The position numbers were made by a program, and so were the translations under genes. Source: Streptomyces sp. NBC_01716 (GTDB taxonomy: Bacteria; Actinomycetota; Actinomycetes; Streptomycetales; Streptomycetaceae). From it: DNA of 64,000 nt. This document shows positions 1-64,000 of this stretch, one piece after another. Location of the stretch: contig NZ_CP109181.1 in assembly GCF_036248275.1 (NCBI RefSeq), forward strand, positions 3,534,001-3,598,000, read 5' to 3'. The notes beneath the pieces were generated by a model, which made no database searches, was not told the origin of the DNA, and worked only from the letters and a program-made list of their open reading frames with translations. Each line of letters begins with the position of its first letter. Positions within the stretch are counted from its first letter, which is position 1.

Positions 1-272
1 ACACGTCGTTCGGCCCGGTCGGCGAGATCGAGATCGGCTGGCGGCTCGGCCGGGCGTACTGGGGCAAGGGGTATGTGACAGCCGCCGCGCACGCGACGCT
101 GGAGCGGGTACGGGCGGCGGGCGTCCCCACCGTCGTGGCGATGGTCGACGCCCGCAACAACCGCTCGGTCGCGGTCACCCGGCGCCTGGGCATGGAGCTG
201 GAGGAGACGTTCATGACGCCGGTCGGGAAGCGGAAGGCGTACCGCTTCCGGCTCAGGCTTGAGCGACCTTGA
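1..272 (+). CDS. GNAT family N-acetyltransferase (C-terminal part, cut by window edge)
   Basis: The reading frame is open from base 3 to the TGA ending at 272, so the 5' part of the gene lies outside the window. The visible residues include [17 protein letters not shown], the acetyl-CoA-binding motif A typical of RimJ/RimL-type GNAT acetyltransferases. It is followed by the usual asparagine-rich turn (DARNNRS) and the end of the fold. Such enzymes move an acetyl group from acetyl-CoA to an amine; the substrate cannot be read from this fragment. The gene converges with menG and the two overlap by 20 bp. A GTG at 75 is in frame but lies inside the domain, so it is not the real start. Confidence 0.85.
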
Positions 273-954
273 CGCCTCGGTGCAGTGCCACGACCCCGCC
301 GGTCAGATTCCGCCACGCGACCTTCGACCAGCCGGCCTTCTGGAGCAGACCGGCGAGAGCCGGCTGGTCGGGCCAGGCGCGGATGGACTCGGCGAGGTAG
401 ACGTACGCGTCCGGGTTGGAGGACACGCTCCGTGCCACCGGCGGCAGCGCGCGCATCAGGTACTCCGTGTAGACGGTCCGGAAGGGCTCCCACGTCGGCT
501 GGGAGAACTCACAGATCACGACCTGTCCCCCGGGTTTGGTGACCCGGTACAGCTCACGGAGCGCGCCGTCCGTGTCATGGACGTTGCGCAGGCCGAAGGA
601 GATCGTGACGGAGTCGAAGACGTCGTCCCGGAAGGGCAGTTTCGTCGCGTCACCGGCGGTCAGCGGCAGCCAGGGGTGGCGCTTCTTGCCCTCGCGCAGC
701 ATGCCGAGCGAGAAGTCGCACGGCACGACGTAGGCGCCGGTGGCGGCGAAGGGCATCGACGAGGTGGCGGTGCCCGCGGCGAGGTCGAGGATCTTCTGCG
801 CGGGGCGGGCGTTCACCGCTCTCGCGACCTCCTTGCGCCAGAGCCGCGCCTGCCCCAGGGACAGCACGTCGTTGGTGAGGTCGTACTTGGCCGCCACGTC
901 GTCGAACATCGAGGCGACTTCGTGCGGCTGCTTGTCCAGGGAGGCTCGGGTCAC
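253..954 (-). CDS. menG: Demethylmenaquinone methyltransferase (UbiE/MenG)
   Basis: A 233-aa SAM-dependent methyltransferase that carries out the last step of menaquinone synthesis, methylation of demethylmenaquinone. The N-terminal signature with [14 protein letters not shown] (residues 16-29) and the SAM-binding motif [10 protein letters not shown] (55-64) are classic UbiE/MenG features. ISFGLRNV and the C-terminal region also match. The frame stays open upstream, but homology begins at the GTG at 954 (M-T-R-A-S-L), which I take as the start. It lies downstream of mqnC on the same strand, which fits a role in futalosine-route menaquinone. The ubiE-type enzyme is shared by both menaquinone routes, so the symbol is safe. 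Confidence 0.93.
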
Positions 955-988
955 CCGTCCATTGAAGCAGTACGCCCCCGGCGCGGGC

Positions 989-1660
989 TCAGGCACGTCG
1001 GTGGACGAGGCGCCCGTCGAGGACGGTGGCCACACAACTGGCCGCGCCCGCGCGCACCAGCGCGGCGTACGGGTCACCGTCGGCCGACAGACCGGGAACG
1101 TCGAAGACTGCGAAGTCGGCCTGACGGCCATCGAAGTCCAGCGGCGGCAGCACGAAGGCCTCCTCGACCGGCCTGCCGCCCGCGAGAGGATCCAGCGCCG
1201 GCGGGCCCTGCGGATCCTCGAACCGCTCATCGACGCCGAGTCCCGAGCGCGCCACCGCGTCCGCCACCGTCTCGCGCCGGAGCCTCCCCGCGACCGCGAC
1301 GGTTCCGTGCGCCAGCATTCGCCGTACCCCGCGCCGGGCACTGGCGCCCCAGCGGCCCTCGGTCATCTCCAGCGCGGCGAGCGCGGCGCCGGTGAGCGGC
1401 TCGGTGCCCAGTTCGTCGGCCTCGCGCGGGTCGGGGTGGTAGGCCTGCTCCAGCAGTTCGGGACCGTACGGATTGCGCAGTCCCGGGGTGAGGACGCCGG
1501 GCCACCGTCGTACCCGGGCGGCGGGACGCGCCGCCGCCAGCTCCTCGTACGGGCCGACGGCCTCGATGCTCCGGCCGTCGACCAGGACGGCGCCGCCCGG
1601 CACGGGCGCGCGCCCGGCGCCGGGCAGCAGCAGGTCCGCCCGGTGAATCGTCAGTGCCAC
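989..1660 (-). CDS. Imidazolonepropionase-like / amidohydrolase-related protein
   Basis: A 223-aa protein starting at GTG 1660, only 4 bp after the mqnC stop, so probably translationally linked to it. It resembles the N-terminal composite domain of amidohydrolases: a beta-sandwich start with [12 protein letters not shown], and a PGLRNPYG segment where active enzymes have the metal-binding PGxxDxHxH. It has no HxH and is far shorter than a working deaminase (about 400 aa), so it probably lacks metallo-hydrolase activity. Its steady placement between mqnC and menG suggests a part in menaquinone metabolism, perhaps linked to aminofutalosine deamination, but that is inference. Confidence 0.65.
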
Positions 1661-1664
1661 GCGG

Positions 1665-2864
1665 TCAGTTGGCGTCGAGCAGCTTGAGTTCGGGGTGCGC
1701 CGTGCCGCCCGCGATCGCCGTGGAGGAGATGTGCGAGACGACGCGCTCGTCGACCGGGTCGTTCGCCGGGTCGTCGTGCACGACGAGGTGCTCGTACGTC
1801 GTGGCGCGCTGCGCGGGCACCCGCCCCGACTTGCGGATCAGGTCGATGATCTCCAGCCGGTTGGAACGGTGCCTGGCGCCCGCGGAGGAGACGACGTTCT
1901 CCTCCAGCATGATCGAGCCGAGGTCGTCCGCGCCGTAGTGCAGGGAGAGTTGGCCGACCTCCTTGCCCGTGGTCAGCCAGGAGCCCTGGATGTGCGCGAC
2001 ATTGTCGAGGAAGATCCGGGCGATGGCGATCATCCGCAGGTACTCGAAGAGTGTGGCCTGCGTCTGCCCCTTCAGCTTGTTGTTCTCCGGCTGGTAGGTG
2101 TACGGGATGAACGCCCGGAAACCGCCCGTCCGGTCCTGCACGTCGCGGATCATCCGCAGATGCTCGATCCGCTCGGCGTTCGTCTCGCCCGTGCCCATGA
2201 GCATCGTGGACGTCGACTCGACGCCGAGCCCGTGCGCGGTCTCCATGATCTCCAGCCAGCGCTCGCCGGACTCCTTGAGCGGTGCGATCGCCGTACGCGG
2301 CCGGGCCGGCAGCAGTTCGGCGCCGGCGCCCGCGAAGGAGTCGAGACCGGCCGCGTGGATCCGGCGGATGGCCTCCTCGACGGTGACGTCCGAGATCCGG
2401 GCCATGTGCTCGACCTCGGACGCGCCGAGGGAGTGGATGACCAGCTGCGGGAACGCGGCCTTGATGGCGCCGAAGTGCTTTTCGTAGTACTCCACACCGA
2501 AGTCGGGGTGGTGTCCGCCCTGGAACATGATCTGGGTGCCGCCGAGTTCGACGGTCTCCGCGCAGCGGCGCAGGATGTCGTCGAGGTCGCGGGTCCAGCC
2601 CTTGTCGGTGTCCTTGGGGGCCGCGTAGAAGGCGCAGAACTTGCACGCCGTCACGCAGACGTTGGTGTAGTTGATGTTCCGCTCGATGATGTACGTCGCG
2701 ATGTGCTCCGTGCCCGCGTACCGCAGGCGGCGCGCGCTGTCGGCGGCGGAGCCGAGCGCGTGGAGGGGCGCCGAGCGGTAGAGGTCGAGCGCCTCTTCGG
2801 GGGTGATCCGGCCACCCTCGGCAGCGCGGTCCAGGACAGACTGCTGGTCGGCCTTCTCGGTCAC
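1665..2864 (-). CDS. mqnC: Cyclic dehypoxanthine futalosine synthase (radical SAM) MqnC
   Basis: A 399-aa radical SAM enzyme of the futalosine pathway; it cyclises dehypoxanthine futalosine. The 4Fe-4S cluster motif CxxxCxxC is at C70, C74 and C77 (VCVTACKFC). GGTQIMFQGGHHPDFG and the C-terminal LGSIMLEENVVSSAG separate MqnC from the related MqnE and from CofG/H. The GTG start at 2864 has AAAGGTGA upstream. It heads a probable operon with the amidohydrolase-like gene and menG. Length and motifs are normal for the family. Confidence 0.96.
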   Translation of the reverse strand: MTEKADQQSVLDRAAEGGRITPEEALDLYRSAPLHALGSAADSARRLRYAGTEHIATYIIERNINYTNVCVTACKFCAFYAAPKDTDKGWTRDLDDILRRCAETVELGGTQIMFQGGHHPDFGVEYYEKHFGAIKAAFPQLVIHSLGASEVEHMARISDVTVEEAIRRIHAAGLDSFAGAGAELLPARPRTAIAPLKESGERWLEIMETAHGLGVESTSTMLMGTGETNAERIEHLRMIRDVQDRTGGFRAFIPYTYQPENNKLKGQTQATLFEYLRMIAIARIFLDNVAHIQGSWLTTGKEVGQLSLHYGADDLGSIMLEENVVSSAGARHRSNRLEIIDLIRKSGRVPAQRATTYEHLVVHDDPANDPVDERVVSHISSTAIAGGTAHPELKLLDAN

Positions 2865-2930
2865 CGGGGCGTCACCTTTCGGCGGTGTATCAGTGGATCT
2901 ACGGACCGATCCAGCGTACGCCAGGCCCCC

Positions 2931-4667
2931 CTACCGCTTCTTCAGGGTGCCGGTGGGGTTGCCCGCGGCCTCCTCCTTCGAGACGAAGCGCAGATCCCCC
3001 TCGTCGGTGAGCGTGAACGTCAGCGCGGCGGCCTCGGTGGTCGTGCACAGCCCCGCCTCGCCGGCCCGGTCGGGATCGGTCGACTCCGAGATCCGGATCT
3101 CCTTGGCGGTGGCGGACACGAGCGTGCCCACGCCGTAGCACTTGGCCTCCACACCGAGGAGCGAGAGGAAGCTGGTGGAGCGCAGGACCTTGTCGCCCTT
3201 GCCGCCCGCGGTGATCTCGACGGTGTAGTCGCCGTGCGGCAGCCCGTTCTCCTCGGTCGTCGGCCCCTTCCACGTGCCGACGAACTCCTCGGGCACGTCC
3301 GCGACCGCGCCGGTGGCGGCGTCGTTCGGGGCCGACGCGCCCGGCTTCGGGCCGGCTCCCGCCGAGTCCTTCACGTCGGACGAGTCCGAGAACTGGTCGA
3401 GGAGCAGCGTCCCGCCCAGCGTGACGGCGGCCAGCGCGCCCGCCACGGCGAGGGCGACGGTGCAGCTCACCCCGCGGCGGCGCGGCCCGGCCCGTCCTGC
3501 GGTGACCGAGAGGGACATCCGGGGGTCGTGGGTGTCCTGCGTGTCCTGGGGGCTGCCGCCGGCCGTACGGGGTCCGGGCAGGCCGACGGGACGGGCCCGC
3601 GCGTCGTAGGTGGGAGCGCCGAACTCACCGAGCGGCGGCGCCTGGTGGGCCGCGATCGGCGGATGTCCCGCCGTGGGCGGGTGACCGGCGGGCGGCGGGG
3701 GCGTGTCGGGGCCCGGGGGCGTGGGCCAGTGCACCGGCTGCCCGGGAGCGCTCCGTACGGGCTGCGCCGCCTCCAGGTCCAGGAGCTGTACGGCCGCCCG
3801 GCTGACCTCGCGCACCAGCGGGTCCGGCAGCCAGCCGGCGTCCACCAGCAGGGCCGCCCCGCCGGGGGCGGGCGCCAGCCGCGCGGCGACCTCCGCCGGG
3901 GCGGGCCGCGCGGCCGGGTCCTTGGCCAGGCAGTGCGCGACCAGGTCCCTCAAGTCACCGTCCAGCGCGCTCAGTTCGGGCTCCTCGTGGACCACCTTGT
4001 AGAGCAGCGCCGCGGAGGAGTCACCGGGAAAGGGGCTCACCCCGGCGGCGGCGTACGCGAGCACCGCGCCCAGCGAGAAGACGTCGGACGCGCCCGTGAC
4101 GCCCTTGCCGAGTATCTGCTCGGGCGCCATGTAGCCGGGCGAGCCGACGGAGACGCCGGTGGAGGTGAGCGAGGCGGTGCCGTCGGTGGCACGCGCGATG
4201 CCGAAGTCGATGAGCCGGGGCCCGTCGAGGGCCAGCAGGACGTTCGAGGGTTTGACGTCGCGGTGGACGAGGCCCAGTTCGTGGACCGCGCCCAGCGCCT
4301 CGGCGAGCCCGGCTCCCAGCGCCCGTACCGTCACCGCGGGCAGCGGGCCGTGGGCGGCCACCGCCTGGGTCAGGGAGGGGCCGGCGACATAGCCGGTGGC
4401 GACCCAGGGCGTGGCCGCCTCCGGGTCGGCATCGAGCACCGGCGCCGTCCAGGCGCCGCCGACCCGGCGGGCCGCCGCCACCTCGCGGCGGAACCGGGCC
4501 CGGAACTCCTCGTCCAGCGCGAAATGCGGATGGATGACCTTCACGGCGACCGTCCGGCCGCCCTCCGACCTGGCCAGATAGACCCGGCCCATACCACCGG
4601 CGCCGAGCCTGCCCAGCAGCCGGTACGCGCCGATGGTGCGAGGCGCGTCCGCGTCGAGCGGCTGCAT
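2931..4667 (-). CDS. Membrane-anchored Ser/Thr protein kinase
   Basis: A 578-aa Hanks-type kinase. The ATP loop GAGGMG is at residues 22-27, the ATP lysine at K43, the catalytic loop HRDVKPSN at 135-142 with D137, and DFG at 154-156. All catalytic residues are intact. The kinase domain ends near residue 265 and is followed by a proline-rich linker, one transmembrane helix (about 402-425) and an outer domain of about 150 aa with two cysteines that could sense a ligand. The frame is open further upstream, but ATG 4667 has GGGAGGGGA in front of it and begins right before the kinase fold. It lies between mqnA and mqnC on the same strand, so control of menaquinone genes or respiration is possible but unproven. 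Confidence 0.92.
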   Translation of the reverse strand: MQPLDADAPRTIGAYRLLGRLGAGGMGRVYLARSEGGRTVAVKVIHPHFALDEEFRARFRREVAAARRVGGAWTAPVLDADPEAATPWVATGYVAGPSLTQAVAAHGPLPAVTVRALGAGLAEALGAVHELGLVHRDVKPSNVLLALDGPRLIDFGIARATDGTASLTSTGVSVGSPGYMAPEQILGKGVTGASDVFSLGAVLAYAAAGVSPFPGDSSAALLYKVVHEEPELSALDGDLRDLVAHCLAKDPAARPAPAEVAARLAPAPGGAALLVDAGWLPDPLVREVSRAAVQLLDLEAAQPVRSAPGQPVHWPTPPGPDTPPPPAGHPPTAGHPPIAAHQAPPLGEFGAPTYDARARPVGLPGPRTAGGSPQDTQDTHDPRMSLSVTAGRAGPRRRGVSCTVALAVAGALAAVTLGGTLLLDQFSDSSDVKDSAGAGPKPGASAPNDAATGAVADVPEEFVGTWKGPTTEENGLPHGDYTVEITAGGKGDKVLRSTSFLSLLGVEAKCYGVGTLVSATAKEIRISESTDPDRAGEAGLCTTTEAAALTFTLTDEGDLRFVSKEEAAGNPTGTLKKR

Positions 4668-4722
4668 CCCGTCCCCTCCCCCGTTCGGTGTGTGTCCCGC
4701 CCACCTTCTCAGGACCACCTTC

Positions 4723-5625
<903 letters not shown>

Positions 5626-5841
5626 CTAGACCCGCGATGCGGCCGGAGCCGCTCGGGGGGTGCCGGACGGGGGTCCGCACGAGCCTCCTTCGCACGTCAG
5701 AAGCCTTGCCACGTCAGCCCGCCGGGGCTCTCTTCAAACGTTGGGGTGAGCTGATCTTTCGGTGATCTTTCCCCTACCGCTGGCCATGAGGTGCGTGCTA
5801 GGCTCGACGCAAGTTGCAGTTTGGTTTCCCTTGCAGTACAG

Positions 5842-5869
5842 AGCCTGCGGAGCATGTGACCCGCAGGCT
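5842..5869 (+). promoter_or_regulatory. Terminator-like hairpin in the cold-shock gene leader
   Basis: A perfect 9-bp stem, AGCCTGCGG at 5842-5850 and CCGCAGGCT at 5861-5869, with a 10-nt loop, is followed by TTTGTAGTTTT. It lies 66 bp before the cold-shock start codon. The shape is that of an intrinsic terminator, so it could attenuate transcription or act as an RNA thermosensor. Candidate promoter pieces are a TAGGCT -10-like box near 5800 and TTGCAG-N17-TACAGA just upstream of the hairpin; which is used cannot be told. The rest of the 5617-5934 gap has no gene. Confidence 0.6.
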
Positions 5870-5934
5870 TTTGTAGTTTTCAGACTTGTTTGCAGGTTCT
5901 GGAGCAGGGCAACCCTTTGGCCCAAGGAGGGCTT

Positions 5935-6138
5935 ATGGCTACCGGAACCGTCAAGTGGTTCAACGCTGAAAAGGGCTTCGGCTTCATCGCCCAGGACGGC
6001 GGCGGCCCGGATGTCTTCGTCCACTACTCCGCGATCAACGCGACCGGATTCCGCTCCCTTGAGGAGAATCAGGTCGTGAACTTCGACGTCACCCAGGGCC
6101 CGAAGGGCCCGCAGGCGGAGAACGTAACCCCGGCCTAG
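5935..6138 (+). CDS. Cold-shock domain protein (CspA family)
   Basis: A 67-aa single-domain cold-shock protein that binds single-stranded RNA or DNA. The RNP1 motif KGFGFI and RNP2 motif VFVHYS are intact, and the start [11 protein letters not shown] is canonical. The start is ATG 5935 with AAGGAGG at 5924-5930. Acidic residues and glycines match Streptomyces CspA-type proteins. It is divergent from mqnA and ends before a strong terminator. The leader of more than 60 nt with a stable hairpin suggests control at the RNA level, as in other cold-shock genes. Confidence 0.96.
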
Positions 6139-6184
6139 TTGCCCGGGTCGGAAGATCGCGCACGGAAATAAACAAGCAGTATCA

Positions 6185-6228
6185 AGGAGCCCTGTCCCCG
6201 CACGCCCAGTGCGGGGAGCAGGGCTCCT
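6185..6228. terminator. Bidirectional intrinsic terminator
   Basis: A very stable stem begins AGGAGCCCTG at 6185 and ends CAGGGCTCCT at 6228, with an inner CCCCGCAC/GTGCGGGG stem and a 5-nt loop. It lies between the convergent cold-shock gene and the acyl-CoA ligase gene and can serve both. Confidence 0.85.
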
Positions 6229-6246
6229 GCCCTTGTCCGTGCGGCG

Positions 6247-8238
6247 TTACGCGTACAGCTCGTCGATCTCGGTCGCGAACTCCTCGACGACCGCCGCCCG
6301 CCGCACCTTCAGCGACGGCGTCAACTGCCCGCTCTGCTCCGTGAAGGAGACGGGCAGCACCCGGAAGCGGCGGATCGACTCGGCCCTGGACACCAGCCGG
6401 TTGGCCTCGTCGACCGCGCGTTGCAGCACGGCGAGCAGTTCCTCGTCCACGATCAGCTCGTCCCGCGACAGGCGCTCCTTCTTCTTCATCTGGCACCAGT
6501 GCGCGAGCCCGTCCGTCTCAAGGGTGAGCAGCGCCGTGACGTACGGGCGGTTGTCGCCGAGCACCACGGCCTGACCGATCAGCGGATGGGCGCGCAGCCA
6601 GTCCTCCAGAGGGGCCGGGGCGACGCTCTTGCCGGCCGAGGTGACGATGATGTCCTTCTTGCGGCCGGTGATGGTGAGATAGCCCTCGTCGTCCAGCGCG
6701 CCCAGGTCGCCGGTGGCGAACCAGCCGTCGTCCAGGGCCGGTACTGACTCGCCGTGCTCCATGTCCCAGTAGCCGGTGAACACTTGGCCGCCGCGCAGCA
6801 GCACCTCGCCGTCGTCGGCGATCCGTACGGAGGTGCCGGGCAGCGGCCAGCCGACGGTGCCCAGGCGGGGTTTGAGCGGAGGCGTGACCGTGGCGGCGGC
6901 CGTGGTCTCCGTCAGGCCGTACCCCTCGAAGATCGTGATCCCCGCGCCCGCGTAGAAGGCGGCGAGCGGGCGCCCCAGCGGGGAGCCGCCGCAGATCGCC
7001 TGCACCACCTTGCCGCCGAGCGCGGCCCGTATCCGCCGGTAGACCAGCGGGTCGTAGAGCGCGCGGGCGGCCCTGAGGGGCAGCGCCGGGCCGGGGCCCG
7101 TACCGTCCGCGGCGGCCTCGACGGCCGTCCCGTACCGCCGCGCGATCCTCGCGGCGCGGTCGAAGGACGCGGCGCGGCCCAGCTTCTCGGCGGTGGCGCG
7201 GCCGGTGTTGAAGACCTTCTCCAGGACGTACGGGATGGCCAGCAGGAACGTCGGCCGGAAGCCCGCGAGATCGGCGATGAGGTCGTCGGTGCGCAGCGAC
7301 GGCGCGTGCCCGAGCCGCACCCGCGCGCGCAGACAGCCGACCGAGACCATGCGGCCGAAGACATGGGAGAGCGGCAGGAAGAGCAGGGTGGACGCGGGCT
7401 CCTTGCTCACCGACTTGAAGACGGGGTGGAGCAGTTCGATGCAGTTGTCCACCTCCGCGAAGAAGTTGGCGTGCGTCAGGACGCAGCCCTTCGGGCCTCC
7501 CGTGGTGCCGGAGGTGTAGACGAGAGTCGCGACCGACTCGGGCGAGAGCGCGGCGCGGCGCTCGTCGAGTTCCGCGTCGGGTATGTCCTCTCCCGCCGCG
7601 CGCAGCGTGTCGACGGCGCCTGCGTCGAGGGTCCACAGGCTTGCCAGGTCCGGCAGTTGCTCGGAGGCGATCAGCCGGGCCTGCTCCTCGCTCTCGGCCA
7701 CGCAGGCGACGGCGCCCGAGTCCTGGAGGATCCAGCGCGCCTGGAAGGCCGAGGAGGTCGGGTAGACGGGGACGGTGACCAGACCGGCCGCCCAGGCCGC
7801 GAAGTCGACGAGCGTCCACTCGTAGGTCGTACGGGCCATGATCGCGAGCCGGTCGCCGGGCCGCAGCCCCTCGGCGATCAGCCCCTTGGCGACGGCGCGG
7901 ACCTCGTCGGCGAAGGCCGCGGCGGTGACGTCCCGCCAGCGGCCGTCCGCGTCCTTACGGCTGAGGACGGCATCGTCCGGGGCGTACCGGGCGTTGTCGA
8001 AGGGGATGTCGGCGAGCGAGCCGTCGGGGACGGGCGGCACGAGGGGCGGTACGGAGACCTGCCGTACGACTCCGTCCACCCAGAGCTTCTCGGGCTCGAC
8101 CTCCGCGAACGCCGCCGAGGCGGGCGAGGTCCCGGAAGGAGGCACCGGCAACTGCCACGGCTCCCCCGACCCCACGGACCGCTCCGGTGACCCCGCGTCA
8201 TCGGCGGGCACGTCTGCGGACACGCGCTGTTCCCTCAT
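6247..8238 (-). CDS. Long-chain fatty acid-CoA ligase / AMP-dependent synthetase
   Basis: A 663-aa member of the ANL superfamily (FadD15-like) that activates a fatty acid with ATP and joins it to CoA. The phosphate-binding loop YTSGTTGGPKGC, the GYGLTET motif, TGDLGALDDEGYL and the ITGRKKDIIVTSAGK hinge/lysine region occur in the right order. The first 90 residues are a variable extension. The start is ATG 8238. A TetR gene lies 106 bp upstream on the same strand and is the likely local regulator. The exact chain length of the substrate cannot be told from sequence. Confidence 0.92.
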   Translation of the reverse strand: MREQRVSADVPADDAGSPERSVGSGEPWQLPVPPSGTSPASAAFAEVEPEKLWVDGVVRQVSVPPLVPPVPDGSLADIPFDNARYAPDDAVLSRKDADGRWRDVTAAAFADEVRAVAKGLIAEGLRPGDRLAIMARTTYEWTLVDFAAWAAGLVTVPVYPTSSAFQARWILQDSGAVACVAESEEQARLIASEQLPDLASLWTLDAGAVDTLRAAGEDIPDAELDERRAALSPESVATLVYTSGTTGGPKGCVLTHANFFAEVDNCIELLHPVFKSVSKEPASTLLFLPLSHVFGRMVSVGCLRARVRLGHAPSLRTDDLIADLAGFRPTFLLAIPYVLEKVFNTGRATAEKLGRAASFDRAARIARRYGTAVEAAADGTGPGPALPLRAARALYDPLVYRRIRAALGGKVVQAICGGSPLGRPLAAFYAGAGITIFEGYGLTETTAAATVTPPLKPRLGTVGWPLPGTSVRIADDGEVLLRGGQVFTGYWDMEHGESVPALDDGWFATGDLGALDDEGYLTITGRKKDIIVTSAGKSVAPAPLEDWLRAHPLIGQAVVLGDNRPYVTALLTLETDGLAHWCQMKKKERLSRDELIVDEELLAVLQRAVDEANRLVSRAESIRRFRVLPVSFTEQSGQLTPSLKVRRAAVVEEFATEIDELYA

Positions 8239-8344
8239 CTCTGCCCGGAGCGTGGGGCTCCGGTCCGGCGAGTAAAGCTGCCCCCGGTCGCGAAATCAAG
8301 ACAGCGACACGCCGCCGGGCTCCGCGCCCACCACCGGGGGCCAA

Positions 8345-9025
8345 CTACCGGCGCGGCACGGGTGAGTTGCCCGCGGGCCAGCGTTCGCCGTCCAGCAGTC
8401 CTCCCAGGCCCGTCCAGGCGAAGTTCATCAGCGTCGACGCCGCCTCCTTGGCCGTGACGTCCGGCGTCTCGTTCGCCCACCCGGCCATCGCCTCGGCGGC
8501 CCCGACCAGCGCCTGGGCAACGCCGACGACGTCCCGGTCGCCGAGGTCCGCCAGATCGGGGGACGCCGGCGTCGTACGAGCCGCTTCCCGGAGCAGGCCC
8601 GTCACGAAGGAGACCAACTCCTCGCGCATTCCGGCCACTTCGGCGGCGAACTTCTCCCCGTGCGTACGGGCCTGCCGGTGCAGCACCGACCACGCGTCGG
8701 GGTGCTGCGCGGTGTGCGCGAAGAACGCGGTGAGCCCGGCCCACAGCCGCTGGTCGGGCGCGAGGCCCGGCTCGACGACACCGTCGCGTACGGCAGCGAG
8801 GAGGGCGTCGGCCTCGCGGCGGATGCACGCCGTGAACAGCTCCTCCTTGGAGTTCAGATACAGATACACCAACGGCTTGGAAACTCCGGCCAGTTCGGCG
8901 ATCTCGTCCATCGACGCCGCCCGGTATCCCTGCTGCCCGAACGTCGCCACGGCGGCGTCCATCATCTGCCGCTCGCGCACCTCGCGCGGCATCCGTCTGC
9001 TTCTGCCCGCGCCTGCGGAACCCAC
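8345..9025 (-). CDS. TetR/AcrR family transcriptional regulator
   Basis: A 226-aa regulator. The N-terminal helix-turn-helix reads AVATFGQQGYRAASMDEIAELAGVS-type sequence at about residues 26-50, followed by KPLVYLYLNSKEELF, the usual TetR signature. The C-terminal ligand domain is all-helical and diverged. The frame is open upstream, but GTG 9025 has GAGGGGGAAG just before it, so I choose that start. It precedes the acyl-CoA ligase and probably controls it in response to a fatty acid or acyl-CoA, as FadR-type TetR proteins do; that last point is inference. Confidence 0.9.
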   Translation of the reverse strand: MGSAGAGRSRRMPREVRERQMMDAAVATFGQQGYRAASMDEIAELAGVSKPLVYLYLNSKEELFTACIRREADALLAAVRDGVVEPGLAPDQRLWAGLTAFFAHTAQHPDAWSVLHRQARTHGEKFAAEVAGMREELVSFVTGLLREAARTTPASPDLADLGDRDVVGVAQALVGAAEAMAGWANETPDVTAKEAASTLMNFAWTGLGGLLDGERWPAGNSPVPRR

Positions 9026-9228
9026 CTGGTCTTCCCCCTCAACCCACGTACCCCCGAACCGGCGTAAGCCTACGGTCAGAGCGCGCGCTCGATCGAGTTG
9101 AGCAGGCGTTCCACGGCCCTCTTGGGAGCGTGCGCGGAACACGACGCGGCGGCGCCCCCGGCCGCAAGGCCGAGAACGCCGCCAGGACGTGAAAGGTGTT
9201 CAGTTACCGGACGGCCCGAGCCATCCGA

Positions 9229-10617
9229 TCACGCGGCGACCGGAACCGCCGTCTCGCGGTCGCTCGTCTCCTGCTCTTCGAGCGGGGACGCCGACGCCGA
9301 GTTGTACTTGTCGTGGTCCAGGATCTTCTCCCGGGACGCGACGATGACCGGAACCAGCGCCTGGCCGGCGACGTTCGTCGCCGTACGCATCATGTCCAGG
9401 ATCGGGTCGATCGCGAGCAGCAGGCCCACGCCCTCCAGCGGCAGACCCAGCGTGGAGAGGGTCAGGGTCAGCATGACCGTGGCGCCGGTGAGACCGGCCG
9501 TGGCCGCCGAGCCGACCACCGAGACGAAGGCGATCAGCAGGTAGTCCTGGATACCGAGTTGGACGTCGAAGATCTCCGCGATGAAGATCGCCGCCAGCGA
9601 CGGGTAGATCGCGGCGCAGCCGTCCATCTTGGTGGTGGCGCCGAACGGGACGGCGAAGCTGGTGTACTCCTTCGGCACGCCGAGCCGCTCGGTCACCCGC
9701 TGGGTGACGGGCATCGTGCCCACCGAGGAGCGGGAGACGAAGGCCAGCTGGATCGCGGGCCAGGCGCCCTTGAAGAACTGGAGCGGGCTGACCTTGGCGA
9801 CCGTGGCGAGGAGCAGCGGGTAGACGCCGAAGAGGACGATGGCGCAGCCGATGTAGACGTCGGCGGTGAAGGTCGCGTAGTCGCCGATCAGGTCCCAGCC
9901 GTAGTCCGCGATGGCGTAGCCGATGAGGCCGACGGTGCCGATCGGGGCGAGGCGGATGACCCACCACAGGGCCTTCTGGAGCAGTTCGAGCACGGCCTCG
10001 CTGAGGCTGAGGATCGGCGCGGCGCGGTCACCGAGCTTGAGGGCGGCGACGCCCGCGACGGCGGCCAGGAAGACGATCTGGAGGACGTTGAGCTCGGTGA
10101 ACGGGGTGATGACGTCCGTCGGCACGATGCCGGTGAGGAAGTCGATCCAGGAGCCCGAACCCTCGGGCTTCGCGCCGTCCTTCGGGGTGAGGCCGGTGCC
10201 GGAGCCCGGGTTGGTGATCAGCCCGATCACGATGCCGATGACGACGGCGATCAGTGAGGTGATCAGGAACCAGAGCAGGGTGCGCCCGGCGAGCCTGGCG
10301 GCGTTGTTGACCTTACGGAGGTTGGTGATCGACACCAGGATGGCGAAGAAGACCAGCGGGGCGACGGCCAGCTTCAGCAGCTGGACGAAGATGCCGCCGA
10401 TCTTGTCGAGCGTGGTGTAGAGCCAGTTGATGTCCTGGCTGCGGGCGAGCCAGCCGAGCAGGACGCCGATGACGAGACCGGCGACGATCTGGGCCCAGAA
10501 CGGGACCTTGGGTATGGAGAGACCTGGGCCTGAACCGGCCGGCTTGTCGGCCTGGTCGGCCTTGCCGGTGGTGGCGGGCTCGGAATTCGCGGACACGGAC
10601 ACACTCCAGTTGGGCAT
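9229..10617 (-). CDS. Dicarboxylate/amino acid:cation symporter (DAACS family)
   Basis: A 462-aa multi-pass membrane transporter of the GltP/DctA family, which takes up C4-dicarboxylates or acidic amino acids with Na+ or H+. The re-entrant loop motif SRSSVGTMPVT and the substrate-binding stretch FGATTKMDGCAAIYP are clear, as are about eight hydrophobic segments. The N-terminus has an additional 30-aa polar, Gly/Pro-rich tail. The gene stands alone on the minus strand. Whether it prefers glutamate, succinate or malate cannot be decided here. Confidence 0.9.
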   Translation of the reverse strand: MPNWSVSVSANSEPATTGKADQADKPAGSGPGLSIPKVPFWAQIVAGLVIGVLLGWLARSQDINWLYTTLDKIGGIFVQLLKLAVAPLVFFAILVSITNLRKVNNAARLAGRTLLWFLITSLIAVVIGIVIGLITNPGSGTGLTPKDGAKPEGSGSWIDFLTGIVPTDVITPFTELNVLQIVFLAAVAGVAALKLGDRAAPILSLSEAVLELLQKALWWVIRLAPIGTVGLIGYAIADYGWDLIGDYATFTADVYIGCAIVLFGVYPLLLATVAKVSPLQFFKGAWPAIQLAFVSRSSVGTMPVTQRVTERLGVPKEYTSFAVPFGATTKMDGCAAIYPSLAAIFIAEIFDVQLGIQDYLLIAFVSVVGSAATAGLTGATVMLTLTLSTLGLPLEGVGLLLAIDPILDMMRTATNVAGQALVPVIVASREKILDHDKYNSASASPLEEQETSDRETAVPVAA

Positions 10618-10911
10618 ACGGAGATACGGGGACGAGAGGGAAGGGGTGGAACTGGGGGGTGCGGCGCCCGTGCTTCAGAGGTGGCGCCGCCGCATGATGC
10701 CGATTCGGATCGGTACGAGCGATCAGTGCGAGCGGCAACAGACCGCGGACATGCAGCGGCAGAGATCGACATGCAGGCGCGCCACGAGCGGAAGGCTCAC
10801 GGCGTGATGGCGCACTGCTGTCTTCATGGCAGATACATTAACACCGGATCTTATGGATACTCAAAGGGCGGCTTTGAGGTATCGGTACGCGAAGATCCCG
10901 GACATGCCGAA
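10618..10911. other. Intergenic region upstream of the symporter
   Basis: I see no convincing gene here. The region must contain the symporter promoter on the minus strand. A small stem CTCAAAG/CTTTGAG lies at 10860-10878 in a locally AT-richer patch (10845-10880), which may be a regulator site. Confidence 0.4.
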
Positions 10912-10936
10912 GCCCCAGCGTGGAGGCGGCTGGGGC
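10912..10936 (-). terminator. Probable terminator after the DUF4229 gene
   Basis: GCCCCAGC at 10912-10919 pairs with GCTGGGGC at 10929-10936 across a 9-nt loop. It lies about 80 bp past the DUF4229 stop codon, on the outgoing side. Confidence 0.5.
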
Positions 10937-11017
10937 GTCGTGGATCGGGAGGCGCGGCGACCGGGTGGGGTGATCGGGAGGCGGGCGATCAGGAGGCGGG
11001 CGACCGGGGGCCGCGGC

Positions 11018-11314
11018 CTACTGCGTCGCGCCGTCCTCCTGCGTGCGGTTGGACTCCAGCTTGGCCTTCGCCGAGTCGACCTTGCCGACGAGCTGGGCCG
11101 ACATCTCGTCGCGCTGCCTGCGCAGCAGGACGAAGCTGAGCGGCGCGGAGACGACGAGCGCGAGCAGCAGCACCCAGACGAAGTTGGAGTCCCCGAGGCC
11201 CTTGGGCAGGGCGCCGAACTGGACCAGGGCGGCGACGACGACGAAGCAGCCGACGAAGATGCCCAGGCGCATCGCGGTGTAGCGGAGCGTGGCGCTCGTT
11301 CTGGCGGCGGTCAC
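11018..11314 (-). CDS. DUF4229 domain-containing small membrane protein
   Basis: A 98-aa protein with two transmembrane helices: TAMRLGIFVGCFVVVAAL near the start and a VWVLLLALVVSAPLSFVL segment. A charged tail (LLRRQRDEMSAQL) follows. This layout matches DUF4229, a family found in actinomycetes and often near menaquinone genes. The function is unknown. GTG 11314 has AGGAGAGAGG upstream and is a better start than the further ATG at 11347. Confidence 0.8.
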   Translation of the reverse strand: MTAARTSATLRYTAMRLGIFVGCFVVVAALVQFGALPKGLGDSNFVWVLLLALVVSAPLSFVLLRRQRDEMSAQLVGKVDSAKAKLESNRTQEDGATQ

Positions 11315-11371
11315 AGCGGCCCTCTCTCCTCGTGGCGACGTATCCACCAGTGAAGCACGCCGCCCCGTGCC

Positions 11372-11905
11372 CTATCCGAGGGGGTGCAGCGGCAGCAGCA
11401 TCGTGATGTCGTCGCGGTCGTCGCCGGGCGCCACCCGTATCGCGTCCGGCACCCGGCCCACCTCCTTGTAGCCGCACGACTCGTAGAAGCGGTCCACGCC
11501 CGTGCCGCCGCGGCAGGTGAGCCGTATGGCCTCGATGCCGTCGATACCGCGTGCGGCCTCCGCCGCCGCGTCCATGAGGTCGCGGCCGTACCCCTTGCCC
11601 TGGTGCCGCGGGTGGACCATCACCGTGTAGAGCCAGAGCCAGTGCCGCATCAGCCGGTGGGTGTTGTGGGTGAGGAAGACCGTGGCGGCCACGGCACCCT
11701 CCTCGTCCACCCCCACGAGCAGCCGGGTGCGGCCCTCGGCCATCGACACGAAGTGCTTGACCAGCTCCGCCCGTACGTCGTCCGGATTCACCGGCTGTAC
11801 GAAGCCGACGGCGCCGCCCGCGTCGGAGACCTCCGCCCAGAGCGTGACGATGCCGTCGCGCAGGGCGCGGTCGACGGGCGGGTCCAGGATGAACGTAAGC
11901 GGCAT
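11372..11905 (-). CDS. GNAT family N-acetyltransferase
   Basis: A 177-aa acetyltransferase. The acetyl-CoA-binding stretch VMVHPRHQGKGYGRDLMDAA (motif A, with the Q-x-x-G-x-G/A pattern) is intact, and FYESCGYKEVGR is the usual end motif. The preceding HWLWLYTVMV strand fits the fold. The start is uncertain: ATG 11905 begins the conserved fold, while an in-frame TTG at 11941 would add 12 residues. The substrate is unknown. It lies upstream of DUF4229 on the same strand and may be co-transcribed with it. Confidence 0.87.
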   Translation of the reverse strand: MPLTFILDPPVDRALRDGIVTLWAEVSDAGGAVGFVQPVNPDDVRAELVKHFVSMAEGRTRLLVGVDEEGAVAATVFLTHNTHRLMRHWLWLYTVMVHPRHQGKGYGRDLMDAAAEAARGIDGIEAIRLTCRGGTGVDRFYESCGYKEVGRVPDAIRVAPGDDRDDITMLLPLHPLG

Positions 11906-11961
11906 TCCCCCACGGTAGCCATTACCCTCCCGTGCGCTCAAACCCGTTCCAGAACCCGAGA

Positions 11962-11986
11962 AGCCCCAGCTCGGCGAGCTGGGGCT
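11962..11986 (-). terminator. Intrinsic terminator, probably original to mqnE
   Basis: A perfect 11-bp stem AGCCCCAGCTC / GAGCTGGGGCT with a 3-nt loop. Reading leftwards it follows mqnE, but a MITE-like element now lies between the mqnE stop and this hairpin. Confidence 0.7.
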
Positions 11987-11998
11987 GCTTCGAGGGAC

Positions 11999-12179
11999 CT
12001 AGGGCGTGTTTGAGAAGTCCCGTCTGACCCACGACGCCTGGCACGCGCGCTCGCCGCGTTGTCGGAGTCATCCAAGTACGTCCAGTACGAGGATGATCCT
12101 CCGCCTTGCGATCGCACGCACCAGACGCCGTGGGCCCCGCCCGATGGGCGGACGACGCTACTTCTCAAACACGCCCTAG
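11999..12179. mobile_element. MITE-like element with perfect terminal inverted repeats
   Basis: The two ends are exact inverted copies: AGGGCGTGTTTGAGAAGT at 12001-12018 and its complement at 12160-12177, extending to 21 bp when the flanks CCT/AGG are counted. CTAG at 11999-12002 and again at 12176-12179 could be a 4-bp target duplication, as made by IS5-group transposases (YTAR). The roughly 180-bp body holds no transposase, so it would need to be moved in trans. From memory, near-identical elements recur in Streptomyces genomes. It lies 23 bp beyond the mqnE stop codon. Confidence 0.8.
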
Positions 12180-12202
12180 GCGGGGGTACGCCGCGGCGTA
12201 CG

Positions 12203-13381
12203 TCAGAGCCGCATCGGCTGCGGCGACTCGCGCCTGGCCGCGTCCGGGCCCGGGTACTCCCGGATGATCTCGTAGCGGGTGTTCCGCTCGACCGGCCGGA
12301 AGCCGGCGTCGCGGATCAGGTCGAGCAGATCCTCACGGCCGAGCTTGTTGGGCGTGCCGTAGTTGTCCGCGTCGTGCGTGATCTTGTACTCGACGACCGA
12401 GCCGTCCATGTCGTCCGCCCCGTGCTGGAGCGCGAGTTGGGCGGTCTGCACGCCGTGCATCACCCAGAAGACCTTGACGTGCGGGACGTTGTCGAACAGC
12501 AGCCGGGAGACGGCGAAGGTCTTCAGCGCCTCGGCACCGGTGGCCATCGTCGTACGCGCCTGGAGTCGGTTACGGACCTTGCCGTCCTGCATGTCCACGA
12601 AGTCGTGCTGGTAGCGCAGCGGGATGAAGACCTGGAACCCGCCGGTCTCGTCCTGGAGTTCACGCAGCCGCAGCACATGGTCGACCCGGTGCCTGGGCTC
12701 CTCGATGTGGCCGTACAGCATCGTGCACGGGGTCTTGAGACCCTTCTCGTGCGCGAGGCGGTGGATACGCGACCAGTCCTCCCAGTGCGTGCGGTGGTCG
12801 ACGATGTGCTGCCTGACCTCCCAGTCGAAGATCTCGGCGCCGCCGCCGGTCAGCGATTCGAGGCCGGCGTCGATCAGCTCGTCGAGGATCTCACTGGCCG
12901 TCAGCCCTGAGATCGTCTCGAAATGATGGATCTCGGTGGCCGTGAACGCCTTCAGCGAGACCTCCGGCAGCGCCTCCTTGAGAGCCTTCAGCGAGCGCGG
13001 GTAGTAGCGCCAAGGGAGCGTCGGGTGGAGCCCGTTGACGATGTGCAGCTCGGTGAGGCTCTCGCCGCGCATCGCCGTGGCGAGCCGGACGGCCTCCTCG
13101 ATCCGCATCGTGTACGCGTCCTTCTCGCCCGGCTTGCGCTGGAACGAGCAGTAGGCGCACGACGCGGTGCAGACGTTCGTCATGTTGAGGTGACGGTTGA
13201 CGTTGAAGTGGACGACGTCGCCGTTCTTGCGCGTCCGCACCTCGTGCGCGAGACCGCCCAGCCAGGCCAGGTCGTCCGACTCGTAGAGGGCGACGCCGTC
13301 CTCACGGGTCAGCCGCTCGCCGGCCCTGACCTTCTCCTCCAGCTCGCGCTTGAGCCCCACATCCATGACAGATGCAGTCAT
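12203..13381 (-). CDS. mqnE: Aminofutalosine synthase MqnE (radical SAM)
   Basis: A 392-aa radical SAM enzyme that joins the MqnA product to SAM to make 6-amino-6-deoxyfutalosine. The CxxxCxxC cluster motif is at C71, C75 and C78 (VCTASCAYC). LHIVNGLHPTLPW, LTGGGAEIFDWEV and VSRLLFDNVPHVKVFW are hallmarks of MqnE rather than MqnC. ATG 13381 has GGGAGG about 6 nt upstream. An Lrp-type regulator gene lies 70 bp upstream on the same strand. The MITE and a displaced terminator follow the stop. Confidence 0.96.
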   Translation of the reverse strand: MTASVMDVGLKRELEEKVRAGERLTREDGVALYESDDLAWLGGLAHEVRTRKNGDVVHFNVNRHLNMTNVCTASCAYCSFQRKPGEKDAYTMRIEEAVRLATAMRGESLTELHIVNGLHPTLPWRYYPRSLKALKEALPEVSLKAFTATEIHHFETISGLTASEILDELIDAGLESLTGGGAEIFDWEVRQHIVDHRTHWEDWSRIHRLAHEKGLKTPCTMLYGHIEEPRHRVDHVLRLRELQDETGGFQVFIPLRYQHDFVDMQDGKVRNRLQARTTMATGAEALKTFAVSRLLFDNVPHVKVFWVMHGVQTAQLALQHGADDMDGSVVEYKITHDADNYGTPNKLGREDLLDLIRDAGFRPVERNTRYEIIREYPGPDAARRESPQPMRL

Positions 13382-13451
13382 GCGGCGCCTCCCACTGTGT
13401 GTGTCATATGTCCGCCGAACGCCCAGTTATCAGGCGCCACCAACCGTACGC

Positions 13452-13907
13452 CTACGTTTCGTCGGGAAGTTCGCCGACCCGGTTCTCCCACTTGGTGGAG
13501 AGCACGATGGTCGTACGGGTCCGCGAGACGCCCTTCGTGCTGCCGAGGCGGCGGATCGTCTTCTCCAGACCGTCGACGTCACCGGCGCGGACCTTGAGCA
13601 TGTACGAGTCCTCGCCCGCGATGAACCAGCAGTCCTCGATCTCGCCCAGACCGCGCAGCCGGTGCGCGACGTCCTCGTGGTCGGCGGCGTCCGAGAGCGA
13701 GATGCCGATCAGCGCGGTGACACCGAGACCCAGCGAGGCCGAGTCGACGGTGGCGCGGTAGCCGATGATGACGCCCGCCGCCTCCAGCCGGTTGATGCGG
13801 TCGGTGACGCTGGGCCCGGAGAGCCCGACGAGCCGGCCGAGCTCGGCGTACGAGGCTCTGCCGTTCTCTCTGAGGGCCTGGATGAGCTGCCTATCCACGG
13901 CGTCCAT
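13452..13907 (-). CDS. Lrp/AsnC family transcriptional regulator
   Basis: A 151-aa regulator with an N-terminal winged helix-turn-helix (DRQLIQALRENGRASYAELG, then LSGPSVTDRINRLEAAGVI) and a C-terminal RAM ligand domain with DCWFIAGEDSYMLKVRA. The family forms octamers that sense amino acids or related small molecules. ATG 13907 is preceded by GGAAGG at a good distance; the earlier ATG 13925 lacks a ribosome site. Its place between mqnE and ubiX, on the same strand, suggests it controls menaquinone genes, but no target site can be proven here. Confidence 0.9.
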   Translation of the reverse strand: MDAVDRQLIQALRENGRASYAELGRLVGLSGPSVTDRINRLEAAGVIIGYRATVDSASLGLGVTALIGISLSDAADHEDVAHRLRGLGEIEDCWFIAGEDSYMLKVRAGDVDGLEKTIRRLGSTKGVSRTRTTIVLSTKWENRVGELPDET

Positions 13908-13985
13908 ATGCCTGAAGCCTTCCATTGTTCAGCAACGTCGCAAGTTGATATATGCAATCTGAGGCAGTGCGGTGGTACGGCGGTT

Positions 13986-14744
13986 TTACGCCGACTCCGG
14001 TCCGGTCGTCCGGGGCACTCCGGGATCCGGATCAGGACCCGTACGGGAGCCGCCGAGCTCCCCCTCCCAGCGGCGGTAGAGCCGGTGCGGCACGCCCGCC
14101 GCGTCCAGCACCCGCCCGGCGACGAAGTCCACCAGATCCTGGATATGCGTCGCCCCCGCGTAAAAACCCGGGGACGCGGGCAGCACCACGGCGCCCGCGT
14201 CGTCCAGGGTCACCAGATGTCTGAGGGTCCCGCCGCCGAGCGGGGTCTCGCGGACGGCGACCACCAGCGCGCGGCGCTCCTTGAGCGTGACGCTCGCCGC
14301 GCGTTGCAGCAGGTCCTTCGACAGGCCGAGCGCGACGCCGGCCACGCAGGCGGTGGATGCGGGGACGATCAGCATCCCCTTGGTCCGGTACGACCCCGAT
14401 GACGGCCCGGCCGCCAGATCACCGGCGGCCCAGTGCCGTACGTCCGAAACGTCGGGGGAGAAGGTGTCCGGCTTGCCGTCGGCGCCCCTGGCCAGCCAGG
14501 TGCGCAGGTCCTCCCGCCAGTGCGCGTCCCGGAAGGAGATCCCCGTCTCGTCGAGGAGCGTGAGGCGGGACGCGCGGCTGACGATCAGATCGACGCTCTC
14601 GCCGGCGTCGAGCAGCCCGCGCAGTACGGCCGCCGCGTACGGGGTCCCCGACGCGCCGGAGACTCCGACGACCCAGGGCCGCCGGGGCCCCACCGTGCGC
14701 CGCTCGGCGTGCCGCTGGTCCTCGTGGTCCGATCCGGGTTTCAC
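13986..14744 (-). CDS. ubiX: UbiX-type flavin prenyltransferase
   Basis: A 252-aa enzyme that makes prenylated FMN, the cofactor of UbiD-type decarboxylases. The Rossmann-like start WVVGVSGASGTPYAAAV with the flavin/phosphate loop, the VPASTACVAGVALGLSKDLL segment and the LKERRALVVAVRETPL motif are all conserved. Residues 1-22 and the last 30 are low-complexity tails. The start at GTG 14744 has a weak ribosome site, so it could be shifted slightly. The partner UbiD-type gene lies at 16433-17890; together they remove the carboxylate late in futalosine-route menaquinone synthesis. Confidence 0.92.
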   Translation of the reverse strand: MKPGSDHEDQRHAERRTVGPRRPWVVGVSGASGTPYAAAVLRGLLDAGESVDLIVSRASRLTLLDETGISFRDAHWREDLRTWLARGADGKPDTFSPDVSDVRHWAAGDLAAGPSSGSYRTKGMLIVPASTACVAGVALGLSKDLLQRAASVTLKERRALVVAVRETPLGGGTLRHLVTLDDAGAVVLPASPGFYAGATHIQDLVDFVAGRVLDAAGVPHRLYRRWEGELGGSRTGPDPDPGVPRTTGPESA

Positions 14745-14837
14745 GCGTCCGACCCTATCCGGCGTCCGGAAGCAGGAACCGGGGACGGTACCTCGCGCGT
14801 TCCAGGTGTGGGAGCAGGACGACCCTTGGGGGGCGAG

Positions 14838-15443
14838 ATGCCGGATTCATCCATCGACAGGAGCGCGGTGCGCCGCATCAAGGCGGCGGCCGTTCTGATG
14901 CTGGGCTGGCTGGGGCTGCTCTGGGTGCTGGAGGCCGTGGACTCATCGACCGGGTCGCTCCAGACGTACGGGCTGAGCCCGCGGGATCTGGGCGAGCTGC
15001 GGGATGTCATCCCGATGGCGTTCCTGCACCACGGCTTCGACCATCTCGCGGCGAACGCGGTGCCGCTGCTCGTGCTCGGCTTCCTCGCGGCGCTCAGCGG
15101 GATAGGCCACTTCCTGCGGGTGGTTCTCACGATCATGGTGGTCGGCGGGCTGGGTGTCTGGCTGACGGCCGCGGACAACTCCGTCACGGCGGGGGCGTCC
15201 GGCGTGGTCTTCGGGCTGCTCGGCTATCTGCTGGTCCGGGGGTTCGTCAATCGCCGCGCGGTGGACATCGTGGTGGGCCTGCTGGTCCTGGTGATGTACG
15301 GCTCGGCGCTGTGGGGCGTGCTGCCGACGAATCCGACGGTGAGCTGGCAGGGGCATCTCTTCGGGCTGACAGGCGGCGTGATGGCGGCGTTCATGTTCCG
15401 CCGCCCCAAGCGCCGGGCCCCGGCGGGCGCGCTCATACCCTGA
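14838..15443 (+). CDS. Rhomboid family intramembrane serine protease
   Basis: A 201-aa protein with about six membrane helices. The catalytic GASG motif is at residues 119-122 (nucleophile S121) and the catalytic histidine is H173 in WQGHLFGL. The HGFDHLAANAVPLL segment supplies the usual His/Asn of rhomboids. Both members of the catalytic dyad are present, so activity is likely; the substrate is unknown. The ATG at 14838 follows GGGGGGCGAG. It is embedded on the opposite strand among menaquinone genes. Confidence 0.9.
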   Translation: MPDSSIDRSAVRRIKAAAVLMLGWLGLLWVLEAVDSSTGSLQTYGLSPRDLGELRDVIPMAFLHHGFDHLAANAVPLLVLGFLAALSGIGHFLRVVLTIMVVGGLGVWLTAADNSVTAGASGVVFGLLGYLLVRGFVNRRAVDIVVGLLVLVMYGSALWGVLPTNPTVSWQGHLFGLTGGVMAAFMFRRPKRRAPAGALIP

Positions 15444-15473
15444 CCGCCGGCGCCCGCGTATCCGTCGGGCCGG

Positions 15474-16436
15474 TCAGACGGACAGGCCGCGTACGAGCAG
15501 GTCGAGCAGCGCGCAGATGAAGAGCGCCATCCCGATGAAGCCGTTGACGGTGAAGAAGGCCCGGTTGAGCCGGGACAGATCGTTCGGCTTCACGACCTGG
15601 TGCTCGTAGAGGAACGCGGCGGCGACGATCAGCAGGCCGACCCAGAAGAAGAGACCGGCGTCGGTGACCACGGCGTACCAGACCAGCAGCGCCGTCGTCA
15701 CGGCGTGCGCGGCGCGCGCGCCGTACAGCGCGGCCGGGATGCCGAAGCGCGCCGGGACGGACTTCACGCCGTGGGCGCGGTCCGCCTCGACGTCCTGGCT
15801 GCCGAAGATCAGATCGAAGCCGCCGATCCAGATGCCCACGGCGAGACCGAGGACGACCGCGTCCCACGACCACTCGCCGGTGACCGCGATCCACGCGCCG
15901 ACCGGGCCCATCGCCTGGGCGAGACCGAGGATGGCGTGCGGGAAGTTCGTGAACCGCTTCCCGTACGGATAGACGACCATCGGCACGACCGCGACGGGAG
16001 AGAGCACCAGACAGAGCGGATTGAGGAGGGCGGCGGCGGCCAGGAACACCGCGAGGGCGACCAGCGCGCCCGTCCACGCGGAGCGCACCGACATCGCGCC
16101 GGTCACCAACTCGCGGTTCGCGGTACGGGGGTTACGGGCGTCGATCTCGCGGTCGATGATCCGGTTGCAGGCCATCGCGAAGGTCCGCAGGCCCACCATG
16201 GCGATCGTGACGAGCAGCAGCCGGCCCCAGTGGATGTTCCTGTCGAGCTGGAACATGGCGGTCAGCGCGGCGATGTACGCGAACGGCAGCGCGAAGACCG
16301 AGTGCTCGATCATCACCAGCCGCAGGAACGCCCGCGTTCTGCTGCCGGACGGCGCGGGTCCCGGCCCCGAGCGGCCCGGCAGTCCCGGCCTGCCCTGTCC
16401 GACCAGTCCGTCGGCTCCCTCGGCGGCGCTGCTCAC
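15474..16436 (-). CDS. mqnP: UbiA-type prenyltransferase, menaquinone biosynthesis MqnP
   Basis: A 320-aa integral membrane enzyme with eight or nine helices that attaches the polyprenyl chain to 1,4-dihydroxy-6-naphthoate. The first Asp-rich motif NRIIDREIDARNPRTANR and the second motif FGSQDVEADRAHGVKS bind Mg-diphosphate and are complete. GTG 16436 overlaps the UbiD-type stop codon as GTGA and has GGAGGGAG upstream. The first 36 residues are a low-complexity tail. It is the downstream gene of the decarboxylase/prenyltransferase pair. Confidence 0.9.
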   Translation of the reverse strand: MSSAAEGADGLVGQGRPGLPGRSGPGPAPSGSRTRAFLRLVMIEHSVFALPFAYIAALTAMFQLDRNIHWGRLLLVTIAMVGLRTFAMACNRIIDREIDARNPRTANRELVTGAMSVRSAWTGALVALAVFLAAAALLNPLCLVLSPVAVVPMVVYPYGKRFTNFPHAILGLAQAMGPVGAWIAVTGEWSWDAVVLGLAVGIWIGGFDLIFGSQDVEADRAHGVKSVPARFGIPAALYGARAAHAVTTALLVWYAVVTDAGLFFWVGLLIVAAAFLYEHQVVKPNDLSRLNRAFFTVNGFIGMALFICALLDLLVRGLSV

Positions 16437-17890
16437 AGGCCGTACTCCCTCCAACGCTTCGTCACCCGGTCCGCGGTCTCCGGGTCGGACTCGACCATCT
16501 CCGGCCAGCCGCCGTCCCGCGTGTACCCCTCCTCGGGGAGTTTGCGCGTGGCGTCGATACCGGCCTTGCCACCCCAGAACTGCTGGTACGAGGAGTGGTC
16601 GAGGTGGTCGACCGGGCCCTCCACGACCGTCAGGTCCCGCGAGTAGTCGGTGTTCCCCAGCGCCCGCCAGGACACCTCGTGCAGATTGTGCACGTCGCAG
16701 TCGGCGTCCACGACCACGATCAGTTTCGTGAGCGACATCATGTGGGCGCCCCAGATGGCGTGCATCACCTTCTGCGCGTGTTTCGGGTACTTCTTGTCGA
16801 TCGAGACGATCGCGCAGTTGTGGAAGCCGCCCGACTCCGGCAGGTGGTAGTCCACGATGTCGGGCACGATGATCTTGAGCAGCGGCAGGAAGAACCGCTC
16901 GGTCGCCCGCCCCAGCGGTCCGTCCTCCGTCGGCGGCCGGCCGACCACGATCGACTGGAGCAGCGGACGCTCGCGCATCGTCACGCAGTCGATGGTCAGC
17001 GCGGGGAACGGCTCCTGCGGTGTGTAGAAGCCGGTGTGGTCGCCGAACGGCCCCTCGGGCAGCATCTCCCCCGGCTCCAGCCAGCCCTCGATGACCACCT
17101 CGGCGTTGGCGGGCACCTGGAGCGGCACCGTACGGCAGTCGACCATCTCGATCCGCTTGCCCTGTACGAAGCCGGCGAAAAGGTACTCGTCGATGTCACC
17201 GGGCAGCGGGGCGGTGGAGGCGTACGTCACGGCGGGCGGACAGCCGAAGGCGATGGCGACGGGCAGCCGTTCACCGCGCCTGGCGGCGACCTGGTAGTGG
17301 TTGGCGCTGTCCTTGTGGATCTGCCAGTGCATGCCGATGGTGCGCTTGTCGTGCCGCTGGAGCCGGTAGAGCCCGAGGTTCCGGACACCGGTCTCCGGGT
17401 GCTTGGTGTGTGTCAGACCGAGGTTGAAGAACGAGCCGCCGTCCTCGGGCCAGGTGAAGAGCGCGGGCAGCCGGTCCAGATCCACGTCGTCACCGGTGAG
17501 AACGACCTCCTGCACGGGCGCGCTGCCGGGCTTCACCTTCTTCGGCGGCACGTGCGTCATCGTGCCGAGCTTCCCGAAGGCCTCGCGTACACCCACGAAT
17601 CCCTGCGGCAGTTCGGGCTTGAGCAGCCCGCCGATCTTGTCGCTGATGTCGGTGTACGCCTTGAGGCCGAGCGCCTTGAGAAGCCGGCGGTCCGTCCCGT
17701 ACACATTCATCGCCAGAGGCATGTCGGAGCCCTTGACGTTCTCGAAGAGAAGCGCGGGCCCGCCGGCCTTGTTCACCCGGTCCACGATCTCGCCGACTTC
17801 CAGATACGGATCGACCTCGGCCTTGACGCGCTTGAGGTCGCCGTCGCGCTCCAGTGCCCGGAGAAGCGAGCGAAGATCGTCGTATGCCAT
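16433..17890 (-). CDS. UbiD family decarboxylase, menaquinone biosynthesis
   Basis: A 485-aa decarboxylase using prenylated FMN. N-terminal MAYDDLRSLLRALERDGDL, the NLGLYRLQRHDKRTIGMHWQ-type prFMN/metal region, and EGPFGDHTGFYTP (with the catalytic glutamate region) are well conserved, as is DADCDVHNLHEVSW near the end. In the futalosine route it removes the carboxylate from the prenylated naphthoate; this homologue is sometimes called MqnL. It overlaps mqnP by 4 bp. The length is normal for UbiD. Confidence 0.92.
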   Translation of the reverse strand: MAYDDLRSLLRALERDGDLKRVKAEVDPYLEVGEIVDRVNKAGGPALLFENVKGSDMPLAMNVYGTDRRLLKALGLKAYTDISDKIGGLLKPELPQGFVGVREAFGKLGTMTHVPPKKVKPGSAPVQEVVLTGDDVDLDRLPALFTWPEDGGSFFNLGLTHTKHPETGVRNLGLYRLQRHDKRTIGMHWQIHKDSANHYQVAARRGERLPVAIAFGCPPAVTYASTAPLPGDIDEYLFAGFVQGKRIEMVDCRTVPLQVPANAEVVIEGWLEPGEMLPEGPFGDHTGFYTPQEPFPALTIDCVTMRERPLLQSIVVGRPPTEDGPLGRATERFFLPLLKIIVPDIVDYHLPESGGFHNCAIVSIDKKYPKHAQKVMHAIWGAHMMSLTKLIVVVDADCDVHNLHEVSWRALGNTDYSRDLTVVEGPVDHLDHSSYQQFWGGKAGIDATRKLPEEGYTRDGGWPEMVESDPETADRVTKRWREYGL

Positions 17891-17977
17891 GCGCTCCAGT
17901 ATCTGCTACTCGCTACCCTGGTCCTGTAACCGGGGCCACCGCTCCGTACTCGATCTCCACGCACAGGGGGACCGCCC

Positions 17978-18421
17978 ATGCTTCGGGTGCTGATGATTCT
18001 GGTGCCGCTGGCTCTCAGCATCTATGCCTTCATCGACTGCATCACCACCGACGAGAAGGACATCCGTCATATCCCCAAGCCCATCTGGGCCATCCTCGTG
18101 CTGCTCTTCCCACTGGTGGGATCGATCGCGTGGCTGATCGTGGGCCGGAAGCCCGGTACCGGCGCGGGGCCGGCGGGGCGGCGGGGCGGATGGGTGGCGC
18201 CGGACGACAACCCCGACTTCCTCAAGTCCCTTGAGGAGGACGGCAGGAAGACCGGCAAGAAGGACGGCGCGAGCGACCGGGCCGCCAAGGACGGGACGGA
18301 GCCGGACACGGACGCCGTGGCCGAGCTGGAGCGGCGTGAGGCCGATCTGCGGCGCCGCGAGGCGGAGATCGAGCGCCGCGAGAAGGGCGGCAGCGCCGAC
18401 GACGCCCCGCCGGCGAGCTGA
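17978..18421 (+). CDS. PLDc_N domain membrane protein
   Basis: A 147-aa protein. Two N-terminal membrane helices ([18 protein letters not shown] and [20 protein letters not shown]) separated by a charged turn, then GRKP, match the phospholipase D N-terminal-like (PLDc_N) domain. No catalytic HKD motif follows. The C-terminal half is soluble, highly charged and probably coiled coil ([20 protein letters not shown]). The function is unknown. A strong terminator follows. Confidence 0.85.
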
Positions 18422-18436
18422 CCCGCGTACGACGAG

Positions 18437-18474
18437 AGCGGCGCGCCCCCGGTGATCCTGGGGGGCGCGCCGCT
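18437..18474. terminator. Bidirectional intrinsic terminator
   Basis: A 14-bp stem, AGCGGCGCGCCCCC at 18437-18450 and GGGGGCGCGCCGCT at 18461-18474, followed by GTTTCGTT. It separates the convergent PLDc_N and ccsB genes. Confidence 0.85.
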
Positions 18475-18491
18475 GTTTCGTTGCCGCGCGG

Positions 18492-19583
18492 TCAAACGCC
18501 CGCGTACGAGTGCTTTCCGGTGACGAAGATGTTGACGCCGTAGTAGTTGAACAGCCAGCAGCCGAAGGCGACCAGCGCCAGCGTGGCCGCCTTGCGGCCC
18601 TTCCAGCCCGCCGTGGCGCGCGCGTGCAGGTAACAGGCGTACGCGACCCAGGTGATGAAGGACCAGACCTCCTTGGGGTCCCAGCCCCAGTAGCGGCCCC
18701 AGGCGTCGCCGGCCCAGATCGCGCCCGCGATGATCGTGAAGGTCCAGAGCGGGAAGACGGCGGCGTTCACGCGGTACGAGAACTTGTCGAGCGTGGCTGC
18801 GGCGGGCAGGCGCTCCATGACGGAGGACCACGCGCGGCCTACGGTGGCGCCCCGGGCGATCTTGGACTCGTACACGTCGCGCAGCAGGTAGAAGAGCGTG
18901 CCCACGGCACCGAGGTAGAAGACCGCGCCGCAGAAGATCGCGGTGGAGACGTGGATCCAGAGCCAGTACGAGTGGAGCGCCGGGACCAGCTGGTCGCTGT
19001 CGGTGTAGAGGACGGTCGTCGCGATGCCCAGATTGAGCAGGACCGTGGTGACCAGGGGCAGTCCGATCCAGCGGACGTTCTTCTTCGCGAGGAGGAAGGC
19101 GAGGTACGTGCCGACCGCCACCGTCGAGAAGGTGGTGGAGAACTCGTACATGTTGCCCCACGGCGCGCGCTGCACCGCCATCGCGCGACTGATGACACCG
19201 ACGGCCTCCAGCAGGAAGCCGAGGACGGTCATGGAGACGGCGATACGTCCGTACAGGTCGCCCTTGAGGGAATCGCCCGCCGCGCCGGGGCCGTCGGGTA
19301 CGTCGCGGAGCCCGGCCGCCGAGCGTGTGATGACCTTGGGCCGCTCCAGGACGGCGGTGCCGCCGCCCTTCTCCTTCTCCGCCGTGCGCACCTCGACCGT
19401 GGCTGCGGCCTTCGCGCCGGCGCCGGTCAGCGCGGCGGCGGTGCGGCCGACCTTGCTGCGGCTGCCCGCGACCCACTCGACGATATGGGCGAAGAAGGCC
19501 AGGGTGTAGACGGCCATGGACGAATAGACCAGCACATTGGCGGTGTGCGCCAGGCTCTCGTTGGTGGTGGCGGCGAGGTTCAC
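18492..19583 (-). CDS. ccsB: Cytochrome c biogenesis protein CcsB (heme handling)
   Basis: A 363-aa membrane protein of the CcsA/ResC family. The heme-binding WWD-type motif appears as WGRYWGWDPKEVWSFITW, and flanking histidines are found in PALHSYWLWIHV and elsewhere. With ResB it exports heme and attaches it to apocytochromes c (system II). It starts at GTG 19583, overlapping the resB stop as GTGA. The N-terminal 120 residues contain a variable charged loop. It is the last gene of the four-gene operon. Confidence 0.93.
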   Translation of the reverse strand: MNLAATTNESLAHTANVLVYSSMAVYTLAFFAHIVEWVAGSRSKVGRTAAALTGAGAKAAATVEVRTAEKEKGGGTAVLERPKVITRSAAGLRDVPDGPGAAGDSLKGDLYGRIAVSMTVLGFLLEAVGVISRAMAVQRAPWGNMYEFSTTFSTVAVGTYLAFLLAKKNVRWIGLPLVTTVLLNLGIATTVLYTDSDQLVPALHSYWLWIHVSTAIFCGAVFYLGAVGTLFYLLRDVYESKIARGATVGRAWSSVMERLPAAATLDKFSYRVNAAVFPLWTFTIIAGAIWAGDAWGRYWGWDPKEVWSFITWVAYACYLHARATAGWKGRKAATLALVAFGCWLFNYYGVNIFVTGKHSYAGV

Positions 19584-21478
19584 TTCTCAGCCCCTTCGAC
19601 AGGCTCTCCGGTAGTGGCGGCGGCGGTTTTGTCTGGAACGTCCGTGTTGTCTTGCGCTTTTGGGGCCTCTTCGGGCGCGGGTGCAGCCGGTTCGGCCGGC
19701 TCAGGGGACTCGGCGGACTCGGCCGGCTTGGCCGACCCGGCCGGCGCCGTCGGCGCCTCGGCGTTGAGCGTCAGTGCCAGGTCACCGAGTTCCTCGGGGA
19801 GCCTGGCCGACTCGCTGCGCCCCAGCCCGGCCATCTCGATCACGGTGACGCCGTCCGCGCCCCGTACCGCGCGGACCCAGATCCGGCGCCGCTGGATGAA
19901 CAGCGAGCCCACGAGGCCGAGCACCGCCCCGATCGCGCCGGTGAGAGCGAGCCCGTTGCCGGGCTGCTGCGAGATCTGGAACGTCGCCCACTCCTTGATG
20001 TCCTTCTCGAAGGTCACCGAGCCCGCGCCGCCGGGCAGCTTCATCGTCTCGCCGGGCAGCAGCCGCTGCGCGAGCTTGTTGCCGTCGGCGTCCTTGAACT
20101 GCTTCATCTTGCTGGTGTCCAGCTGGTACACGTTCTGCGGCAGTCCGGAGTCGACGCCGAGGCTGCCCACGTAACCGGTGAGCGCCAGTACGGGGAAGTC
20201 CAGTTCGGGGAACTGGGAGAACATGTTCCCGTTGCCCTTGCCCGCGAACGTCGGGACGAAGAAGGCGTTGAAGCCGAGCTGCTGCTTCTTGCCCTTACTG
20301 TCGCGGTAGCCGTCCATCACCTTGATCGCGCCGGTCGAGGTGATGTTGTTGTCGATCGGCAGGAGCGGGGTCGCGCCCTTGAAGACGACCTTGCCCTTGC
20401 CGTCGCGGACGGTGAGGACGGGCGCGTAGCCGTGGCCGATCAGATAGACCTTCGAACCCTTGACCTCCAGCGGTTCGTTGACCTCGACGACCGCCTTGCG
20501 CTCCTTGGCGCCCGCGCCCGCCTCCGTCGTGTAGCTGACGTGGGCCTCGAACTCGCGGGCGGTGCCGACCTGCGGTCCGTTGCGCTCGAAGGTGCCGACG
20601 AACTTGTCGAGGCTGAAGCTGAACGGCTCCAGGTCGTCGGTGTCGTACATGGAGCCGGACTTGAAGTCGTCGTACTGCGTCAGGGTGTTGGAGAAGCCGT
20701 CGCCCTCCAGGATCAGCTTTCCGCCCTCGGACTTGAAGAGCTGCCCGGTGGCGAAGGCCACCAGCATCACGATCAGCGCGACATGGAAGAGCAGATTGCC
20801 CGCCTCGCGGAGGTAGCCCTTCTCGGCGGCGACCGCGTCCCCGGCGGTGTGCGCGCGGAAGCGCCGCCGCTTGAGCATCGCGAGCGCGGCCTCGCGGGCC
20901 TCATCCGGCTCGGCGGTCGTACGCCAGGTCGTGTACGCGGGAAGCCTGTTGAGCCGCTTGGGGGCGGCCGGCGGACGGCCGCGCAACTGCCCGACGAACT
21001 GCCAGCTGCGCGGCACGATGCAGCCGATGAGCGAGATGAACAGGAGCAGATAGATCGCCGAGAACCACACCGAGCTGTAGACGTCGAACAGCTGGAGCTT
21101 GTCGTAGATCGGCGTGACCGTCTCGTGCTTCTCCTGGAACGTCTGGACCTTGAGCTCGTCGACGCTGTTCTGCGGGATGAGCGAGCCGGGGATGGCGGCG
21201 AGCGACAGCAGGAAGAGCAGGATCAGCGCGACGCGCATGGAGGTGAGCTGACGCCAGAACCAGCGGATCCAGCCGATCGGGCCGAGGCCGGCGCCGCCGA
21301 CGGCGGACTCCTCGCGGGGCGCGGTTGACAGCTGCGATCCGGCGGCGCCGAGTTCGCGGGCCTCCCGCGCCTCGGGGGCCTCAGGGGCTTCTGGCGCCTC
21401 GTGCGTCTCCTGCGCCTCGGGTGTGGTCCCGGCCTCCGACTCCTCCGAGGCCGCGGCTGTCGTCTCTGTCTTGCTCAT
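19580..21478 (-). CDS. resB: Cytochrome c biogenesis protein ResB (Ccs1)
   Basis: A 632-aa membrane protein, partner of CcsB in system II heme ligation. It has early transmembrane helices (MRVALILLFLLSLAAIPGSL, then VWFSAIYLLLFISLIGC), GNLLFHVALIVMLVAFA with a conserved histidine, a large outer domain, and a last helix near LALTGAIGAVLGLVGSLF. Both ends carry long Ala/Glu/Pro-rich low-complexity tails, unusual but common in actinomycetes. It lies 4 bp after ccdA and overlaps ccsB. Confidence 0.92.
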   Translation of the reverse strand: MSKTETTAAASEESEAGTTPEAQETHEAPEAPEAPEAREARELGAAGSQLSTAPREESAVGGAGLGPIGWIRWFWRQLTSMRVALILLFLLSLAAIPGSLIPQNSVDELKVQTFQEKHETVTPIYDKLQLFDVYSSVWFSAIYLLLFISLIGCIVPRSWQFVGQLRGRPPAAPKRLNRLPAYTTWRTTAEPDEAREAALAMLKRRRFRAHTAGDAVAAEKGYLREAGNLLFHVALIVMLVAFATGQLFKSEGGKLILEGDGFSNTLTQYDDFKSGSMYDTDDLEPFSFSLDKFVGTFERNGPQVGTAREFEAHVSYTTEAGAGAKERKAVVEVNEPLEVKGSKVYLIGHGYAPVLTVRDGKGKVVFKGATPLLPIDNNITSTGAIKVMDGYRDSKGKKQQLGFNAFFVPTFAGKGNGNMFSQFPELDFPVLALTGYVGSLGVDSGLPQNVYQLDTSKMKQFKDADGNKLAQRLLPGETMKLPGGAGSVTFEKDIKEWATFQISQQPGNGLALTGAIGAVLGLVGSLFIQRRRIWVRAVRGADGVTVIEMAGLGRSESARLPEELGDLALTLNAEAPTAPAGSAKPAESAESPEPAEPAAPAPEEAPKAQDNTDVPDKTAAATTGEPVEGAEK

Positions 21479-21482
21479 GGAA

Positions 21483-22247
21483 CTAGATCCCCACCGTGAA
21501 GCCGTTGGTCCACGTCTGCATGTCTTGCATGATGCTGTCCCACACGCCGGTCACCAGCAGCACCCCGGTCGCGATCATCATCACGCCGCCGGTCCGCATC
21601 ACCCACACGTAGTGGCGCTTGACCCAGCCGAACAGACCGAGCGCCTTGCGGAACGCCACGGCGGCGACCACGAAGGGCACCCCGAGGCCGACGCAGTACG
21701 CGACGGTCAGTATGGCCCCTCGTCCCGCGGTCGCCTGGTCGAAGGCCAGCATGTTCACGGAGGTGAGCGTCGGGCCGATGCACGGCGTCCAGCCGACCCC
21801 GAACAGCGCGCCCAGCAGCGGGGCACCGACCAGACCGGACACCGGCCGCTTGTGGAGCCGGAATTCGCGCTGCGTGAGCCAGGGCAGCAGCCCCATGAAG
21901 AACACGCCCATCGCGATCATGAGCACACCGAGGATGCGCGAGATGACCGTCCGGTTGTCCTGGAGGGTGCTGCCGAAGTAGCCGAAGAGCGCGCCGCCGG
22001 AGACGAAGACCGCGGTGAAGCCGACGATGAACAGGACCGCGCCGGCGACCATCCGCCCGCGCCGGGCGTCACCCAGATCGGTGCCGCTGATGCCCGTGAC
22101 GTACGACAGGTAACCCGGTACGAGCGGCAGCACGCACGGCGAGAAGAACGAGACCAGACCACCCAGCAGCGCGATCGGCAGCGCGAGCAGCAGTGCCCCG
22201 CTGAAGACCGTCTCATTCATGCCGGGAACCGCGGCGAGAACCTCCAC
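21483..22247 (-). CDS. ccdA: Cytochrome c biogenesis protein CcdA
   Basis: A 254-aa protein with six membrane helices of the CcdA/DsbD family. It carries electrons across the membrane to keep apocytochrome thiols reduced. The two redox cysteines are in SPCVLPLVPGYLSYV and GWTPCIGP, both present. The start may be GTG 22247 or ATG 22220; the former is 4 bp past the thioredoxin gene stop. Together with the adjacent thioredoxin lipoprotein it supplies reductant to the ResB/CcsB complex. Confidence 0.92.
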   Translation of the reverse strand: MEVLAAVPGMNETVFSGALLLALPIALLGGLVSFFSPCVLPLVPGYLSYVTGISGTDLGDARRGRMVAGAVLFIVGFTAVFVSGGALFGYFGSTLQDNRTVISRILGVLMIAMGVFFMGLLPWLTQREFRLHKRPVSGLVGAPLLGALFGVGWTPCIGPTLTSVNMLAFDQATAGRGAILTVAYCVGLGVPFVVAAVAFRKALGLFGWVKRHYVWVMRTGGVMMIATGVLLVTGVWDSIMQDMQTWTNGFTVGI

Positions 22248-22251
22248 GGGA

Positions 22252-22881
22252 TCACTTCTCCGCGATCAGCGGGTCGATCATCTCGCGCAGCTTCTTGTCG
22301 TCGAGCGCCTTGAGCGAGCGGGCCGCGATCTTCCCGTCCCGGTCGAGCACGATCGTGGAGGGGATGGCCTGCGGATTGAGACTGCCCTTGGGGAAGCCGT
22401 TGACGATGAGCCGGCCCGCCGGGTCGTAGATGCTCGGGTACGTGACGCCGTAGTCCTTCTCGAAGGCTATGGCCGAGCCCTTGTTGGCGTCGCGGGCGTT
22501 GAGCCCGACGAAGGCGACGTCCTGGCCCTTGGCCTCGGTCTCCTTGGCGACCTTCGCGAAGTACGGCGCCTCGGCGCGGCAGGGTCCGCACCAGGAGCCC
22601 CAGACGTTGAGCACGACGACCTGGCCCTTGAGGTCGGCCACATCGAGCTGCTTGCCTTCGAGCGTCTCGCCGGCGATCTCGTTGACCGGCTTGCGGTCGG
22701 CCTTGGCGACGGTCTGCACCCCGCCGGTGTTCGTCACGAAGTTGGTGTCACCGCCGCCGCCGGACGTGGCGCCACCGCCGCACGCCGTCAGGGTGAGCAT
22801 GGCCGCCGCCGCGACAGCGGCCGGAAGCAGGGCGCGTGGGCGCCTTTTCGAGCGGCTTCGGGGGGCTCGGCCAAAGTTCAT
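22252..22881 (-). CDS. TlpA/ResA-type thioredoxin lipoprotein
   Basis: A 209-aa exported thioredoxin. The N-terminus has an arginine-rich start, a hydrophobic stretch and a lipobox LTAC with the lipidated cysteine at C34. The active site WCGPC is at residues 97-101, followed by the usual EAPYFAKVA and a cis-proline region AIPSTIVLDRDGKIAAR. It reduces apocytochrome c cysteines for heme attachment using electrons from CcdA. It is the first gene of the cytochrome c maturation operon. Confidence 0.93.
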   Translation of the reverse strand: MNFGRAPRSRSKRRPRALLPAAVAAAAMLTLTACGGGATSGGGGDTNFVTNTGGVQTVAKADRKPVNEIAGETLEGKQLDVADLKGQVVVLNVWGSWCGPCRAEAPYFAKVAKETEAKGQDVAFVGLNARDANKGSAIAFEKDYGVTYPSIYDPAGRLIVNGFPKGSLNPQAIPSTIVLDRDGKIAARSLKALDDKKLREMIDPLIAEK

Positions 22882-22991
22882 GTGAAAAGTTTCGCATGGG
22901 CCATTCAGGGATCTTCTTCGCCCCCCTCGCTGCCGGGAAACGCCCTGTCAGCGGCCTGGCCCCGACCCGTGGAGCCAGGTCTTCGGCGACC

Positions 22992-24245
22992 TCAGGCCGC
23001 TTTGAAGAAGGTGTTCCAGCCGCCGGCCGGAGCCTGGCCGACCTCCAGCGTACGGAGTTTGGTGAGCACCGCCGGGTTCTGGACGTCGAGCCAGTCCGTG
23101 AACTGCCGGAAGGACACGAGCCGTACGTCCTTCTTGCCCGCCATCCCCTTCAGCGCTTCTTCGACCGCATCCATATATATGCCGCCGTTCCACTCCTCGA
23201 AGTGATTCCCTATGAAGAAAGGGGCGCGATTCGACTCGTACGCGCGGTTGAATCCGGCGAGATACGCTTCGGTGGCCTGCTTGCGCCAGCCCGGATAATT
23301 CGCGGGAACACCCTTGGTCGAATTTCCCGACTGATTGGCGAGGATGTTGTAGTCCATCGACAGCACCTCGAAGGAATGCCCGGGGAACGGGACGCCCTGG
23401 AGCGGCAGATCCCATAGGCCCTGCCGCTTCTCCGGCCACATCTGCCGGCCGCCCGGCGAGCTGGCGTCGTAGCGCCAGCCCATCTTGGCCGCCGTGGGCA
23501 GCAGCCTGTCCTGGCCGAGCAGACAGGGCGTACGGCCGCCGACCAGCTCCTTGCGGTAGTCGAAAGGCAGCGGGTCGAGGTCCTTCCAGCCGCTGTTGGT
23601 CTTCCATTCGGTGACGAAGCCGATGGCCTGTTCGGTCTCGTCGCGCCACTGCTTCGGCGACCAGTTGCCGACGGAGCCCGATCCCCCGCAGAAGTGCCCG
23701 TTGAAGTGGGTACCTATCTCATGGCCTTCGAGCCAGGCCCGGCGTATGTACTTCAGCGTGTCCTTGATGTGCGCGTCGGTGAGATAACCGATGTCGGAGG
23801 CGCCGACGGCGTTGCCGGGCGGGCGGTAGAGCGTCTTCTTCGACTCCGGCAGCAGATAGACGCCGGAGAGGAAGAACGTCATCGCCGCGCCGTGGTCCTC
23901 GGCGAGGTCGAGGAAGCGCGGGAAGAGACCGTTGCCGACTTCGCCCGCGCCGTCCCAGGAGAAGACCACGAACTGCGGCGGGGTCTCGCCCGGTTCGAGC
24001 GGTACCGGCGCGGGCGGCTGGTGCGGCTGCTTTCCGGTGTCGGCCGTGGAACCGTCACCGATCATCCGCACATTCTTCTCACTCGGCCCGGGACTCGGCC
24101 GGCCACTTCCCTTGTCTCCTGTCCCGCCCGTGTCCGATCCGGCATTGCCGGTCGCGCCCCCGTCGTTACCGCAGCCCCCGATTCCGATTGCGGCCGCTGC
24201 CCCAATTCCGGCTCCGAGCAGGCTCCTTCGGCTCATGCCGCGCAT
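22992..24245 (-). CDS. Tat-exported lipoprotein with polysaccharide-deacetylase-like domain
   Basis: A 417-aa protein. The N-terminus has a twin-arginine pattern (SRRSLLG), a hydrophobic run and GIGGC, so it is probably a Tat-exported lipoprotein. The mature part starts with a Pro/Ser/Gly-rich linker. The domain resembles NodB polysaccharide deacetylases: VVFSWDGAGE where these have TFDDG, and EIGTHFNGHFC with the HxxxH-like metal site. The first metal-binding aspartate pair is changed to WDG, so activity is doubtful. I chose ATG 24245, which has GGGGACG upstream. It probably acts on cell-wall or surface glycans. Confidence 0.75.
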   Translation of the reverse strand: MRGMSRRSLLGAGIGAAAAIGIGGCGNDGGATGNAGSDTGGTGDKGSGRPSPGPSEKNVRMIGDGSTADTGKQPHQPPAPVPLEPGETPPQFVVFSWDGAGEVGNGLFPRFLDLAEDHGAAMTFFLSGVYLLPESKKTLYRPPGNAVGASDIGYLTDAHIKDTLKYIRRAWLEGHEIGTHFNGHFCGGSGSVGNWSPKQWRDETEQAIGFVTEWKTNSGWKDLDPLPFDYRKELVGGRTPCLLGQDRLLPTAAKMGWRYDASSPGGRQMWPEKRQGLWDLPLQGVPFPGHSFEVLSMDYNILANQSGNSTKGVPANYPGWRKQATEAYLAGFNRAYESNRAPFFIGNHFEEWNGGIYMDAVEEALKGMAGKKDVRLVSFRQFTDWLDVQNPAVLTKLRTLEVGQAPAGGWNTFFKAA

Positions 24246-24402
24246 TTCGTCCCCATCCGCGCTCGCCCATGTCACGTCCGCCGGTCATGCGGACGACAAC
24301 ACGTTAGATGGCACAGGGAACTCACAGGTTCCAGGAATGGGTAAAGCATTGACCTGTAACAGCGGATGTGACATTCACCGGGGACCGTGCGCAATTGGCC
24401 GA

Positions 24403-25080
24403 CTACGCACCGAAGGCTTTCGACGCGCCCTTCACCGGTTTGGCACCGGCGAGAAGATGCGCGGGTACGAGATCACGCGCCGGTTCCGTATAGGCGACGG
24501 AGACCAGCTTCTCCCCCTCGTACGTGAACGTCGTCAGGGACGCGAGCGTGCACTCCCTGCGGCGCGGGTCGTGCCACAGCCTGCGGCGTTCGAAGTAGCT
24601 GCGCACGATCCAGATCGGCAGCTGGTGGCTGACGCACACGGCCTCGTGTCCGAGGGCCTGGTCGCGCGCCTCCGCCAGGGCGTCCTTCATCCGGGCGACC
24701 TGGTCGACGTACGCCTCACCCCAGGAGGGCCGGAAGGGGTTGGTGAGATAGCGCCAGTTGGCGGGCGAGCGCAGCGCGCCGTCGCCGACACCGAAGGTCT
24801 TGCCCTCGAAGACGTTCGCGGCCTCGATGAGGCGGTCGTCGGTGTGCAGGGTCAGACCGTGGGACTTGGCGACGGGCAGCGCGGTCTCCTGGGCGCGCTC
24901 CAGCGGGGAGGCCACCACATAGGTGATGTCGCGGCCCGCCAGGTGCTCGGCGACGCGGTCGGCCATCTTCCGGCCGAGTTCGGAGAGGTGGTAGCCGTCG
25001 CGGCGGCCGTAGAGGACCCCGTCGGGATTGTGGACCTCTCCGTGCCGTACGACATGGACGACGGTGGACTCGGCGCTCAT
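24403..25080 (-). CDS. Histidine phosphatase family protein
   Basis: A 225-aa phosphoglycerate-mutase-like phosphatase. The catalytic RHGE motif is in [14 protein letters not shown], and the second histidine lies in CVSHQLPI; both are intact, unlike in the protein at 47368. The substrate is not known. The ATG overlaps the hemL stop (ATGA), so it is translated together with hemL, an arrangement I recall as usual in Streptomyces. Confidence 0.88.
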
Positions 25081-26399
25081 GCGTTCACTCCGCTCTCGGT
25101 CGCCTCCGCGGCCGCGCGGGCGGCGGCCGGCAGGGCGGCGGCGACGCGCTCGACCGCGCGGTCGTCGTGGGCGGTGGAGACGAACCAGGACTCGAAGGCG
25201 GACGGCGGCAGATAGACGCCGTCGGCGAGCATCGAGTGGAAGAAGGCGGTGAAGCGGAAAGCCTCCTGCCGCTTGGCGTCCTCGTAGTCGCGGACCTCGT
25301 CGGCGGTGAAGAACACGGAGAACATGTTGCCCGCCGTCTGCACCCGGTGCGCGACACCCTCCTTACCGAGGGCGTCGCTCACCAGCCCGCGGATCTCGGC
25401 CGACACGGCGTCGACCTTCGCGTACGCCGCGTCGTCCAGCAGCCGCAGCTGAGCGAGCCCGGCGGCGGTGGCGACGGGATTCCCCGAGAGCGTGCCGGCC
25501 TGGTAGACGGGACCGGCGGGCGCGAGGTGCGCCATGACGTCGGCGCGACCGCCGAAGGCCGCAGCGGGGAATCCGCCGCCCATGACCTTGCCGAAGGTCA
25601 TCAGGTCGGGCGCGACGCCGTCGATGCCGTACCAGCCGGCCTTCGACGTACGGAATCCGGTCATCACCTCGTCGGAGATGTAGAGCGCGCCGTCCTGCGC
25701 GCACAGCGCCTTGAGCCCGGCGTTGAATCCGTCACGCGGCGGCACGACGCCCATGTTCCCCGGCGAGGCCTCGGTGATCACGCAGGCGATCTCGCCGGGG
25801 TGCGCGGCGAAGGCCGCGCGGACGGCGTCCAGGTCGTTGTACGGCAGTACGACGGTGTCCCCGGCCTGCGCGCCGGTCACTCCGGGCGTGTCGGGCAGCC
25901 CGAACGTCGCGACGCCGGAGCCGGCGGCGGCCAGCAGCGCGTCCACGTGCCCGTGGTAGCAGCCGGCGAACTTCACGATCTTCGCGCAGCCGGTGAACCC
26001 GCGGGCGAGCCGGATCGCCGACATGGTGGCCTCGGTGCCGGACGACACGAGCCGTACCTGCTCGACGGGCGCGACCCGGGCGACGATCTCCTCGGCGAGC
26101 GCGACCTCGCCCTCACCGGGCGTACCGAAGGACGTACCGCGCGCGACGGCGGCCTGGACGGCCTCGATGACCTCGGGCCGCGCGTGCCCGAGGATCATCG
26201 GCCCCCAGGAACAGACGAGGTCGACATAGTCGCGCCCGTCGGCGTCGGTGAGGTACGGACCATCACCGGACACCATGAACCGGGGCGTACCGCCCACGGC
26301 CCGGAAGGCACGGACGGGAGAGTTCACGCCGCCGGGCGTCACGATCGACGCACGGTCGAAAAGCGCCTGCGAAACGGGGGCTTCGTATGAATACGACAC
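25077..26399 (-). CDS. hemL: Glutamate-1-semialdehyde 2,1-aminomutase
   Basis: A 440-aa PLP enzyme that makes 5-aminolevulinate from glutamate-1-semialdehyde in the C5 heme/tetrapyrrole pathway. [16 protein letters not shown] at the N-terminus, the YHGHVDALL segment, DEVMTGFR and the PLP-lysine motif [16 protein letters not shown] are all conserved. The start is GTG 26399 with AGGA upstream. Tetrapyrroles feed both heme for the nearby cytochrome c operon and cobalamin. Confidence 0.96.
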
Positions 26400-26625
26400 T
26401 TTGGTCCTGATCTGCGATTCGGGGTCGGGTGGCCGGGACGAGGGATCTCAGCCACAGATGAGCGGGGCGCGAGGTCTCCTCGTATTACATAAGGGCGTCA
26501 ACGCGCTCGCGTCTGCGAAACTGGGGCGTCATAGGGGAAGCTCACGCAATCCATGGTGTCAGAGGCTTCGAAGTATCTGCGGACAGGTGTTTCACCGGTC
26601 GTCCGTGGGGGAGGTCACTGTCACG

Positions 26626-27267
26626 ATGATCGGGTTGCGCGGCCGGGGCTGCGAGTGGTCGGGTGGAGATATGCATCGCGGTGGCGGACTGGGCGAGGGG
26701 ACCGACGACCTCGGTCCCGACCCTGCCCGGCGGGGGAAACACCGGCGCCGCGAGCGAGAGGCCCGCGCGCAGCCTCCCGTCGGCAGCGGCGGCGACGGCG
26801 ACCGGCCTCCCGGAGGCGGGAGCGGCCGGGTGGGGGTGACGTACAAATACTTCGGCGCCCCGGACGGCGCGACGGCGGCCCGCGTCCCCATCTCGATGCG
26901 CCCTGAGGAACTGGGCGGCGACGAGCTGGGCATGGGCGGCATGTTCACCAAGATCAAGCCCGAGACGATAGCCGCGATGGTCCTCACGGGCATCCAGGGC
27001 ATGCCCCTGAACAAGGTCCCCCCACTCGAACTGGTGGTGCTGCACCCGGATTACGCGGTGGTCAAACTCCCGATGACGGTGGTGGACCCGCTGCGCGGCA
27101 TCGGCGAGGAATCGGTGGGAGCGGCGGCCTTCATCTGGTCCACGGTCCCGGACCGCGGCGGCCCGCGGGACGCGTTCAACGTCTACCAACTCCTCCACGA
27201 ATGGCAGGACTTCAGCCACCGCCTGCACGAGGCGGGGCATCAGCCGTACTGCTTGGTGTGGCCGTAG
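26626..27267 (+). CDS. Conserved hypothetical protein
   Basis: A 213-aa protein, divergent from hemL. The N-terminal 70 residues are a disordered Gly/Arg/Pro-rich stretch. The C-terminal 140 residues are globular, with LGGDELGMGGMFTKIKPET, GMPLNKVPPLELVVLHPDY and a closing QLLHEWQDFSHRLHEAGHQ. No family is recognised. The start is chosen at ATG 26626 with GGAGGT upstream; the frame is open earlier. No signal peptide or membrane helix is visible, so it is probably cytoplasmic. Confidence 0.7.
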   Translation: MIGLRGRGCEWSGGDMHRGGGLGEGTDDLGPDPARRGKHRRREREARAQPPVGSGGDGDRPPGGGSGRVGVTYKYFGAPDGATAARVPISMRPEELGGDELGMGGMFTKIKPETIAAMVLTGIQGMPLNKVPPLELVVLHPDYAVVKLPMTVVDPLRGIGEESVGAAAFIWSTVPDRGGPRDAFNVYQLLHEWQDFSHRLHEAGHQPYCLVWP

Positions 27268-27287
27268 GGCTGAGATACGCGAGGACG

Positions 27288-27309
27288 GGCGGAGCTTTCG
27301 GGCTCCGCC
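27288..27309 (+). terminator. Intrinsic terminator
   Basis: GGCGGAGC at 27288-27295 pairs with GCTCCGCC at 27302-27309, loop TTTCGG, 21 bp after the stop of the 213-aa gene. Confidence 0.65.
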
Positions 27310-27480
27310 TTCGTCATGTTCCAGGAGGGACCGTCGGCCGGCCGGCGCGCATCGAGGCACATGGGCGCCGCTTCATCGCGTCAGCGTTTCGCGAGCACCG
27401 GCCGGAAGTCGTCGACGGGCAGACGACTTCTCGTCCAAGTGACATTCTTGGGGTGCACGGAGGCGAAGGGGAGTTGACTC

Positions 27481-28023
27481 ATGCAGTGGACGGTTCATGG
27501 CGAGCGCCAGATTTACAGCAACCCGTGGGTGAATCTGTGGCTCGTGGATGTCCAGCAGCCGGACGGCCGCCGGTGGGAGCACCACGTCGTCCGGATGCGT
27601 CATCTAGCGGTCGCCGCCGTAGTGGACGACCAGAAGCGGGTGCTCATGATGTGGCGCCACCGCTTCGTCACGGACACGTGGGGCTGGGAACTGCCGATGG
27701 GCCTGATCGAGGCCGACGAGACGCCCGAAGAGGCAGCGGCGCGGGAGGTGGAGGAGGAAACCGGGTGGCGGGTGGAGTCCCTGAAGCCCCTGGTGTACGC
27801 GCAACCGGCCAACGGCATCACGGACTCGGAGCATCACGTCTTCCGCGCCGACTCCGCCACGTATGCGGGCCCGCCGACGGAGCTGAACGAGACGGACCGC
27901 ATCGAGTGGATCCCGCTCTCGGAAATCCGCGGAATGATCGACCGCCGCGAAGTCGTCAGCAGCGGGAGCCTGGTGGGGCTGCTGTACCTCCTGCTGGACG
28001 AGGCCACCAGCGCCGCCGATTAA
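27481..28023 (+). CDS. Nudix hydrolase
   Basis: A 180-aa Nudix enzyme. The catalytic box GLIEADETPEEAAAREVEEE followed by TGW fits Gx5Ex7REUxEExGU exactly. Such enzymes split nucleoside diphosphates linked to another group; the general shape (HHVVRMRHLAVAAVVDD, then ELPMGLIE) is near the ADP-sugar pyrophosphatase group. The ATG at 27481 follows AGGGGAG. It converges with the XRE/TPR regulator and overlaps it by 4 bp. It opens the accessory region. Confidence 0.92.
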   Translation: MQWTVHGERQIYSNPWVNLWLVDVQQPDGRRWEHHVVRMRHLAVAAVVDDQKRVLMMWRHRFVTDTWGWELPMGLIEADETPEEAAAREVEEETGWRVESLKPLVYAQPANGITDSEHHVFRADSATYAGPPTELNETDRIEWIPLSEIRGMIDRREVVSSGSLVGLLYLLLDEATSAAD

Positions 28024-29345
28024 CCGACTGCTTCCCGCAGGCGCTGCTCGAACGCGATCACAGGTGTCTCGCGCGCGTACGGAGCGAGGCGTCGGTGAAA
28101 CTCGCGGACGTGGCCCGCTACGCGAGGCGAGTCGAGGGATGCGCTGAGGTCCAGAGCGAGCCCGGCGCTGTCGCACGCGGCCTCCAGTCGGCCCATCTGA
28201 AGTTGAGCCGTGGCCAGCCAGAAGGCGTGGAAGGCGCGGCCACGTTGCTGCGCGTCGGTTTCCCGTCGCAGGCCCTCAGCGATCAACGGCTCGGCGCGCT
28301 CGGACTCGCCCAGCTTGGCGAGAGCGATGCCGGTGTCCACGATCAGTTTCGTCTCGTCGAAGTAACGGACCCAGGAAGGCGCCTCGCCTTCCTGACCGCG
28401 GGCTTGCTCGTACGCGTCCCGGGAACGTCCGATGGCTTGGTGACAGGAGGCTCCGTCCCGGAGCGTGGCCTGCGCGAAAGCTTCGCGCATATGGAGCATC
28501 GACATCACCAACGGCTGCCCACCGGCGGTTCGGGCGGCGTCTTGGGCTTTGCAGGCCAGCGCCACCGCGTCCGAGGGCTGCCCGTCGTACGTGGCCTGGA
28601 GACTCATGCAGGACAGCACGTTGGCCATGAAGAGGTGGTCATCCTGCCCGTGCGAGAGCCGCAGGGCTTGGGTGAAGTGGGAACGTGCGGTGCTGTACTG
28701 GCGGGAGTCGAAGTACGCCCATCCAGCGAGGCGCGCGAGTTCGGCGGCGAGCGACTGAAGATCACGGCGCAAGGGCGCGGGGACGCTCCCCATCATGTAG
28801 GTGACGTATCGGAGGTGTCCCACGACTGCCGGGCGCATGGATGCGCCACCGTGCTCGTCGTCACGACGCCAATAGTCCTCCACTGACGATCTGAGTGCGA
28901 GAAGGGTGGATCGTGTGACCCTGCCGTCGGCGAGGGTCAGCAACTCGTCGAGTTCTTTGCGGGGTTCGGCCTCCCCACTGTCCTGCTCAGAGCCTGTGGC
29001 GGTGCCATTCGGCGCCGAACGGCGCTGGCGGGGCCGCTCAGTTGCGGCTGCCGGAGGGATTTCCCAGGGCCGGTGGGCAAGTCCGAGCATGGCGCCAGGG
29101 ATGCGAAGTCCATCCGCGACCCGCTCGATGACGTCGATGTGGGCAAGCCTGCGCCGCCCCGACATGATCTCCCCGACCCGGCTCGGCGTCATGCCGCACA
29201 ACGCAGCCACACGAGACGGATAGATACCAGCCTTTACCTTCACGAGGCGGAACACGCTCGCGAAGTCGCGTTGCCGACAGGCACGTTGCCACTCGGGGCT
29301 CGTGAGCAGTTCCAGCGGGAGGCCTTGAGGCCGAGGTCCGGGCAC
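28020..29345 (-). CDS. XRE family regulator with TPR-like sensor domain
   Basis: A 441-aa regulator. The helix-turn-helix is at about residues 30-85 (GIYPSRVAALCGMTPSRVGEIMSGRR). From residue 140 on the protein is all-helical with repeats such as AGWAYFDSRQYSTARSHFTQAL that look like TPRs, as in regulators that sense peptides or partner proteins. GTG 29345 has AGAGGAG upstream. A 21-bp palindrome 58 bp upstream is a likely operator. The gene is divergent from the HATPase/radical SAM gene run and is its probable regulator. Confidence 0.88.
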   Translation of the reverse strand: MPGPRPQGLPLELLTSPEWQRACRQRDFASVFRLVKVKAGIYPSRVAALCGMTPSRVGEIMSGRRRLAHIDVIERVADGLRIPGAMLGLAHRPWEIPPAAATERPRQRRSAPNGTATGSEQDSGEAEPRKELDELLTLADGRVTRSTLLALRSSVEDYWRRDDEHGGASMRPAVVGHLRYVTYMMGSVPAPLRRDLQSLAAELARLAGWAYFDSRQYSTARSHFTQALRLSHGQDDHLFMANVLSCMSLQATYDGQPSDAVALACKAQDAARTAGGQPLVMSMLHMREAFAQATLRDGASCHQAIGRSRDAYEQARGQEGEAPSWVRYFDETKLIVDTGIALAKLGESERAEPLIAEGLRRETDAQQRGRAFHAFWLATAQLQMGRLEAACDSAGLALDLSASLDSPRVAGHVREFHRRLAPYARETPVIAFEQRLREAVG

Positions 29346-29402
29346 GTGCGCTCCTCTGCCGTGCTGGGCGGTCGCATCGGGCGATTGGTGAGCCGCATTT
29401 CA

Positions 29403-29423
29403 GATTACCCACGTTGGGTAATC
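29403..29423. promoter_or_regulatory. Palindromic operator candidate
   Basis: GATTACCCA-N3-TGGGTAATC, perfect 9-bp arms around a 3-nt centre. It lies between divergent genes: 58 bp before the XRE/TPR start and 135 bp before the HATPase start. An XRE dimer could bind this. Confidence 0.6.
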
Positions 29424-29557
29424 ACTGTGACCTGATTGCGTGACGAGCCGTCGCGGTCAACTGGTCCTCCGACTGACCGCCCGCGACGAGGGGCGCGAAG
29501 TACGTCCCCTGACCTGGGCCTTCGAGGAGCAGGTTCAGGCTCTCGGAGGGAATTCCC

Positions 29558-30061
29558 ATGCTTCTGACCCCACTTGCACACTGCGTCCCTGACATCCCCT
29601 CCCGTCGTTCACCGGCTTTTCCCGACGACATCATCCCGACGGTTGACGAGTGGGCGATTGGGAGAGGGCCGATGAGGGCTGGGCGGGCTGCGATGTCCTT
29701 CGATGCCGATCCGAGGCATGTGGAGAGCGCGCGCCAGGTCACGGCCGCCGTGCTCGGTGAGGCCGGCGTCAAGGATTGCGAGATCGTCGAAACGGTGCAG
29801 CTGATGGTGAGTGAGATCGTGACCAACGCGATCGTTCACGGCAACGCCAACTCGGTCTCGCTCCGGCTCACATGCGACGCCGCCGACGAGGTGCTGATCG
29901 AGGTCGATGACCACTCGTCCGGCAGCCCGGAGCTGCGCGACGCGGGTCCGGACGACGAAAGCGGACGCGGCATGCGGCTTGTCACCTACTTCGCCCGCGA
30001 GTGGGGCCGGAAAGGAACCTGTACCTGGTGCACGGTTCCGGTCGGACCGGCGAGTGTCTGA
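29558..30061 (+). CDS. HATPase_c domain regulator (anti-sigma-factor-like ATP-binding protein)
   Basis: A 167-aa protein with the GHKL ATPase fold of the RsbW/SpoIIAB type. The N-box is SEIVTNAIVHGNA, the G1 region EVDDHSSGSP and the G2 region DESGRGMRLVTYFA. An N-terminal extension of about 45 aa precedes the domain. Hundreds of such proteins occur in Streptomyces as partners of sigma or anti-anti-sigma factors; the partner here is unknown. ATG 29558 follows GGAGGG. It is the first gene after the palindrome on the plus strand. Confidence 0.88.
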   Translation: MLLTPLAHCVPDIPSRRSPAFPDDIIPTVDEWAIGRGPMRAGRAAMSFDADPRHVESARQVTAAVLGEAGVKDCEIVETVQLMVSEIVTNAIVHGNANSVSLRLTCDAADEVLIEVDDHSSGSPELRDAGPDDESGRGMRLVTYFAREWGRKGTCTWCTVPVGPASV

Positions 30062-30691
30062 TGACGCCACATGACGGGCTGCCGACGTTCGTCCTCGTTG
30101 AACGCCGCAAGCCTGGGGTGTCATGGGAGAAGGAACCACCCCCGCGCGGCTTCGCCGTCGCGAAGCACGTACCGACGACGGACACGGAGTCCCTGCGACT
30201 TCTGCTGGAGTCCCTCCGCCGTTGGCAGGCGGCGGAGCAGGGGGAGCGGACGGTTCCCGTCACACGGCAGGCAATCAAGCAGACGTCCGAACTTCGTCCT
30301 CAGTCCCCAAGTCGACGAGGCCGAGAAGCAAGCGCTGGGCGCCACGGTGGCCATGCGCCGGAGGTACCTCTCCGCTCTCGCCACCGAGGCCGAACGTCGG
30401 CTGGACAGCGGCCGGACGGCCGCCCGGGAACTGGTCGGGCGTGGGCGAGCAATGGCCGATTCGAAGAATCGCCCTTCACACGGCGACGCTCCTGAGACCG
30501 CGCGAACTGCGCCTGGCCCTCTTGCTCTGCCCAACAGCTGTGACCCGGTCCGGTCCGACAGAAACACGGTCTTCGCCGCGTTCAAGACCGTGCGCCGCGA
30601 ATACCCCGTCCTCGTCCACGGCCTCCACACCTACCTCAGCATCACAGGCCTTGTCCTCGCCTTGACCGCGGCCGTCGTGGTGCAGAGGTGA
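30061..30691 (+). pseudogene. Broken or overlapping small gene(s), unknown
   Basis: An ATG at 30061 overlaps the HATPase stop (TGATG) and opens a 144-codon frame with reasonable codon use up to about 30290 (PGVSWEKEPPPRGFAVAKHV, then TESLRLLLESLRRWQ). Beyond that the high third-position GC moves to the +1 frame, which reads VDEAEKQALGATVAMRRR, then LATEAERRLDSGRTAARELV and ends at 30691 with a hydrophobic stretch. This looks like one gene broken by a frameshift near 30290-30310, or two overlapping genes. No family is recognised. Confidence 0.45.
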
Positions 30692-30746
30692 ACGCGAGCC
30701 ATCAGAGAGACCTTCGGCCCTCGATCACGTACTCCTAGGAGATTCC

Positions 30747-31208
30747 ATGCGCACTTCGACCAATGACGCGTACGCCGACTACACAACATCCGCCAGCGAG
30801 ACCGCCGACGCGTTGCGCGCCCTACTGCGTGAGCACGGTCTGGACGTCCCCGGCCTGTCGGTGATCGAAGACAAGGTCGGCCCGGGCGACATCACCGTCG
30901 CCACCGGCGACCGGCTCGCCCGCCTTCTGGGCGCGCCGGCGCAGGAGGCCGGGCGGAGCCTCGAAGAATGGCCCGAGGCTCGGCAGGTCATGCGCCGACT
31001 CGGCGCGGCGTTCAGGACAGTGACCGGCGGCGGGTTCCTCGATCTGTACTTCCACCCCGAATGCGTCCGCTGCGACCGCGACGCCGCTCTCGCACTGAGC
31101 CCGGTGGGCCTGCCGGAAGCCCGACGCCTGCTGTCCCACCTGTCGGGAATGGCCTCCTCCCCCGGTCGAACGCGAGAGGCTACGGCGCACCAACCGCACG
31201 CACGTTGA
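30747..31208 (+). CDS. Unknown protein with CxxC motif (copy 1 of a duplicated gene)
   Basis: A 153-aa soluble protein with no recognised family. An N-terminal helix region (ETADALRALLREHGLDVPGL) is followed by DITVATGDRLARLLGAP, EEWPEARQVMRRLG, then FLDLYFHPECVRCDRDAA, where His and CxxC could bind a metal. The C-terminus is SSPGRTREATAHQPHAR. A close paralogue starts at 39129 and is about three-quarters identical, rising to near-identity at the C-terminus. TAGGAGA precedes ATG 30747. It is 11 bp upstream of the glycosylase-like gene. Confidence 0.75.
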   Translation: MRTSTNDAYADYTTSASETADALRALLREHGLDVPGLSVIEDKVGPGDITVATGDRLARLLGAPAQEAGRSLEEWPEARQVMRRLGAAFRTVTGGGFLDLYFHPECVRCDRDAALALSPVGLPEARRLLSHLSGMASSPGRTREATAHQPHAR

Positions 31209-31265
31209 GGAGAGAACTCATGCCCGGCGTTCTGACGACCGATCATCCCGGCTGGACCGAGACGG
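30798..31265 (+). repeat. Direct repeat, copy 1 (468 bp)
   Basis: This stretch aligns without any gap to 39162-39629 at an offset of 8364 bp. It covers most of the 153-aa gene, the spacer with its ribosome site, and the first 15 codons of the next ORF. The last 135 bp are nearly identical at DNA level. Confidence 0.85.
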
Positions 31266-32023
31266 GGACCGGCGCCCGCGTACGAGCCGTTCGTACGCTT
31301 TCGAGTGTCTGGGTTCTGTCGTGGGATCAGAAGGGCCCACAGATGAGGTGTGTGCGGGGTGCCGAACACGTGAAGCCGGTGTTCGTCACCACGGATCCTG
31401 CTTGTCTGCCCCGCAGCGTCCCTGTCGAACTCAAGTCGGGGCTTGGCAGCCTCGGTCCCACGCAGCGTCTGGCCAATTCCTCGCTGTGGGACGCCATCAC
31501 GACGGCGATCCTGCGGCAGGTCGTACGCGCCGGGCAGGCACGCAAGCTGTACCGGGCGTGGTGCCGGACGTTCGGCACCGTCGTTGAAAGCCCCGCCGGT
31601 GACCTGGCCCTCGCCCCCACGCCCGCGCGGGTTCTGGGACTGACCGACGAACAATTCGCCGACGCCGGGAACAAGTTTCATCGCAGCGCGCTGCGAGCCG
31701 CGGCGACCCACTACGAGCGGCACCATCCCGACTGGCAGCGTATGGAATCCCGTGATCTGGCCGCCGCGCTCACGAGCATCCCGCGCATCGGCCCATGGAC
31801 CGCAGCCGCCGCAGCGGCCGACTACACCGGCGACTTCAGCGTCTACCCGCACGACGACCTCGCCGTGCGCACCTGGGCCGCGCAGATCGCGCCCGCCCAC
31901 GCCTGGCCCGGCAAGAAGGACAAGGCGTTCGGCCCGATGTGGACGGCCATGGCCGGCCCCGATCGCACCGCCCTGCACACCCTGACCCTCTCCACACTCA
32001 CCTGGGGCTCCCATGCCCGCTGA
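31220..32023 (+). CDS. HhH-GPD DNA glycosylase-like protein
   Basis: A 267-aa protein. The helix-hairpin-helix is IPRIGPWTAAAAA at residues 187-199, and the catalytic-aspartate position of AlkA-type glycosylases is D213 in YPHDDLAVRT. Upstream, LANSSLWDAITTAILRQVV fits the AlkA-fold entry helix. It may cut modified bases from DNA, or act on free thymidine-type nucleotides as some phage base-modifying relatives do. ATG 31220 has GAGGAGA upstream. The first 15 residues are shared with a 33-aa ORF at 39584, so the real domain may start nearer residue 42. The next gene starts 12 bp after it. Confidence 0.8.
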   Translation: MPGVLTTDHPGWTETGTGARVRAVRTLSSVWVLSWDQKGPQMRCVRGAEHVKPVFVTTDPACLPRSVPVELKSGLGSLGPTQRLANSSLWDAITTAILRQVVRAGQARKLYRAWCRTFGTVVESPAGDLALAPTPARVLGLTDEQFADAGNKFHRSALRAAATHYERHHPDWQRMESRDLAAALTSIPRIGPWTAAAAAADYTGDFSVYPHDDLAVRTWAAQIAPAHAWPGKKDKAFGPMWTAMAGPDRTALHTLTLSTLTWGSHAR

Positions 32024-32035
32024 CCTGGAGGAACC

Positions 32036-33572
32036 ATGCCACGGTTATCCCTGATCAACGGTGCCGATCCGACCCGAACTCTCGACGCACTGTTCGTGAA
32101 CGCACCGCTGCGCGACTACGGGCTGCGGCCCCGGACCAACGACTACACGCTGCCCGTGCTGGGCATGGCGTACATCGCTACGTACGCCAAGGAAGTCGGC
32201 GGTTTCAACGTAGGCGTCCTCGACGCCGAAGCCCACGGTCTCGGCATCACGGAGACAGCGCGCATCGTCAACGCCGCTCGACCCCGGTGGGCGGCCATGA
32301 ACCTGCTCGCCCCCACCTACGAGATGTCCGCCCGGATCGCGGCCGATCTCTCCCCGGAGATCGCGCTCATGGTCGGCGGCCACCACGCAAAGGCCATGCC
32401 GGACCGTGTGCTCGCCGACCCGCGCATGGCCAACCTGCGGGCGCTCGTGCTCGGCGAGGGTGAACTGCGCGTCGCCGCACTCCTGGAGGACCAACGACGT
32501 AGACATGAACTGCCCGGCGTCCTGTGGCGTGACCCACTACTCGGCACTCGGGCGGCGGGCGTCGCCGATCCCGCGACAAGCGCGGGGATGCTCGGCCCCG
32601 ACATCAACGCCCTGCCGTACGTCAACCGCGCGTTCCTGCCCCAGGACCCCTACCGGGCCGTGCCCACTGAGGCCGACCGGCGCCTCGCGACGAGCCGTCG
32701 TGGCGACTTCCGTACCCGGGCCGCTCTCAGCGGGCATCTGGAGGCGAAACATCGTCGGCTCCAGGGGCTGCCCATACAACTGCACCTTCTGCGGCGCTGC
32801 CGTCAGCGCCAACCCCGACGTCTTGATCCGGGTTCGCGAACCCGAGGACATCATCGGCGAACTCGACGCGCTGCACGGCCAGTACGGCGTCACCGCGTTC
32901 CGGTTCGTCGACGACCTCTTCCTCGGCGCTTCCCGCGTCATCACCACGCAGATGGCGGCCTTCACGCGGCACCGCGTCGGCGAACGGTACGTATGGGACG
33001 CCACCGGACGCATCAATGTCCTGGACCGGCTCGACAACGCCCAGCTCGAACTACTCGTCAACAACGGGCTGCGAGAAGTCGCCCTCGGAATCGAGTCCGG
33101 AAGCGACCGCATCCTGAGCACGATGGACAAGCGGATCGACGCCGCGATGACCGAACGTGTCGCCCGCCGTCTGGTGGAGCACGGCATCGGTGTGAAGGGG
33201 TACTTCATTCTGGGCTATCCCGGTGAGACTCACCAGGACATCCGCGCGACCGTGCGTCACATCCGCAGCCTCTGGAAGATTGCCGACGCCAATCCCGGCG
33301 ACGTACGGGCCAGCGTTTTCGAGTTCCGCCCCTACCCCGGCACACCCGTGTGGAAGACACTCACGGACGCGGGCCACGTTCCCGACAAGCTCCTCGCGTA
33401 CGCAGACATCGACCTCACCGCTGACGGGGCTGATGAGTCGATGCGCCAGCGAGACGAATTCAACTTCTCGGTCGGCATCCAGTTCGGCGAGGTCCCCTTG
33501 CACGAAGTCCGCGCCACCCTGGCCACCCTCACCCGCGAGCAGCACGAGCGCAGCCGGCGGACCGCATCATGA
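32036..33572 (+). pseudogene. B12-binding / radical SAM enzyme gene with a one-base frameshift
   Basis: The first 237 codons (32036-32746) encode a cobalamin-binding-type Rossmann domain (LDALFVNAPLRDYGLRPR, then LMVGGHHAKAMPDR). The +1 frame from there to 33572 encodes the radical SAM domain with C-x3-C-x2-C in RGCPYNCTFCGAA (32769-32792), IESGSDRIL and GYFILGYPGETHQDI. Dropping one A from the AAA at 32747-32749 restores LEANIVGSRGCPYNC. So the gene is either a recent pseudogene, a sequence error or uses +1 slippage. Codon 4 is TTA (32045-32047), a rare bldA-dependent codon. The stop overlaps the kinase start. Confidence 0.85.
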
Positions 33573-34186
33573 CGTTCACGTCGAAACGTGGGCAGTTCAT
33601 CACCGTCGACGGCCCCAGCGGCGTCGGGAAGACAACCGCTGTCCAAGCTCTCACCGGGGAGTTGGTAAGGCGTGGCCGAGCGGTTCACCAGACAGTGGAA
33701 CCCACCACCGGCGATATCGGCGTCTTCATCCGCGAGCACTTCAGTCGCATTCGCGGCCATGCCCTCGCCTGCCTCGTGGCCGCCGACAGATACGAACACC
33801 TTGAGCACGAGATCTCTCCCCGGCTCGGCGTCGGCGACACCGTGGTCTGCGACCGATACCTGGCCTCGACGCTCGTCATGCAACAACTCGACGGCGTACC
33901 AGTGAGCTTCTTGCTCGACCTGAACGCCCACATCCTGATGCCCGACCTGGCCGTCGTCCTCACCGCGTCCCCAGGCCTGATCGCCGAACGGATAGCCGCA
34001 CGCGGCCCCCGCAACCGCTTCCACCTCGACCCCACCGCGCCCGGACGCGAAGTCGACCTGTACGAGGAGGCCGCCCAGATCCTCACAGCAGCGAACGTGA
34101 AGGTACTGATCGTGGACACACCGGCAACGCCACACCGATGGGGGTCGCTACCTCAATCGCCGACGCGATCCCTTTCTCGTCGGTAA
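33569..34186 (+). CDS. Thymidylate-kinase-like P-loop kinase
   Basis: A 205-aa protein of the Tmk family. The P-loop DGPSGVGKTT is at residues 14-23, ADRYEHLEHEISPRL at 72-86 resembles the substrate-contact helix of dTMP kinase, and CDRYLAS with the DR(Y) motif is at 94-100. A basic lid region RGPRNRFHLDP follows. It probably phosphorylates dTMP or a modified pyrimidine nucleotide. As I would expect a housekeeping tmk elsewhere, this may have a special substrate. ATG 33569 overlaps the radical SAM stop (ATGA), which ties the two genes together. Confidence 0.85.
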   Translation: MTFTSKRGQFITVDGPSGVGKTTAVQALTGELVRRGRAVHQTVEPTTGDIGVFIREHFSRIRGHALACLVAADRYEHLEHEISPRLGVGDTVVCDRYLASTLVMQQLDGVPVSFLLDLNAHILMPDLAVVLTASPGLIAERIAARGPRNRFHLDPTAPGREVDLYEEAAQILTAANVKVLIVDTPATPHRWGSLPQSPTRSLSRR

Positions 34187-34226
34187 CGTCAGCCGCGCCA
34201 ACGCCACCGACCACCCCCCAGGACCA

Positions 34227-34667
34227 ATGAATCCGCAACCAGCCCAACCCGTCATCGATACCCACGTCCTCCTCCGTGACGGAGACAAGCTCCTCTTTTC
34301 GCAGCGTGGTGGTCCGTACGGGTACGGGCGGTGGCACATGCCGTCCGGGAAGCTCGATCAGGGGGAGCCCATCAGAGCCGGCGCCGCGAGGGAGTTGTTC
34401 GAGGAGACTGGTGTTGAGGTTGATCCCGCTCAACTGCGGTTGGTGCATGTCGTGCATCACAAGCAGAGCGAGAGCATCGAGCGGATCGGGTTCTTCTTCG
34501 AGGCCGTCGAGTGGGTGGGGGAACCCGTCAACAAGGAGCCCGCGAAGTGTCTGGAGCTGTGCTGGTTCAGCGTTCATGAGTTGCCCGAGGACATCATCGA
34601 GTATCCGAAGGAAGGTCTCCTCGGGTACCTGGAGGGCTCCGGCGTTCTCCGGGAGTGCGGGTGGTAG
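34227..34667 (+). CDS. Nudix hydrolase
   Basis: A 146-aa Nudix protein. The box GKLDQGEPIRAGAARELFEE plus TGV is complete. The preceding GRWHMPSG and the short length suggest an NTP- or nucleoside-diphosphate-cleaving enzyme of the MutT type. It follows the thymidylate-kinase-like gene by 40 bp and probably belongs to the same transcript. It could hydrolyse a modified dNTP or clean up an intermediate; the exact substrate is unknown. Confidence 0.9.
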   Translation: MNPQPAQPVIDTHVLLRDGDKLLFSQRGGPYGYGRWHMPSGKLDQGEPIRAGAARELFEETGVEVDPAQLRLVHVVHHKQSESIERIGFFFEAVEWVGEPVNKEPAKCLELCWFSVHELPEDIIEYPKEGLLGYLEGSGVLRECGW

Positions 34668-34677
34668 CTGGGCGTGG

Positions 34678-35487
34678 TCATCCCGCGTTTCTCGCGGGCT
34701 GGGGCGGGCGGGGGGTGGGGCGGGTGCGGGGTGGGGCGAAGCGGACCTCGATCGCCTCGGGCCAGGCTGCCGTGCGGACGCCGTAGAGGCTCTTCTGGCG
34801 GACGCGGCGTGGCAGGCCGACCGGGGTCAGCGTGTCGGGGGTGGCGAGCGGGGCGAGGTTCGTGGCGGAGCCGTCCTGGGGTGGGTGCGGGGTGTCGGTG
34901 GTGTCGCCCTCGGTCTGTTTGTGGTGGCGCCAGGCGCGGCTCCAGGCGTCCTCCCATGCGCGGCGGTCCGCGTCCGGGACCTCGCAGGCGCGCAGGAACG
35001 CCTGGAACTGGGCCGGGTTGTGCGGCATCGCCTGGCGGTTCACGATGCGGTGGGCCGTGCTGCGGGGCAGCGCGCCGTACTCGCCACCCCGCTCCTCCAT
35101 CGTGCGCAGGGAGGGAGAGCCGGCCTTCTCGTACAACTCCCGCAGCCCGGCGCTCAGATCGGCGAAGTCGCGTACCAGGACCGGGGACGGCGCCGGTGAG
35201 GCGCGCCCGCTGCGGGCCGAGCGGGTCGCCTCGTATCTGGCCCGTTTCCAGAGGAGTTTGGCGTCCTCGGGGGACGCGTCGCAGGCACGGGCGTAGGCGC
35301 GTACGGCGGGGAGCGTCGGGACGCTCTCCGCCGACGCCGTGCGCTGGAGCGTGGTGGCGTGCACCCCGGCCCGGAGTGCGAGATCGCGATAGCTCAGCCC
35401 CGCGCGTCTTCGTTGTTCGCGCAGCCACTGCGCCAGAGCCCGCAGGGCCCTGTTGTCGGTGACGATGGGCTTCTCCGGGCGCCCCAT
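34678..35487 (-). CDS. Helix-turn-helix domain regulator
   Basis: A 269-aa protein with an N-terminal XRE-type helix-turn-helix (WLREQRRRAGLSYRDLALRA, then GVHATTLQRTASAESVP) and a second conserved region GSPSLRTMEERGGEYGALPR that I recall from many Streptomyces regulators of unknown target. The C-terminus is Pro/Arg-rich. It converges with the Nudix gene, leaving 10 bp between stops. A CCCGCG/CGCGGG stem at 34682-34698 inside its 3' end could terminate the Nudix transcript. A 90-aa membrane protein gene lies just upstream. Confidence 0.82.
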   Translation of the reverse strand: MGRPEKPIVTDNRALRALAQWLREQRRRAGLSYRDLALRAGVHATTLQRTASAESVPTLPAVRAYARACDASPEDAKLLWKRARYEATRSARSGRASPAPSPVLVRDFADLSAGLRELYEKAGSPSLRTMEERGGEYGALPRSTAHRIVNRQAMPHNPAQFQAFLRACEVPDADRRAWEDAWSRAWRHHKQTEGDTTDTPHPPQDGSATNLAPLATPDTLTPVGLPRRVRQKSLYGVRTAAWPEAIEVRFAPPRTRPTPRPPQPARNAG

Positions 35488-35503
35488 GGCCGCGCCGCCG
35501 CCC

Positions 35504-35776
35504 TCAGACGGTCGGGCCGGGAGTCAGCAGGGCCCGTACGGCGACCCTGAGCCCTTTCGCGGGCGCCGCCCTGCCCAGGGCGACGACGACGACGGCCACC
35601 AGCCCCGCCCCGGCGAGCAGTTGCAGTACGTCCATGACGGGCAGGCCCGCGAACGCGACCAGGACCGCGGCCATGACGACGATCACGATGATGACGACCG
35701 CCTCGGGGCTGTGGAGCCGGCGCGGGGCCGGCCCGCCGTTCTCCACGCAGGACGCGACAGGGGGTTCGTTGTTCAC
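35504..35776 (-). CDS. Small membrane protein, unknown
   Basis: A 90-aa protein. GTG 35776 has AGGAGA upstream. A polar N-terminus of about 22 aa with one cysteine is followed by two membrane helices (AVVIIVIVVMAAVLVAFAG and LLAGAGLVAVVVVAL) and a short basic tail. No family is recognised. It is 16 bp upstream of the helix-turn-helix gene and probably in its operon, so it may take part in signalling to it. Confidence 0.7.
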   Translation of the reverse strand: MNNEPPVASCVENGGPAPRRLHSPEAVVIIVIVVMAAVLVAFAGLPVMDVLQLLAGAGLVAVVVVALGRAAPAKGLRVAVRALLTPGPTV

Positions 35777-36270
35777 GCGGTATCTCCTGATCGGGATGCC
35801 CGGCGGCCGTTCGGCCGCCGGGCACCTGCTACTGGCTCCAACTGGGTTGCGAACCACGGGCAGTTGCCGCCGCCCGGTGTGGTTGCCCAGATGTTCTCAG
35901 CAGCCGGGCAGCTAATCCCAATCCTCACCGGCACAAAGATTGGGATTGATGCGTGCGTGTCTGGCGTGCCCGGCGGAGAAAAAAGCGACGCAGAGTCAAC
36001 TTCCAAGGCCACGGATACCTCTGACCGGTGCTGGACTTGGCCTCGCTGTGATCAACATGCTTGTCCGTGAGACGTGGTATGAACGCGTTGATGCGCGTAC
36101 GCCTCAATCGAGGTTGCGTGATCTTGTGAACCGCTGACACGATCCGCCGGACGCCGCGAGAGCAAGTGGTCTGTACCTCTCTCCCGGCGGGGCCCCTGAT
36201 CGCTACTGGCTCCGACAACCAGCTGAACAGGGCATCACGGGACTCCTGTTGCCGCATGAGCCCGTCGGAG
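35777..36270. other. Intergenic region with an AT-rich hairpin
   Basis: No convincing gene is seen in this stretch of nearly 500 bp. It is less GC-rich than its surroundings. A 10-bp stem AATCCCAATC at 35914-35923 pairs with GATTGGGATT at 35938-35947 over a 14-nt loop. Its role is unknown. The promoter of the 90-aa gene must lie at its left end. Confidence 0.5.
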
Positions 36271-36301
36271 GGCCGGCAACCGCGTGACGCGGTTGCCGGC
36301 C
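36271..36301 (-). terminator. Strong intrinsic terminator
   Basis: A 14-bp perfect stem GGCCGGCAACCGCG / CGCGGTTGCCGGCC with a 3-nt loop, 40 bp after the stop of the large membrane protein gene. Confidence 0.85.
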
Positions 36302-36340
36302 CTTCATCACACGCCACCGCCCACGTCACCGGACCACGCC

Positions 36341-38980
36341 TCACGGTGCGTCCCCCGTCGAAGGCCCGCCCTGCGTGCCCGTCGGGCTCTGCGGTTCGAT
36401 CAGGACCATCGGGTCGTTGCCCTTCAGCTGCTGCCAGACGCCCACCAGCGCCACCACCTGGGCCACGAAGAAGGCCAGTTGGACCGAGGCGGTGCGCAGT
36501 TGGTAGATGGAGAGCAGCAGCGCCGCCTTCGTGGGCCAGTAGTGGCCCTCCTTGCGGAACGTGTCGATGTCCATCGCCACCCCCGTCGTCGTGAGGATGA
36601 GCAGCGTCAGCGCCACATCAAGTGCCCAGGTCCCGAAGGGCTGTTCAACCGCGCGGCTGGTGATCCAGTGGAGGCCGACCGGGGTCGCGTACACGAGGGA
36701 GAGGCCGAGCGCCTTCGCCGGACCGCGGCGGCCGGGCAGGGTACGCCACAGCGCGCCGAGGACGAAACCCGCCGCCGCCCAGATCAGCTCCGTGGTGACC
36801 AGGGACTGTACGAGGTTGGCGACGCCGAACTGGTCCCTGGGTACGTTGCCCCACAGCGGCCCCCGTACCTGGTTCGCCCAGAAGGAGATCGCGGTGGCGG
36901 GCAGTGCGATGACCGCGGCGAGGAACGCGGCCCGGCAGGCGTTGCGGAACCACGTGTCGCGCGGCCCCCACGCCAGGACGAGTTCTATCGCGTCCACCGA
37001 GTCGGGAAGGGCCTTGCCCGCGTACGGGGAGGTGGCGTCGTCGGGGTGCCAGCGGTGCAAGTCGTCGAGTCTGGCCTCCAGTTCGGTGCGCTCCCCCTCC
37101 TGGTCGCCCTGCTCCCAGCGGCGCAGTTGCAGATGCAGGTCGCGGTACTTGCGCGCGGATTCGATCAGCCATTGGCGGTCGGGTTCCCGTATCACCTCGC
37201 GCAGAGGCGTCCCCGGCAGCAGTTCCTGCGACAGCACCGAGCGGCGGCGCCCCAGGTCAAGGAGGAGCCATCCGGCGAGCACGATGAGCGGCAGGTCCAG
37301 CACGTACGCGGACACACCCACGTACCAGCCCGGAATCGGCACCACCACGGTCAGGAACAGCACGGTCAGGATCAGCTTCTCCGGCAGGGGCGGCGAGACC
37401 GGAGAGACGCCGGGAGCTCTGGACCGGGCGGCGAGTACGGCGATGAGCACCCCGCTGCGGACGAGCCATGCCGCCCATACGGAGAACCAGTCCGGCCAGT
37501 CGGAGGGGAACCAGGCCATCGAGTTGTAGAGGTGCGTGAGATGCCAGCGGTCGTAGAACTCGTCGCCGGGGCCGACGCTGAGCCAGGCCTCCTGCTCCCA
37601 GGTGTTCTGCTTGGCCCATACGGCGAGGGCCACGACCGCGACCGCCGTGAGCGCGCAGAGGACGAGCAACCCCCAGGGGGAGCGGCCCTGTTGGGGCGTC
37701 CCCGGCGGCGCGGGGGCGGGTCCGGCTCGTAGCCGCCGTACCGCCGACACCGTACCCACCAGCCAGAGGAAGGCGACACAGCAGCAGGCGAGCGCGAGCC
37801 AGAGGAACCCGCCCGTGTGCCGGAGGCGTTCGACGTCGGCGAGGTTGTTCTCGTCGAGCCAGAAACGGGCCGGCAGCCCGAACAGGCGCGGTGCGCTCGC
37901 CACGACCACGGGGTACGCCGTGGCGACCAAAACGGCCGACAGCGCGACGATCCGGGGCCTGCCGAAGAAGCCGTACAGGCCGTACAGGCAGAAGGCCGCG
38001 CCGCCGCACGCGGCGAGCCCGAAATGGATGGCGGTCCGGTACTCCGGCCACCAGTCGAGCACCCCGTAGTCGCCGGCGAGGCTGGGGCCGAGATCGTCGA
38101 GTTCGTAGATCAGCGCCACGGCGAACGCGACGTACGTCCAGAGCAGCAGATCGCGCCGGGTCGTCTTCTCGGCCGCCGTCTCCGGGGACGACGCCGGCGT
38201 ACGGCGGAGCCTGCGCACCAGGAGCAACATGACCGGGAAGAGCGCGAGATCCCAGGTCAGCCAGGTCAGGGACGGCACCAGGTACCAGGGCTTCTGGCCC
38301 CACCCCGTTATCAGGGCCTTCGTCGCCGGCGGCTGTACGGCGATCCGCACCTCGGGCGGCTCGCCGCCGGGCTCGGCCCGGACCCAGGTCAGACGGGTGG
38401 TGGAGCCCTCGGTCGGGGTCGGCGACATGGTGCGCGCGGCGCGCCCGCCGAGGTCGACCGTGATCTCCCGCCACCAGGACTTGGCGAGGGCGGGCGGATG
38501 CACCAGGGCCAGTGTCCAGAAACGCTTCCCCACGGTGATGCGCCAGGGCCCGAAGTCCCGGTCGCGCCTGTCGTCCACGTAGGTGACGGCCCGGTGCCGG
38601 ACCGTGATCCACTTCGCCTCGACCGTCACCTTGGGCGGCCAGGGGAGCGCCTCGGTGTCCCGGTACGGATAGGGGTCGTCCGGGTAGCGCAGCACACAGC
38701 GCATGGCGGACCGGTAGCGCTCGGTGTCCCCGTTCAACAGCAGATTCCGCGCGAGCTTCCAGGTCTTCGGCACCTGGACGACGAGATCGGTCTCCGCCTT
38801 GGTGTAGTCCTCGCCGTCGTGCTTGAGGCGTACGGAGGTGGCGACCCGCGCGGTCTTCAACTGCCCCGACAGGCAACTGTCCTGGGCCTCCGGCCCGGCG
38901 GCCGAAGCCTGGCCGGCCCCGCCGAACGACGACAGCACGAGCAGTCCCGTGAAGACGAACAGCAACAGCGCTCGCCGCAT
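36341..38980 (-). CDS. Large multi-pass membrane protein (DUF6185-like)
   Basis: An 879-aa protein. ATG 38980 follows GGGGGGCAGG and begins a signal-type segment (RRALLLFVFTGLLVLSSFG, then AGQASA). An outer domain of about 240 residues follows, then at least a dozen membrane helices with a cytoplasmic charged loop around ESARKYRDLHLQLRRWEQ. This layout resembles what I remember as DUF6185, a Streptomyces family of unknown function; the label is tentative. The C-terminal tail is disordered. It lies between the two copies of the direct repeat, alone on its strand. Confidence 0.7.
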   Translation of the reverse strand: MRRALLLFVFTGLLVLSSFGGAGQASAAGPEAQDSCLSGQLKTARVATSVRLKHDGEDYTKAETDLVVQVPKTWKLARNLLLNGDTERYRSAMRCVLRYPDDPYPYRDTEALPWPPKVTVEAKWITVRHRAVTYVDDRRDRDFGPWRITVGKRFWTLALVHPPALAKSWWREITVDLGGRAARTMSPTPTEGSTTRLTWVRAEPGGEPPEVRIAVQPPATKALITGWGQKPWYLVPSLTWLTWDLALFPVMLLLVRRLRRTPASSPETAAEKTTRRDLLLWTYVAFAVALIYELDDLGPSLAGDYGVLDWWPEYRTAIHFGLAACGGAAFCLYGLYGFFGRPRIVALSAVLVATAYPVVVASAPRLFGLPARFWLDENNLADVERLRHTGGFLWLALACCCVAFLWLVGTVSAVRRLRAGPAPAPPGTPQQGRSPWGLLVLCALTAVAVVALAVWAKQNTWEQEAWLSVGPGDEFYDRWHLTHLYNSMAWFPSDWPDWFSVWAAWLVRSGVLIAVLAARSRAPGVSPVSPPLPEKLILTVLFLTVVVPIPGWYVGVSAYVLDLPLIVLAGWLLLDLGRRRSVLSQELLPGTPLREVIREPDRQWLIESARKYRDLHLQLRRWEQGDQEGERTELEARLDDLHRWHPDDATSPYAGKALPDSVDAIELVLAWGPRDTWFRNACRAAFLAAVIALPATAISFWANQVRGPLWGNVPRDQFGVANLVQSLVTTELIWAAAGFVLGALWRTLPGRRGPAKALGLSLVYATPVGLHWITSRAVEQPFGTWALDVALTLLILTTTGVAMDIDTFRKEGHYWPTKAALLLSIYQLRTASVQLAFFVAQVVALVGVWQQLKGNDPMVLIEPQSPTGTQGGPSTGDAP

Positions 38981-39128
38981 CGCCTGCCCCCCGCGGCAGA
39001 TAACCGGATCAACGGAGATGCAGAGTAACCGGCCTGGGACGCCGGGGCCATCGCGACGGCGATCCTGCGGCCCGGTTAGGTTCTGGCGCTGACCTTGCCC
39101 TTGCGCAGGGTCAGTGTGCGGACCGATC

Positions 39129-39572
39129 ATGCGCACCCCCACCTACACAACACTCATCCACGAGACCGCCGACGCATTACGAACCGCCCTGCGCGATCAC
39201 GGTCTCGACCTCCCCGGCCTGTCGGTGGAGCAGGACAGGATCCGCCTGGGTGACATCACGGTCACTACGGCCGACCGGCTCGCCCGCCTCCTCGGCGCAC
39301 CGGTTCAGCCGGTGGTGCGGAACCTGGAGGAATGGCCCGAGGCCAGGCAGGTCATGCGCCGACTCGGCTCGGCGTTCAGAACGGTCACAGAGGGCAGTTT
39401 CCTCGACCTCTACTTCCACCACGACTGTGTCCGCTGCGACCGCGACGCCGCCATGGCACTCGGCCCGATCCAACTGCCGGAAGCACAACGCCTGCTGTCC
39501 CACCTGTCGGGAATGGCCTCCTCCCCCCGTCGAACGCGAGAGGCTACGGCGCACCAACCGCACGCACGTTGA
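39129..39572 (+). CDS. Unknown protein with CxxC motif (copy 2 of a duplicated gene)
   Basis: A 147-aa paralogue of the protein at 30747. ETADALRTALRDHGLDLPGL, EEWPEARQVMRRLGSAFRTV and FLDLYFHHDCVRCDRDAA align without gaps, and the last 20 residues are nearly identical. Codon 17 is TTA (39177-39179), while copy 1 has TTG, so only this copy would need the bldA tRNA. The ribosome site is weak. A 33-aa ORF follows after the same 11-bp spacer as in copy 1. Confidence 0.75.
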   Translation: MRTPTYTTLIHETADALRTALRDHGLDLPGLSVEQDRIRLGDITVTTADRLARLLGAPVQPVVRNLEEWPEARQVMRRLGSAFRTVTEGSFLDLYFHHDCVRCDRDAAMALGPIQLPEAQRLLSHLSGMASSPRRTREATAHQPHAR

Positions 39573-39629
39573 GGAGCGAATTCATGCGTGGCGTTCTGAC
39601 GACCGATCATCCCGGCTGGACCGAGACGG
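39162..39629 (+). repeat. Direct repeat, copy 2 (468 bp)
   Basis: The partner of 30798-31265 at an offset of exactly 8364 bp with no insertion or deletion. It ends at codon 15 of the following ORF, after which the sequences diverge completely. Confidence 0.85.
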
Positions 39630-39685
39630 CTCGGCTCGGCTCCGAGGCGAACTCGCCGATGCGCTTCTACGGCCTGACGGGCTGA
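39584..39685 (+). CDS. Short 33-aa ORF sharing its N-terminus with the glycosylase-like protein
   Basis: ATG 39584 follows GAGGAG at good spacing. The residues GVLTTDHPGWTET match the start of the ORF at 31220; the rest is unrelated and ends at TGA 39685. It could be a remnant of a lost gene, a leader peptide or a small functional peptide. The sequence after it, to 39790, shows no clear gene. Confidence 0.45.
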   Translation: MRGVLTTDHPGWTETARLGSEANSPMRFYGLTG

Positions 39686-39793
39686 GTCGCGCTCTCGGAG
39701 ATCTGCGTCACATCCAGCCGAAGCGGAATGTCGAGGAGCCCTCCGGATGTTGGCGAGCAACGCACACCCGAGCGCCTATGAACAGGACCTGAA

Positions 39794-40912
39794 GTGACCG
39801 ACGTGACCACCCCCCGCCCTGCAGACACTCTCGCGCGCCCCTTCGCGGTGCGCGGGCTCACCTCGCGTAACCGGATCGCCATGGCGCCCATGACCCGGAA
39901 CTTCTCCCCGGACGGCGTCCCGGGGCGGGACGTCGCGGACTACTACACGCGGCGGGCCACCGGCGGGGTGGGGCTGATCATCACCGAGGGCACCTACATC
40001 GACCACGACTCCGCGGGCACCAGCGGGCGGGTGCCACGGTTCCACGGTGAGGAGGCGCTCGCGGGATGGGCGGATGTCGTGGACTCCGTGCACCGGGTGG
40101 GCGGCGCGATCATCCCGCAGCTGTGGCATGTGGGCGTCACCCGCACCAAGGGTGCCCCGCCGGTGGTGGACGCGGAACCGGTCGGGCCGTCGGGTGTGTC
40201 CCTGGAGGGCGAGCCGAAGGGGCGCGCCATGACGCAGAAGGACCTCGACGACGTCATCGGCGCGTTCGCCGACGCGGCTGCCGCCGCCGAACGTCTCGGC
40301 TTCGACGGCGTCGAACTCCACGGCGCACACGGCTACTTGATCGACCAGTTCCTGTGGGCAGGCAGCAACCGCCGCACCGACGCCTACGGTGGCGACATCG
40401 TCGCGCGGACCCGTTTCGCGGCCGAGATCGTGGCGGCCTGCCGCGCGGCCGTCTCCGACGCCTTCCCCCTCTTCTTCCGTATGTCCCAGTGGAAGATGAA
40501 CACCTACGACGCGAAGCTCGCGCGGACACCCGACGAACTCGACACCCTGCTCGCGCCGTTGGCCGAGGCCGGTGTCGATGTCTTCCACGCGTCCACCCGC
40601 CGCTACTGGCTGCCGGAGTTCGACGGCTCCGACCTGAACCTCGCCGGCTGGGTGAAGAAGATCAGCGGCAGGCCGACGGTCACGGTGGGTTCGGTCGGCC
40701 TGGACGGCGACTTCCAGGGCGCCTTCCAGGGGAACGACTCCCCGGTCACCGGGATCGATCAGCTGCTGGACCGGATGGAACGCGACGAGTTCGACATGGT
40801 CGCCGTCGGCCGCGCCCTGATCGCCGACCCCGAGTGGACGAGGAAGACCCTGAGCGGGACGACGGAGGACATCGTGCCGTTCGCCGCGGAGATGCTGAAG
40901 AGCCTGCGCTGA
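39794..40912 (+). CDS. Old yellow enzyme family NADH:flavin oxidoreductase
   Basis: A 372-aa FMN-dependent TIM-barrel ene-reductase. The N-terminal LTSRNRIAMAPMTRNFS, IIPQLWHVG, the substrate-binding pair in VELHGAHGYLIDQFL and the FMN phosphate region GSVGLDGDF, then MVAVGRALIADPEW are typical. It reduces activated C=C bonds with NAD(P)H; the natural substrate is unknown. The GTG start at 39794 is near AGGA. It is followed by a strong terminator shared with the convergent kdp operon. Confidence 0.92.
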   Translation: MTDVTTPRPADTLARPFAVRGLTSRNRIAMAPMTRNFSPDGVPGRDVADYYTRRATGGVGLIITEGTYIDHDSAGTSGRVPRFHGEEALAGWADVVDSVHRVGGAIIPQLWHVGVTRTKGAPPVVDAEPVGPSGVSLEGEPKGRAMTQKDLDDVIGAFADAAAAAERLGFDGVELHGAHGYLIDQFLWAGSNRRTDAYGGDIVARTRFAAEIVAACRAAVSDAFPLFFRMSQWKMNTYDAKLARTPDELDTLLAPLAEAGVDVFHASTRRYWLPEFDGSDLNLAGWVKKISGRPTVTVGSVGLDGDFQGAFQGNDSPVTGIDQLLDRMERDEFDMVAVGRALIADPEWTRKTLSGTTEDIVPFAAEMLKSLR

Positions 40913-40964
40913 TCAAGGCGCTGATCAAGCGTGCGCGGCGTGTTCCTGGTCGTAGCCGCCGCGC

Positions 40965-41001
40965 AGCCGACCCCGCCGCAAGGGGCGCGGCGGGGTCGGC
41001 T
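40965..41001. terminator. Bidirectional intrinsic terminator
   Basis: A perfect 15-bp stem AGCCGACCCCGCCGC / GCGGCGGGGTCGGCT with a 7-nt loop, between the ene-reductase gene and the convergent kdp operon. Confidence 0.85.
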
Positions 41002-41008
41002 GGGTGGT

Positions 41009-41116
41009 TCAGGGGACGGTGTCGCCGAGTTGATCGAGCCCGACCGGCACGCCCTGCGCCTGGCCCTCGAAGAGTTGCCGCCCGCCGGCCGTGACGGGCA
41101 CCTTGCACACGCCCAT
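41009..41116 (-). CDS. Possible 35-aa ORF after kdpC
   Basis: ATG 41116 lies 12 bp after the kdpC stop with GTGAGGG upstream and runs 35 codons to a TGA just before the operon terminator. It encodes MGVCKVPVTAGG then a polar, Gly-rich end. It has no membrane helix. It may be a real small protein or chance. Confidence 0.3.
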   Translation of the reverse strand: MGVCKVPVTAGGRQLFEGQAQGVPVGLDQLGDTVP

Positions 41117-41128
41117 ACGCGCCGGCCC

Positions 41129-41794
41129 TCACGCGCCTTCGAGCGCCTTCAGCGCGATGTTCAACTCCAGGACGTTCACCCGCGGTTCGCCGATGAACCC
41201 GAGGATGCGGCCGTCGGTGTGGTCGTTCACCAGCTTCTGGACCCGTGACACCTCCAGGCCGTTCAGCTTCGCGACGCGGTGGACCTGGATGTCCGCGTAC
41301 TGCGGGGAGATCGCCGGGTCCAGGCCGGAGCCCGACGAGGTGACCGCGTCCGGCGGGACGTCCGAGGGCTTTACCCGGTAGCCGTCCACCGAGTTGTCCT
41401 TCACCACAGCCGTTTTGGCGTCCTTGACCCACTGGATGAGTTCCTCGTTGTCGCCGGCGCGGTTGGTGGCGCCGGAGAGGAGGAGTTTGTACTGGGTGTT
41501 GACGCTGTTGGTGCCGAGCCCGTTCGAGGGGCGTGGCTGGAACCACTTCAGGTCGGGCTGAGGGGTCTCCTGGCCGTCCTTGAGGGGGAGGTCGTAGCGC
41601 TGGCCGATGAGGGAGGAGCCGACGACTTTGCCCTGGGAGGTGATCTCGGAGCCGTTGGCCTGGTGGTGGAAGAGGCCCTGGCCGATGCCCATGACGGCGA
41701 GAGGGTAGATCACGCCGCAGATGACGGTCAGGACGAGCAGTGCGCGCAGGCCGGCGCCGAGGAGGCGGGCGGTGCTCTTGACGGTGGTGTTCAC
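41129..41794 (-). CDS. kdpC: Potassium-transporting ATPase subunit C
   Basis: A 221-aa protein with one N-terminal membrane helix (LRALLVLTVICGVIYPLAV) and a soluble outer domain. VGSSLIGQRYDL, ATNRAGDNEELIQ-type sequence, DAVTSSGSGLDPAISPQYA and the end stretch RVNVLELNIAL are hallmarks of KdpC. It stabilises the KdpFABC complex and helps ATP binding by KdpB. It lies 6 bp after kdpB. No kdpD or kdpE follows, unlike in many operons. Confidence 0.95.
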   Translation of the reverse strand: MNTTVKSTARLLGAGLRALLVLTVICGVIYPLAVMGIGQGLFHHQANGSEITSQGKVVGSSLIGQRYDLPLKDGQETPQPDLKWFQPRPSNGLGTNSVNTQYKLLLSGATNRAGDNEELIQWVKDAKTAVVKDNSVDGYRVKPSDVPPDAVTSSGSGLDPAISPQYADIQVHRVAKLNGLEVSRVQKLVNDHTDGRILGFIGEPRVNVLELNIALKALEGA

Positions 41795-41800
41795 GGGGTG

Positions 41801-43966
41801 TCAGCCGATCCCGGGGATGAGGGAGATGAGGAGGTCGATGAGTTTGATACCGGCGAAGGGGGCGATGAGGCCGCCGACACCGTAAAGACCGAGGTTGCGG
41901 CGCAGCATCCGGTCCGCGCTCATCGGCCGGTACCGCACACCCCGCAACGCCAGCGGGACGAGGGCGACGATGATCAGGGCGTTGAAGATGACGGCGGAGA
42001 GGATCGCGGACTCCGGCGAGGACAGGTTCATGATGTTGAGCTTGTCCAGGCCCGGGTAGACGACCGCGAACATCGCCGGGATGATCGCGAAGTACTTCGC
42101 GACGTCGTTGGCGATCGAGAACGTCGTCAGCGCACCACGCGTGATGAGCAGCTGCTTGCCGATCTCGACGATCTCGATGAGCTTGGTCGGGTTGGAGTCG
42201 AGGTCGACCATGTTCCCGGCCTCTTTCGCGGCCGAGGTGCCGGTGTTCATCGCCACCCCCACATCGGCCTGCGCCAGCGCGGGGGCGTCGTTCGTACCGT
42301 CGCCGGTCATCGCGACGAGTTTCCCGCCGGCCTGTTCCCGGCGGATGAGGGCCATCTTGTCCTCGGGGGTGGCCTCGGCGAGGAAGTCGTCGACCCCCGC
42401 TTCCTGGGCGATCGCGCGGGCGGTGAGCGGGTTGTCACCGGTGATCATGACGGTCTTGATGCCCATCCGGCGCAGCTCCTCGAACCGCTCCCGCATGCCC
42501 TCCTTCACCACGTCCTTCAGGTGAATGACCCCCAGAATCCGCGCACCGCCCTCGTCCTTCACGGCCACCAGCAGGGGCGTACCGCCGTCCTGCGAGATGC
42601 GGTCGGTCAGGGTGTGCGCGTCCGGCGCGACCCGGCCGCCGTGCTCCTCGACCCAGGCGACGACCGAACCGGCCGCGCCCTTACGGATCTTGCGCGTGGT
42701 TCCGTCCTCCACGATGTCGACGCCCGACATCCGGGTCTGCGCGGTGAACGGCACCCACTCCGCACCGGTGAGTTCGCCCTGCGCGCGCTCGCGCAGGTCA
42801 TGGTCCTGCTTGGCGAGTACGACGACGGAGCGGCCTTCAGGTGTCTCGTCGGCCAGCGACGAAAGCTGCGCGGCGTCGGCCAGTTCGGCGGCGGTGACGC
42901 CTTCGACGGGGAGGAAGGCCGCCGCCTGCCGGTTGCCGAGGGTGATCGTGCCGGTCTTGTCGAGGAGCAGTGTCGAGACGTCGCCGGCGGCTTCGACGGC
43001 GCGTCCGGACATGGCCAGGACGTTGCGCTGGACGAGGCGGTCCATGCCCGCGATACCGATCGCGGACAGCAGCGCGCCGATCGTGGTCGGGATCAGGCAC
43101 ACCAGGAGTGCGGTGAGCACGATCATCGACTGTTCGGCGCCGGCGTAGATCGCGAACGGCTGGAGGGTGACGACGGCGAGCAGGAAGACGATGGTGAGGG
43201 ACGCGAGGAGGATGTTCAGCGCGATCTCGTTGGGGGTCTTCTGCCGGGCCGCGCCTTCGACCAGAGCGATCATGCGGTCGATGAACGTCTCACCGGGCTT
43301 CGTCGTGATCTTGACGACGATCCGGTCGGACAGAACCTTCGTCCCGCCGGTGACCGCGCTGCGGTCACCGCCCGACTCCCGGATGACGGGGGCCGATTCA
43401 CCGGTGATCGCCGACTCGTCCACGGAGGCGACACCCTCCACGACGTCGCCGTCACCGGGAATGATGTCACCGGTCTCGCAGACGACGAGGTCGCCGATGT
43501 GCAGATCCGTCCCAGGCACCCGCTCCTCGTTCGGGCCGATGAGCCGGCGGGCGACGGAGTCGGTCTTGGCCTTGCGGAGGGTGTCTGCCTGGGCCTTGCC
43601 CCGGCCTTCGGCGACGGCCTCGGCGAGGTTCGCGAAGATCGTCGTCAGCCACAGCCAGGCGGTGATCGCCCAGCCGAACCAGTCGCCCGGGTCGGAGATC
43701 GCCAGCGCGGTGGTGAGGACCGAGCCGATCTCGACCACGAACATCACGGGTGACTTGACCATCACCCGCGGGTCGAGCTTCCGCAGCGCGTCCGGGAACG
43801 ACTTCACCAGCTGCTTGGGGTCGAACAGACCCCCGCCGACCCGCCCGTCCTCCGGACGGTGCGAGGTCGGTACGTCCGAGTGCGGGGCCCGCGAGGGACC
43901 CAGCCCCGAGCCGGAACCCGAACCGGAGCCGGGGTCGGGCGTGGGGGTGGAAGTGGAGGTGCTCAT
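41801..43966 (-). CDS. kdpB: Potassium-transporting ATPase ATP-binding subunit
   Basis: A 721-aa P-type ATPase that energises K+ uptake through KdpA. The phosphorylated aspartate motif [15 protein letters not shown] in the actuator domain ([10 protein letters not shown]), the nucleotide-binding KGAAGS and the hinge motif [18 protein letters not shown] are complete. The start at ATG 43966 overlaps the kdpA stop (ATGA). The first 50 residues are a Ser/Thr/Pro-rich tail not usual in enterobacterial KdpB. Confidence 0.97.
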
Positions 43967-45627
43967 GACGCGAGTCCTTCGGCGAGCGGCCCCAGCGCGA
44001 GGGCGGGGAAGTAGGTCAGACCGGCGACGATCATGATCGTGCCGACGAGGAGGCCGCTGAAGAGCGGTTTGTCGGTACGCAGGGTGCCCGCGGTCATCGG
44101 CACCGGTTTCTGCTCGGCCAGCGCCCCGGCCAGAGCGAGGACGAACACCATGGGAAGGAAACGGCCCAAGAGCATCGCGAGACCGATCGTGGTGTTGAAC
44201 CACTGCGTGTCCGCGTTGAGCCCCGCGAATGCCGAACCGTTGTTGTTCGCACCAGACGTATACGCGTACAGAATCTCCGAGAAGCCGTGCGCGCCACTGT
44301 TCGTCAGCGAATTCACCGGGGTGCCCAGGACCATCGACACACCCGTGAAACAGAGCACCAGAGCCGGGGTGATGAGGATGTAGCACGCGGCGAATTTGAT
44401 TTCCCGGGTACCGATCTTCTTCCCCAGGTATTCCGGAGTCCGCCCCACCATCAGCCCGGCGAGGAACACCGCGATGACGGCCATGATGAGAATCCCGTAC
44501 AGCCCCGAGCCCACACCGCCCGGCGCGATCTCACCCAGCTGCATACCCAGCAGGGCGATACCCCCGCCGAAACCGGTGTACGAGGAGAAGAACGAGTTCA
44601 CCGCCCCCGTAGAGGTAAGTGTCGTCGCCACACCGAAGATGGAAGAGGCGCCGATCCCGAACCGGGTCTCCTTGCCCTCCGTCGCACCCCCGGCCAGCTC
44701 GAACGCCGGCCCCCCGTGGTGGAATTCGGTCCACATCATCAGCGCGGTGAATACGATCCAGATCGTCACCATCGCGCCGAGGATCGCGTACCCCTGCTTC
44801 ACACTCCCGGTCATCCGCCCGAACGTCCGCGTCAGCGACAACGGAATCACCAGGATCAGGAAGATCTCCAGGAGGTTCGACAGCCCGTTGGGGTTCTCGA
44901 AGGGGTGCGCGGAGTTGGCGTTGAAGTACCCGCCGCCGTTGGTGCCCAGCTCCTTGATGGCCTCCTGCGAGGCCACCGCACCACCGTTCCACTGCTGCGA
45001 GCCGCCCATGAACTGGCCGACCTCATGGATCCCCGCGAAGTTCTGGATCGCCCCGCACGCCACCAGCAGAACCGCCGAGATCAGGGCGATCGGCAGCAGG
45101 ATACGGATGGTGCCGCGCACCAGGTCGGCCCAGAAGTTGCCCAGTTCACCGGTACGGTGCCGGGCGAACCCCCGCACGAGCGCGACCGCGACGGCCATGC
45201 CCACCGCCGCGGAGAGGAAGTTCTGCACCGCGAGTCCGCCGGTCTGCACCACATGGCCCATGGCCTGCTCGCCGTAGTAGGACTGCCAGTTGGTGTTGGC
45301 GACGAACGAGGCAGCGGTGTTGAACGCCTGGTCCGGATCGATCGAGGCGAACCCCAGCGATCCCGGCAGACTTCCCTGCACCCTTTGCATCGCGTACAGG
45401 AACAGCACACTCACCAGGGAGAAACCCAGCACACCGCGCAGATACGCGGGCCAGCGCATCTGCGTGGCGGGATTCGCGCCCACCGCCCGGTAGATCCATT
45501 TCTCCACGCGCAGATGCTTCGGAGAGGAATAGACACCGGCCATGTAGTCGCCGAGCGGACGGTATACCAGGCCCAGCGCCACCATCAGCGCGAGCAACTG
45601 GAGCACACCGGAAAGGACGGGGCTCAT
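43963..45627 (-). CDS. kdpA: Potassium-transporting ATPase subunit A
   Basis: A 554-aa channel-like subunit with about ten helices that binds and moves K+. The four selectivity-filter-like loops appear, including [30 protein letters not shown] and [18 protein letters not shown]. The start codon overlaps the kdpF stop (TGATG). Length and motifs are normal. Confidence 0.97.
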
Positions 45628-45722
45628 CAGGACTCAGAACCTCTCCGGGACAGAAGGGCGAGGACGAGATAGCCCAGCAGTACGACGGCGATGACGAGAC
45701 CGACAATGTTCTCCGCGGTCAC
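45627..45722 (-). CDS. kdpF: KdpF small membrane subunit
   Basis: A 31-aa single-helix protein (VGLVIAVVLLGYLVLALL) that ends SRRGSES. Sequence, size and place directly before kdpA identify it as KdpF, which stabilises the complex. GTG 45722 overlaps the stop of a further tiny ORF upstream (GTGA). Confidence 0.9.
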   Translation of the reverse strand: MTAENIVGLVIAVVLLGYLVLALLSRRGSES

Positions 45723-45802
45723 AGCTTCGCCACCCCCTTGGCAACGAAAGCCACCAACGCGAACACCGCGAGCATGGCAACAACGAAGGCCACATCGGCC
45801 AT
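45719..45802 (-). CDS. 27-aa membrane peptide at the head of the kdp operon
   Basis: ATG 45802 has AGGAGTG at the right distance and opens 27 codons of a single hydrophobic helix (VAFVVAMLAVFALVAFVA) ending in AKGVAKL. Its stop overlaps the kdpF start, so translation is coupled. It is a separate single-helix peptide in addition to KdpF. It may be a second KdpF-like subunit or a regulator of the complex. It is too short for routine gene calling. Confidence 0.65.
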   Translation of the reverse strand: MADVAFVVAMLAVFALVAFVAKGVAKL

Positions 45803-45947
45803 CGCGCACTCCTGAAAGAGATCGAGAAAACACGGACCTCTAGAGGAAAGCGTCTTTTCTCAGGAAGACGACTGACGTTGACGGGTCCCATACGGCCGGA
45901 GAGGCGCGGTTAACGGATCTCATACACGGATGGCCCATACATGACTT

Positions 45948-45974
45948 GCGCCCGGCAGGAATCCTGCCGGGCGC
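45948..45974 (-). terminator. Intrinsic terminator after cbtA
   Basis: A perfect 12-bp stem GCGCCCGGCAGG / CCTGCCGGGCGC, loop AAT, 36 bp after the cbtA stop. The kdp promoter must lie between it and 45803. Confidence 0.8.
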
Positions 45975-46010
45975 GAGTCCGATACGGGTGCTGGGAGCCG
46001 TCCTCCGGCG

Positions 46011-46859
46011 TCAGCCGGCGCGTGCGGCCGATGCGCCCGATGCGCCCGATGCACCCGTCACGGCCTCCGGGCTCCCGGCGGCCGGTGCGTCCGCGGGGCG
46101 CAGTACGCGCTCCGCCAGCGCGCCGAAGATCAGCCCGAAGGCCGTCCACAGCAGCGCCTGCACACCCAGTGAGGCCAGCCTGAACTCCCAGAGCAGCGCG
46201 GCCGGGAAGGTCTCCTTGACCGCGTCGGTGTTGGCGGGCAGCAGCAGACAGGCCACGGCCATGACCACCACATAGCCGCCGCCGGCGGCGACGGTCGCGT
46301 TCCAGTTGCCGAGCGCCGGCGCGAGCCGCCGTCCGGCGATGACGGCGATGACCGCGACCAGCACGCTGAGCACGATCATCAGGAAGAACAGCGTCGTGCG
46401 CTTGCCGATGGTGTCGGGATTGCCCACGGCGGGTGGCGTCGCGGGGTATTTGAGGAACGGCACCAGATAGACGGTGGTGAAGGCGGCGCCCGCGACCAGC
46501 GCGGCCGTCGCGCGGGGGCGGAGGCGGCCGACGCGGCCCAGACAGATGGCGAAGGCCAGGGAGGCGATGCCGCCCAGGGCCACTCCGTAGACGAGGACGC
46601 CGGTCGCGAGACCGACGGTGGACTGGACCGGCCGCGTGACCAGCTCCTCCTCTTCCTCGGCGGGTGCCGCGGGCGCGCCGGCCGAGCCTGCCGCGTCGTC
46701 GTGCTCATGCGCCGGCGCGGACTGCGACTCCTCCAGGGCGATGGAGGAGTCGATGGACGGCTCCCCCACCACGTAAGCGAGCGCGAAGGCGAGCAGTCCG
46801 GCGACGACGCCCGCGATCATGCCGCGGACCAGAAGGGTTCTGACAGTGGATGTCTGCAT
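46011..46859 (-). CDS. cbtA: Cobalt transporter subunit CbtA
   Basis: A 282-aa membrane protein with about five to six helices. The N-terminal VRGMIAGVVAGLLAFALAYVVGEPSID, the internal histidine-rich patch AHEHDD and the YLVPFLKYPATPPAVG motif are typical of CbtA. It works with CbtB in B12-linked cobalt uptake. ATG 46859 is 7 bp after the cbtB stop. The C-terminal tail is Ala/Gly/Ser-rich. The pair is controlled by the cobalamin riboswitch upstream. Confidence 0.9.
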   Translation of the reverse strand: MQTSTVRTLLVRGMIAGVVAGLLAFALAYVVGEPSIDSSIALEESQSAPAHEHDDAAGSAGAPAAPAEEEEELVTRPVQSTVGLATGVLVYGVALGGIASLAFAICLGRVGRLRPRATAALVAGAAFTTVYLVPFLKYPATPPAVGNPDTIGKRTTLFFLMIVLSVLVAVIAVIAGRRLAPALGNWNATVAAGGGYVVVMAVACLLLPANTDAVKETFPAALLWEFRLASLGVQALLWTAFGLIFGALAERVLRPADAPAAGSPEAVTGASGASGASAARAG

Positions 46860-46866
46860 GGCGGGA

Positions 46867-47103
46867 TCAGTGGCAGGGGAAGCCGAGCAGATGACGGCCG
46901 TCGTGCACCCACTCGTGCACACCCGCCCCGGAGAACACCGACGTCGCGCCCTGTTCGGCACCGACGAAGTACAGCAGCATCAGCATCAGCGTGCCCACGA
47001 AGACAGCCCAGGGCAGAACCGCCCGCAGGGGCAAGGGAGTCAGGGGCGATATCGCTGATCCGGCGGGTGATGAAACGGCCGGGGGCACAATGGACTCAGC
47101 CAC
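46867..47103 (-). CDS. cbtB: Cobalt transporter subunit CbtB
   Basis: A 78-aa protein with one membrane helix (PWAVFVGTLMLMLLYFVG) and a C-terminal histidine motif HEWVHDGRHLLGFPCH, which fits CbtB metal binding. GTG 47103 follows AAGGAGG. It is the first gene behind the riboswitch, so it is expected to be off when cobalamin is plentiful. Confidence 0.92.
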   Translation of the reverse strand: MAESIVPPAVSSPAGSAISPLTPLPLRAVLPWAVFVGTLMLMLLYFVGAEQGATSVFSGAGVHEWVHDGRHLLGFPCH

Positions 47104-47154
47104 GGCACAACCTCCTTGGGAACTCGCGTCCCGTTCAGTGGAGCTCGCACGACG

Positions 47155-47275
47155 GCCATCGGGTCTGACTCACCGGGCCGCCTCGCCGCGCGTACGCGGC
47201 CGGGGCTGCCCGGCATACAGTGGCGCGACCGTGCCGGAATCTCACCGGACTTCCGTCTCGCCGTCGTGATATCGA
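47155..47275 (-). promoter_or_regulatory. Cobalamin riboswitch
   Basis: On the minus strand the order is GGAAGTCCGGTGAGATTCCGG, then GCGCCACTGTATGCCGG (the B12 box CGCCACTG), and the closing GGTGAGTCAGACC. These are the conserved core elements of the adenosylcobalamin riboswitch in the right order and spacing. A GGGA/TCCC stem lies next to the cbtB ribosome site and may be part of the switch. Confidence 0.93.
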
Positions 47276-47367
47276 CGTGAACGTACCGCGATCGGGCAGG
47301 CGGGCCAAGAGGGCGATTCGCCCGGCGGCGGGCGGCGTCCCGTGAACGTACGACCCTGGAGAGCCCG

Positions 47368-48012
47368 ATGACCGTACGCGTGACGTTGATCTCACCGGCG
47401 CTCAGCACCGCGCTGCGCGAGGCGCGTTTCGGCGACGGACCGCTGGACGCGGCCGGGCTGCGCCAGGCCGAGGCCGTACGGAACGCGCGCGCCGTCGCCG
47501 AGCAACGCGCCACCGCGGACCGGGTGTTCGCGTCCCCCTCGGTGCGCTGCCGTCAGACGGCCGAGGCGCTCGGCCTGGTCGCGGAGCCGCTGCCCGAGCT
47601 GCGCACGTGCGCGATGGGCCGCTGGCAGGGGAAGCGGCTGGACGAGGTCGGTGCCGCGGAGCCGGAGGCGGTCGCCGCGTGGCTGACCGACCCGGCGGCG
47701 GCGCCGCACGGCGGGGAGTCGCTGGATGCGCTGCACGGCCGCCTAGGCCAGTGGCTCGACGCGCTGGGCACACCAGGCGCGTTGAAAGCGTCGGGCACGG
47801 ACGCGCGCCCCGAATCGGCGCGCGTCCTCGCGGTGGCCGAGCCCGATGTCGTACGCGCGCTGACGGTGCACGCGATCGGCGCGCCGACGCGGGTGTTCTG
47901 GCGAATCGACGTACGGCCGCTGACAGTTACGGAGTTGAGCGGGCGCGACGGCCGCTGGAATCTGTGCAGCGGCCGTCCCCTGCAAGGTCCGCAAGGTGCT
48001 CAAGGTGACTGA
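47368..48012 (+). CDS. Histidine-phosphatase-fold protein lacking catalytic histidines
   Basis: A 214-aa protein with the layout of the phosphoglycerate mutase superfamily: DGPLDAAGLRQAEAVRN, VFASPSVRCRQTAEAL, then MGRWQGKRLDEV. However, the RHG motif with the nucleophilic histidine is replaced by LISPALS, and the second SHG is replaced by AEPDV. It is thus probably inactive as a phosphatase. It lies divergent from the riboswitch and cbtBA, so a relation to CobC-type steps of B12 synthesis can be suspected but not shown. Confidence 0.8.
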   Translation: MTVRVTLISPALSTALREARFGDGPLDAAGLRQAEAVRNARAVAEQRATADRVFASPSVRCRQTAEALGLVAEPLPELRTCAMGRWQGKRLDEVGAAEPEAVAAWLTDPAAAPHGGESLDALHGRLGQWLDALGTPGALKASGTDARPESARVLAVAEPDVVRALTVHAIGAPTRVFWRIDVRPLTVTELSGRDGRWNLCSGRPLQGPQGAQGD

Positions 48013-48020
48013 GGCCGACG

Positions 48021-49040
48021 TCACGCCGCCGCGGCCGGTCCCACCAGTTCGCCGAGCACGTCCTCCATCGTCACGAAGCCCAGCACCGTGCCCGCCTCGC
48101 CCGTCACCGCGGCGAGATGGCTGTCGGCCGCCCGCAGCGCGGTGAGCGTGTCGTCCAGCGGGGTGTCGATCCGGACCCGTGTCACCGCGTGCAGCGCCGC
48201 GCGCGGGAACGGCTTGGTCCGGTCGGCGACGCCGAGGGTGTCCTTGATGTGCAGATAGCCCATGACGGCGCCGGCGGGCCCGGTGACCGGTATCCGCGAG
48301 AAGCCGGCCGACGACGCGATCCGCTCCAGCTGTTCGGGCGTCACCCGGTGGTCGACGGTGACCATCCGGCGCAGCGGTACGAGGAGTTCGCCGACCGGGC
48401 GGGTGCCCAGCTCCAGCGCGTCCCGCAGCCGTTCGCCGTCGGCCGGTGAGAGGAGCCCGGCCTCGCTGGAGACGGCGACCATACGGGCGAGTTCGTCGTC
48501 GTTGAAGACGGCGGCGACCTCGTTCTTGGGCTCCACCTTGATCAGCCGCAGCAGGAGGTTGGCGAAGGCGTTGATGCCGAAGATCAGGGGGCGCAGCGCG
48601 CGCGTCAGCCCGACCAGGGGCGGACCGAGCAGAAGCGCGGTCCTGGTCGGCGCGGCGAGCGCGATGTTCTTCGGGACCATCTCGCCGAACAGCATGTGCA
48701 GATACGTCGCCACGGTCAGCGCGATCACGAACGCGATCGGGTGCACCAGGGCCTCCGGCACCCGCGCCGCCTCGAAGCCGGGCTCCAGCAGATGCGCGAT
48801 GGCGGGTTCGGCCACGGCACCGAGGACCAGCGAGGAGACGGTGATGCCGAGCTGGGCCGTGGCCATCATGGCCGACAGGTGTTCCAGCCCGTACAGCACC
48901 GTGTGTGCCCGCTTGTCGCCCTTGTAGGCGTGCGGCTCGATCTGGCTGCGGCGGACGGCGATGAGGGCGAACTCGGCGCCGACGAAGAAGGCGTTGGTCA
49001 GCAGCGTCAGTGCGCCGATGGCGAGTTGCAGGGCGGTCAT
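48021..49040 (-). CDS. CNNM/CBS domain membrane protein (hemolysin C family)
   Basis: A 339-aa protein with an N-terminal CNNM transmembrane domain (FFVGAEFALIAVRRSQIE, then LFGEMVPKNIAL) and two CBS domains. It lacks the CorC_HlyC C-terminal domain of its neighbour. Related proteins take part in magnesium or cobalt export. ATG 49040 overlaps the upstream gene's stop (ATGA), so the two are translated together and may form a heterodimer. Confidence 0.9.
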   Translation of the reverse strand: MTALQLAIGALTLLTNAFFVGAEFALIAVRRSQIEPHAYKGDKRAHTVLYGLEHLSAMMATAQLGITVSSLVLGAVAEPAIAHLLEPGFEAARVPEALVHPIAFVIALTVATYLHMLFGEMVPKNIALAAPTRTALLLGPPLVGLTRALRPLIFGINAFANLLLRLIKVEPKNEVAAVFNDDELARMVAVSSEAGLLSPADGERLRDALELGTRPVGELLVPLRRMVTVDHRVTPEQLERIASSAGFSRIPVTGPAGAVMGYLHIKDTLGVADRTKPFPRAALHAVTRVRIDTPLDDTLTALRAADSHLAAVTGEAGTVLGFVTMEDVLGELVGPAAAA

Positions 49041-50479
49041 CGGGCTTCTCCGGCGTACTGGCGCGAGGGGTTGTCGGTGTCGGGCGGGGCTACAGGCGCG
49101 GCTCCGGGCGCCGCTCCGGGTTCGTGCGCGGCCCTGGGTCCGACGGCCGATCCGGGCTCGGGCAGGTGCCCGTAGGCCGGGTTCGGCTCGGTGATGTGCA
49201 CCCGGTCCGCGCGGTGGTGCTCGATGTCCAGGACATCCAGCCGCCACCCGTCCAGGTCGACCGTGTCGCCCTCGACGGGGATGCGTTCCAGGCGGGCCGC
49301 GACGAGCCCGGCGACGGTCTCGTACGGCCCCTCAGGGGCGACCAGTCCGATCCGCGCCAGCTCGTCGATCCGTACGCTGCCGTCCGCCTCCCAGGTCGCG
49401 AGCCCGGCCTCGTCCGGCGGCGCGGGCAGCAGGTCGGGGGTCTCGACGGGGTCGTGCTCGTCGCGTACCTCGCCGACGACCTCCTCGACGATGTCCTCCA
49501 TGGTGGCCACGCCGGCCGTGCCGCCGTACTCGTCGATGACGAGGGCCATCGTGCGCGAGGCGCGCAGACGGTCCAGCAGCCGGTCGGCGGTCAGGGTGTC
49601 GGGCACCAGCAGCGGCTCGGTGGCCAGCTCGGTGACGGACACCTGGGCACGCCGCTCCGGGTCCAGGGCGAGGACGTCACGGATGTGGACCGTGCCGATC
49701 ACCTCGTCCAGGGTGTCGCGGTAGACGGGGAAGCGGGAGAGGCCGGTGGCGTACGTCAGGTTGGCCGCGTCGGCCGCTGTCGCACCCGCCTCCAGCGCCT
49801 GGACGTCGACGCGGGGCGTCATCACGTTCTCGGCGGTCAGCTCGCCGAGCCGCAGTGTCCGTACGAAGAGCTCGGCCGAGTCCTGCTCCAGCGCGCCCTC
49901 GGCGGCGGAGTGCCTGGCCAGCGAGATCAGCTCGTCGGGTGTACGGGCGGAGGCCAGCTCGTCCGTGGGCTCCAGGCCCATACGCCGGACAACACGGTTC
50001 GCCGTGCTGTTGAGATGCCGGATGAGCGGGCCGAAGGCGGCGGTGAACCCGCGCTGCGGGCCCGCGACGACCTTGGCGACGGCCAGCGGCCGGGAGATCG
50101 CCCAGTTCTTGGGGACGAGCTCGCCGATGACCATCAGTACGACGGTGGAGATCACGACGCCGAGGACGGTGGCGACGACCGAGGCGGCCGAGCCGAGGCC
50201 GACGGCCTTCAGCGGCCCGCGCAGCAGCACGGCCATGGAGGGCTCGGCGAGCATGCCGATGACCAGGGAGGTGACGGTGATGCCCAGCTGCGCGCCGGAC
50301 AGCTGGAACGTGAGCCGTCGGACGGCCTTCAGGGCGCCTTCGGCGCCGCGCTCACCGGCGGCCGCGGCGCGCTCCAGGCTGTCGCGCTCGACAGTGGTCA
50401 GGGAGAACTCGGCGGCCACGAAGACGGCGCAGGCAAGGGTCAGCGCGAGGGCGATCAGGAGAAGGAAGATCTCGGTCAC
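49037..50479 (-). CDS. CNNM/CBS/CorC domain membrane protein (hemolysin C family)
   Basis: A 480-aa protein with the CNNM domain (VFVAAEFSLTTVERDSLE, then VIGELVPKNWAI), two CBS domains (ENVMTPRVDV, LVIDEYGGTAGVATMEDIVEEVVG) and a CorC_HlyC domain near ADGSVRIDELARIGL. A Pro/Ala-rich tail ends the protein. It probably helps control Mg2+ or Co2+ levels. The start is GTG 50479. No obvious operator is seen in the 289-bp gap upstream. Confidence 0.9.
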   Translation of the reverse strand: MTEIFLLLIALALTLACAVFVAAEFSLTTVERDSLERAAAAGERGAEGALKAVRRLTFQLSGAQLGITVTSLVIGMLAEPSMAVLLRGPLKAVGLGSAASVVATVLGVVISTVVLMVIGELVPKNWAISRPLAVAKVVAGPQRGFTAAFGPLIRHLNSTANRVVRRMGLEPTDELASARTPDELISLARHSAAEGALEQDSAELFVRTLRLGELTAENVMTPRVDVQALEAGATAADAANLTYATGLSRFPVYRDTLDEVIGTVHIRDVLALDPERRAQVSVTELATEPLLVPDTLTADRLLDRLRASRTMALVIDEYGGTAGVATMEDIVEEVVGEVRDEHDPVETPDLLPAPPDEAGLATWEADGSVRIDELARIGLVAPEGPYETVAGLVAARLERIPVEGDTVDLDGWRLDVLDIEHHRADRVHITEPNPAYGHLPEPGSAVGPRAAHEPGAAPGAAPVAPPDTDNPSRQYAGEAR

Positions 50480-50768
50480 CGTGCCACCCCCGCCCCGCTG
50501 GTCCGATGATGCGGAGAGGAACTGGCACGGCTGGTACTAGGAGGCTCCATCGGGGAACTGCTGCTTCCTTCTTGGTCGGTCGAAGTGTCCCCGCGCCGCG
50601 ATCGGCCAGAAGGGACGGAACATCATGGTAAAGGAATGGCAAATGAAATGGGAGTGCTCGGCGTGGTGACCAAGAGTGACTGAGGTCACCCCGCCGGCCC
50701 GACGGGTCTGACGGGTCCGGCAGGTCTGAGAGGGGCCTGACGGCTGTGAGACGCGGGACGGACGACGC

Positions 50769-51164
50769 TCAGTGACGCTCGCGCCACTCGGCGGCGATCT
50801 CCTCGATGTCGTACGGCTTCTTGTTGAGCGGCGGCCCGGCGGGCGGCCTGGCGAGCGCGGCGCGGATCCGCTCGTTGATGTCGGTGATGATCCGCCTCGC
50901 CTGCGCCTCCGAAGCGGCCTCGCGGGCGGCGACGACCGCGTCCTCGACCTCCTTACGGAGCATGAGCGTCGGCGGCGCGTAGGAGATTCCCTCCCGCTCC
51001 ATCTTTCCCTTGATCCACCAGAGTTCGTCGTACGGGGCGTCCGCGGACGCCAGCGGCTTACCGGCCCCCGGCAGATCGTCGAAGGCGCCTCGCTCCGCCG
51101 CCTCCCGGATCTGTCTGTCGACCCAGGTCTCGAAGGTGATGCCGGGTGGCTTGCGCTCGGTCAT
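50769..51164 (-). CDS. DUF1992 (DnaJ-28-like) domain protein
   Basis: A 131-aa protein. WVDRQIREAAERGAFDDLPGAGKPL is the DUF1992 signature, followed by DELWWIKGKMEREGISY and PTLMLRKEVED. The family is widespread, with no J domain in bacteria and no known activity. ATG 51164 follows AGAGGAGG. It lies downstream of the PucR regulator. Confidence 0.88.
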   Translation of the reverse strand: MTERKPPGITFETWVDRQIREAAERGAFDDLPGAGKPLASADAPYDELWWIKGKMEREGISYAPPTLMLRKEVEDAVVAAREAASEAQARRIITDINERIRAALARPPAGPPLNKKPYDIEEIAAEWRERH

Positions 51165-51258
51165 CGTGCGGCCTCCTCTTCGACCGGACCCGCGGCTCGG
51201 GGCGGTGGCCGGCGGGCTCCCTTCCATAGTGCCTGGGAGCTGCGGCGGGCCGGAACGC

Positions 51259-52350
51259 TCAGAAGTCCTTCGGCGGCCAGTCCAGCAGCCGCGCGCCGAT
51301 CACCGCCGTCTGGAGCGTGTAGCGGTGGAACGGCTCCGCCGGATCCGACCCGGTGAGCTTGTGTATGCGCTCCAGCCGGTACGTCAGCGCCCGCACGCTC
51401 AGATTCAGCCGCCGCGCCGCCTCCGCGGCCACACATCCCGCGTCGAAGTACGCCGTCAACGTGTCCAGCAGCGGTCCGGCGCCGCCGCGCGCCTCCTTAA
51501 GAGGGCCGAGCGCGCTGCGTACGAGATCGGTCAGCGCCTCCCGGTCCCTGCTCAGCACGGGGTAGACCAGCAGATCGTCCGCGCGGAGCACCGGCTCGTC
51601 CAGCCCCATACGGTCGGCCAGATCGTGCGCGTTGAGGGCCTCCTCGTACGACTGCACCACCCCGCCCGCGCCCGGGTGCGCGCGCCCGATGGCGACCCGC
51701 CCGCCGTCAGTCGCCGCGTGCGCCTGCTTCGCGAAGTACGTGAGGACGTCGCTCTGGTCGGCGGGCGCGACACAGATGAGCCGCCCGTCCTTGGTGGTCA
51801 GCAGGATGCGGCGGTCGCCGAAGCGGGAGACGAGGGCGAGTTCGATGCTGCGGGTGACGGGGTCCGTCTCCGCGTAGGCGGCCTCCCCGACGGCCACGGC
51901 CACCGCGTGCGCGTGGGAGAGCTGGAGCCCGAACCGTCCTGCCCGCTCGGCGAGCCTGCCCAGGTCGCTGCGGCCGTGCAGCAGGTCGTCGATGAACTCG
52001 CGCCGGGACGCCTCCTCCCGGCGTACGGCGATCCGCTGGGCCCGCTCGTACCCCTCGGCGAACGCGTCGACAGCCTGCTCGACGGCGGCGAGGACGCTGT
52101 CGGCGGACGCCGCGCTCGCCGACGAGACGGGCCAGGCGGCGCGGGTGGCGGTCAGATGCCCGCTGACGAGCGCCCGCAGGCCGTGCCCGGCCTCGGCGGC
52201 CTGCTCGCCCAGTGAGCGGCGCGAGTCGAGTTCGTCGCGGGTGAGGCGGCGCCCGGTCACCGAGACCTCGGAGAGAATCCGGTCGTAGCCGGTCAGGTAC
52301 TCCTGGAGGGGCCCCTGGTCCGTGGTCCGGCCTGTCGTCTGCTCCGCCAT
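51259..52350 (-). CDS. PucR family transcriptional regulator
   Basis: A 363-aa regulator. The C-terminal helix-turn-helix has LTAYFDAGCVAAEAARRLNL followed by SVRALTYRLERIHKLTG, the PucR/CdaR type. A GGDEF-like middle region precedes it, and the N-terminal 120 residues are a helical sensor. I chose ATG 52350. A spaced inverted repeat upstream (52381-52455) may be its binding site. Confidence 0.88.
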   Translation of the reverse strand: MAEQTTGRTTDQGPLQEYLTGYDRILSEVSVTGRRLTRDELDSRRSLGEQAAEAGHGLRALVSGHLTATRAAWPVSSASAASADSVLAAVEQAVDAFAEGYERAQRIAVRREEASRREFIDDLLHGRSDLGRLAERAGRFGLQLSHAHAVAVAVGEAAYAETDPVTRSIELALVSRFGDRRILLTTKDGRLICVAPADQSDVLTYFAKQAHAATDGGRVAIGRAHPGAGGVVQSYEEALNAHDLADRMGLDEPVLRADDLLVYPVLSRDREALTDLVRSALGPLKEARGGAGPLLDTLTAYFDAGCVAAEAARRLNLSVRALTYRLERIHKLTGSDPAEPFHRYTLQTAVIGARLLDWPPKDF

Positions 52351-52380
52351 CTGGGGCCCCCGGCTTCCTGATCTGTCCTG

Positions 52381-52455
52381 ACGCGTTCTTAACGCGGGTG
52401 CCATCCAGCTTGTCAGAGCCCGATCCGGCGAAGGCACCCGGCATTAAGAACGCGT
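52381..52455. promoter_or_regulatory. Spaced inverted repeat upstream of pucR-type gene
   Basis: ACGCGTTCTTAA at 52381-52392 and its exact complement TTAAGAACGCGT at 52444-52455, with 51 bp between, just before the PucR-type start codon. The arms are AT-richer than their surroundings. Two half-sites for looping, or RNA pairing, are both possible. Confidence 0.55.
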
Positions 52456-52881
52456 AAAGATTGCCGGGATCCGGCAGTGCGCGCACGGCCCCTCAAGTGA
52501 CAGGATCACACCACGGAAAACGGGGGACGGATTCCGGTGCCGGAGTGCGCGCACTCGCACTCCGGCATCCGGAGCCGGTCCGACGGCGGCTCGTACGGAT
52601 GTCACAACTCGTACGGCCGCCGCACACATTCCTCCCCGGCGGGGTGACCGACCGGGCCGGGCCACGGACCACCCCGACTACGCGCCGGCCGACGGCCGCC
52701 ACCGCGGATCCCGCCCCGTCAGGGCCAGCAGCGAATCGAAGCGCGTCGCGTACGCCGCGCAGCACCGGGAGGGCATCGGCCGCGGCCCTTTCAAGGAGGG
52801 TGGAGATCATGTCGTCCATGCCTCCGACGCCAATGACGGCGCCCCGGCCCGTATTGAACAAACGCGACATAGGATCCGGCC
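52456..52881. other. Intergenic region with a strong hairpin
   Basis: No reliable gene. A perfect 12-bp stem TGCCGGAGTGCG / CGCACTCCGGCA at 52538-52567 has a 6-nt loop and looks like a terminator or RNA structure. A minus-strand frame begins near 52872 (MSRLFNTGRG) with a plausible helical start but poor later composition; I do not call it a gene. Confidence 0.4.
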
Positions 52882-53691
52882 ATGACAGCTCCACGGCGCG
52901 GCACACGAGGCATCGTCGATGCCTCCGGGCTCTTCGCACGGGTCGATTTCCGCCGCCGTCAGCCGGCGCCTGAGCTGCGCGGGTACGTGGAGTCGTACTG
53001 GCTGATCGACTGGGACCTGTCGGAGCCGTACGCCTCCCACGTCGTCCCGCACCCCTCGGTGAACGTGGTCTTCCAGCGGTTCGGCGCGGCGCCGCCCTGG
53101 GGTGAGGTCGCGGGTATCGGCCTCGAACTGTTCACACAGAAGCTGGCGGCGGACGGGCGGGTGTGCGGGGTGAAGTTCCGCCCCGGCGGCTTCCGGCCCT
53201 TCGCGCCCGCGTGGCCGGTGTCCCGGTGGTCGGGGCGGCGGGTGCCCGTCGCCGAGGTGCTGCCCGCGACGGACGCGGACGTCGCCGCGGTCCTGGATCC
53301 TCCTGAGGAGGACGCGCGGGTCGCGGCGCTCGACACGTATCTGCTGGGGCTGGGCGCCCGGCCGGACCCGCAGGCCGACGAGGCGATGCGAGTGGTCCGC
53401 CTGGTCGGTGAGGACCGCACGATTCGGCGGGCGGCGGAACTGGCGTCGGCGGCCGGTCTGTCGGTGCGCTCGTTGCAGCGGCTGTTCGCCACGTACGTGG
53501 GGGTCGGACCGAAGTGGGTCATCCTCCGCCACCGTATCCACGACGCGCTGGAGCGCGCCGAGGCGGCCGGGGAGCTCGACTGGGCGGCGCTGGCCGCCGA
53601 GTTGGGCTACAGCGACCAGGCGCATCTGGTGCGGGACTTCACGGCGACGGTGGGGGTGCCGCCGACGGCGTATGCGCGCGGGGTTCAGTAG
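52882..53691 (+). CDS. AraC family transcriptional regulator
   Basis: A 269-aa regulator. The C-terminal AraC double helix-turn-helix is at about residues 170-265, with IRRAAELASAAGLSVRSLQR and WAALAAELGYSDQAHLVRDF followed by VGVPPTAYARG. The N-terminal 150 residues are a sensor domain (LRGYVESYWLIDWDL, VVPHPSVNVVFQ) of the DUF6597 type I recall for this group. The start is ATG 52882. The ligand is unknown. Confidence 0.9.
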   Translation: MTAPRRGTRGIVDASGLFARVDFRRRQPAPELRGYVESYWLIDWDLSEPYASHVVPHPSVNVVFQRFGAAPPWGEVAGIGLELFTQKLAADGRVCGVKFRPGGFRPFAPAWPVSRWSGRRVPVAEVLPATDADVAAVLDPPEEDARVAALDTYLLGLGARPDPQADEAMRVVRLVGEDRTIRRAAELASAAGLSVRSLQRLFATYVGVGPKWVILRHRIHDALERAEAAGELDWAALAAELGYSDQAHLVRDFTATVGVPPTAYARGVQ

Positions 53692-53723
53692 CAGGTCCCG
53701 CCCGCGCCGCCGTCCCCTTCGGT

Positions 53724-54368
53724 TCAGCGGGTGCCGGTCACCGCGACGACGCCCCGGCCGTGCGCGGCGGCGTACCGCAGCACCCGCAGCGGCCCGGCCA
53801 GCAGCCCGGCGGCGTCGAACTCCCCCTCCACCGCCCCGGTCATGCCGTACGCCCAGGCCTCGACACGGGCCAGCACCTCCGTACGGCGCGGTCCCGTCAC
53901 GGCCAGCACGGACTCGGCACCCGGCAGCGCGCCCCGCACCTCTTCGGCCGCGAGCAGGAAGTCCCCGAACCAGCCCGGAAGCTGGGACGACGCCTCCGTA
54001 CCGAGGCCGTGGTGCAGCGCGGTCGCGGGCTCCCCGTCGCGTACGGCCACGGTGAACAGAGCGTCCGGATCGGTCCCGTCGTCGTCGGCGGCCTGCCGCA
54101 GCAGGTCCGCCGCAGCGTCCTTCATGGCCACCACAGCGGGCGCGGTGGGGCCGCCGCCGCGCGCGAACGCCGCGAAGCGGCGGGCGGCGGCGGTCGGTTC
54201 CGGTGTGAAGTACGGCTCGCGGTCGCCGCCGCCCAGCCACCAGCGCAGATCGTCGGCGCAGCCGTCCGGGACGGTCCAGGTCTCGTCGACATGCGCGAAC
54301 CGGCCGGGCAGGGCGACGACCTCGGCGTCGGGTACGGCGCCGACCGACCAGACCCCTGTGTAGCTCAC
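53724..54368 (-). CDS. Conserved hypothetical protein
   Basis: A 214-aa protein from GTG 54368. VWSVGAVPDAEVVALPGRFA opens it, followed by a Trp-rich patch (DLRWWLGGGDREPYF), an Ala-rich helical centre and a closing VVAVTGTR. There is no signal peptide or membrane helix, and no family is recognised. It converges with the AraC-type gene and diverges from the acetyltransferase. Confidence 0.65.
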   Translation of the reverse strand: MSYTGVWSVGAVPDAEVVALPGRFAHVDETWTVPDGCADDLRWWLGGGDREPYFTPEPTAAARRFAAFARGGGPTAPAVVAMKDAAADLLRQAADDDGTDPDALFTVAVRDGEPATALHHGLGTEASSQLPGWFGDFLLAAEEVRGALPGAESVLAVTGPRRTEVLARVEAWAYGMTGAVEGEFDAAGLLAGPLRVLRYAAAHGRGVVAVTGTR

Positions 54369-54419
54369 GCGACCGCACCTCCCGCTCCGTTGTCAGTGCC
54401 TCGATCTACAGTCGGTTTC

Positions 54420-54944
54420 ATGGAGATGAAATCACCCCAGGTGCGGCTGGAGCCATGGGCCGAGGAGGATCTCGGGCTCCTGCGCGCCGCGAACGCGCCT
54501 GAGCTGATGGAGCATCTCGGCGGCCCCGAGACCGAGGAACAGCTGCTGACCAGGCACTGGAGGTATGTGACCCTGAGCGCCGACCGGACGGGCAAGGGGC
54601 GGATGTTCCGGATCGTCCTGCTGCCGGACGGGGAGGCGGTGGGGAACACCGGCTTCTGGGAGAGCACCTGGCAGGGACAGGACGTGTACGAGACGGGCTG
54701 GAGCGTGCTCGGAGGGTTCCAGGGGCGAGGGCTTGCGGTGGCCGGGACGAGGGCGGTGGTGGAGCGGGCGCGGGCGGAGCACAAGCACCGCTTTCTGATG
54801 GCGTTCCCGTCGGTGGGCAACGGAGCCTCGAACGCGGTGTGCCGCAAGGTGGGCTTCGAACTGCTCGGGGAGAGCGACTTCGAGTATCCGGTCGGCCACA
54901 CGATGCGGTGCAACGAGTGGCGGCTCGACCTCGAAACGGACTGA
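54420..54944 (+). CDS. GNAT family N-acetyltransferase
   Basis: A 174-aa RimJ/RimL-like acetyltransferase. VRLEPWAEEDLGLLRAANAP is the usual start, YETGWSVLGGFQGRGLAVAG is the acetyl-CoA-binding motif, and SNAVCRKVGFELLGE is the end motif. The substrate is unknown. The start is ATG 54420 or 54426; neither has a clear ribosome site, so the message may be leaderless. Confidence 0.88.
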   Translation: MEMKSPQVRLEPWAEEDLGLLRAANAPELMEHLGGPETEEQLLTRHWRYVTLSADRTGKGRMFRIVLLPDGEAVGNTGFWESTWQGQDVYETGWSVLGGFQGRGLAVAGTRAVVERARAEHKHRFLMAFPSVGNGASNAVCRKVGFELLGESDFEYPVGHTMRCNEWRLDLETD

Positions 54945-55056
54945 GGTGGACCGAGGCGGACCGAGACGGGGTGAGGCTCGGACCGAAGCGCGCGCGTCAC
55001 GCCCGGCCGCGCGGAAAGCTCTGGCCCGCCTCGCGGCCCGGTGTCATGCTGACGAC

Positions 55057-55791
55057 GTGAACGGACCGGAGATCCACCTCACCTTCGCCTCTGAGCTGCA
55101 CGTCTTCCTCCCGACAGGGCGGCGCGGCGGGCGTACGGCCGTGGCCACGGACGGCTCGTCCACGCTCGGCCATGTCGTCGAATCCCTCGGCGTCCCGCTC
55201 ACCGAGGCCGGTCAACTCCTGGTGGACGGACGCCCGGTGGCCACGTCGCACATCCCGTCGGCGGGCGAGTCGGTGGAGGTACGGGCGGTGGTCCGGCCGC
55301 AGCGCGTCCCGGGGGCGCCGCTGCGCTTCCTCCTCGACGTCCACCTCGGCACCCTCGCGCGCCGGATGCGGCTGCTGGGCATCGACGCGGCGTACGAGAG
55401 CGAGGACATCGGCGATCCGGCGCTGGCCACGCTCTCGGCGAAGGAGCGGCGCGTCATGCTCTCCCGCGACCGGGGGCTGCTGCGGCGCCGGGAGATCTGG
55501 GCGGGGGCGTACATCTACAGCGACCGCACGGAGGACCAGCTCCGGGACGTCCTGGAACGGTTCGCCCCGGTGCTCGCCCCCTGGACCCGCTGCACGGCCT
55601 GCAACGGCAGGCTGGGGCCCGCCGACAAGGACTCGGTCGAGGGCAGGCTGGAGGAGGGCACACAGCGTACGTACGACGTCTTCGCGCAGTGCACGGAGTG
55701 CGGCAAAGTCTACTGGCGCGGCGCGCACCACACGCGTCTGGCGGCGATCGTCGAGGAGGCCGTACGCGAATTCGGGGGCGCGCCGGCGTAG
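55057..55791 (+). CDS. Mut7-C RNase domain protein with ubiquitin-like N-terminus
   Basis: A 244-aa protein. Residues 1-85 are a beta-grasp, ThiS-like domain (EIHLTFASELHVFLP, then GQLLVDGRPVATS). The rest is a Mut7-C PIN-like RNase domain: FLLDVHLGTLARRMRLLGID with acidic residues, then RVMLSRDRGLLRRR, and a zinc ribbon with CTACNGRL and CTECGKVYW. It probably degrades or processes RNA. GTG 55057 is the chosen start; the frame is open upstream. Confidence 0.85.
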   Translation: MNGPEIHLTFASELHVFLPTGRRGGRTAVATDGSSTLGHVVESLGVPLTEAGQLLVDGRPVATSHIPSAGESVEVRAVVRPQRVPGAPLRFLLDVHLGTLARRMRLLGIDAAYESEDIGDPALATLSAKERRVMLSRDRGLLRRREIWAGAYIYSDRTEDQLRDVLERFAPVLAPWTRCTACNGRLGPADKDSVEGRLEEGTQRTYDVFAQCTECGKVYWRGAHHTRLAAIVEEAVREFGGAPA

Positions 55792-55855
55792 TTGACGGGC
55801 TCCGGCGCGGGCCGCGTGCCGTCGGCCGCGTGCCGCCTGTCGCAGACCGCGGGCC

Positions 55856-56383
55856 TCAGTAGACGTACAGGTCGCCGGTGGCCGGGACGAGTACGTGGTG
55901 CCTGTCGTTGTCCGGGTTGCCGTCGTCGGCGCCGCCGTTCCACACGGTGGTGATGTCCACGGACACCTCGGCGGGGTCACCGACCGTCCGCAGGTCGAGC
56001 AGGACCTCGCTGCCCCGCCCGTCCGCACGCAGCGCGCCGGCCCGGCAGTACACGACCTGGTCCCCGCCCCACAGACAGGCCTCCGGCAGCTTCTGTCCGG
56101 CGGCCAGCGGTACGGAGAATCCCAGCCGGGCGGTCGCGCCGGCCAGGTCCGACGGGCCGTGGTTGCCGGTCGAGAGCCGCAGGGCGAGGCGTCCGCCCGA
56201 CAAGGAGATGTGCCCGTGGTGCGCCACGTCGGCCTCGACCGGTCGCTGTTCGGCGGGCACGCCGGTACCCGGTCCGACCCCGGCACCCGGTCCGACGCCC
56301 ACGCCCGAGCCCGTCCCCGCACTCATCGAAAGGACCACGGCCGTGGTCGACACCACCAACATCGCCTTACGCATAACTCGCAT
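55856..56383 (-). CDS. Secreted hypothetical protein
   Basis: A protein of about 175 aa with an N-terminal signal peptide (RKAMLVVSTTAVVLSMSAG), a short Gly/Pro-rich linker and a beta-rich domain (HISLSGGRLALRLSTGNHG, then LDLRTVGDPAEVSVDITTV). Two cysteines in EACLWGGDQVVYC may pair. The start is uncertain among several ATGs (56407, 56383, 56374). The function is unknown. Confidence 0.6.
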   Translation of the reverse strand: MRVMRKAMLVVSTTAVVLSMSAGTGSGVGVGPGAGVGPGTGVPAEQRPVEADVAHHGHISLSGGRLALRLSTGNHGPSDLAGATARLGFSVPLAAGQKLPEACLWGGDQVVYCRAGALRADGRGSEVLLDLRTVGDPAEVSVDITTVWNGGADDGNPDNDRHHVLVPATGDLYVY

Positions 56384-56469
56384 AATGTGAAGATATCGGC
56401 GAACCATCCCTTATCAGACCAACCATCAGTGTGTCGATTCGTCTTCCACCCGCATGGCAGGCTGAGCCC

Positions 56470-56805
56470 ATGCTCGTGGCCCGCTCCGTCGCCCTCTTCG
56501 CCGTCGCCGCCCTCTTCGAGATCGGCGGTGCCTGGCTCGTCTGGCAGGGCGTACGCGAGCACAAGGGCTGGATCTGGATCGGCGCCGGAGTCATCGCGCT
56601 CGGCCTGTACGGCTTCGTCGCCACCCTCCAGCCGGACGGCGAGTTCGGCCGCATCCTCGCGGCGTACGGCGGCGTCTTCGTCGCCGGCTCGATCGCGTGG
56701 GGCGTGGTCGCCGACGGCTACCGCCCCGACCGATACGACATCATCGGCGCGCTGATCTGTCTCGCCGGCATGGCCGTCCTCATCTACGCCCCGCGCGATC
56801 ACTGA
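56470..56805 (+). CDS. YnfA family small membrane protein
   Basis: A 111-aa protein with four membrane helices. [20 protein letters not shown], then [20 protein letters not shown] and [19 protein letters not shown], then [15 protein letters not shown] are the conserved UPF0060/YnfA blocks. The family resembles small multidrug exporters and its role is not settled. ATG 56470 is the start, with no strong ribosome site. Confidence 0.93.
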
Positions 56806-56871
56806 ACCGCACCGCGTGCCTATCCTGGCGAGCCAAGTCGATCAGTCGTCCACACGCGCGAGGAGCACGCC

Positions 56872-57648
56872 ATGACCGTCGCCGGTACCCCCACCGCCGT
56901 CGTCACCGGAGCGAGCAGCGGCATCGGAGCCGCCACCGCCCGCCAACTCGCTGCCGCGGGCCATCACGTCGTCCTGACCGCCCGCCGCAAGGACCGCATC
57001 GAGGCGGTGGCCGCCGAGATCAACACGGCCGGGCACTCCGCCACCGCCCATGTCCTCGACGTCACCGACCGAGCGGCCGTCGACGCCTTCGCCGCCGAAC
57101 TCGGCCGTCTCCCGTCCGTCGACGTGCTGGTCGCCAACGCGGGCGGCGCGCTCGGCGCCGACCCGGTCGCCAGCGGCGACCCGGACGACTGGCGGCGGAT
57201 GTTCGAGACGAACGTCATCGGCACGCTCCACACCACCCAGGCCCTGCTCCCCGCCCTCACCGCGAGCGGCAACGGCACGGTGGTGATCCTCTCCTCGACC
57301 GCCGGCTTCGCCACGTACGAGGGCGGCGGCGGTTACGTGGCGGCCAAGCACGCCGAGCACGTCCTGGCCGAGACGCTGCGCCTGGAGATCGTCGGCACCC
57401 CGGTCCGCGTCATCGAGGTGGCGCCCGGCATGGTCAAGACGGAGGAGTTCGCCACCACGCGCTTCCGCGGGGACACCGCGCGGGCGGAGAAGGTGTACGA
57501 GGGGGTCGCCGAGCCGCTCAGCGCGGACGACGTGGCCGACACCATCACCTGGGCGGTGACCCGGCCGCACCACGTGAACATCGACCTGCTGGTGGTCCGG
57601 CCCCGGGCGCAGGCCTCCAACACCAAGGTGCACAGGGAGCTTTCATGA
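56872..57648 (+). CDS. SDR family NAD(P)-dependent oxidoreductase
   Basis: A 258-aa short-chain dehydrogenase. The cofactor motif TGASSGIG is at residues 12-19, NAGG follows, and the catalytic set is in LSSTAG and GYVAAK. R38/R39 after the second strand (TARRKDRI) suggests NADP preference. The substrate is unknown; it resembles the YdfG/serine dehydrogenase-like group. The start is ATG 56872 with GAGGAG upstream. Confidence 0.92.
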   Translation: MTVAGTPTAVVTGASSGIGAATARQLAAAGHHVVLTARRKDRIEAVAAEINTAGHSATAHVLDVTDRAAVDAFAAELGRLPSVDVLVANAGGALGADPVASGDPDDWRRMFETNVIGTLHTTQALLPALTASGNGTVVILSSTAGFATYEGGGGYVAAKHAEHVLAETLRLEIVGTPVRVIEVAPGMVKTEEFATTRFRGDTARAEKVYEGVAEPLSADDVADTITWAVTRPHHVNIDLLVVRPRAQASNTKVHRELS

Positions 57649-57751
57649 CCGCGGGGCGCGTCAGCGTGCCCGGCGGTACGGTCGCGGCACCACACCGCGC
57701 ACCGGCGAAATCCGTTTGCCGCCCGCCGGCCCCGGTGGAACGCTCCCCGTC

Positions 57752-58300
57752 ATGACGACGCCAGTCCCCCGCGTAGATCTGCTGGTCCGACAGCTCGACA
57801 TGGCCTGGGCGCTGTTCGAGTACTTCCAGAAGGACCTGGACGACCGGGCATGCCTCTGGGAACCGTCCCCCGACTGCTGGACGGTCCGCCAGGACGCCGA
57901 AGGCAACTGGGTCGCCGACTGGCAGGTCCCCGAGCCCGACCCGGTCCCCAGCACTTCGATCGCCTGGCTCACCTGGCACATCGGCTTCTGGTGGACCACC
58001 ACGCTCACCCACTGCTTCGGCACCGGGGCCACGCCCCGCGAGTCCATCCACTGGCCGGGCACGACGGAGGCCACGATCGAGTGGCTGAACTCCCTGAAGG
58101 ACTCCTGGCGCACGGAGCTGCTCCAACTCAACGACGCCGACCTGGACTCGAAGGACCGTACGGCGGGACTGCCGTGGGGCGAGGACGTGGAACTGGTCCA
58201 CGTGGCGAGCTGGCTCAACTTCGAACTGACGAAGAACGTCGCGGAAATCGGCCTGACCCAACGCGCTTACCAGACGTCGACGAGGTCCGCCGACTCGTAG
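57752..58300 (+). CDS. DinB superfamily protein
   Basis: A 182-aa protein with a four-helix DinB-like fold. The metal-site histidines appear in WLTWHIGFWW and LVHVASWLNFE, and CWTVRQDAEGNWVADW is typical of the actinomycete group. Such proteins include thiol-dependent transferases such as mycothiol S-transferases, but no substrate can be given. The start is ATG 57752. Confidence 0.85.
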   Translation: MTTPVPRVDLLVRQLDMAWALFEYFQKDLDDRACLWEPSPDCWTVRQDAEGNWVADWQVPEPDPVPSTSIAWLTWHIGFWWTTTLTHCFGTGATPRESIHWPGTTEATIEWLNSLKDSWRTELLQLNDADLDSKDRTAGLPWGEDVELVHVASWLNFELTKNVAEIGLTQRAYQTSTRSADS

Positions 58301-58370
58301 CACGGCCGCTCACGGCACGGCTGTGGCGGTGCCGCCGTACGCGGCACCGCCACCCCCCGTACCGCCCCCG

Positions 58371-59552
58371 TCAGCCCTTCACACACACCACCTGCTTGAG
58401 CTTCGCCACCACCTTGACGAGATCCCGCTGCTGGTCGATGACCTTCTCGATGGGCTTGTACGCCCCCGGGATCTCGTCCACGACGCCGGAGTCCTTACGG
58501 CACTCCACGCCCCGCGTCTGGTCCTCCAGGTCCCGCACCGAGAACTTCTTCCGCGCGGCGTTCCGGCTCATCTTGCGGCCGGCGCCGTGGGACGCGGAGT
58601 TGAAGGACGCCTCGTTGCCCAGACCCTTCACGATGTACGACCCCGTCCCCATCGAGCCGGGAATGATCCCGTAGTCACCGCTGCCGGCGCGAATCGCGCC
58701 CTTCCGGGTGACGAGCAGGTCCATGCCGTCGTACCGCTCCTCGGAGACGTAGTTGTGGTGGCAGGAGATGACGGGATCGAAGGTGACCTTCGCCTTCTTG
58801 AACTCCTTGCGGACGACGTCCTTGAAGAGGTCCATCATCACGGCGCGGTTGTAACTCGCGTACTCCTGCGCCCAGAACAGGTCGTTGCGGTACGCCGCCA
58901 TCTCCGGGGTGTCGGAGACGAAGACGGCGAGATCGCGGTCGATCAGGTCCTGGTTGTGCGGCAGGGCCTGGGCGACGCCGATGTGGAAGTCCGCCAGTTC
59001 GTTGCCGATGTTCCGGGAGCCGGAGTGCAGCATCAGCCAGACAGAACCGGTCGAATCAAGACAGAACTCGACAAAGTGATTTCCTCCGCCGAGCGTTCCC
59101 ATCTGCCTCACCGCCCGCTGCTGACGGAATTTGACCGATTCCGCGATCCCGTCGAACCGCTTCCAGAAGTCGTCCCAACGCGCGCCGACCCCGTCCGGCT
59201 CGACCAGGTCGTCATGCATCCCCCGCCCCACCGGAATGGCCTGCTCGATCCGGGAGCGGAGGCGGGAGAGGTCGCCCGGGAGGTGATTCGCCGTCAGGGA
59301 CGTCTTGACCGCCGACATGCCGCAGCCGATGTCCACACCCACCGCGGCCGGGCAGACCGCGCCCTGCATCGCGATGACCGAGCCGACGGTCGCACCCTTG
59401 CCGAAGTGGACGTCGGGCATGACCGCGAGGCCCTTGATCCAGGGCAGCGTCGCGACGTTCCGGAGCTGCTGCATCGCGACGTCCTCGACCGAGGCGGGGT
59501 CGGTCCACATCCGGATGGGGACATTCTCACCCGGCACTTCCACGTACGACAT
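58371..59552 (-). CDS. rtcB: RNA-splicing ligase RtcB
   Basis: A 393-aa RNA ligase that joins 2',3'-cyclic phosphate to 5'-OH ends with GTP and manganese. GVDIGCGM with the metal cysteine, GTLGGGNHFVE, HSGSRNIG, and the GMP-binding histidine region SASHGAGRKMSR are all intact. ATG 59552 follows GAGGAAAT; the frame is open upstream. No rtcA or RtcR gene is adjacent. A long palindrome lies 88 bp upstream. Confidence 0.95.
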   Translation of the reverse strand: MSYVEVPGENVPIRMWTDPASVEDVAMQQLRNVATLPWIKGLAVMPDVHFGKGATVGSVIAMQGAVCPAAVGVDIGCGMSAVKTSLTANHLPGDLSRLRSRIEQAIPVGRGMHDDLVEPDGVGARWDDFWKRFDGIAESVKFRQQRAVRQMGTLGGGNHFVEFCLDSTGSVWLMLHSGSRNIGNELADFHIGVAQALPHNQDLIDRDLAVFVSDTPEMAAYRNDLFWAQEYASYNRAVMMDLFKDVVRKEFKKAKVTFDPVISCHHNYVSEERYDGMDLLVTRKGAIRAGSGDYGIIPGSMGTGSYIVKGLGNEASFNSASHGAGRKMSRNAARKKFSVRDLEDQTRGVECRKDSGVVDEIPGAYKPIEKVIDQQRDLVKVVAKLKQVVCVKG

Positions 59553-59639
59553 ATTTCCTCTATTCCCCCGAAAGTCTGAAAGAGCAAAAACCGCGTCCAG
59601 GACCACCAAAACAGACAGCGGACCGGCATCCACGGCAAT

Positions 59640-59670
59640 GCGTGCGGTAGACATTGTGTCCACCGCACGC
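59640..59670. promoter_or_regulatory. Long palindrome upstream of rtcB
   Basis: GCGTGCGGT-A-GACA-TTG-TGTC-C-ACCGCACGC: 9-bp outer arms and 4-bp inner arms with single mismatches between. It lies 88-118 bp before the rtcB start, in the gap shared with the divergent lipoprotein gene. It may be an operator or an RNA hairpin in the leader. Confidence 0.55.
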
Positions 59671-59806
59671 CATGCGGCGGCAAACCCTTTTTGCGTGAAC
59701 TCGCCATGTGCGCGGAACCAGGAACCAGCGCGGCACCTGCGTAGTTCTCACCAGTGCGACCACTAGAACTCATGTCCACATCACGTAGATAAGGAGCCCA
59801 GGGACC

Positions 59807-60646
59807 GTGCAGCGAAAGGCGTACGTACCCGGCCTGGCGGCGCTGCTCGTGACGCTCGTCGCGGGATGCACCTCCGGTACCGACGGCGACGGCTCCGACA
59901 TCGACGCCAAGGCCGGTGTCTCCACCACGACCACCGCGCCTCCCGGCAAGTACCGCACGCTACGTGAGCCGTGCGGGTCGGTGGACCGCGCCACGCTGCG
60001 GGATCTGCTGCCGGGCGCAGGCCAGCTCCCCGAGGACGAGCAGGAGAAGGTGTTCAAGGGCACGGCGGCGGTGACGTACGACACCGATCGCCGTGTCGGG
60101 TGCTCCTGGTCGGCGGACGCCCCGAGCGCCTCGCACCATCTGGTGATCGACGTCGAGCGCGTCGTGTCCTACGACCCGGCGGTGAGCGACGCCGACAAGG
60201 CGCAGGAGGTGTACGCGAAGAAGGAGGACGGCGCGTCCCTGCCGCCTCCGGTCGACGGACCGAAGGACGAACCGGGTCCGTCCGGGTCACCGGAGGGAAA
60301 GCCGTCCGGATCGCCCTCGGGATCCCCCTCCGGGTCCCCGTCCGACGGCAAGACCCCAAACAGCGGCACGACCACCAGCCCCGCCAGGACCACCCCGCCC
60401 CCCGGCCTCCAGCCCCGCCTGCTGGACGACCTCGGGGACGCGGCCTTCGTGGACGACGTCTTCGCCCCGTCCGGTTCGGCCGCCAAGCGCCGTACGGTCA
60501 GCGTGGTGTTCCGCACATCGAATGTGGTCGTGACGGTGCGGTACGCGGAGCAGCCGGCGCACCCGACGACGGTCCCCGACAGCAAGGAACTGCAGGAAAA
60601 GGCCCGGGGACTGGCCCGGAAGCTGGCCGACCAGCTCAACGAGTAG
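59807..60646 (+). CDS. DUF3558 family lipoprotein
   Basis: A 279-aa lipoprotein. The signal segment and lipobox end at C21 (LVTLVAGC). The N-terminal domain has the paired cysteines of DUF3558 (EPCGSVDRATLRDLL, then GCSWSADAP). A long Ser/Pro/Gly-rich repeat linker (about 160-200) follows, then a C-terminal strand region. The family is surface-exposed, with no known role. GTG 59807 is the start. A second member follows. Confidence 0.85.
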   Translation: MQRKAYVPGLAALLVTLVAGCTSGTDGDGSDIDAKAGVSTTTTAPPGKYRTLREPCGSVDRATLRDLLPGAGQLPEDEQEKVFKGTAAVTYDTDRRVGCSWSADAPSASHHLVIDVERVVSYDPAVSDADKAQEVYAKKEDGASLPPPVDGPKDEPGPSGSPEGKPSGSPSGSPSGSPSDGKTPNSGTTTSPARTTPPPGLQPRLLDDLGDAAFVDDVFAPSGSAAKRRTVSVVFRTSNVVVTVRYAEQPAHPTTVPDSKELQEKARGLARKLADQLNE

Positions 60647-60791
60647 GGGCGGGAGAAGGGGCCGGGGCCGCCTTCCCGCCGGGCGCCCGCCCGTCGCCGA
60701 GTCCGCCGCCCGAGCCCTGAGTCGTGCCCCGGGCGGTTAACGTGGCCGATCGGACCGTACGACTATCGACTCAAGGAACTCTGAAGGAACC

Positions 60792-61526
60792 ATGCAGCGA
60801 TCAGCCCCGCGACCCAGCCGCTCCCGCACCCGCACCCGCGTACGCATGCTCGCCTGCGCAGCAGTCCCGGTGATGATCGTCGCCGCGGGCTGCTCGTCCG
60901 CCTCCGACGGCGGCGGCGCTGACGCGGACAAGCCCGCGGCCACCACCTCGAAGGCCGCGCCGAAGGTCGCCCCCGCGAAGTTCACGACGCTGCCGGCCGA
61001 CCCGTGCAAGTCGATCGCCGCGAAGACGATCACGGACCTGGTGCCGAAGGCGAAGGACAAGTCGGGGTCGGCGGGCAAGTCCTCCGACATCACGACGCGC
61101 GGCAGCTGCTCGTGGAACGGGCTGGACGACAACGGCGTCAAGGGCTCGCAGTACCGCTGGCTGGACATCTCCCTGATGCGCTACGACTCCGAGGAGGGCC
61201 TCGGCTCGGGCCAGGACCGCGCCGCGGACTATTACAAGAAGGAGGTCGCCAAGGCCAGTGCCACCGAAGGCGCGAAGGGCCTGAAGGCGGCCCCGGCCGC
61301 CGGCGTCGGCACGGAGGCGACGGCGGTCACCTACAGCGTGACGAAGACGGGCGAGTCCTTCGCCTACGCGACGGTCGTGGCCCGCTCCGAGAACGTGGTG
61401 ATCACGCTCACGTACAACGGCGCCGGGTACGCGGGCGCGAAGTCCCCGGCGGCCTCGGATCTGGTGAAGGGCGCGACCAAGGCGACGAAGGAAGCGGTGG
61501 CGGCGGTTCCGGCGGCGACGGAGTAG
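60792..61526 (+). CDS. DUF3558 family lipoprotein
   Basis: A 244-aa lipoprotein. An unusually arginine-rich start (SRTRTRVR) leads to a lipobox ending at C34 (IVAAGC). The domain has DPCKSIAAKTITDLVPKAK and TTRGSCSWNGL, the paired-cysteine pattern seen in its upstream neighbour, and lacks the long repeat linker. The two probably arose by duplication. The role is unknown. Confidence 0.85.
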   Translation: MQRSAPRPSRSRTRTRVRMLACAAVPVMIVAAGCSSASDGGGADADKPAATTSKAAPKVAPAKFTTLPADPCKSIAAKTITDLVPKAKDKSGSAGKSSDITTRGSCSWNGLDDNGVKGSQYRWLDISLMRYDSEEGLGSGQDRAADYYKKEVAKASATEGAKGLKAAPAAGVGTEATAVTYSVTKTGESFAYATVVARSENVVITLTYNGAGYAGAKSPAASDLVKGATKATKEAVAAVPAATE

Positions 61527-61754
61527 TTCGTTCCGGTCCGCGCCCGGCCACTGTCGCGGCCTCTCGTCGCGGCCTCGCGTCCCGGAACCGCCGGGCGCGT
61601 GCGGCTGTGCGCGTACCTCGATTGAGGACAAACAGCCCACCACGTGGCTGTTCGTGCCTCAACTCCGGGTCGCGCAAGGCTCCCTGCGCCACAGCACCCG
61701 TACACATGTGCCAGGCTGTGCCCCGCCAGATATCCAGGACGGGAGGGGCAACGG

Positions 61755-63155
61755 GTGGCCGCGATGCAGCTCACTCGCACGCACCGAATACTCATCGGCA
61801 TCGTCGTCGCCGGCGCGGTTCTCATCGCCGCGATCGGTTTCGCGGGGTCGTACGCAGCTGTGCGCGAACTCGCCGAGCAGAAGGGCTTCGGCCGCTTCTC
61901 CCTCGTCTTTCCCATCGGCATCGACGCGGGTATCTGCGTCCTGCTGGCGCTCGACCTCCTGCTGACCTGGCTGCGGATCCCGTTCCCGCTGCTGCGCCAG
62001 ACCGCGTGGCTGCTCACCGCGGCCACGATCGCCTTCAACGGCGCCGCGGCCTGGCCCGACCCCCTCGGCGTCGGCATGCACGCGGTGATCCCCATCCTCT
62101 TCGTCGTCTCGGTGGAGGCGGCCCGCCACGCGGTCGGCCGCATCGCGGACATCACCGCCGACAAGCACATGGAGGGCGTCCGCCTCACCCGCTGGCTGCT
62201 CGCGCCGATCCCGACGTTCAAGCTGTGGCGGCGCATGAAGCTGTGGGAGATCCGCAGTTACGAGGACATCATCCAGCTCGAACAGGACCGGCTCATCTAC
62301 CAGGCCCGCCTCCAGGCGCGCTACGGCCGCAACTGGCGCCGCAAGGCGCCCATCGAGGCGATGATGCCGCTGCGGCTCGCCAAGTACGGCGTCCCCCTCG
62401 CCGACACCGCCCCGGCCGGCCTCGCCGCCGCGGGTATCGAACCCGCCCTGCTGCCACCGGTCCCCGCCACCGCGATCGAGCCCGCCCCCGCAGTCACCCG
62501 CGCGCCCGAGCCCGAGCCCGAACTCACCGAAGAAGAGTGGATCCAGCTCCAGAAGGAAGCGCAGTGGGCGCAGGAGAACGAGCAGCGGCAGGACGCCGGT
62601 GCCGCCCCCGCCCAGGACAACCCGTGGTTCGCCGGCCGACGGGCGTCTGAGGGCCCGTACGAGGGCAGTTACGACCCTACGTACGACCCCCAACAGTACG
62701 ACCAACAGCAGTACGAGCAGCAGCAGTACGACCAGCGGTACGAGCAGTACGAGGAGCAGCAACCCTACGTACCGGAACAGCAGGAAGAGCAGACCGACCA
62801 ACAGGCCCAGCAGCCACAGCAGTTCCCGCCCCGCCGCCCTCTCGGCCCGCAGTCCCCGGTCGAGTTCGAGCCCGACATCGAGCCCGAGCCGGAGGCGGAA
62901 GGACTGCCCGCCCCTTCCCTCCCCGAGGGCATGTCCCGTGAAGAGGCGTACTACGTCGCCTTCCGGAAGTACGCCAGCGAGCGCCAGGGGTTGCCCAACA
63001 CCCGCCAGCTCGCGGTGTTCTTGCAGGACCTGTACGGCGTGACCGGGCGCACGGGAGGCCCGTTGAGCGAGAGTTCCATGCGCGGCTACGTGAAGGACTT
63101 CACCCGCCGCTACCAGGAAGAACTGGACGCCCAGGACTCCGAACACATCGCCTGA
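61755..63155 (+). CDS. DUF2637 domain membrane protein
   Basis: A 466-aa protein. GTG 61755 follows GGGAGGGG. Residues 1-115 hold four membrane helices (ILIGIVVAGAVLIAAIGFAG, then FPIGIDAGICVLLALDLLL), the DUF2637 domain also found in the SpdB transfer proteins of Streptomyces plasmids. A charged region follows, then a Gln/Tyr-rich repeat (YDQQQYEQQQYDQRYEQY) and a C-terminal winged-helix-like domain (NTRQLAVFLQDLYGV). The function is unknown; a link to DNA or signalling is possible. Confidence 0.82.
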   Translation: MAAMQLTRTHRILIGIVVAGAVLIAAIGFAGSYAAVRELAEQKGFGRFSLVFPIGIDAGICVLLALDLLLTWLRIPFPLLRQTAWLLTAATIAFNGAAAWPDPLGVGMHAVIPILFVVSVEAARHAVGRIADITADKHMEGVRLTRWLLAPIPTFKLWRRMKLWEIRSYEDIIQLEQDRLIYQARLQARYGRNWRRKAPIEAMMPLRLAKYGVPLADTAPAGLAAAGIEPALLPPVPATAIEPAPAVTRAPEPEPELTEEEWIQLQKEAQWAQENEQRQDAGAAPAQDNPWFAGRRASEGPYEGSYDPTYDPQQYDQQQYEQQQYDQRYEQYEEQQPYVPEQQEEQTDQQAQQPQQFPPRRPLGPQSPVEFEPDIEPEPEAEGLPAPSLPEGMSREEAYYVAFRKYASERQGLPNTRQLAVFLQDLYGVTGRTGGPLSESSMRGYVKDFTRRYQEELDAQDSEHIA

Positions 63156-63214
63156 GCCACGAAGACGAGTACGAACCGGCCACCGGGAAGGCACACCCGG
63201 TGGCCGGCGCCGTC

Positions 63215-64000
63215 TCACTCCCCCAGCAGCGTCCGCACCCGGTCCGCCCCCACCGCCAGCAGCAGCGTCGGCAGCCGCGGCCCGGTGTCCCTGCTCACCA
63301 GCAGCCGGTAGAGCACCGCGAAGAACGACCGCTGCGCGGCCTTCAGCTCCGGCGTGGGCTTCGCGTCGGGCTCAAGCCCCGCCAGCACCTTCGGCACGCC
63401 GTAGACGAGCGTCGTGAGCCCGTCCAGCGACCAGTGCGACTCCAGGTCCGCCAGCAGCAGCCGCAGCGCCTCGCGCGTCTGCTCGTCCAGCGACTCCAGC
63501 AGCTCCCGGTCGGGCTCGTCCCGCACGACCGTCCGGGCCTCGGCCGGCACCTGGCTGGTGATCCAGTTCTCCGCCCTGTCGAGGCGGGGCCTGGCCTCGT
63601 CCAGCGAGGTCAGCGGGTCGGCCGGGTCCAGCTCGCCGAGGATGCGCAGCGTCTGCTCCTCGGCGCCCGCCGTGACGTCCACGACGGACGCGAGCGTGCG
63701 GTACGGCAGCGGGTGCGGCGTACGCGGCAGTGCGCCGGTCGCCGTACGCGTGGCCCGCGAGTACGCCGCGGCGTCCGCCGCCTGCACCGAACCGTCCGCG
63801 ATCTTCCGCTCCAGGGCGTCCCACTCGTCGTACAGCCGCTGGATCTCCTGGTCGAAGGCGATCTTGAACGACTGGTTCGGCCTGCGCCGCGCGTACAGCC
63901 AGCGCAGCAGCGGCGCCTCCATGATCCGCAGCGCGTCGGCCGGGGTCGGCACGCCTCCCTTGGAGGACGACATCTTCGCCATCCCGGAGATCCCCACGAA
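63215..64000 (-). CDS. lysS: Class I lysyl-tRNA synthetase (3' part, cut by window edge)
   Basis: The C-terminal 260 or so residues of a class I (archaeal-type) LysRS. The KMSKS-equivalent motif is KMSSSKGG near the window end, followed by PLLRWLYARRRPNQSFKI and the helical anticodon-binding domain. The catalytic HIGH region lies outside the window. I recall this class as standard in Streptomyces beside or in place of class II LysRS. The stop is at 63215. Confidence 0.92.
   Translation of the reverse strand, partial: FVGISGMAKMSSSKGGVPTPADALRIMEAPLLRWLYARRRPNQSFKIAFDQEIQRLYDEWDALERKIADGSVQAADAAAYSRATRTATGALPRTPHPLPYRTLASVVDVTAGAEEQTLRILGELDPADPLTSLDEARPRLDRAENWITSQVPAEARTVVRDEPDRELLESLDEQTREALRLLLADLESHWSLDGLTTLVYGVPKVLAGLEPDAKPTPELKAAQRSFFAVLYRLLVSRDTGPRLPTLLLAVGADRVRTLLGE

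Follow-up and report, generated by a model that had tools for sequence, protein, structure and literature searches.

A conserved palindrome as the probable autoregulatory operator of an NsdA-family XRE/TPR regulator in Streptomyces

XRE/Cro-type repressors have autoregulatory operators in divergent control regions, as in the case of lambda CI and Cro. The 21-bp palindrome described here, located in a 64-kb stretch of Streptomyces DNA (hereafter the window), resembles operators of the lambda CI/Cro type in lying between divergent genes with one arm on the presumed −10 element of the regulator gene, but it differs from them in that one operator copy is present. In Streptomyces, NsdA and NsdB act as negative regulators, and the regulator next to the palindrome belongs to the same family (NF053720) without being NsdA or NsdB proper. 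ChIP-seq and EMSA were reported for NsdAsr, in a paper whose main text contains 0 matches for the words 'motif' and 'footprint' (PMC12243394).

A second point of comparison is offered by the actinomycete integrative and conjugative elements (AICEs), several of which have an mdp-nud-xre cluster in common; their larger XRE proteins are 27–36% identical to NsdA proteins, the NUDIX protein Pif of pSAM2 is a conjugal immunity factor, and the passages on nud-xre mention no operator (PMC3218068). NUDIX exclusion is also mentioned in PMC9513070. The pairing of a NUDIX protein with the regulator is alike in the window, but five AICE-type queries gave no match at 26001–41000 of the window. With Pif, a NUDIX-domain protein in an AICE setting, the likeness observed is the NUDIX domain.

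The palindrome and its gene neighbourhood

The genes and repeat elements of the locus are as follows.

27481–28023, plus strand: NUDIX hydrolase (PF00293, 80.9 bits), tail-to-tail with the regulator gene with a 4-bp overlap
28020–29345, minus strand: NsdA-family regulator of 441 aa with an HTH_31 domain (residues 28–87) and a TPR-like C-terminal part, the presumed operator binder
29403–29423, no strand: full 21-bp palindrome, the outermost two pairs of which are not conserved in relatives
29405–29421, no strand: candidate operator core TTACCCA-N3-TGGGTAA, whose arms begin 10 bp, or roughly one turn of the helix, from each other
29558–30061, plus strand: divergent HATPase_c_2 protein of 167 aa (PF13581, 53 bits, cut-off 27.4)

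The palindrome reads GATTACCCACGTTGGGTAATC and, written as arms, GATTACCCA-N3-TGGGTAATC, with perfect 9-bp arms and a 3-bp spacer, which bears out the description in the earlier note; its placement between the regulator and HATPase genes had also been given correctly. Within the window it was the sole match to itself with at most 3 mismatches, and 0 of 100 dinucleotide shuffles of the window contained a match at that level. In themselves, perfect inverted repeats are no rarity in the window: 34 had arms of 9 and a spacer of at most 8, a count that includes overlapping sub-repeats, compared with 5–13 in 20 shuffles. The palindrome was the only one among them with at least 5 A/T in an arm, and the 20 shuffles contained none. 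The core had 1 exact copy in the 8.67-Mb genome, and the 1 further place with 2 mismatches (L002) showed no match to the palindrome's neighbour proteins. A regulon of several sites was dropped as an explanation, given the single exact site in this genome. Literature searches with the 17-base and 13-base forms of the site returned no paper containing it among those covered.

The regulator scored 333.9 bits against the NsdA-family model NF053720 (curated cut-off 75) and is a member of that family, but it is neither NsdA proper (NF050130, 103.3 bits against an equivalog cut-off of 830) nor NsdB proper (NF050135, 96.6 bits against an equivalog cut-off of 700). The HTH_31 match (PF13560) reached 32.2 bits, above the gathering cut-off of 27, and TPR_2 reached 25.2 bits against a cut-off of 27, the NsdA-family model being described as TPR-like. 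A sequence comparison with solved structures gave no match at E 0.01. The genome contains 19 NsdA-family matches above cut-off, some of which are two pieces of one gene.

Past the HATPase, the gene run comprises two frames that matched no Pfam model at E 0.001, followed by B12-binding and radical-SAM frames and, further along, by a protein like dTMP kinase and another NUDIX protein. The earlier note had also taken the palindrome as a candidate switch of this run; a divergent HATPase is retained beside the site, but the later genes vary between loci. B12-binding and radical-SAM domains usually occur in one protein. At 32036–33572 on the plus strand they were found in different frames (the frames of 32036 and 32406, respectively), which may be due to a sequencing error, decay or a frameshift. 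Two similar proteins of ~152 aa, encoded at 30747–31208 and 39114–39572 on the plus strand, flank the gene run; the protein of 30747–31208 had no Pfam match, and a similar protein was found past the HATPase in locus L035.

Conservation of the site and its association with the DNA-binding domain

The earlier note had named the absence of the site upstream of orthologous regulators as a result that would count against it, and the search of those regions did not refute it. A related-locus search gave 143 encoding stretches, the best 80 of which were used as orthologue loci; in each, the stretch scored began 300 bases ahead of the match start and ended 30 bases past it. The core was present with at most 2 mismatches in 14 upstream of all of these best 80 of 143 (63 with no mismatch, 15 with one and 2 with two), and 1600 mononucleotide shuffles of the orthologue upstream regions never gave fewer than 3 mismatches. 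A second draw covered 121 genomes at E ≤1e-60, scoring being limited to the top 14 candidates in each genome; 25 genomes had a regulator match, one each, and 24 of the 25 had the site at ≤2 mismatches, the 25th match being a fragment that lacks the N-terminal DNA-binding domain. The two samples share some genomes. The best 80 of 143 loci are related, with 74 distinct 45-base contexts and 39 distinct 25-base contexts, so that part of the conservation is descent. For the comparisons below we divided them into clade A (the 16 loci nearest the window), an intermediate group (L073, L075, L076, L077 and L078) and clade B (the other 59), a working division by similarity.

What is conserved in relatives is only the core at 29405–29421. 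The T/A pair at the ends of the 17-bp core was complementary in 27 of the 39 distinct contexts, and the two extra pairs that extend it to 21 bp in just 11/39 and 5/39. A second dyad abutting the operator, TCACTGTGA (29422–29430), was dropped, its complementarity being hardly above that of column shuffles: 20/34 against a mean of 14.0 and a maximum of 20, and 33/34 against 33.0, with the remaining pairs at 20/34 against 17.6 and 12/34 against 7.0 (maximum 14).

Starting from the exact site instead of the gene led to the same association. The exact core occurred in 45 of 295 Streptomyces genomes, with one copy in each, and a reversed control sequence gave 0 in each row of that search. Examination covered 39 of the 45 sites (30 loci, the window, G091, G062, G104, G044, G023, G028, G173 and G031; those left out were G285, G253, G236, G153, G244 and G256), and 38 of the 39 lay immediately in front of a gene related to that of the regulator, among them an N-terminal piece (L025) and a broken copy (L028). 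The 39th site (L010, wider region L168) lies beside the NUDIX neighbour, with the regulator ending ~0.9 kb off and the NUDIX gene between. There, a perfect operator copy is found ~66 bp upstream of the NUDIX start (L168, 2832–3437 and 3504–3520), and the copy in front of the regulator has 3 mismatches, an arrangement which suggests that the NUDIX gene can be a direct target.

In a draw at the family level, 13 of 101 genomes had the exact core. Ten of the sites lay outside the genus, and 9 of these had a relative of the regulator alongside (in pieces in L183); no regulator was detected beside the exact core at the remaining site (L180/L188). The core at L188 (2848–2864, genome G695) lies within a longer perfect inverted repeat. 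At the class level, 5 of 394 genomes had the exact core, four being Streptomyces with the regulator and the fifth a genome in which the regulator was not detected beside it (L173/L187).

Four paralogues, L003, L013, L017 and L021, also have the site. They share 56–62% identity with the window regulator in the HTH and only 19–21% over residues 130–441, and their recognition helices are very similar to that of the window regulator, indicating that the site follows the DNA-binding domain, since these paralogues resemble the regulator in the HTH and diverge in the C-terminal part. By contrast, no match better than 3 mismatches was found for 14 other members of the NsdA family in this genome; among the 18 other family matches, L143 and L146 are second pieces of L153 and L155, and L152 and L156 were left out. 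In L055, L056 and L130, the helix carries TAS or TQS, not TPS, and the site is altered at its two outer bases, whereas among 100 TPS rows (from overlapping samples) one had a change at the left end and none at both ends. As L055, L056 and L130 form one clade in the tree, this joint change of helix and site is one event and a hint only. A rule by which each NsdA paralogue would have its own palindrome was set aside; within 350 bases upstream, a perfect repeat with arms of 9 was found for 3 of the 14 other family genes (L138, L147 and L151), a score that 5 of 150 shuffles reached.

Promoter geometry and alternative readings

The promoter elements considered here are listed below.

29402–29407, minus strand: presumed −10 hexamer TAATCT of the regulator gene, sharing bases with one operator arm
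29427–29432, minus strand: conserved GGYC block (GGTCAC here), a possible part of the −35 element
29423–29428, plus strand: candidate −10 hexamer CACTGT of a divergent promoter in the window's clade, uncertain
29424–29504, plus strand: divergent-side control region with an old leader

Among 81 loci (the window and the best 80 of 143 orthologue loci), the presumed −10 hexamer of the regulator fits TANNNT in 80, including all 15 in which the right arm is imperfect. None of the 81 has a −10 match at the mirror-image hexamer of the divergent strand, a difference which suggests an element integral to the promoter of the regulator itself. The GGYC block, found in 80 of the 81 loci, may belong to the −35 region of that promoter. 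A consensus scan of 29300–29720 found no sigma-70 promoter and no terminator-like site.

Taking these observations together, we consider it very probable, at the level of sequence, that the palindrome is the operator of the NsdA-family XRE/TPR regulator, acting in negative autoregulation with the divergent gene probably coupled to it. A regulator dimer would occupy both TTACCCA arms, which are a helical turn from each other, cover the −10 of the regulator's own promoter and thus repress its own gene. The regulator and the divergent gene would share the control region in which this operator lies; that gene, a HATPase gene in the window and a gene for a small unknown protein in many clade-B relatives, would probably be coupled to the regulator by activation, promoter competition or a double block. 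What the sequences show directly is the conservation and position of the site, its link to the helix-turn-helix and its overlap with a conserved TANNNT hexamer; we infer the −10 role of that hexamer, dimer binding and the direction of regulation, as well as control of the divergent and NUDIX genes. The earlier note's interpretation is partly borne out: the proposal of an XRE autoregulatory site is strongly supported at the sequence level, by the site in 80/80 orthologues (best 80 of 143), its presence in 24 of 25 regulator matches of the second draw and the overlap with the presumed −10 in 80/81 loci.

The divergent side is more variable. A HATPase was found there in 16/16 clade-A loci, 5/5 intermediate loci and 13/14 further loci (34/35 outside clade B), and in 3/59 clade-B loci, with 56/59 lacking it, as judged with an HMM built from eight of the counted proteins and the window's own. 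A small protein without a Pfam match takes this position in 34 of 94 loci; in L082 (6629–6871, minus strand), it has ~76–80 aa and probably a leaderless start next to the operator. The window's HATPase, common to L035, shares 32% identity with its counterparts in L059 and L060, against 84% for the DNA of the regulator region. The DNA similarity to L058–L062 and L070 ends at 29504, approximately the start codon of the relatives' HATPase, where the neighbouring HATPase gene differs; from this end point it appears that the operator and leader stayed while the divergent neighbour changed.

A hexamer of the form NANNNT abuts the site in 17/17 loci of the window's clade and in 28/59 of clade B (best 80 of 143). 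In clade B, 58/59 loci also have NANNNT, as the likely divergent −10, at bases 52–57 counted from the start of the site, or ~35 bp past it; in 48 of these 58 an ATG 6–7 bases on is the first start codon, and in the other 10 a GTG comes first. This suggests that the clade-B divergent transcript may be leaderless, with the operator near −57. The distal hexamer is present in 5/5 intermediate loci and in 2/17 of the window's clade.

These data bear on two readings that are compatible with autoregulation. The operator could serve the divergent gene first, with the regulator mainly activating the HATPase or small-protein gene. We regard this as a tentative possibility: the HATPase is divergent in almost every locus outside clade B as counted above, and the distal clade-B hexamer would place the operator near −57, a usual activator position, but the HATPase is missing from most of clade B and is not the same in the window as in the closest relatives, while the site and the regulator's hexamer stay. 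The earlier note had pointed to a block of both divergent promoters by one operator, which we regard as possible but less likely than not. CACTGT, abutting the site throughout the window's clade, would set the operator between the divergent −35 and −10; however, the abutting hexamer lacks the first T, TANNNT occurring 0 times at that offset, it is found in fewer than half of the clade-B loci, and the hexamer at 52–57 fits better in clade B and the intermediate group. The odds of an operator for autorepression are unchanged by the clade-A hexamer, because that reading is independent of the divergent promoter.

Two further explanations would take the palindrome away from the regulator. Operators of other factors often lie upstream of regulator genes, and another, global regulator might bind the palindrome and control the regulator gene, a view that L187 and L188, with their core and no detected regulator, would favour. 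We judge it very unlikely, as there is one exact site here and one in each of 45 Streptomyces genomes, the examined sites adjoin this type of HTH, and the 14 other family members searched in this genome showed no good match upstream. That the inverted repeat is an RNA hairpin, a terminator or a recombination site appears highly improbable: its perfect symmetry and the AICE-type genes flanking 14/59 clade-B loci could be read in this way, but the repeat overlaps the presumed −10 and would therefore fall outside the regulator transcript, and no terminator-like site at 29300–29720, no Rfam match at 29200–29800 and no tRNA in the window were found.

The NUDIX partner and the meaning of the site

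The autoregulatory operator, as we read it, belongs to a gene pair of wider distribution, since the NUDIX gene adjoins the regulator in 80/80 loci (best 80 of 143). Five AICE-type queries, which we take to be GntR, DUF2637, RepSA, TraB and SCRM as named, were searched in the flanks: at least two were found in 14/59 clade-B loci, 0/16 clade-A loci and 0/5 intermediate loci, in flanks that differ in length and with L082 and L122, among the 14, having supplied the queries. Window positions 26001–41000 gave no match to any of the five, and there is no tRNA in the 64 kb. An AICE would be recognized by genes for replication and transfer and by KorSA-like genes near the module, of which the five queries detected none in that part of the window. 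In L169 and L171, which have regulators of the other subfamily, there was no NUDIX match; the gene after these regulators is presumably creatininase-like.

The operator might be part of a portable regulator–NUDIX module that passes between chromosomes and conjugative elements, in which a resident copy would act in trans, as a repressor-type immunity, on an incoming element with the same operator, but we consider this rather improbable. The same operator adjoins copies with and without AICE-type neighbours and two regulator subfamilies, both of which occur in G060 and G703. Genomes with two exact sites numbered 0 of 295 Streptomyces, and each of the 25 genomes with an orthologue in the second draw had one match at E ≤1e-60 among its top 14 candidates, compared with ~3 double copies expected per sample (Poisson estimate) if arrivals were independent. 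If true, the NUDIX immunity of AICEs would be joined by one of the repressor type.

The palindrome most likely represents a fairly ordinary kind of control element, kept before the same type of regulator in many relatives. An operator for one branch matters because NsdA-family genes are numerous in this genome and the main text of PMC12243394 is without a motif. The site would give one branch of the NsdA family a concrete candidate binding site, tied to the recognition helix TPSRVGE, and the candidate operator would make the nud-xre pair of AICEs open to binding tests.
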